20,697 nucleotides of DNA from a virus. A model generated the notes under the pieces. That model was not told where the DNA came from and ran no database searches. It saw nothing but the letters and a program-made list of their open reading frames with translations. The DNA is taken from positions 1-20,697 of IMG/VR virus record IMGVR_UViG_3300025128_000437; one strand, written 5' to 3'. Within the stretch, counting starts at the first letter, position 1. Each line of letters starts with the position of its first letter. Shown one piece after another: positions 1 through 20,697 of the stretch. Both the position numbers and the translations under genes were made by a program.

Positions 1-3
1 CCC

Positions 4-237
4 TCAGTCATGGCAAAAGTTCCTGAACCATTTGCAGTTGTTATCTCCCTTGCACACTCGTTCATGCTTGGCTGTTTCCCAACACTCAGACTGCCAAGGT
101 GAGAAATACTTGGTAGTAAATCTGTCCACCCAATCCTGTCCGTCCACTGCCCACAGTCCTAGTATGGGCAGAGGTATCAACAGCAAGAACACTACAAAGA
201 ATGCCATGCCAAAGCCTTTGTTATGATATGCTTTCAT
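4..237 (-). CDS. Small membrane-anchored hypothetical protein, Cys-rich tail
   Basis: The 77-aa product has a basic, His-containing N-terminus and then one strongly hydrophobic stretch at about residues 11-30, most simply a membrane helix or uncleaved signal anchor. The remaining polar part has four cysteines at about residues 52, 62, 68 and 75, which could form disulfides if exported. GGAAAGGA lies about six bases before the ATG. The ATG directly follows the TAG stop of the upstream gene, so the two are probably translated together. I recognise no family. A signal-anchored envelope protein is an inference from hydrophobicity only. Confidence 0.7.
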   Translation of the reverse strand: MKAYHNKGFGMAFFVVFLLLIPLPILGLWAVDGQDWVDRFTTKYFSPWQSECWETAKHERVCKGDNNCKWFRNFCHD

Positions 238-456
238 CTATATTCCTTTCCTTATGTTTAAACCTTTTGGGTCATATTGATCTGCTATCTCTTCTGGTAG
301 ATGCCTACTGGCTGTAGGGTCATTGAAGAAATCGTTTAGGTACAGCAAGAATATCAGAAACAACATAGTATATCCAAAGTATTTTAGAAACTTATGGAAT
401 ATTATGTAGGCTTCCTGTGCTTGCTTCAACGCTTGTTCTTTTACATCATCACTCAT
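238..456 (-). CDS. Small single-helix membrane protein, hypothetical
   Basis: The 72-aa product begins with a charged helix (about residues 1-20). A hydrophobic segment follows at about residues 27-45 (YFGYTMLFLIFLLYLNDFF) and looks like one membrane span, then comes a polar C-terminal tail. AGGAG stands five bases before the ATG and supports this start. The gene abuts the next membrane-protein gene with no spacer, so this is a pair of adjacent small membrane proteins at the left edge. No function can be assigned from the sequence. Confidence 0.7.
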   Translation of the reverse strand: MSDDVKEQALKQAQEAYIIFHKFLKYFGYTMLFLIFLLYLNDFFNDPTASRHLPEEIADQYDPKGLNIRKGI

Positions 457-464
457 GCTATCTC

Positions 465-602
465 CTATCCTGTTTGTAATAATTTACCACAGACACCACA
501 CTCATAGCCATGATACCTGTGACCATCTTCGTAGAACTCATAGTATTCTGGAGTGCAGTCATTCTCCTCACAATAGTCATCATTCAATTGTTCTTCATCC
601 AT
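465..602 (-). CDS. 45-aa Cys-rich small protein, possible zinc knuckle
   Basis: I start this gene at the internal ATG giving MDEEQLNDDY. The open frame runs further upstream, but that extension covers the preceding gene and has an unrelated, Arg/Ser-rich look. The chosen start overlaps the stop of the upstream gene by eight bases (ATGGATGA). The acidic, Tyr-rich product has CEENDC near residue 11 and CGVC near residue 37, which could bind a metal. It may be a small zinc-binding regulator, but that is inference. A weak GGTGG ribosome site lies upstream. Confidence 0.6.
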   Translation of the reverse strand: MDEEQLNDDYCEENDCTPEYYEFYEDGHRYHGYECGVCGKLLQTG

Positions 603-783
603 ACTGCACCACCTGTCCTGTGTTCCACTTGTCTGCTTCTTTCTGTGCGTCCTCATGGGTGTCGAACAGCTTGATAGGACTCTTGTCATCCCACATAGCG
701 CCACACCCTTGCTTGACGTATTCCAAGCCGTCTGTTTCAAACGGCTCAAAGACTACTGCATACTGTATAAGTTTAGTTGTCAT
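595..783 (-). CDS. 62-aa hypothetical phage protein
   Basis: I use the second of two adjacent ATGs (MTTKLIQYAV), because AAAGGAGG lies six bases before it and only three before the first. The longer open frame extending to 855 lies inside the upstream gene and is unlikely. The product is soluble and compact, with the pattern LFDTHEDAQKEADKWN near its C-terminus, an amphipathic helix typical of small phage accessory proteins. It overlaps the stop of the preceding gene and the start of the following one, so it is part of a translationally coupled run. Function unknown. Confidence 0.65.
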   Translation of the reverse strand: MTTKLIQYAVVFEPFETDGLEYVKQGCGAMWDDKSPIKLFDTHEDAQKEADKWNTGQVVQYG

Positions 784-1036
784 CATCTTCCTCCTTTGGT
801 AAGTGTTCTTTAAGTTGATAGTCCCTATACCAACCACCTCTGCTAGGCTGTCCAAACTGTAGTAAGTCTGCTAGTTTGTACATAAGAGACTCTATCTCAC
901 AAACGTGTTCATAGTATATAGGCACTTTCTCTGCTGTATTACAGCTAAACTCCCTCAATATGTTAACGTACTTGAGTAGTTCTATTCTGTCTTTTGGACT
1001 CACTATAAAGTTTTTATTTCCTATGTCTATCTTCAT
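773..1036 (-). CDS. 87-aa hypothetical protein
   Basis: AAGGAG lies seven bases before the ATG, and the ATG overlaps the methyltransferase stop as ATGA, so it is probably translated from the same message. The product is mostly helical by composition, with two cysteines around residues 32 and 46 and an acidic tail (KEEDDDN). Its placement right after the methyltransferase could mean a functional link, but no motif shows it. I do not recognise the family. Confidence 0.7.
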   Translation of the reverse strand: MKIDIGNKNFIVSPKDRIELLKYVNILREFSCNTAEKVPIYYEHVCEIESLMYKLADLLQFGQPSRGGWYRDYQLKEHLPKEEDDDN

Positions 1037-2088
1037 GAATATACTCCTTCTAATATGTGCGAGATCACTGCACGAGTGAAGCCATTGCCGATCATCTTGT
1101 AGCGTTGGCTGTTTGATATGGGTCTTACCTCTCCAAGGTAGCCATGCTTGTGGTCAAACTCACCATACTGTGTCCACAGATCTGGTAGTGTCTGTAAGCG
1201 TTCACACTCTAAAGGTGTTAATGCTCTCCAATGTAGCTCGTCTGTCTCTACCTTGGGCATTCGCCATCCACCTTGCATAGTAGTCAGGGTAGGACTCTTG
1301 CCTTGCCTAGAGTACACACGCTTGATGATGTCGTAGCCTTTGAGGTCAGCTTCACCAACTTGCTTGCATCTATCCCAATGAGGATGACCTTTGTCATTGA
1401 AGACCACTTGCCTACGTGACTTCTCAAAGTACATCTTCATGCTACCACCTTTGAAGTAGTTGGCATCTACACAATAAGACTTATCCCTGTCGGTCATGCT
1501 GTCATCTTCTAGTATATCCTGTAGTACGATGCCCTGATCAGCCAACTCGTTGTGTGGTATGTTGGTTATGTAGACACGCTTCCTAGACTGAGCAGACACC
1601 TTGGCACTGTCATGTGTATACATCTCTGCCTGACGAATCTTGCTGACATTCTTGAGCCATTCGTGTTTGGCTTTGGACTCCACGTTCTCAAGCAAAAAGT
1701 AGTCAGGGTTCAAGCCGTGCAATGCGTCATACATAACCTGAGATAGATCACGACTGTCTGATGTGCCTTGCATCTTACCTGCCACGCTGTAGGGCTGACA
1801 AGGGAAACCTGCGATCAGAAGAAAGACATCTCTGCCCTTCAATGTATCCCAACCATTGGCATCGCCATGATGTATGGCATGAGGTATCTGGTATCTGGAC
1901 ACAGCACTAGCATACTTGTCTGTCTCAAATGTGTGGTACTCGTAGTCACCAGTCGGGGACACGTCAATCCCTGCGTCTAGGCATGAGAGGTAGGCACTAT
2001 CTGTGCCACCACACAGGCTGACTACAATCTTTTTCCCCGATGTCGGGATAATTGAAGTGTCGTTCCAATCGTGATCAAATGTCATCAT
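1033..2088 (-). CDS. C5-cytosine-specific DNA methyltransferase
   Basis: This 351-aa enzyme should transfer a methyl group from S-adenosylmethionine to carbon 5 of cytosine in DNA. In phages such enzymes usually protect against host restriction. Visible motifs in order are a divergent cofactor motif I (VVSLCGGTDSAYL, residues 22-34), the catalytic PCQ loop (GFPCQPYSVAGK, Cys97), ENV at 134-136 and QSRKR at 167-171. PTLTT follows at 266-270, inside the target-recognition side, then the C-terminal LTPLECERLQTLP and GNG (334-336). The layout resembles the short phage DNMT3-like class. Two ATGs are adjacent; AGGAG is four bases before the first and seven before the second, so the protein may start at the second. 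No endonuclease partner is seen next to it, so an orphan enzyme is likely. Target sequence is unknown. Confidence 0.93.
   Translation of the reverse strand: MMTFDHDWNDTSIIPTSGKKIVVSLCGGTDSAYLSCLDAGIDVSPTGDYEYHTFETDKYASAVSRYQIPHAIHHGDANGWDTLKGRDVFLLIAGFPCQPYSVAGKMQGTSDSRDLSQVMYDALHGLNPDYFLLENVESKAKHEWLKNVSKIRQAEMYTHDSAKVSAQSRKRVYITNIPHNELADQGIVLQDILEDDSMTDRDKSYCVDANYFKGGSMKMYFEKSRRQVVFNDKGHPHWDRCKQVGEADLKGYDIIKRVYSRQGKSPTLTTMQGGWRMPKVETDELHWRALTPLECERLQTLPDLWTQYGEFDHKHGYLGEVRPISNSQRYKMIGNGFTRAVISHILEGVYS
2036..2047 (-). repeat. Dispersed 12-bp element, inverted copy inside methyltransferase
   Basis: The only perfect copy in the opposite orientation (CCCGATGTCGGG on the plus strand). It lies within the first 20 codons of the methyltransferase gene and is read there as PTSG (residues 15-18). 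Its position near the start could allow autoregulation, which is inference. Confidence 0.8.
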
Positions 2089-2266
2089 AGTTCTCCTTAT
2101 TTATTTGTTTAAATGCTATCGCCCTTTTCTTGGCTCTGTTCTCTAGAACCTTAGATCTCTTGTCACCTATAACCTTAGGCTTCAAGACCCCCTGTGCCAC
2201 AGCTTCTGCGTGTAGCATATTACGTGGTCTTTTTCGCATTACCTTTTTGTAGATTATCTTTGCCAT
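2075..2266 (-). CDS. 63-aa basic hypothetical protein
   Basis: A short Lys/Arg-rich protein (MAKIIYKKVMRKRPRN at the start) with no cysteines and no hydrophobic span. Its net positive charge suggests contact with nucleic acid, which is inference only. AAGGA lies about nine bases before the ATG. Its end overlaps the methyltransferase start by 14 bases, and its own start overlaps the preceding gene by 47 bases, so all three are probably coupled. No family recognised. Confidence 0.6.
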   Translation of the reverse strand: MAKIIYKKVMRKRPRNMLHAEAVAQGVLKPKVIGDKRSKVLENRAKKRAIAFKQINKENYDDI

Positions 2267-2402
2267 GTTTTAAGTTCCTTTCGTAATAGTCATCAGTTAA
2301 TGCTTGTAAGCTCTTATCTTTCTCTGCCTTGAGCTTCGGGTCTGTTGTGTTCAACAGGATAGCCGTCAGCAATAGGTGTACGTTCTTGTCATGTATGTCC
2401 AT
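2220..2402 (-). CDS. 60-aa hypothetical protein
   Basis: I start at the ATG giving MDIHDKNVHL, with GAGGAG seven bases upstream. An upstream TTG in frame at 2417 would place the start inside the ribosome site and is unlikely. The product is helical and charged, with a short hydrophobic run (LLLTAILLN) that is too short for a sure membrane span, and a Lys/Asn-rich tail. It overlaps the next gene by 47 bases. Function unknown. Confidence 0.6.
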   Translation of the reverse strand: MDIHDKNVHLLLTAILLNTTDPKLKAEKDKSLQALTDDYYERNLKHGKDNLQKGNAKKTT

Positions 2403-2413
2403 ATATAATCTCC

Positions 2414-2656
2414 TCAATGGTAGGTCTGTACCATACCCTCTGGTTCGTAGACATAGCCTACGTCTGGTTCATCTTCAAGCTCGTACTCCTTGATAAAGTC
2501 AAACTCAACTATAGCTTCGGGGTAACACATCTTAGTCACACCTAGTGCATATTCAATCGCAGATGCTGTGCCATTAGCCACAAGTGGGTGAGAGCCACCG
2601 ACCCTCACCACACCTTGCTGACCATCTACGGATACAAAGATCTCGTAGTGCATCAT
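2414..2656 (-). CDS. 80-aa hypothetical protein
   Basis: The product begins MMHYEIFVSVDGQQG and has alternating beta-like and Gly-rich stretches, then an acidic C-terminal part (EYELEDEPDVGYVYEPEG). There is no membrane span. The start lies two bases after the stop of the upstream gene and the ribosome site (AGAAGG) lies inside that gene's end; either of two consecutive ATGs may be used. Family not recognised. Confidence 0.6.
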   Translation of the reverse strand: MMHYEIFVSVDGQQGVVRVGGSHPLVANGTASAIEYALGVTKMCYPEAIVEFDFIKEYELEDEPDVGYVYEPEGMVQTYH

Positions 2657-2658
2657 GG

Positions 2659-2973
2659 TTAGGCTACCTTCTTCTGGATGAGGAAGGACTTGATAGGCAC
2701 ATAGCTTGCCACTCTTCGCTTGCCCTTCCTATCATAGGCATGGAAGGAAGAGTAGGACTTGCCAAAGTTCAAGCGAACCAAAGGCTCACCTGACTTGCCA
2801 CCCTTACCCTTACGGATGAACCACCCAGTTTCTTGGATGTTGTCATCCCTGTAGATCACAGGCTTGTGACCCTGTAGCTTCAGCTTGATAGCCGTAGCGA
2901 TTATTTTTAAGAAGGTGAAACCACCTGATATTTTTGTGCCTTTTGGCAAGTTGTCAAAGTTAAATGTAAGCAT
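2659..2973 (-). CDS. 104-aa basic hypothetical protein
   Basis: AAGGAG lies eight bases before the ATG. The product is basic (many Lys, Gly and Arg), with GWFIRKGKGGKSGEP in the middle and a hydrophobic, beta-like end (VASYVPIKSFLIQ). It is the first gene after an untranslated gap of about 100 bases holding one 12-bp element and an AT-rich hairpin, so it may begin a transcription unit. The positive charge and Gly-rich middle suggest nucleic-acid contact, but no known fold is visible. Function unknown. Confidence 0.65.
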   Translation of the reverse strand: MLTFNFDNLPKGTKISGGFTFLKIIATAIKLKLQGHKPVIYRDDNIQETGWFIRKGKGGKSGEPLVRLNFGKSYSSFHAYDRKGKRRVASYVPIKSFLIQKKVA

Positions 2974-3002
2974 GGTAATGCTCCTTTCTGTGTTGTAGAA
3001 CT

Positions 3003-3014
3003 CCCGACATCGGG
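3003..3014 (+). repeat. Dispersed 12-bp element, copy 1 of the direct set
   Basis: Perfect CCCGACATCGGG (arms CCCGA and TCGGG around CA). It sits in the gap between the genes ending at 3076 and starting at 2973, 22 bases from an AT-rich hairpin. Probable protein-binding site. Confidence 0.85.
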
Positions 3015-3035
3015 AACTCTGTTGGTTTATGTAGT

Positions 3036-3083
3036 ACAGTTATATTATACTTTCATAAGTATTTCAAGTATAATATTAACTGT
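3036..3083. repeat. AT-rich hairpin A
   Basis: Left arm 3036-3052 (ACAGTTATATTATACTT) pairs with 3066-3083 (AAGTATAATATTAACTGT), with one unpaired base. The 13-base loop is TCATAAGTATTTC. It overlaps the stop codon of the gene to its right. No run of U follows the stem on either strand, so it is not a classic intrinsic terminator. On the minus strand TTGAAA and TATAAC are spaced by 17 bases within it, a possible promoter. Confidence 0.75.
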
Positions 3084-3495
3084 ATACTTTAACTGAAGGC
3101 TTTCCTTCAGCCGTAGTAGTCAGCCAGATCTGTCCGACCTGTCCGACAGGTTCACCTGTATCCTTGTAGACAAAGGTGTCGTTCTTGTAAGGGTTGTAAG
3201 TCACCTCACGTCCCTCGTCATGGTAGTGCTTGGGACTGATCCATGTAGACGGATACCACCCCTCTGCAAAGGCATGGACGTTCTTCTTGCCCTCTTCGAT
3301 GACACGCTTACGTCCCCCCTGTCTCACGTTGAACTTGGGTTCGATCATCACACTACCCTTATCATAAGTAGGCTCTATGTATACACCCTCTAGGAATACT
3401 TCAGGCTGTCGAGCTACGACCAAGCCTGTCTTCTTGTCTTGTATAGACCATTGCCCCTTATGTAAGTTCCAATATATTCTGACGTTCTTATCCAT
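3076..3495 (-). CDS. 139-aa conserved hypothetical phage protein
   Basis: I choose the ATG giving MDKNVRIYWNLHKGQW. It overlaps the previous stop as TAATG and has GAAAGG about eight bases upstream; the longer frame to 3579 lies inside the upstream gene. The pattern RIYWNLHKGQWSIQDK followed by GRKRVIEEGKKNVHAFAEG resembles a family I recall from phages and proteobacteria, without a known function. The second half, rich in Tyr, Gly and Thr, looks beta-stranded. It is coupled to the Cys-rich 247-aa gene. An AT-rich hairpin overlaps its stop codon. Confidence 0.75.
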   Translation of the reverse strand: MDKNVRIYWNLHKGQWSIQDKKTGLVVARQPEVFLEGVYIEPTYDKGSVMIEPKFNVRQGGRKRVIEEGKKNVHAFAEGWYPSTWISPKHYHDEGREVTYNPYKNDTFVYKDTGEPVGQVGQIWLTTTAEGKPSVKVYS

Positions 3496-4238
3496 TACGC
3501 TACCTTTCTGTAGTTGTTTTTGCCATTGCCATGAACAGGAATGAAGACAGACTTCGCCTGTATCTGATTGCCTGAACACAGCTTACACTTGTCACAGGTT
3601 GTACGCTTACCTGCTTCGTCTGATGCAGGACAGAGTATCTCCTTGCCTTGCACCATGTCATCGACAGAGTTGCCCACTCTGAAAGTCCTGTTGCCTAGCG
3701 ACCATTGATGCTTGGCTTGAGCCACGTTGTCCACAGAGATCATACACAGGTCAGGTCTAACGTCTGCACCTTTGACACCGAACTGATGTCCGTAGCCAGT
3801 ATGACCCTTTGCTTTGGACAGCACGTCATCCCATAGCCAAGACGGAACAGCCATCGGGTCACCATAAGAGCCAAGTCTGACAAGCTCATCTTCGAACCAG
3901 TCTGGTATCTGGTCAGCTTGTAGCTTGACATAAGCTCCTCTGTTGTATGCCTTGTATATGGACAGAAGCATCAGCAACATGACGTAGCACGTCCTGTCAT
4001 CTGCACCACCCGACTTCTTGTCAGGGTTAGCCTTACCTCTGTGGATACAGTCACCACAGACCGAATAGTCCTCACCAGTACGACTTGCTGTGATCGGGTC
4101 TATGTCCGATCTCATGATAAACGTCTGTACCATGCCACCAGTCTTGCGATTGCTTGTGTCCTTGATAGCGATCACAACTGTAGGTTTGCCATCAAGTCCA
4201 CTTGCACCTTCGAATAATATCACACCTTGTTTAGCCAT
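3495..4238 (-). CDS. Cys-rich conserved phage protein of unknown function
   Basis: This 247-aa protein has a conserved layout: KTGGMVQTFIMRSDIDP (about 32-48), then EDYSVCGDCIHRG with CxxC (about residues 61-64) and a further Cys near 84. GSYGDPMAVPSWLWDD, TGYGHQF and DLCMISVDN follow, and the C-terminal part has CPASDEAGKRTTCDKCKLC. The cysteines are paired in a way typical of zinc or iron-sulfur binding. I recall a similar phage family under the label DUF7227, but I could not check this. It overlaps both neighbours as TAATG, so it is in a coupled set with the 57-aa and 139-aa proteins. The family has no established reaction that I know of. Confidence 0.8.
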   Translation of the reverse strand: MAKQGVILFEGASGLDGKPTVVIAIKDTSNRKTGGMVQTFIMRSDIDPITASRTGEDYSVCGDCIHRGKANPDKKSGGADDRTCYVMLLMLLSIYKAYNRGAYVKLQADQIPDWFEDELVRLGSYGDPMAVPSWLWDDVLSKAKGHTGYGHQFGVKGADVRPDLCMISVDNVAQAKHQWSLGNRTFRVGNSVDDMVQGKEILCPASDEAGKRTTCDKCKLCSGNQIQAKSVFIPVHGNGKNNYRKVA

Positions 4239-4411
4239 TATATTCTCTCTACTTCTGTTAGTTTAAAGCACAGTCTGTTGTCCCATACACCTGCGACTTC
4301 GTCCCATGTCTGTGCATCTTCGTCAGCTATGACAACCTCTGTTGGATGCAACTCTACTATCTTGCCATAGATCTCCTGATCAATAACTTTTATTCTGTCC
4401 CCTACTTGCAT
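4238..4411 (-). CDS. 57-aa hypothetical protein, possible small beta-barrel
   Basis: Reading the minus strand from the ATG at 4411 gives an open frame of 57 codons beginning MQVGDRIKVIDQEIYGKIVE and ending with TAA overlapping the next ATG. AAGGAG lies seven bases upstream, and the stop of the preceding gene overlaps the ATG as TAATG. The VGDRIKV...YGKIVEL pattern recalls a small SH3-like barrel, but this is a guess from alternating residues. Its perfect fit between two genes, with the ribosome site, is the strongest evidence that it is real. Function unknown. Confidence 0.75.
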   Translation of the reverse strand: MQVGDRIKVIDQEIYGKIVELHPTEVVIADEDAQTWDEVAGVWDNRLCFKLTEVERI

Positions 4412-4548
4412 TATGCTACTCCTTTCTGCTTGAGCTTTTGCTTACGTGTTACCCTACGTTCCATGAGAACTAGGTTGTTTCTGCGTCTATCTTTTTTCCC
4501 GACATCGGGACTTTTTCTAAACTTCTCAAAGTTTCTATTGCTTTGCAT
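4411..4548 (-). CDS. 45-aa very basic small protein carrying the 12-bp element in frame
   Basis: The ATG at 4548 opens a 45-codon frame (MQSNRNFEKFRKSPDVGKKD at the start) rich in Arg and Lys. AGGAG lies eight bases upstream, within the end of the preceding gene, and the stop overlaps the next start as TAATG. Residues 14-17 (PDVG) are encoded by a perfect copy of the 12-bp element, as in the 206-aa gene further right. The charge suggests nucleic-acid or ribosome contact, but no family is recognised. Confidence 0.7.
   Translation of the reverse strand: MQSNRNFEKFRKSPDVGKKDRRRNNLVLMERRVTRKQKLKQKGVA
4498..4509 (+). repeat. Dispersed 12-bp element inside the 45-aa gene
   Basis: Perfect CCCGACATCGGG, read on the minus strand as Pro-Asp-Val-Gly in the 45-aa basic protein. 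T-rich on its left, followed by ACTTTTT on its right. Confidence 0.85.
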
Positions 4549-4553
4549 TTTCT

Positions 4554-4769
4554 TTACTCCTCTTCACCAAAGGCTTGTCCCCACTCTTCAGGCATATAGC
4601 CTGTCTTGAGGAACTCACGTTCATCTTCTGAAAGATAAGGCAAGCAGTCTTGGATAAGACCACGTCCTTCTTTCCACTTGATAAAATCAACCCAGTCAAA
4701 CAGCATGAACATACTGTTCACGTTACCTGTAAGTGGTGATTCCATTTCAATACAATGCATAGTTTTCAT
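4554..4769 (-). CDS. 71-aa conserved small phage protein
   Basis: The central and C-terminal part (GLIQDCLPYLSEDEREFLKTG, then MPEEWGQAF) matches a short acidic pattern I recall from many phage proteins of unknown function that end near a Pro-Glu-Glu-Trp motif. AGGAG lies seven bases before the ATG. The gene's end supplies the ribosome site of the next gene. It has no membrane span and one cysteine in the core. I know of no proven role for the family. Confidence 0.75.
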   Translation of the reverse strand: MKTMHCIEMESPLTGNVNSMFMLFDWVDFIKWKEGRGLIQDCLPYLSEDEREFLKTGYMPEEWGQAFGEEE

Positions 4770-4793
4770 AATTATTCTCCTAAGTTAGTTTCC

Positions 4794-4805
4794 CCCGACA
4801 TCGGG
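4794..4805 (+). repeat. Dispersed 12-bp element, first of a tandem pair
   Basis: Perfect CCCGACATCGGG in the 66-base gap between the genes at 4836-5216 and 4554-4769. A second, degenerate copy follows 16 bases on. Confidence 0.85.
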
Positions 4806-4809
4806 ACTT

Positions 4810-4821
4810 TCCGACATCGGG
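4810..4821 (+). repeat. Dispersed 12-bp element, degenerate tandem copy
   Basis: TCCGACATCGGG matches 11 of 12 bases and is followed by another G. It lies on the same face of the helix to within about half a turn of the copy at 4794 (16-base spacing). Confidence 0.7.
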
Positions 4822-4835
4822 GTGGTTGTGTTGTG

Positions 4836-5216
4836 TTAGCCTTCGTAAGATGTAGCTAGACCTCTAGCAACTTTCAAGGCTTTGCTCATGTAGTCTGCAC
4901 TTATGTCACAGACAAACAAGTCTTCAATTTTGAAACCTTCTTTCACACCATGCAGATGACCTGCATTTTTAGTCACAGCCATCGGGTAAACGTCAGCTAC
5001 CCCGACAACTTTTTCTGATGGTATCAAAAGGACATCGCCAGTTTTCAGATCGTCATCACATTGGGTCATGTCATAAGCATCAGATGTGCTTGAGAAAGTC
5101 CACACTCGGACATCATCCACAATGGACATTCCGTATTCTTGAAGTTCATTTTCAAAGCCACCACCGATTTCATCCCATGTGGTATTGACAAAGTTTTTTG
5201 TTACAGAGTTTTCCAA
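4836..5216 (-). CDS. 126-aa hypothetical protein with TTG start
   Basis: The start is TTG, with AAAGGA about seven bases upstream. It is supported by comparison with the 206-aa gene to the right: both have the leader AACTGAAAGGAAA and then a protein beginning MENS. The product has acidic and beta-like segments (KTGDVLLIPSEKVVGVADVY) and two cysteines, with no membrane span. It lies downstream, in transcription order, of an AT-rich hairpin and one 12-bp element. No family recognised. A TTG start with a strong ribosome site suggests moderate, controlled translation (inference). Confidence 0.7.
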   Translation of the reverse strand: MENSVTKNFVNTTWDEIGGGFENELQEYGMSIVDDVRVWTFSSTSDAYDMTQCDDDLKTGDVLLIPSEKVVGVADVYPMAVTKNAGHLHGVKEGFKIEDLFVCDISADYMSKALKVARGLATSYEG

Positions 5217-5237
5217 TTTATTTTCCTTTCAGTTTTC

Positions 5238-5249
5238 CCCGACATCGGG
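5238..5249 (+). repeat. Dispersed 12-bp element near hairpin B
   Basis: Perfect CCCGACATCGGG, flanked by TTTTC and AGTTT, placed between AT-rich hairpin B and the ribosome site of the 126-aa gene. Confidence 0.85.
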
Positions 5250-5260
5250 AGTTTCAGTTA

Positions 5261-5318
5261 ATCTATATATTATTTTAATACCCTTTCATAAGTATTCAAG
5301 GGTTTAAAATATATAGAT
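5261..5318. repeat. AT-rich hairpin B
   Basis: Outer stem 5261-5271 (ATCTATATATT) pairs perfectly with 5308-5318. The inner stem ACCCTT (5280-5285) pairs with AAGGGT (5298-5303). The loop is TCATAAGTATTC, almost the same as in hairpin A although the stem sequence is different. It sits just after the stop of the small membrane-protein gene. No U-tract follows the stem. Confidence 0.75.
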
Positions 5319-5321
5319 AGC

Positions 5322-5531
5322 TTAGTCTCTGGCATTGTAAGACACAAATGCAAAGTTGAAGCACCCTGCCAGTCCAAAGATACTGGCTATCACAAGACAA
5401 GCTATGTCAAGATTGTTGTAGCCAAGGTCAGCTATCTTGGTGCTTTCCATCATGCTGATGAATGTGTGGGCTATTCCAAAGTACGCTACACCTAGAAGTA
5501 GCATTGATAAGTTTGCGATAAATTTTAACAT
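5322..5531 (-). CDS. 69-aa two-span membrane protein, hypothetical
   Basis: Two hydrophobic stretches, about residues 5-27 (ANLSMLLLGVAYFGIAHTFI) and 42-63 (DIACLVIASIFGLAGCFNFA), are joined by a short polar loop, the pattern of a small two-helix inner-membrane protein. AAAGGA is eight bases before the ATG. It lies in the left arm with likely early genes, away from the lysis region, so a role in host takeover or exclusion is more likely than lysis, but nothing in the sequence proves it. No family recognised. Confidence 0.7.
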   Translation of the reverse strand: MLKFIANLSMLLLGVAYFGIAHTFISMMESTKIADLGYNNLDIACLVIASIFGLAGCFNFAFVSYNARD

Positions 5532-5570
5532 TGTGTAAATCCTTTCTAGAGTTGACCGATGCCAAGTTTC

Positions 5571-5582
5571 CCCGACATCGGG
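5571..5582 (+). repeat. Dispersed 12-bp element, intergenic
   Basis: Perfect CCCGACATCGGG with flanks AGTTTC and AGTTTT, in the 66-base gap between the 206-aa gene and the two-span membrane-protein gene. Confidence 0.85.
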
Positions 5583-5597
5583 AGTTTTGAGGTAGTG

Positions 5598-6218
5598 TTA
5601 AACTGCCTTTGATTGCTTGTCAAGATCAAAGATGATCTCAACTACTTTGTTCAGATCAAGACCTCTTTCGATCATAAGAGCTACAAAGTCCTCTTCAGTA
5701 TTGAGAGGGATCTTTACAGTCTCTTGCTGTGGTTCAGCTTGGCTTTCAGCATTTTCCCCGACATCGGGAGTTTCTGCTTCAGCAGTTTCATCAACAGAAG
5801 GTTGAAGAGATTTCTTGTACATCTTCAAAAGATAGCTGATTGAAGTGATAGGCTTTCTATCTCTCTTCTTGGGAAGATTGTCGATGAAAGTTTGCATTGA
5901 ACCATCTTCAACAGCTTGGAAGTAAGCTTTAGCTTCTGACAATCTTTGTGAAGAGAAGTTCTTTCGAAGAAGCTCAAGATCAGACTTGCTATCTGTTGAC
6001 TTGGCTTCATCGAAGTCTCTACCAAGCTTGAAGCCTTGACTAAGATCTTTTTCAATCTGCATTTTCTTGGCTTCTTTGCTGTAATTGATACCAGTATCAA
6101 GTTTGTAAGCTCTGTTGATGGCTGACTTGATAGCCTTCTCTTCTTTGATCCTTTCTTCAATTCTGGAAGTTAAAGTGTTGTTGTAGTTTTCGAAAGCTTT
6201 TTGAGTTGAATTTTCCAT
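5598..6218 (-). CDS. 206-aa charged hypothetical protein
   Basis: The product is soluble and strongly charged. The N-terminal two thirds (about residues 10-135) look helical, with repeated Lys/Glu/Ala runs typical of coiled coils. A flexible acidic linker (about 140-170, rich in Glu, Ala and Gln) follows, then a compact end (EEDFVALMIERGLDLNKVVE). The linker contains PDVG (151-154), encoded by a perfect 12-bp element. AAAGGA lies about six bases before the ATG, and its leader and MENS start match those of the 126-aa gene. No family recognised. It is one of the first and longest genes of the leftward transcript. Confidence 0.75.
   Translation of the reverse strand: MENSTQKAFENYNNTLTSRIEERIKEEKAIKSAINRAYKLDTGINYSKEAKKMQIEKDLSQGFKLGRDFDEAKSTDSKSDLELLRKNFSSQRLSEAKAYFQAVEDGSMQTFIDNLPKKRDRKPITSISYLLKMYKKSLQPSVDETAEAETPDVGENAESQAEPQQETVKIPLNTEEDFVALMIERGLDLNKVVEIIFDLDKQSKAV
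5757..5768 (+). repeat. Dispersed 12-bp element inside the 206-aa gene
   Basis: Perfect CCCGACATCGGG read on the minus strand as Pro-Asp-Val-Gly in the flexible linker of the 206-aa protein, the same frame as in the 45-aa gene. Confidence 0.85.
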
Positions 6219-6244
6219 GTTATTTCCTTTCAGTTGGGTTTTGA

Positions 6245-6427
6245 TTAATCTTTTAATTTTACTCTTTCAGAGCATTCGGCATTCACTTTCTTGAAGACAT
6301 CTTTCAAAGCAGAGTAGACCAAGTTAACTTGAGGATCAGTACCATCGGCATTCTGAACCATGAAATCCATCTTATCTGCTAAAGCATTTGATATGATTAC
6401 CAGTTCTGCAAATCCAAATTTTTCCAT
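6245..6427 (-). CDS. 60-aa hypothetical protein, first clear gene of the left arm
   Basis: The product (MEKFGFAELVIISNALADKM at the start) is a small, mostly helical acidic protein with one cysteine. AAAGG lies about eight bases before the ATG. It is the first confidently coding gene reached by the leftward promoter and would be made earliest, but the sequence shows no motif. A run of hairpins separates it from the promoter. No family recognised. Confidence 0.65.
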   Translation of the reverse strand: MEKFGFAELVIISNALADKMDFMVQNADGTDPQVNLVYSALKDVFKKVNAECSERVKLKD

Positions 6428-6441
6428 TTTACTTAACCTTT

Positions 6442-6488
6442 CTTTTTTTTTAAGAGTTTCACTAAACGTTCAACTCTTAAAAAAAAAG
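6442..6488. repeat. AT-rich hairpin C, perfect 17-bp inverted repeat
   Basis: Arm 6442-6458 is a C, nine T and AAGAGTT, and 6472-6488 is its exact reverse complement. The 13-base loop is TCACTAAACGTTC, related to the loops of hairpins A and B. The T-tract comes before the stem and the A-tract after it on both strands, the opposite of an intrinsic terminator. Confidence 0.8.
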
Positions 6489-6514
6489 TAAGGGTAAGTA
6501 GTACTCTGTAGTGC

Positions 6515-6533
6515 TTCTCTCTCTAGGAGAGAA
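6515..6533. repeat. Short hairpin in left leader
   Basis: TTCTCTC (6515-6521) and GAGAGAA (6527-6533) pair around a five-base loop TCTAG. Confidence 0.6.
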
Positions 6534-6540
6534 AGATTTT

Positions 6541-6570
6541 CACCTCTTTGAAGACTATTCTTTAGAGGTG
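6541..6570. repeat. Short hairpin in left leader
   Basis: CACCTCT (6541-6547) and AGAGGTG (6564-6570) are exact complements around a 16-base loop. It overlaps the end of the doubtful 68-aa frame. Confidence 0.6.
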
Positions 6571-6768
6571 GATTTCTCCCGACATCGGGAAGTTTTGAGG
6601 GGTATGGTTTGGTAGCTGAAAGGATAAGCATAGGCTCTTCATTTTGCTACCACTTTTCAAAAACCAAACCCCTTTCCCACCTTTTGAAGTGGCAACTGAT
6701 TGCATAACAGTTTCCAAGATCTGCTGAAACCCCTTATCTGATGGGGTCATAGCACTCACATAGTTCAT
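6562..6768 (-). CDS. Doubtful 68-aa open frame in the left leader
   Basis: An ATG-started frame (MNYVSAMTPSDKGF at the start; SVATSKGGKGVWFL in the middle) could encode a small basic protein and lies in the right orientation. Against it, no ribosome site stands before the ATG, unlike almost every neighbour, and its second half lies in strong inverted repeats and one 12-bp element. The inverted repeats may instead be a structured untranslated leader. An alternative start is the Met at residue 7. I list it so that it is not lost. Confidence 0.3.
   Translation of the reverse strand: MNYVSAMTPSDKGFQQILETVMQSVATSKGGKGVWFLKSGSKMKSLCLSFQLPNHTPQNFPMSGEIHL
6578..6589 (+). repeat. Dispersed 12-bp element, rightmost copy
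   Basis: Perfect CCCGACATCGGG with flanks TTTCT and AAGTTTT. It is the copy closest to the divergent promoters. If the 68-aa frame is real it is read there as Pro-Met-Ser-Gly. Confidence 0.85.
6598..6692. other. Nested and competing inverted repeats in left leader
   Basis: AGGGGTATGGTTT (6598-6610) pairs with 6661-6673 with one mismatch, and TGGTAGC (6610-6616) pairs exactly with GCTACCA (6646-6652). The segment 6650-6662 can instead pair with TTTTGAAGTGG (6682-6692) with a two-base bulge. The two folds exclude each other, because they share 6650-6652 and 6661-6662. This is what an RNA switch or attenuator would look like, but no known class is recognised. Confidence 0.5.
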
Positions 6769-6907
6769 CAGAATGGACAGATCTATCCCACCATGTTACT
6801 ACCTGCATCATCTCTACTAGAAGATGACGTGGGCGTGGGACACCTAGGGGGTATGCGTATATATGCTTGTACAAATACACAGATCAGGAAAATTAAGTGT
6901 TAACCAC

Positions 6908-6936
6908 AATAGAATATCATGTACAGAGAGTGTCAA
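6908..6936 (-). promoter_or_regulatory. Leftward sigma70-like promoter
   Basis: On the minus strand TTGACA (6936-6931) is followed after 17 bases by TCTATT (6913-6908), a consensus -35 and a fair -10 (four of six). Transcription would start near 6901 and read the whole left arm. The first confident gene starts at 6427, giving a leader of about 470 nt. Confidence 0.6.
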
Positions 6937-6946
6937 ATAATGTGTA

Positions 6947-6975
6947 TTGACCTACGCAGCGAGACATGATATAAT
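6947..6975 (+). promoter_or_regulatory. Rightward sigma70-like promoter
   Basis: TTGACC (6947-6952), a 17-base spacer and a perfect TATAAT (6970-6975). The start would be near 6982, giving a leader of about 140 nt before the first right-arm gene. It is back to back with the leftward promoter; the -35 boxes are ten bases apart and form a GTCAA/TTGAC inverted repeat. Confidence 0.8.
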
Positions 6976-7000
6976 TATGTATAACCAAATTCCGGGGGCA

Positions 7001-7081
7001 TAGTTAAACTACAATAGTTAAACTAAAACTAAGTTTACTATTATTATAATATAACTAATTTACAGTACATACTATATAGTA
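7001..7081. promoter_or_regulatory. Cluster of operator-like palindromes
   Basis: Two exact copies of TAGTTAAACTA (7001-7011 and 7015-7025) are each perfect 5-bp inverted repeats about a central A. AAACTAAGTTT (7026-7036) has the same architecture and TACTATATAGTA (7070-7081) is a perfect 12-bp palindrome. Lying from about +20 downstream of the rightward promoter, they look like repressor-binding sites. A TATAAT also occurs at 7045-7050, without a good -35. No candidate repressor gene is recognised. Confidence 0.5.
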
Positions 7082-7123
7082 ATAGTACCCCCTCCGTACA
7101 TTTATTTAATTTATTGATTGACA

Positions 7124-7354
7124 ATGGGCAAAAAATCCGTAAAACTATACACAGACAATGTTATTGAAGCATTCTATGATGCCGTACTCAATAATCGTCT
7201 TGATAAACTTCATATCCCCCACAGTGACGTGTTCTACGTCAGGGCTGCAGTAGAAGCCCACTATGGGCGATCCTTTACATTGGAGCATGTAGAGAGAGCC
7301 ATGAGAGCCGAGGGATGGACTGACAGTATCAGTCACAACAAAGAAAGCACATAA
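7124..7354 (+). CDS. 76-aa hypothetical protein, first right-arm gene
   Basis: I start at ATG 7124 (MGKKSVKLYTDNVIEAFYDA); an in-frame TTG two codons earlier is less likely. No ribosome site is visible before it, only an AT-rich leader, so initiation may rely on an unstructured 5' region. The product is mixed helical, with a Tyr/His-containing middle (IPHSDVFYVRAAVEAHYG) followed by a helix (TLEHVERAMRAEGW). This could be a small winged-helix-like protein, but that is only a guess. It is the first gene downstream of the strong rightward promoter. No family recognised. Confidence 0.65.
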   Translation: MGKKSVKLYTDNVIEAFYDAVLNNRLDKLHIPHSDVFYVRAAVEAHYGRSFTLEHVERAMRAEGWTDSISHNKEST

Positions 7355-7369
7355 AGGGAGTAAAAAATT

Positions 7370-8248
7370 ATGTCTAAAGCAAAGATCTTAAAAGAACTTT
7401 TAAAACTAGCATCAGATGCACCAAAACCAAAAAAGAAAACTAAGCAAACAGAAGCCGAGAAAAAAAAGATAGGTGGTAAAGAAAAAGATATAAAGGGTGT
7501 AGGAAGATTTGCCGAACCTGAAAAGGGACACTTGAAACAAGTCAAGGGTAAAAAGGGCAAGGTCATGGACGAGCAAAAGCACAAAGGTTTAGATAAACCA
7601 AAGATGGGTGACTTTGTTAGACAACAAGCTCGTGGGGCTAAAAAAGCTGAAAAGGGTATGACTCCCATGCAAAGACTACAAAGAGAGTATGAAGGTCTAA
7701 CTAAGGCTGCTAAACTAAAAGAAATGCGTAAGGGCAAAGAGAGTAAATATTTTTCCGTAATTAAAAAGATTGGCAAAGGATTTGCTTCTGGAGGATCAGG
7801 TGAAGGTATAGATCCAAAGGCTATTAAGACTAAAGGTCAGTTTGAAAATTTACTGGCAAAAGGCAAGCTAGAGCATATACCAAATGCAAAGCTTGTTGAT
7901 ATAGCTATAAAGGTTGGGTTTGTAAAAGGTGAAGACCTGATGGCTAAAGGGGGAACTATGATGAAGAAAAAAGGCATGGCTAAAGGTGGCATGAAGAAAA
8001 AAGGTATGGCTATGGGTGGACTCAAGAAACCTGCCGCAGGTCAAACTGGACTCAAGAAGCTACCTACCCCTGTACGAAATAAAATGGGCTACGCTAAAAA
8101 GGGTGGCTCAATGAAGAAAAAAGGTTACGCTATGGGTGGCATGAAGAAGAAGGGCTACGCAGCAGGAGGTATGTCTGTTACTTATAGAGTAGGTGGCATG
8201 GCTAAAGGAAAAATGTACGGAAGTGTTGACAACCGAAAGAAGAAGTAG
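7370..8248 (+). CDS. Lys/Gly-rich protein with MKKKG-x-A-x-GG repeats
   Basis: This 292-aa very basic protein has AAAGGGAG about nine bases before its ATG. The first 130 residues are Lys-rich and helical. A small ordered part (about 140-190, GQFENLLAKGKLEHIPNAK then LVDIAIKVGFVKGEDL) is followed by a Gly/Lys/Met tail. The tail has four copies of a ten-residue unit, MKKKG(M/Y)A(K/M/A)GG, in two tandem pairs at bases 7961-8020 and 8111-8170, each copy exactly 30 bases. I recall such KKGG tails from marine phages, with no proven role. The motif recurs at the end of the 737-aa protein here. Nucleic-acid or capsid-interior contact is an inference from charge. Confidence 0.8.
   Translation: MSKAKILKELLKLASDAPKPKKKTKQTEAEKKKIGGKEKDIKGVGRFAEPEKGHLKQVKGKKGKVMDEQKHKGLDKPKMGDFVRQQARGAKKAEKGMTPMQRLQREYEGLTKAAKLKEMRKGKESKYFSVIKKIGKGFASGGSGEGIDPKAIKTKGQFENLLAKGKLEHIPNAKLVDIAIKVGFVKGEDLMAKGGTMMKKKGMAKGGMKKKGMAMGGLKKPAAGQTGLKKLPTPVRNKMGYAKKGGSMKKKGYAMGGMKKKGYAAGGMSVTYRVGGMAKGKMYGSVDNRKKK
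7961..8020 (+). repeat. Tandem 30-bp coding repeat, first pair
   Basis: Two in-frame 30-base units (7961-7990 and 7991-8020) encoding MKKKGMAKGG and MKKKGMAMGG. They differ by only a few bases, so recent duplication is likely. Confidence 0.8.
8111..8170 (+). repeat. Tandem 30-bp coding repeat, second pair
   Basis: Two further units (8111-8140 and 8141-8170) encoding MKKKGYAMGG and MKKKGYAAGG. The last has AAG for AAA and other synonymous changes, so it has diverged while keeping the protein. Confidence 0.8.
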
Positions 8249-8263
8249 TATAATTATGTCACT

Positions 8264-8995
8264 ATGGCATATCTTCAAAGTAACATTCCGTATTTCAAAG
8301 CTTGGGTAAGACGAGAGTATACCTGTAACTTTAGTCAGTATCATGGTGAGTTTTTACACTGCATGGTTATTGCAGTGACTACAATGCCTAACAGATCACT
8401 CAGCTTTCAAGTAATCTTTACTGGCTGTGAATCTGATGACACTGACGAGCCAAATGTACACGGTGGTGCTATGTGGGCGAGAATGCCCATCACAGCCTTA
8501 GTAGGAGACACTCCTTTTGAACAGTGGGCTGAAGAAATGCCACCGTACATTGCTCAACCTTGGGACTGTATGTCTCATGATCACAGTGTATACGTATTAG
8601 ACAGAGCTACACCTGCACCTTGGATAGCTAAAGTTGACGGTGAGTTCTACCCTGCTAAGTATTATTTTACTGTAGACTATACGAACAGTGAGATAGCTGA
8701 CGATCCTGCACAACATAAACAGTCACACGTATTAGAACTGATGGATGCAGGTAAATATACAGGAAATATCGTGGCATTACCTAATAATAGAGTCAGAGTG
8801 ACCCACCCTGCATGGTTCGAAACAGGAGAAGGACCACCAGACTTTAGACCTTCCCAGAGAATCTTTCATTCAAAACAAGACACCGACTATGTATGGGATA
8901 CCAGAAGGGTATTTAATAACTTATACGAGGATAATTATGGTAGCGAAAGCAAAAGCAACAATAAAAAAAGTAGCAGGAAAGTTAAAAAAGGCTAG
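8264..8995 (+). CDS. 243-aa conserved marine-phage protein of unknown function
   Basis: The protein (MAYLQSNIPYFKAWVRREYT at the start) has long, ordered stretches such as SFQVIFTGCESDDTDEPNVHG, MWARMPITALV and YIAQPWDCMSHDHSVYVLDR, with many conserved-looking Trp, Pro, His and Cys. I recall close relatives from marine viral data, always without a known role. The last 15 residues are Lys/Ser-rich and overlap the next gene. The ribosome site is weak, so coupling with the upstream gene is possible. A structural or virion role is plausible but not shown. Confidence 0.75.
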   Translation: MAYLQSNIPYFKAWVRREYTCNFSQYHGEFLHCMVIAVTTMPNRSLSFQVIFTGCESDDTDEPNVHGGAMWARMPITALVGDTPFEQWAEEMPPYIAQPWDCMSHDHSVYVLDRATPAPWIAKVDGEFYPAKYYFTVDYTNSEIADDPAQHKQSHVLELMDAGKYTGNIVALPNNRVRVTHPAWFETGEGPPDFRPSQRIFHSKQDTDYVWDTRRVFNNLYEDNYGSESKSNNKKSSRKVKKG

Positions 8996-9218
8996 TAAAG
9001 CTCACGCAGGACAAGCAAAAGCTTTATCAGCTATAAAATTAAATAAAGGTGGTAGCACTGTAAACAAAGCAGGTAACTATACCAAGCCCGGAATGCGAAA
9101 AAGAATGTTCTCAGCCATAAAAGCAGGATCAAAAGGAGGTAATCCCGGACAGTGGTCTGCAAGAAAGGCACAATTACTAGCAACACGGTACAAAAAAGCA
9201 GGTGGGGGCTATAAGTAA
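8937..9218 (+). CDS. 93-aa basic protein ending GGGYK
   Basis: I start at ATG 8937 (MVAKAKATIKKVAGKLKKAS), with AGGA six bases upstream. An in-frame ATG at 8889 lies inside the preceding gene and encodes a poor extension. The first half is Lys/Ala-rich, like a histone tail or H1-like helix. The second half (MRKRMFSAIKAGSKGGNPGQ, then WSARKAQLLATRYKKAGGGYK) matches a short basic domain I recall from marine phages and some large DNA viruses; I am unsure of its Pfam label. DNA binding is likely from charge but unproven. Its TAA overlaps the next ATG. Confidence 0.8.
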   Translation: MVAKAKATIKKVAGKLKKASKAHAGQAKALSAIKLNKGGSTVNKAGNYTKPGMRKRMFSAIKAGSKGGNPGQWSARKAQLLATRYKKAGGGYK

Positions 9219-9517
9219 TGGCTGACCCTAAGGTTGGCACAGGCAAAAAGCCTAAAGGAAGTGGGCGAAGGCTCTATACGGATGAGAATCCTAAGGATAC
9301 AGTAGGTATCAAGTATGCTACGGTAGAAGATGCAAAGAAAACTATTACAAAAGTTAAAAAGATTAACAAGCCCTATGCGAGGAAAATCCAAATCCTCACC
9401 GTTCTTGAGCAACGAGCTAGGTTTGCAGGAAAAACTGAGCAAGCTGCCCTTGCAAAGAAGGCAAAAGAACAACTAAGGAGACAGCATGGCACTAAAAGCA
9501 AGTCAAAGAAGTCTTAA
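9218..9517 (+). CDS. 99-aa basic protein with GSGRRLYTDENPKDTV motif
   Basis: The start (KKPKGSGRRLYTDENPKDTVG, residues 10-30) and the Lys/Arg-rich helices after it form a pattern I recall from small proteins of marine phages and large DNA viruses. In recall, the motif and the WSARKAQLL domain of the upstream protein occur near each other. It begins one base inside the previous stop (TAATG), so the two are coupled. No enzymatic motif is present; the charge suggests a nucleic-acid-binding role. Its last 30 bases overlap the next gene. Confidence 0.8.
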   Translation: MADPKVGTGKKPKGSGRRLYTDENPKDTVGIKYATVEDAKKTITKVKKINKPYARKIQILTVLEQRARFAGKTEQAALAKKAKEQLRRQHGTKSKSKKS

Positions 9518-9734
9518 ATCATGGTCAAAGCAAAAATGGAGAACAAAAAGTGGTAAGCCCAGTAAGCAAACTGGAGAACGCTATCTTCCAACAGCTGCAA
9601 TCAAGGCTCTATCACCCCAAGAGTACGCAGCAACAACTAAAGCTAAAAGAAAAGGCACAGCGTCAGGCAAACAATTCGTTAAACAACCTAAAAAAATCGC
9701 TAAGAAAACGAGAAGTTATCGAAAAGTTACATAA
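9486..9734 (+). CDS. 82-aa basic protein with KWRTKSGKPS and QPKKIAKK motifs
   Basis: The product (MALKASQRSLKSWSKQKWRT at the start) has the pattern TKSGKPS, GERYLPTAAIKALSP, EYAATTKAKRKGTASGKQF and QPKKIAKKTRSYR. This is a short basic family I recall from phages, bacteria and giant viruses with no known function. AAGGAG lies a few bases before the ATG, within the previous gene's end. It forms a coupled trio with the two preceding basic proteins. All three may act together on DNA or RNA, which is inference. Confidence 0.8.
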   Translation: MALKASQRSLKSWSKQKWRTKSGKPSKQTGERYLPTAAIKALSPQEYAATTKAKRKGTASGKQFVKQPKKIAKKTRSYRKVT

Positions 9735-9751
9735 TATAGGATATTTTGAAA

Positions 9752-10024
9752 ATGATAGTTAAGGCATGGTTCATAGTAGCAGTAATGTCTGGTGTATACA
9801 CAGACGGAACTAAGGATATATTTATATTTCAGAACCCACCAGATCACGGACACTTTCATAGTTCACATATGTGTCAAAAGTTTATAGGAGATCATCCTTT
9901 TAAGCTCGCAAGAGCTTTAATTAAACAGTATGGCAACAGACCACCAGAGCAGATCATGTGTGTACCTGAAGAAACAGTTGAAATGTTTATGGAGCAGGGT
10001 GGCAAACGAGGAGAACCTACCTAG
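9752..10024 (+). CDS. 90-aa hypothetical protein, possibly exported
   Basis: I start at ATG 9752 (MIVKAWFIVAVMSGVYTDGT); an in-frame TTG two codons earlier is less likely. AGGA is about ten bases upstream. The first 16 residues form a short hydrophobic segment after Lys, perhaps a weak signal peptide or anchor. The rest is soluble, with Cys near residue 41 and Cys near 70 that could form a disulfide. It lies just before the lysis region. Family not recognised. Its TAG overlaps the next GTG start. Confidence 0.65.
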   Translation: MIVKAWFIVAVMSGVYTDGTKDIFIFQNPPDHGHFHSSHMCQKFIGDHPFKLARALIKQYGNRPPEQIMCVPEETVEMFMEQGGKRGEPT

Positions 10025-10161
10025 TGCTATACGAGCCTACCTGCGAAGTATGTGGTAGTCACATTGAAGATGATAGATGTGAGGTATGTGAACATACTGG
10101 GGACAATGGTAATTGGGTAAAGGAAGTTATAAAGGATAAAGATGACTCCAGAGACACTTGA
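10024..10161 (+). CDS. 45-aa zinc-ribbon-like protein with GTG start
   Basis: A frame starting at GTG 10024 gives 45 codons: MLYEPTCEVCGSHIEDDRCE, then VCEHTGDNG and an acidic end. It has two CxxC pairs (residues 7-10 and 19-22), the spacing of a compact zinc ribbon or knuckle. The GTG overlaps the previous stop as TAGTG, and GAGGAG lies about 11 bases upstream, so coupled initiation is plausible. Its end overlaps the next gene's start by 20 bases. The metal-binding role is inferred from the Cys pairs; no target is known. Confidence 0.7.
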   Translation: MLYEPTCEVCGSHIEDDRCEVCEHTGDNGNWVKEVIKDKDDSRDT

Positions 10162-10369
10162 CAGATGGCGAATACTACCAAGACTTATGATGCTAGTGAT
10201 GACAGGAGTTTATATACGTTGTATAGAATGGGCTTTGAGTCAGCCAGAGTTGACCACACAACAGGCAGGACTAATATCAGTGATTACAGGAGCGATGACA
10301 GGCAGTTTCGCCATATGGATGGGAGCAGAGAAAGCAGAACCCAAGATAATGGAGAGGGAAGAACGATGA
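10142..10369 (+). CDS. 75-aa two-span membrane protein, holin-like
   Basis: AAGGA lies six bases before the ATG. After a short polar start (MTPETLDRWRILPR) there are two hydrophobic segments, about residues 14-32 and 42-61, then a charged tail with repeated Glu and Lys. This small two-helix layout is common among phage holins and related membrane proteins near endolysin genes. It stands four genes upstream of the endolysin and just before the clearer 3TM holin, so it could be a second holin, an antiholin or a helper. The sequence cannot decide between these. Confidence 0.7.
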   Translation: MTPETLDRWRILPRLMMLVMTGVYIRCIEWALSQPELTTQQAGLISVITGAMTGSFAIWMGAEKAEPKIMEREER

Positions 10370-10440
10370 GAAAGTATTTTAAAAGATTATGGTGTGCATT
10401 GTGGAACAAGAAGTGTCATGATGAGTGTGACTGCGTATAA
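10366..10440 (+). CDS. 24-aa Cys-rich peptide, coupled
   Basis: The frame MRKYFKRLWCALWNKKCHDE followed by CDCV starts within the previous stop (ATGA) and ends within the next start (TAATG). AGGGAAG lies just upstream. It has a basic, Trp-containing N-terminal part and four cysteines, three of them clustered at the end. The longer in-frame reading to 10165 lies inside the preceding gene. Its exact fit between two genes argues that it is translated, though its size makes this uncertain. Function unknown. Confidence 0.5.
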   Translation: MRKYFKRLWCALWNKKCHDECDCV

Positions 10441-10799
10441 TGATAGGAACTATACTTAGCTCTGTATCTACTTTAGCGTCATCCTACATAGAGGGCAAGA
10501 CAGCCATACAAAAGGCTGAAGCTACTATAAGGATGAAAGAAGCAACAGGAGAGATTGACTGGGACTTAGCTGCTATGAGGGCATCCCAAAGCTCGTGGAA
10601 GGACGAATGGCTAACTTTGCTTTTCAGCATTCCTCTGGTACTGAGCTTTATGGGTGAGTGGGGCAGGGGCATAGTAGCAGATGGCTTTACTGCACTCGCA
10701 GGTATGCCACAGTGGTATCAGATAGCGTTAGGAGCTATTGTAAGTGCAAGCTTTGCCACACGTTCTGCTAGTAAGTTATTTAATATGAGGAAGAAATGA
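10440..10799 (+). CDS. Holin, GTA-type 3TM-like
   Basis: The protein begins with a hydrophobic short helix and a charged coiled part (about residues 1-50). The conserved block SSWKDEWLTLLFSIPLVLSF is followed by a second membrane part (about 79-108), including ADGFTALAGMPQWYQIALG. This pattern matches what I recall of the 3TM holin family of gene-transfer agents and many phages, which open the inner membrane so that the endolysin can reach the cell wall. The endolysin follows within 100 bases. At 119 aa its length is usual for the family. Its stop overlaps the next small gene as ATGA. Confidence 0.85.
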   Translation: MIGTILSSVSTLASSYIEGKTAIQKAEATIRMKEATGEIDWDLAAMRASQSSWKDEWLTLLFSIPLVLSFMGEWGRGIVADGFTALAGMPQWYQIALGAIVSASFATRSASKLFNMRKK

Positions 10800-10870
10800 G
10801 GTTAGGTTGGTTACTAAATAGTATGATGGCAATTTTAGTATTGTTTACGTTTATAGTAGTAATATTCTAA
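10796..10870 (+). CDS. 24-aa one-helix membrane peptide between holin and endolysin
   Basis: ATG 10796 overlaps the holin stop (ATGA), and GAGGAAG lies just upstream. The 24 residues (MRLGWLLNSMMAILVLFTFI, then VVIF) are one Arg-containing start followed by a hydrophobic membrane helix and nothing else. It ends in TAA directly before the endolysin ribosome site. Its place between holin and endolysin makes a role in lysis timing likely, for example as an antiholin or helper peptide, but that is inference. Confidence 0.55.
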   Translation: MRLGWLLNSMMAILVLFTFIVVIF

Positions 10871-10879
10871 GGAGTAATA

Positions 10880-11350
10880 ATGGCATTTAAGTTATCAGGA
10901 AGAAGTTTAAATAAATTAGAAGGTGTACATCCTACAATGGTAGACACAGTTAAACGTGCCATTGAACTGAGTAAGGTGGACTTTGGAGTGATTTATGGTG
11001 TCCGTTCCCTTGCAGAACAAAAGAGATTGTATGAAGCAAAAAGATCACAGACCATGAAGTCTAAACATCTTGTGCAGGAAGATGGATACTCACATGCTGT
11101 AGATTTAATGGCTTATGATGGCAGTGACCCAAGTTGGGACATCGTGATGTATGATGATATAGCAGACGCAATGAAAAAAGCAGCACTAGAAACTGGTGCA
11201 AAAATTTGTTGGGGAGCTTCATGGCATATAGATGACATAACTAAATGGGACGGTACAATGCAAGAAGCTATGAATGCTTACATAGACCTAAGACGATCAC
11301 AGTCACGTACCCCATTTATTGATGGTCCTCACTTTCAATATACAACATGA
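10880..11350 (+). CDS. Endolysin, M15-type peptidase
   Basis: This 156-aa enzyme should cut peptide cross-links of the cell wall at the end of infection. It has the VanY/M15 zinc peptidase layout: YGVRSLAEQKRLYEAKR (39-55), SKHL (His63), GYSHAVDLMAYDG (Asp75) and a final DGPHFQ (His151), giving His, Asp and His as the likely zinc ligands. The loop between the first two ligands is longer than in the usual SxHxxGxAxD form. There is no signal peptide, so release depends on the upstream holin. GGAG is six bases before the ATG. Confidence 0.9.
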   Translation: MAFKLSGRSLNKLEGVHPTMVDTVKRAIELSKVDFGVIYGVRSLAEQKRLYEAKRSQTMKSKHLVQEDGYSHAVDLMAYDGSDPSWDIVMYDDIADAMKKAALETGAKICWGASWHIDDITKWDGTMQEAMNAYIDLRRSQSRTPFIDGPHFQYTT

Positions 11351-11649
11351 CATCGAAGGTACGAAAAACAAAAAGAGATACCATGAAAGGTATGTCTATT
11401 AAAAGTGGGGACAAGCGACCTACTAAGTCAGGGGCAGGTATGACTGCCAAAGGAGTTGCCAAGTACAACAGACGAACAGGTGGCAACTTAAAAACAGCAG
11501 TTACTGAAAGTAAACCTAGTAGTAAAGCGAGAGCAGCCAGAAGAAAATCATATTGTGCTAGAAGTGCAGGACAGATGAAAAAGTTTCCCAAGGCAGCTAA
11601 AGACCCAAACAGTAGACTACGACAAGCTAGAAGAAGATGGAAGTGTTAG
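11347..11649 (+). CDS. 100-aa basic conserved protein (DUF6321-like)
   Basis: The pattern KSGAGMTAKGVAKYNRRTGG, then LKTAVTESKP, ARAARRKSYCARSAGQMKKF and the end RRRWKC is one I recall from a basic family of phages and giant viruses, tentatively DUF6321. It has two conserved-looking Cys, one in RKSYCAR and one as the final residue. It overlaps the endolysin stop as ATGA, so it is coupled to it. The Arg/Lys content suggests nucleic-acid binding. No proven function is known to me. It sits between lysis and packaging genes. Confidence 0.8.
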   Translation: MTSKVRKTKRDTMKGMSIKSGDKRPTKSGAGMTAKGVAKYNRRTGGNLKTAVTESKPSSKARAARRKSYCARSAGQMKKFPKAAKDPNSRLRQARRRWKC

Positions 11650-12015
11650 ATGACTAGACAACTTACAGAAAAACAACAGAAGTTTTTAGACGTGCTATTT
11701 GATCAGGCAGGTGGTGATATAGGTTCTGCTATAAAGCTTGCAGGATATGCAGAAGGGGTAAGTCCTTCTCAGATGGTTACAGCTTTGAAAGAAGAAATAC
11801 TAGAAGCTACACAAACATATATGGCACGTAATGCACCAAAGGCTGCAGTAGCCATAACAAGTAGTTTAGATGATCCTACACAGTTAGGTATACGAGATAG
11901 AATGTCTGCTGCTAGGGAGTTACTAGATAGAACTGGTTTAATTAAAACTGAGAAAGTTCAAGTAGAAACGTCAGGTGGGGTTATGCTTATGCCCCCTAAA
12001 AATAAAGAAGAATGA
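11650..12015 (+). CDS. terS: Terminase small subunit
   Basis: The 121-aa protein begins with LTEKQQKFLDVLFDQAGGDI and SAIKLAGYAEG, the usual N-terminal helix-turn-helix of small terminases that binds the packaging site on phage DNA. A helical part follows (about 40-95; EEILEATQTYMARNAPKAAV), which would form the central ring, then a short end (VETSGGVMLMPPKNK) likely to touch the large subunit. The ATG comes directly after the previous TAG. Position two genes before the large subunit supports the call. Confidence 0.85.
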   Translation: MTRQLTEKQQKFLDVLFDQAGGDIGSAIKLAGYAEGVSPSQMVTALKEEILEATQTYMARNAPKAAVAITSSLDDPTQLGIRDRMSAARELLDRTGLIKTEKVQVETSGGVMLMPPKNKEE

Positions 12016-12431
12016 GAAACAGGTCACTAGGCAAGTGGAAGCTACCACAGCCTACAGATTTAAAAGATGATAACGAGTGGATGCCCATACCACGTATTGC
12101 ACGAACAATACCATTTGGGTATGAGTTAGATCCTGAAAATAACAATTTATTAAAACCTATAAAGATAGAGTTAGATTTATTAGAACAAGCAAGGAAGTAT
12201 ATAAAACAATACTCGTACAGGCAAGTTGCTAACTGGTTATCTAAAAATAGTGGACGAGATATATCCCACGTAGGTTTGATGAAAAGATTAAAGAATGAAC
12301 GACAACGACAGAACCAAGCTCTCAGCCTACGCAAGTGGGCAGACTATGCCCAAAAGGCGATCCAAAAAGCCGAAGAGATCGAAGAAAGTAGAACAGGAGC
12401 AAAGCAAGACTCAGAAGTTAGCCCTGCCTGA
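12012..12431 (+). CDS. HTH-containing protein next to terminase
   Basis: The 139-aa protein begins at an ATG overlapping the previous stop (ATGA). After a Pro-rich first part there is a likely helix-turn-helix (about 67-95: IKQYSYRQVANWLSKNSGR, then DISHVGLMKRLKN) like that of resolvases and invertases, followed by a charged tail. I recall such HTH proteins beside phage terminase genes. It may help recognise the packaging site or regulate, but this is inference. Its last 137 bases overlap the long reading of the terminase gene. Confidence 0.75.
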   Translation: MRNRSLGKWKLPQPTDLKDDNEWMPIPRIARTIPFGYELDPENNNLLKPIKIELDLLEQARKYIKQYSYRQVANWLSKNSGRDISHVGLMKRLKNERQRQNQALSLRKWADYAQKAIQKAEEIEESRTGAKQDSEVSPA

Positions 12432-13854
12432 AGAAGAACTTTTACCGATAGAAGAAGCACGTAATGTTATTTTTCAGCCTAACAAAGGACCACAAACAGA
12501 GTTTCTTGCAGCAAGTGAAAGAGAAGTTCTATACGGTGGATCAGCAGGAGGTGGCAAGTCCTACGCAATGTTGGCAGACCCTTTGCGTTATATGGGACAC
12601 CCATCGTTTAGTGGCTTACTACTGCGTCACACTACAGAAGAGTTAAGAGAACTTATATTTAAAAGTCAGGAACTCTACCCTAAAATCTGGAAGGGTATTA
12701 AGTGGTCAGAACGAAAGATGCAGTGGGTAGCACCATCAGGTGCAAGACTATGGATGTCATATCTCGACAGAGATGATGATGTACTACGATACCAAGGACT
12801 AGCATTTAGTTGGATAGGATTTGACGAACTTACACAGTGGGGTACACCATTCGCTTGGAACTACATGAGATCACGTCTAAGATCTACATCTCCCGATCTA
12901 CCTGTGTATATGAGAGCTACAACAAACCCGGGAGGACGAGGACACCACTGGGTAAAGAAGATGTTTATTGACCCTTCACCGTATAATATTTCATTCAATG
13001 CCACCGACATCGAATCAGGAGAAGAACTTAAATATCCTGCAGGACACCAAAGAGCAGGACAGCCACTATTTAAACGTAGGTTTATACCTGCTAGACTTAC
13101 AGATAACCCTTACCTCTCAACTCAGGGCGATTATGAAGCAATGCTTTTATCCCTTCCTGAACAGCAAAGAAGACAACTACTGGAAGGCGATTGGGATATT
13201 AAAGAGGGAGCAGCTTTCACCGAGTTTGATCGCAACATACATGTGGTTGAGCCTTTTCGTATACCTAGCAATTGGGTTAAGTTTAGGGCATGTGACTATG
13301 GGTATGGAAGTTATTCTGCCGTTGTATGGTTTGCTGTTAGCCCATCAGAACAGTTAGTAGTATATAGAGAAATGTATGTATCAAAAGTATTAGCTACTGA
13401 TCTAGCTGATATGATATTAGACGCAGAAGCAGAGGATGGTAATATAAAGTACGGAGTATTAGACAGTTCACTCTGGCACAAACGTGGAGATACAGGACCT
13501 AGCCTAGCAGAACAGATGATTATGAAAGGCTGTAGGTTCAGACCTTCTGATAGAAGTAGAGGAAGTAGGGTATCAGGTAAAAATGAAATACATAGAAGAT
13601 TACAAGTTGATGAATTTACAGAAGAACCACGTTTGGTTTTTTTTAGCACATGTACTAACACAATTTCGCAACTACCTGCAATACCACTTGATAAAAAAAA
13701 TCCTGAAGATATAGACACAAATTCAGAAGATCACTTGTATGACGCTTTAAGATATGGTATAATGTCAAGACCAAGGTTTAGTATATTTGACTATGATCCT
13801 GCAGGAGGGCATACTAACTCAATGCCTGTAGCAGACGCAACATTTGGGTATTAA
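12295..13854 (+). CDS. terL: Terminase large subunit (ATPase and nuclease)
   Basis: This is the motor that drives DNA into the empty capsid and cuts it. Visible motifs are Walker A GGSAGGGKS (81-89), Walker B WIGFDE (173-178) and the coupling motif RATTNPGG (207-214). The RNase H-like nuclease acids are Asp334 (RACDYGY), Asp390 (VLDSS) and Asp483 (EDHLYDALRYG). At 519 aa it is of normal length. The first 45 residues are Lys/Glu-rich and outside the usual fold; a later ATG at 12346 (MPKRRSKKPKRSKK) is possible, since neither start has a strong ribosome site. Confidence 0.95.
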   Translation: MNDNDRTKLSAYASGQTMPKRRSKKPKRSKKVEQEQSKTQKLALPEEELLPIEEARNVIFQPNKGPQTEFLAASEREVLYGGSAGGGKSYAMLADPLRYMGHPSFSGLLLRHTTEELRELIFKSQELYPKIWKGIKWSERKMQWVAPSGARLWMSYLDRDDDVLRYQGLAFSWIGFDELTQWGTPFAWNYMRSRLRSTSPDLPVYMRATTNPGGRGHHWVKKMFIDPSPYNISFNATDIESGEELKYPAGHQRAGQPLFKRRFIPARLTDNPYLSTQGDYEAMLLSLPEQQRRQLLEGDWDIKEGAAFTEFDRNIHVVEPFRIPSNWVKFRACDYGYGSYSAVVWFAVSPSEQLVVYREMYVSKVLATDLADMILDAEAEDGNIKYGVLDSSLWHKRGDTGPSLAEQMIMKGCRFRPSDRSRGSRVSGKNEIHRRLQVDEFTEEPRLVFFSTCTNTISQLPAIPLDKKNPEDIDTNSEDHLYDALRYGIMSRPRFSIFDYDPAGGHTNSMPVADATFGY

Positions 13855-13855
13855 T

Positions 13856-16018
13856 ATGGCAGAAGAAGAAGAAATAATGATGGATGACACGTCTATAGCT
13901 ATTGATGACGTAGCTGAAGAAGGTGGACAGGACGAAACAAAAAGTTATAATATCATACCATTTATTATGGACAGATACAAAAAAGCTGATGACTATAGAG
14001 AACAAGATGAACAGAGATGGTTAAGAGCCTATAGAAACTACAGAGGTCTATATGGTTCTGATGTGCAGTTTACAGAAGCTGAAAAGTCACGAGTATTTAT
14101 TAAAGTTACAAAAACAAAAACACTTGCAGCATATGGGCAAATAATAGATGTGCTATTTGCTAATAATAAATTTCCTTTAACTGTAGAGCCTACAACCCTA
14201 CCAGAGGGTGTAGTATCAGATGTAAGCTTTGATCCTAAAGAACCTGAAAGTATTAGAAGTAGACTAGATGAAATGGAAAGCCCATACGGTTTTTCAGGAG
14301 ATGGACAAGATTTACCTGCAGGGGCTACTCAAAAAACGCTGATGGATAAATTAGGACCATTACAAGGTAAGTTTGATGATATAGATAATTTAAGAGAGGG
14401 TGTAGGTAAAACACCTACAGCTATTACATTTAGTCCTGCAATGATTGCTGCAAAGAATATGCAGAAAAAGATACACGATCAACTAGAAGAGTCCAATGCC
14501 AATAAGCATCTACGAAGCACAGCCTTTGAGATGGCTTTATTTGGTACAGGTGTTATGAAAGGACCGTTTGCTGTAGATAAAGAATATCCAAACTGGGATG
14601 ACGAAGGTCAATATTCTCCTGTATTTAAAACAGTGCCACAAGTTTCACATGTATCAGTATGGAACTTTTTTCCTGATCCTGATGCTAACAATATGGATGA
14701 AGCACAGTATGTAATAGAAAGACATAAGCTGTCTCGTACACAGTTACGTGCATTAAAAAAACGACCACATTTTAGATCTCAAGTTATAGAGGACGCTATA
14801 GCTATGGGAGAAAACTACAACAAAGAATACTGGGAAGATGATCTATCTGACTATTCACCTGAACATGCAATAGCACGATTTGAGGTATTAGAGTATTGGG
14901 GTACAGCAGATGTAAGCATGTTAAAAGATCAACAGATAGAAATACCTGATGAGCTAGATGACTTTGACGAAGTACAGATAAATGCATGGATATGTAATAA
15001 TAAAGTTATACGAATGGTGCTTAACCCATTCAAACCTGCAAAGATACCCTACATGGCAGCACCCTATGAGCTTAACCCATACAGTTTTTTTGGTGTGGGT
15101 ATAGCAGAGAATATGGACGATACACAGACATTGATGAACGGTTTTATGCGTATGGCTGTAGACAATGCTGTAATGTCAGGTAATCTGCTTATAGAGATAG
15201 ATGAAACTAATCTAGTTCCCGGACAAGACCTGAGTGTATATCCCGGAAAAATATTTAGAAGACAAGGGGGCGCACCCGGACAAGCTATTTTTGGTACAAA
15301 GTTTCCAAACGTAGCTAATGAGAACATGCAACTATTTGATAAAGCTAGAGTGCTTGCAGACGAAAGTACAGGACTGCCAAGTTTTGCTCATGGACAAACT
15401 GGTGTATCAGGTGTAGGACGAACTGCATCAGGTATATCTATGTTGATGAACGCAGCAAGTGGTGGTGTAAAGAATGTTATAAAGAATGTAGATGACTATT
15501 TATTAAGACCCCTAGGTGAAGGGTTGTTTAGATTTAATATGCAGTTTGACTTTGATAAGAATACTAAAGGAGACTTAGAAGTAAAAGCTCGTGGCACAGA
15601 AAGCTTAATGGCTAACGAAGTGCGTAGTCAAAGACTTATGCAGTTCTTACAAATATCAAGCAATCAAGCTCTTGCACCCTTTGCAAAGTTTCAGTACGTA
15701 ATAAGAGAAATAGCTAAGTCACTAGACCTAGACCCAGATAAAGTAACCAACAACATGGACGAAGCTGCCTTACAAGCAGAGATCATGAAAAAATTTCAGC
15801 AACCCCCTGAAGCACCCAAGCCCCCTGCAGGAGCAGACGCACAAGACCCAACAGGAGCAGGTGGTGCAACAATAGGTACAGGACAAGTTCCTTTACCACA
15901 GGAACAAGGATTTACAGGAAATGAACAACAACAACCAAGTCAACAACCTACAGGACAAACTACTCAGCAAGCTCAAGCCCCTAGTCAACAACAAGGACCA
16001 GTGGGACAGCTTCAGTGA
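13856..16018 (+). CDS. Portal protein (head-tail connector)
   Basis: I use ATG 13856 (MAEEEEIMMDDTSIA); an upstream in-frame TTG is less likely. The 720-aa protein forms the ring through which DNA enters and leaves the capsid. Evidence is its position after terL, its size (near that of the P22 portal) and conserved stretches: an N-terminal FIMDRYKKADDYREQDEQRW, TKTKTLAAYGQIIDVLFANN, SHVSVWNFFPDPDANNMDEA, the wing/stem part YMAAPYELNPYSFFGVGIAE and GVGRTASGISMLMNAASGG. The last 70 residues are Gln/Pro-rich and probably flexible. No alternative role fits. The Gln-rich end is overlapped by the next gene. Confidence 0.88.
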   Translation: MAEEEEIMMDDTSIAIDDVAEEGGQDETKSYNIIPFIMDRYKKADDYREQDEQRWLRAYRNYRGLYGSDVQFTEAEKSRVFIKVTKTKTLAAYGQIIDVLFANNKFPLTVEPTTLPEGVVSDVSFDPKEPESIRSRLDEMESPYGFSGDGQDLPAGATQKTLMDKLGPLQGKFDDIDNLREGVGKTPTAITFSPAMIAAKNMQKKIHDQLEESNANKHLRSTAFEMALFGTGVMKGPFAVDKEYPNWDDEGQYSPVFKTVPQVSHVSVWNFFPDPDANNMDEAQYVIERHKLSRTQLRALKKRPHFRSQVIEDAIAMGENYNKEYWEDDLSDYSPEHAIARFEVLEYWGTADVSMLKDQQIEIPDELDDFDEVQINAWICNNKVIRMVLNPFKPAKIPYMAAPYELNPYSFFGVGIAENMDDTQTLMNGFMRMAVDNAVMSGNLLIEIDETNLVPGQDLSVYPGKIFRRQGGAPGQAIFGTKFPNVANENMQLFDKARVLADESTGLPSFAHGQTGVSGVGRTASGISMLMNAASGGVKNVIKNVDDYLLRPLGEGLFRFNMQFDFDKNTKGDLEVKARGTESLMANEVRSQRLMQFLQISSNQALAPFAKFQYVIREIAKSLDLDPDKVTNNMDEAALQAEIMKKFQQPPEAPKPPAGADAQDPTGAGGATIGTGQVPLPQEQGFTGNEQQQPSQQPTGQTTQQAQAPSQQQGPVGQLQ

Positions 16019-16166
16019 TTATATAAATTATCTTATAGCACAGAACCACGCAGTTATGGAGCAGACAAACGATTTAGTTATACTCCATAGATCACAAGGT
16101 GCTATATTGATGCTAAGACGATTGCGACAACTAAGGGATGCAGTTAACGCTAACGGAAAGGGCTAA
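15921..16166 (+). CDS. 81-aa helical protein overlapping the portal end
   Basis: The only in-frame ATG is at 15921, so the gene overlaps the portal reading frame by 98 bases. The shared CAA-rich stretch is Gln-rich in the portal frame and Asn-rich here. The unique part (WDSFSDYINYLIAQNHAVME, then RSQGAILMLRRLRQLRDAV) is helical and looks constrained, like small head-assembly or chaperone proteins encoded after portals. AAGGA lies ten bases upstream. It is followed within three bases by the next gene. Function unknown. Confidence 0.65.
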   Translation: MNNNNQVNNLQDKLLSKLKPLVNNKDQWDSFSDYINYLIAQNHAVMEQTNDLVILHRSQGAILMLRRLRQLRDAVNANGKG

Positions 16167-16169
16167 ACT

Positions 16170-18383
16170 ATGAAAGAACAAATGGAACTCTTCAATGAAG
16201 GTGGATTACGTGATGAGGGTGGTACAGTAGAGCCTGAGTCAGGTAATGAAGTACCATCAGGATCTTTGCAAAAAGAAGTAGCTGATGATATACCTATTAT
16301 GATTAGTGAGGGTGAGTTTGTTTTTCCTGCTGACGTTGTACGATATATCGGACTAAACACATTGATGAAGATGCGTCAAGATGCCAAGCAGGGCTTGAAG
16401 ATGATGGAAAAGATGGGACAGATGGGTAATCCTGAAGAAGCAGAGATACCTGATGATATGCCTTTTGGTATGGCTGATCTTATAGTTATAGGATCTGACG
16501 ATGATGAAGAAAAAGATGAAGAAAAAGATAGTGATGTAAAAGAAATGCAGACAGGTGGACTATTAGATGATCCACGCTTTCAAAGACCAACAGGTGGTGA
16601 AACACCTACTATAGGAGATGAAGATAAAAAAGAAATAGAAGATGCGCTGTTAGGTACTGTATACGGAACTATAACAATGCGTAGATATGTTAATGCTGAT
16701 GGTATAGTGAAGTATATTCCGTTTATAGGGGATGAACCACAAATGGCTATACCTGAAGGATTTGAGTTAGATGAGTCTGCTCCTAAACCAACAAACACTA
16801 CAGTATCAAGTATTTCAACAGGTAGTGATGATGATAGTTCTAGTGCTACACCCTATAGCCAGTTAAATCCTAACCTAAACCCATTTAAAGATCAAGGAAC
16901 TGCAAACTTTAATATTGACAACTTAGATGCAAATCAATTAGTGGATTACTACGGTTCGTTTTCAAGTCCTATGAATAGATTTTTAAGTGTGGGTGTAGGT
17001 ATGCTATTTGGGGGCGCACCTGCTTTGGGAATAGCTACAATGCAACAGTTTGCTCAGACTAGAGGACCAAATAGTTTACAAGCTACGGAAGCCAAGATAG
17101 CTCAGATGGTAAAAAATGGTGAAATATCAGGAGATCTTTTAGATAAGTTGAAAGCTTTTCAAAAGAGAGCTATAGAAAAAGGCACAGGTCCTAAGAGCTT
17201 TTTGAGCAGACTAATAGGTGGAGTAGCAGGAGGAGATAAGAAAAAAGCTGATACTCTCACTAATGCTTTAAAGAAAGGTAATGCCAATGCTGTTAGTAAA
17301 GAATTAGAGGGAGTTATAGAACAATCGGCTCAACAGGCTCTAAACTCAGCACTATTTACTGTAGGTAATGACATTGATATTAATGAGCCTGAAGCTCAAA
17401 ATAATTCTACTTTAATTAAAACAGTAGGTGGATTAGTAGATACTGCAAGAACATCTACATTTGATAGTATGGTTGATAAAGCACCTACGACAGAACTAGA
17501 AGGAGAGTTTGTTCCTGCTCCAATAGAAGACTATAAAACATATACATCTAGAGAAAAATATCCAGAGACTCGACCACAAACACTTGGTCTTACGGCAAGA
17601 GATGCTTTTAAGACAGAACGCTTTAAACCTGCTACTGTAGATTTTGGTACAACAGATGCTGCGTTAAAAAGAGCAACAGAAACTGATGTATATAAAACAG
17701 CTTTTGGTTTAGAAAACTTTGGCAGAACACCTGTAAAAGGAACAGGGTTTGAAGTAGGACGTTCTCCTTATGAAGCAGAAGGTAGATCTCAGCTAGGTTC
17801 AGGGTTTGATCGTACTAGACCAGAATTATATGGTAGAGGATTTACACCTGAAGATATAGGAGTTGATCCTGCTTTAGAACAAAAATTTAAAGATAGAGTA
17901 GGAGGTAAGACTAAAAAGAGAACGAAAAAAGCTGATCAACCTAGTCGTATACTGCCTAGACGAGGAGAAAAATTTACTGATATAGGCACAGACATGCCAT
18001 CTAGAATTGGACAAACTAGAGTTGATGATTTTTTAATGGGTGTTAAAAGAGATGACAAAGGTAATATTTCAAATCTTACAGAGCAACAACAGAAAAATAT
18101 ACGACAAAATGTACAAGATGTAAGAGATGCTGATAAAGCAAGACAAGAAACATTCATGCAAACAGGAGATGCATTTGCTGCAGATAGAGCTTTTCATCAA
18201 GAGTTTACAGGTTTTGATAGTCAAGGTAACTTTTTAGGTGGTGCTAAAGGTGGCTCATTCTACGTAGGTGGTGTACCCACTAAACCTATGAAACCACAAA
18301 GACTAAAGAAAGGTGGTTTAGCTAAACCCAAAGTTAAACCAAAACGAATGAAGAAGGGTGGACTAGCTTCAAAGAAAAAATAA
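16170..18383 (+). CDS. 737-aa virion-associated protein with KKGG tail
   Basis: AAAGGG lies six bases before the ATG. The N-terminus has a conserved-looking block (DIPIMISEGEFVFPADVVRY, then GLNTLMKMRQDAKQGLKMME) I recall from marine phage proteins. An acidic low-complexity part follows, then a compact segment (TMRRYVNADGIVKYIPFIGD), a Gly-rich hydrophobic stretch near residues 270-295 and a long charged region. The end has RLKKGGLAKP and RMKKGGLASKKK, close to the tail repeats of the 292-aa protein. Its place between portal and scaffold suggests an internal or ejected virion protein, though that is inference; a tail component is the main alternative. Confidence 0.7.
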   Translation: MKEQMELFNEGGLRDEGGTVEPESGNEVPSGSLQKEVADDIPIMISEGEFVFPADVVRYIGLNTLMKMRQDAKQGLKMMEKMGQMGNPEEAEIPDDMPFGMADLIVIGSDDDEEKDEEKDSDVKEMQTGGLLDDPRFQRPTGGETPTIGDEDKKEIEDALLGTVYGTITMRRYVNADGIVKYIPFIGDEPQMAIPEGFELDESAPKPTNTTVSSISTGSDDDSSSATPYSQLNPNLNPFKDQGTANFNIDNLDANQLVDYYGSFSSPMNRFLSVGVGMLFGGAPALGIATMQQFAQTRGPNSLQATEAKIAQMVKNGEISGDLLDKLKAFQKRAIEKGTGPKSFLSRLIGGVAGGDKKKADTLTNALKKGNANAVSKELEGVIEQSAQQALNSALFTVGNDIDINEPEAQNNSTLIKTVGGLVDTARTSTFDSMVDKAPTTELEGEFVPAPIEDYKTYTSREKYPETRPQTLGLTARDAFKTERFKPATVDFGTTDAALKRATETDVYKTAFGLENFGRTPVKGTGFEVGRSPYEAEGRSQLGSGFDRTRPELYGRGFTPEDIGVDPALEQKFKDRVGGKTKKRTKKADQPSRILPRRGEKFTDIGTDMPSRIGQTRVDDFLMGVKRDDKGNISNLTEQQQKNIRQNVQDVRDADKARQETFMQTGDAFAADRAFHQEFTGFDSQGNFLGGAKGGSFYVGGVPTKPMKPQRLKKGGLAKPKVKPKRMKKGGLASKKK

Positions 18384-18397
18384 GTTCACAATATGTT

Positions 18398-18437
18398 GGC
18401 TACCTAACTCCCCATCTAACATGGCATACAGTTAGCC
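18398..18437. other. Possible hairpin before the scaffold gene
   Basis: In the 73-base gap, GGCTA (18398-18402) can pair with TAGCC (18433-18437). CTAAC (18416-18420) could instead pair with GTTAG (18431-18435) around a ten-base loop. The CTAAC unit occurs three times in this gap. The stems are short, so this is uncertain; it may affect translation of the scaffold gene. Confidence 0.3.
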
Positions 18438-18456
18438 CTAACGAAAGGTAAGTAAT

Positions 18457-19329
18457 ATGGCAGAAGCCCAAGCAAAAGTAATGGTACAAGACGCTACACC
18501 TAAAAAGGTAATGGCATTAGCATCTCGTAAGTATTCAAGAGATGATAAGATTAAAAAAGACGAAGAAGAATTAGATAAACTAATTGCAGAAAATAAAGGT
18601 GAGGTAAAGGAAGAAGTTCAGGAAGAACAAGAGCCTACCTCTGCAGAAGAAAAAACTTTTAAGAAACGCTACGGTGATCTTAGAAGGCACACTCAACAAA
18701 AAGAAGCTGATCTGCAGGAGCAGATAAATCAGCTAAAAGAACAGCTTGACAGCGCAACCAAAAAGCAAATCAAGTTACCTAAGTCAGATGAGGACATCGA
18801 AGCATGGGCAAAAGAGTATCCTGATGTAGCAGGTATAGTAGAAACTATAGCTATCAAAAAATCCAAAGAGCAATCAAAAGAGCTTGAGGACAGGATTCAA
18901 AAGATAAACGAAATGCAGGAATCTGCAACTAAGGAAAAAGCTGAAGTAGAATTACTAAAGTTACATCCTGACTTTGTAGATATTCGTGAAGATGATGACT
19001 TTCATAACTGGGCTGAAGAGCAACCACAATGGGTGCAGAAAGCTCTGTATGAAAATGATGACGATGCTATGTCTGCAGCCAGAGCTATTGATCTTTATAA
19101 AGCCGATAGGAATATTGGTAAGAAAAAGACAAACTCAAAGGACGCAGCGTTAGCTACAAATCCTAAGTCAACACGTACAAAACCTCAAACTAATGAGGAG
19201 TCTACGTATCTAAGAGAATCTCAAGTACAAAAAATGTCATCACAAGAGTATGAGAAAAGAGCCGATGAAGTTATGGAAGCTATACGTACAGGTAAGTTTA
19301 TATACGATTTATCTGGATCGGCTAGATAA
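18457..19329 (+). CDS. Capsid assembly scaffolding protein
   Basis: This 290-aa protein should guide assembly of the shell and then leave it. Evidence is its place directly before the major capsid gene, very high Lys/Glu content, and a helical coiled-coil part (about 75-105 and 140-170; QQKEADLQEQINQLKEQL). Segments such as SDEDIEAWAKEYPDVAGIVE and HPDFVDIREDDDFHNWAEEQ recall scaffolds of T7-like and marine podoviruses. AAAGG lies eight bases before the ATG. No protease motif is seen, so it may be lost without cleavage. Confidence 0.8.
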   Translation: MAEAQAKVMVQDATPKKVMALASRKYSRDDKIKKDEEELDKLIAENKGEVKEEVQEEQEPTSAEEKTFKKRYGDLRRHTQQKEADLQEQINQLKEQLDSATKKQIKLPKSDEDIEAWAKEYPDVAGIVETIAIKKSKEQSKELEDRIQKINEMQESATKEKAEVELLKLHPDFVDIREDDDFHNWAEEQPQWVQKALYENDDDAMSAARAIDLYKADRNIGKKKTNSKDAALATNPKSTRTKPQTNEESTYLRESQVQKMSSQEYEKRADEVMEAIRTGKFIYDLSGSAR

Positions 19330-19558
19330 AAAAGTTTGACATTTATAAATTTATACATATAACTATGTATAGTATATAAATATACAGATAGCCCCTATAT
19401 GGATTACCTATATGTATATTACATCACAAACGACAATGCGATGAGACTTACCTAGTTTAACAAGCCCAGAGTGTACATCTGCACCTTGATCTAAATTAGC
19501 CCCGAATCTGTAATTGTAATTTGTATCTGTGAACCTGAAAAAGTAAGGAGGACTAACT
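19330..19558. other. Leader region of the capsid gene
   Basis: These 229 bases hold no gene. The first 100 are AT-rich and carry the promoter and the direct repeat CTATATG (19396-19416 area). The rest shows no strong structure. It ends in AGGAGG, a perfect ribosome site seven bases before the capsid ATG. Confidence 0.6.
19336..19363 (+). promoter_or_regulatory. Sigma70-like promoter before the capsid gene
   Basis: TTGACA (19336-19341), 16 bases, then TATAAC (19358-19363), just after the scaffold stop. It would give a capsid-gene message with a leader of about 190 nt. A perfect -35 and near-perfect -10 fit a need for many capsid copies. Confidence 0.65.
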
Positions 19559-20626
19559 ATGGCTTTTTCAACCGCTGCAGGTTACGGCAATTTACCTAAT
19601 GGTAACTTTTCGCCAGTAATCTATTCCAAACAGGTACAGCTTGCTTTCCGTAAGTCATCTGTTGTGGAAGGTATCACAAATTCTGACTATTTTGGTGAGA
19701 TTGCTCAGATGGGTGATACTGTTAAAATTATAAAAGAGCCTGAGATTACGGTAAAATCGTATGCTCGTGGCACAACAATCACACCTCAGGACTTGGACGA
19801 TGAGGACTTTTCTCTTACCGTTGACAAAGCAAACTACTTTGCATTTAAAGTCGATGATATTGAGGAAGCTCATTCACATGTCAACTTCCAATCTTTAGCT
19901 ACTGACAGAGCAGCTTACAGACTTTCAGATCAGTACGATCAGGAAGTACTAGGCTACCTATCAGGGTACAAGCAGTCATCACTACATGCTAGACCAGACA
20001 CAGTAAACGATCAAGTGTCAGGTTCTGTAGCTGTATCAACTGCTGCTACAAACGAACTACTTGCAACTATGCAGGTAGACGCTGAAGACTTCAACGGTGG
20101 TTCTTCAGGCAACTCTATTGTTGTTCAGCCAAGAGGAATGGGCGATGGTGTTAATACCACTGCTGCACATGCTACACCTCTAGCTGTTATCAACAGAATG
20201 GGGCGAAAGCTTGACCAACAACACGTTGATAAAGAGGGAAGATGGCTTGTAATCGACCCAGTCTTTGCTGAATTGCTAAAAGATGAAGACTCCAGAATTA
20301 TGAATGGTGACTTTGTTTCTTCAAAGGACGAACTCAAAAATGGAATGATCTTTAGCAACTTGCATGGCTTCAAAGTGTTTATGTCAAACAACCTACCTGA
20401 AATTGGTAATGGTCCAACAGGAGCTACTTCTACAGGATCAAGCCACTTTGGTGTAATCGTTGCAGGACATAGTTCAGCAGTAGCCACTGCAGAGCAAATC
20501 AACAAAACAGAGACATATCGTGACCCTGACAGCTTTGCTGACATCGTCAGAGGTATGCATCTCTATGGACGTAAGGTATTACGACCTGAAGCACTTACTC
20601 GTGCTATATATGTATCTAAATTCTAA
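19559..20626 (+). CDS. Major capsid protein
   Basis: The 355-aa shell subunit most likely has the HK97-type fold. Evidence is its place after the scaffold gene, its own strong promoter, a perfect AGGAGG ribosome site and typical stretches: FSPVIYSKQVQLAFRKSSVV, GDTVKIIKEPEITVKSYARG, TPQDLDDEDFSLTVDKANYF, then HSHVNFQSLATDRAAYRLSD and, near the end, DIVRGMHLYGRKVLRPEALT. These match major capsid proteins I recall from marine phages. No N-terminal scaffold domain or cleavage region is evident, which fits a separate scaffold gene. No decoration domain is seen. Confidence 0.9.
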   Translation: MAFSTAAGYGNLPNGNFSPVIYSKQVQLAFRKSSVVEGITNSDYFGEIAQMGDTVKIIKEPEITVKSYARGTTITPQDLDDEDFSLTVDKANYFAFKVDDIEEAHSHVNFQSLATDRAAYRLSDQYDQEVLGYLSGYKQSSLHARPDTVNDQVSGSVAVSTAATNELLATMQVDAEDFNGGSSGNSIVVQPRGMGDGVNTTAAHATPLAVINRMGRKLDQQHVDKEGRWLVIDPVFAELLKDEDSRIMNGDFVSSKDELKNGMIFSNLHGFKVFMSNNLPEIGNGPTGATSTGSSHFGVIVAGHSSAVATAEQINKTETYRDPDSFADIVRGMHLYGRKVLRPEALTRAIYVSKF

Positions 20627-20638
20627 GGGAGGTAAATC

Positions 20639-20697
20639 ATGGCTACAATTACAGCAACTCTTGCAAATACTCATGGTTCTTCTTCTCGTGGAAGACA
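20639..20697 (+). CDS. Partial gene at the window edge
   Basis: GGGAGG lies a few bases before an ATG opening MATITATLANTHGSSSRGR, cut off by the window end after 19 codons. Its place directly after the capsid gene suggests a head or tail structural protein, but too little is seen to say more. Confidence 0.6.
   Translation, partial: MATITATLANTHGSSSRGR

Follow-up and report, generated by a model that had tools for sequence, protein, structure and literature searches.

A dyad site kept through coding and intergenic sequence in the early module of HMO-2011-type phages, and gp01 as its candidate reader

Why would a 12-bp element be read as the same tetrapeptide, Pro-Asp-Val-Gly (PDVG), in two unrelated proteins of one phage module? 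The window analyzed here, i.e., the whole 20,697-nucleotide (20.7 kb) stretch of the IMG/VR virus record IMGVR_UViG_3300025128_000437, represents part of the genome of a marine podophage of the HMO-2011 type; its capsid protein shares 73-74% identity with the capsid proteins of Roseobacter phage CRP-345 and Puniceispirillum phage HMO-2011. Phages of this type have been described as dominant in the ocean and as widespread there; integrases are encoded by some of them, and one integrates (PMC9038755, PMC6918029). A repressor is not mentioned in the paper describing the group (PMC9038755, PMC6918029).

The dyad in the early module of the window

Counting both strands, the element CCCGACATCGGG was found in eight exact copies and one copy with a single mismatch, all within positions 2036-6589 and none elsewhere in the 20.7-kb window. 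At up to two mismatches, there were 17 strand-wise matches compared to 0.27 expected (100 shuffles, maximum 2). All copies belong to the leftward early module, the relevant features of which are as follows (dyads are exact unless noted; the promoter in the last line is outside the dyad system).

1033..2088, minus strand: C5 DNA methyltransferase (PF00145, 3e-24) with an in-gene dyad
2036..2047, minus strand: in-gene dyad, methyltransferase residues 14-17 (PTSG), in a short N-terminal extension; kept in G005-G008
3003..3014, minus strand: intergenic dyad, 29 nt upstream of the start of a 104-aa gene
4411..4548, minus strand: 45-aa basic protein with an in-gene dyad
4498..4509, minus strand: in-gene dyad, residues 14-17 (PDVG) of the 45-aa protein
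4794..4805, minus strand: intergenic dyad, 24 nt upstream of the start of a 71-aa gene; one of a tandem pair
4810..4821, minus strand: partner dyad of the tandem pair with one mismatch (sense CCCGATGTCGGA), a variant also conserved in L010, L013, and L090
5238..5249, minus strand: intergenic dyad, 21 nt upstream of the start of a 126-aa gene
5571..5582, minus strand: intergenic dyad directly past the gp01 stop codon
5598..6218, minus strand: gp01, 206 aa, orphan family, candidate dyad-binding early regulator
5757..5768, minus strand: in-gene dyad, gp01 residues 151-154 (PDVG), in a predicted disordered stretch
6578..6589, minus strand: leader dyad upstream of the first early genes
6947..6975, plus strand: strong rightward sigma-70-like promoter, TTGACC-17-TATAAT, between the divergent gene blocks

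Six of the nine copies are wholly intergenic, compared with 9.8% of the module (binomial P = 5.7e-5), a test that, like the in-gene calls, rests on our own gene models. None of the sites overlaps an identified early promoter, and all of them may be transcribed. The preliminary description, made from the window alone, had read PDVG in frame in the 45-aa and 206-aa proteins and PTSG from the inverted copy in the methyltransferase; all three readings were borne out at the residues listed above. The methyltransferase copy has CA, not TG, at its center on the sense strand. The type A methyltransferase (types are listed below) carries the dyad in its short N-terminal extension (window 2030-2088); in G008/L090, this region differs ahead of the dyad and is almost unchanged behind it.

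Other elements were observed around the early leader. In the dyad types that were compared, the divergent region at approximately 6680-6960 and its equivalents contain a conserved block, TGTGGTTAACAC..TTCCTGATCTGTGTATTT, and an inverted repeat, CAACTGTTATGGNATCAGTTGCC; these are possibly an early promoter or an attachment/origin region. An exact chromosomal-type parS, TGTTTCACGTGAAACA, is present at 17090-17105 of G013 (L241), in the early leader of this type E phage. Further palindrome clusters near the early leader are TTGTGATCACAA-like (CRP-603, CRP-13, and CRP-345) or of the form GTTTA-N4-TAAAC (CRP-9 and CRP-13) and may be operators of a different regulator.

Constraint on the in-gene copies

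By the codon usage of the window, the probability that PDVG is spelled CCC GAT GTC GGG is 0.0006, and both PDVG copies are so spelled. The same 12-mer recurs 3-9 times in L090, which was found by the DNA pattern, and in seven IMG/VR loci, each found through its relative of the 206-aa protein; where contigs were covered in full (up to 42.8 kb), it is restricted to the early module. In every type A gp01 relative, CCC GAT GTC GGG is exact while the flanking codons diverge; downstream of the site, 22 codons are identical between the window and L090, 11 differ synonymously, and 15 non-synonymously. The N-terminal domain of type A gp01 diverges strongly, but the site does not. On a separate note, gp01 is mosaic (window 5598-6218; L011-L015 and L090), with at most about a quarter of the codons identical in the N-terminal domain and a C-terminal part that is nearly identical between some phages.

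In homologs from phages with other dyads, the peptide changes and the dyad proper to each phage stays. The gp01 linker reads SNVG in GTCCAA phages, at the matching place and in the matching register; the homolog of the 45-aa protein in these phages also has SNVG in place of PDVG; and the in-gene tetrapeptide of type E gp01 is SQVG. Among the gp01 loci, 88 contain the in-gene site; the peptide encoded there is SNVG, SDVG, PDVG, SADG, SDSG, or SDNG, with a dyad retained at the DNA level. In types B and C, a site 22-26 nt past the gp01 stop codon, equivalent to that at 5571-5582, takes the place of the in-gene site, and in L324-L326, the in-gene site of gp01 is lost by a point change (GTCCAACGTTGGTC). 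Two look-alike copies in GTCCAA phages served as controls: LSKVG in the integrase and RMSNIGRP in gp30 are kept as protein and spelled with other codons in homologs, and both are protein-level coincidences.

The codon and homolog comparisons strongly support a constraint that acts on the DNA rather than on the peptide, in line with the original suggestion that the site is kept for its own sake. Homologs with other residues and a retained site had been named as the check on that suggestion and were found, whereas the opposite pattern, PDVG conserved through different codons, was found neither for gp01 nor for the 45-aa protein. We also agree that the two PDVG proteins are unrelated, and one of them, gp01, probably reads the site. 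The idea that the element is able to enter coding sequence as a 12-base unit received no support: no relative lacking exactly four residues was found.

Two alternatives can be weighed on this evidence. PDVG/SNVG could be a conserved linker motif, with the DNA repeat incidental to it; the register is indeed constant (SNVG/SDVG/PDVG), and flexible residues are tolerated or preferred there. The same DNA, however, recurs at non-coding positions with exact codons in the genes, the peptides follow the dyad type, and true protein-level cases (the integrase and gp30) differ from the dyads in the codons used by their homologs; already contradicted by the codon data, this explanation can practically be dismissed. 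Alternatively, the dyad could be a mobile or selfish palindrome resembling the Rickettsia palindromic elements, or a recombination-boundary sequence, that spreads between genes, and the mosaic N-terminal parts of gp01, next to near-identity around and after the site between some phages, would fit such spreading. We nevertheless consider it highly unlikely because the positions are conserved over deep divergence, the copies stay within a single module, no empty site shorter by four residues was found, the clear losses are point changes, and the early copies of each genome are all of one type.

Dyad types and co-variation with gp01

Each genome with a dyad array carries one dyad type and none of the others; the layout is the same and the arms differ. 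Six types were distinguished.

Type A (window type): CCCGA-YR-TCGGG
Type B: GTCCGA-YR-TCGGAC, AGTCCGATGTCGGACT; G015
Type C: AGTCCG-N4-CGGACT (core GTCCG-N4-CGGAC); HMO-2011 and G011
Type D: GTCCAA-NN-TTGGAC, center mostly YR; CRP-345, CRP-1, G009, and G010
Type E: GTCCCAA-S-TTGGGAC, TGTCCCAASTTGGGACA; G013, 11 copies
Type F: TACCTA-N-TAGGTA; G012

In addition, a hybrid dyad, GTCCGACGTTGGAC, occurs in some phages. The arrays of HMO-2011-type phages comprise about 5-11 copies dispersed through the early operon. This survey covers about 110 gp01-bearing loci from three scans, partly redundant and many of them fragments, and several isolate genomes read without their middle parts; nearly all gp01 loci with enough flanking sequence carry a dyad array. 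Dyad arrays are absent from 13 other HMO-2011-type phages, and gp01 was found in none of these 13. CRP-1, CRP-2, CRP-9, and CRP-13 infect the same host, FZCC0023, and only CRP-1 has dyads; because phages of the same host differ in this way, the dyad trait is phage-borne.

In one lineage of gp01, every early copy of the dyad exchanged its GTCCAA arms for GTCCGA arms in concert. In-gene sites, in gp01 as in the 45-aa protein, change type along with the intergenic copies and keep their codon register. In the GTCCGA phages G016-G018, all early copies have switched and a single copy of GTCCAA form is left outside the early cluster, which, if it lies in that gene, is consistent with the integrase coincidence described above.

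gp01 is present in types A-D by sequence and in types E and F by position. Comparison of 56 GTCCAA with 6 non-redundant GTCCGA gp01 sequences revealed one position outside the in-gene site that separates 62 of 62, with T in the former and S in the latter; a helix begins there (T113 in L311), the counterpart of which in the window protein is the helix at approximately residues 127-138. Further along the same helix, by 4 and 7 residues, two more positions distinguish the groups, though less cleanly. At the T/S position, S is found in the phages with the hybrid dyad. A gp01 tree built without the T/S and associated columns shows five changes of the residue and five of the dyad arms; the independent pairs with support number four, and each of them agrees (sign test p = 0.125, a value constrained by the small number of pairs). 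No such separating column was found outside the in-gene site in 12 other early proteins of the same loci, some of them represented by few sequences. Because of the T/S co-variation and of a column unmatched in the other early proteins, gp01 is the likely reader of the dyad; the co-variation is correlative.

Two AlphaFold models of gp01 show helices and a disordered linker, in which the in-gene site lies. Pfam, PHROGs, and PDB searches gave no recognizable DNA-binding domain or known fold; Foldseek (PDB and viral structures) and VIA-align gave nothing above background; and tblastn of the 206-aa protein against public phages gave no match. In eight proteins, including seven gp01 homologs, there was no Pfam match to a ParB/Srx or KorB domain at E<=1, with only unrelated families at chance level. 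No prophage with gp01 was confirmed in 84,980 bacterial and archaeal genomes.

Several other candidates for the dyad factor were considered and set aside. A DUF932-like protein is present in some dyad-free phages and has no HTH; the gp01 segment IDRRRRSEALWF, considered as the specificity determinant, is identical in GTCCAA and GTCCGA phages; and no convincing gene exclusive to GTCCGA phages was found. The dyad as the target site of the methyltransferase was rejected as well: the dyad-free phage G014 also has a methyltransferase-like ORF, and the annotated early genes of CRP-345, a dyad-bearing phage, include none.

Orientation, alternative readings, and known systems

Relative to transcription, the orientation of the dyads is strongly biased (type E, 11 of 11; hybrid, all; ACAG 31 versus CTGT 3; TG 157 versus CA 44). 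Binding of a near-palindrome by a symmetric dimer would not call for such a bias, which is compatible with either an RNA hairpin or polar, stoperator-like action. Among distinct sites, 237 are exact and 4 have one mismatch (3 of these 4 break the pair), with almost no wobble; the search for compensatory or wobble stem changes among the copies yielded only a wobble-compatible orientation in the hybrid type. The center is a pyrimidine-purine step in about 95% of the sites, a rule that is not absolute, as about 10 non-integrase sites have GG, and it flips to its reverse complement at homologous places.

Stem-loops of another kind were observed in the window at 3046-3079, 5279-5312, and 6430-6500 (minus strand) and in 28 distinct cases in L290-L398. 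Their loop, TTGAA-N-(G)TGAAA, hardly varies, whereas the stems covary (ACAC/GTGT, CCCC/GGGG, or AGAG/CTCT), and they are found on the sense strand only, upstream of gp01 and other early genes. By these features, this looks like an undescribed RNA element; an Rfam search of the window gave no match.

Could the dyad itself be a hairpin of the early transcript, bound as RNA by gp01 or a host factor and involved in boxB/nut-like antitermination, attenuation, or mRNA processing? All sites lie in possibly transcribed regions and mostly in one orientation, every copy of the hybrid type is oriented so as to be compatible with G-U pairing, and stems of 4-6 bp are possible for most types. Against this stand the near-invariance of the arms within a type, without wobble drift, the flipping center that obeys the YR rule, the weak stem of type F, and the opposite behavior of the RNA-like stem-loop in the same operons, where the loop is kept and the stems covary, so that we regard a hairpin as unlikely. 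Still less probable are borrowed sites of a host transcription factor or another host DNA-binding protein: the types might follow host clades, with AGTCCG-N4-CGGACT in HMO-2011 on SAR116 and GTCCAA in CRP-1 and CRP-345 on Roseobacter, but dyads are not shared by all phages of one host, a gp01 residue changes along with the GTCCAA/GTCCGA switch, and dyads are missing from phages that lack gp01. A similarly small chance attaches to a gp01-read site for partition, iteron-like replication, or protection, KorB/ParB-like, in place of transcription control; dispersed palindromes of 12-17 bp do resemble KorB or parS sites, and an exact parS of 16 bp is present in the same leader of G013, a type E phage, whereas Pfam detected no ParB-like domain in gp01 and the sites are concentrated in intergenic gaps.

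With moderate confidence, we favor the reading of the dyad as a double-stranded DNA site for gp01 that serves stoperator-like damping or shut-off of the early operon. The gp01 protein (~200 aa, encoded by the first large gene of the operon) would bind the two-fold symmetric dyads, and binding would dampen or shut off transcription of the early operon, its own gene included, through intergenic, leader, and in-gene sites, as with cluster A stoperators. PDVG, SNVG, and the other tetrapeptides would be by-products of a site kept in a flexible protein stretch. We infer binding of the dyad by gp01 and a role of gp01 as a repressor or roadblock, and the system may also provide superinfection immunity. 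Several observations count against this reading: gp01 gave no match to a DNA-binding domain or known fold, its N-terminal domain diverges strongly within type A beside an unchanged site, the independent pairs are few, the orientation bias is more than a symmetric dimer would need, and the sites do not coincide with any identified early promoter. More tentatively, and with a somewhat less than even chance in our estimate, gp01 could found a new family of dyad-binding regulators that changes specificity by a T to S replacement in one helix together with coordinated replacement of the operators, in-gene ones included, and could be the missing early regulator or immunity system of HMO-2011-type phages.

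The dyads and gp01 point to a previously undescribed system of early gene control. A candidate regulator, operators of at least six types, and residues of interest can now be named, and immunity groups could therefore become predictable from sequence. The phages further offer a natural set of recurrent protein-DNA specificity changes in which operators also had to fit within genes, and a clean system to study how one regulator and its many sites change together.

Dispersed palindromes of 13-16 bp, some far from promoters and bound by one regulator, are known from KorB-OB of plasmid RK2 and from ParB-parS. The dyads are similarly dispersed and palindromic, but the KorB and parS sequences differ, and no ParB or KorB domain was found in gp01. 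The boxB (nut) sites of lambda N are phage-specific inverted repeats matched to an early protein encoded first in the early operon; they act as RNA, and their stems are free to covary. The dyads share the short phage-specific repeats and the early protein, whereas their arms are fixed and their center flips, as expected for DNA. Cyanobacterial HIP1 and the Rickettsia palindromic elements are short palindromes in coding sequence, genome-wide or mobile; the dyads resemble them in lying within genes but are few, positionally conserved, and limited to one operon.

The closest comparison is with cluster A mycobacteriophages (L5, Bxb1, and TipsytheTRex), in which stoperators are dispersed in the early region, in short intergenic gaps and mostly in one orientation, with a consensus that tracks the phage repressor (PMC6550527, PMC9283540). 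Reversal of a stoperator abolishes its function (PMC9283540). The dyads are alike in their multiple sites dispersed in an early transcribed region, many in short intergenic gaps, in an orientation correlated with transcription (a bias that is strong and not absolute), and in a consensus that varies with the repressor, if gp01 is taken as the candidate repressor. They differ in being near-palindromes of 12-17 bp, whereas L5-type stoperators are 13-mers without symmetry to which a monomer binds that has its HTH at the N-terminus, and in lying also inside genes, including that of the presumed regulator. The cluster A repressor combines the N-terminal HTH with a stoperator domain; gp01 is helical in its models, and searches of Pfam, PHROGs, and PDB gave no match. 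With its unmatched gp01 and palindromic sites, the dyad system is not a member of the cluster A stoperator class, but by analogy it appears to work in the same way.
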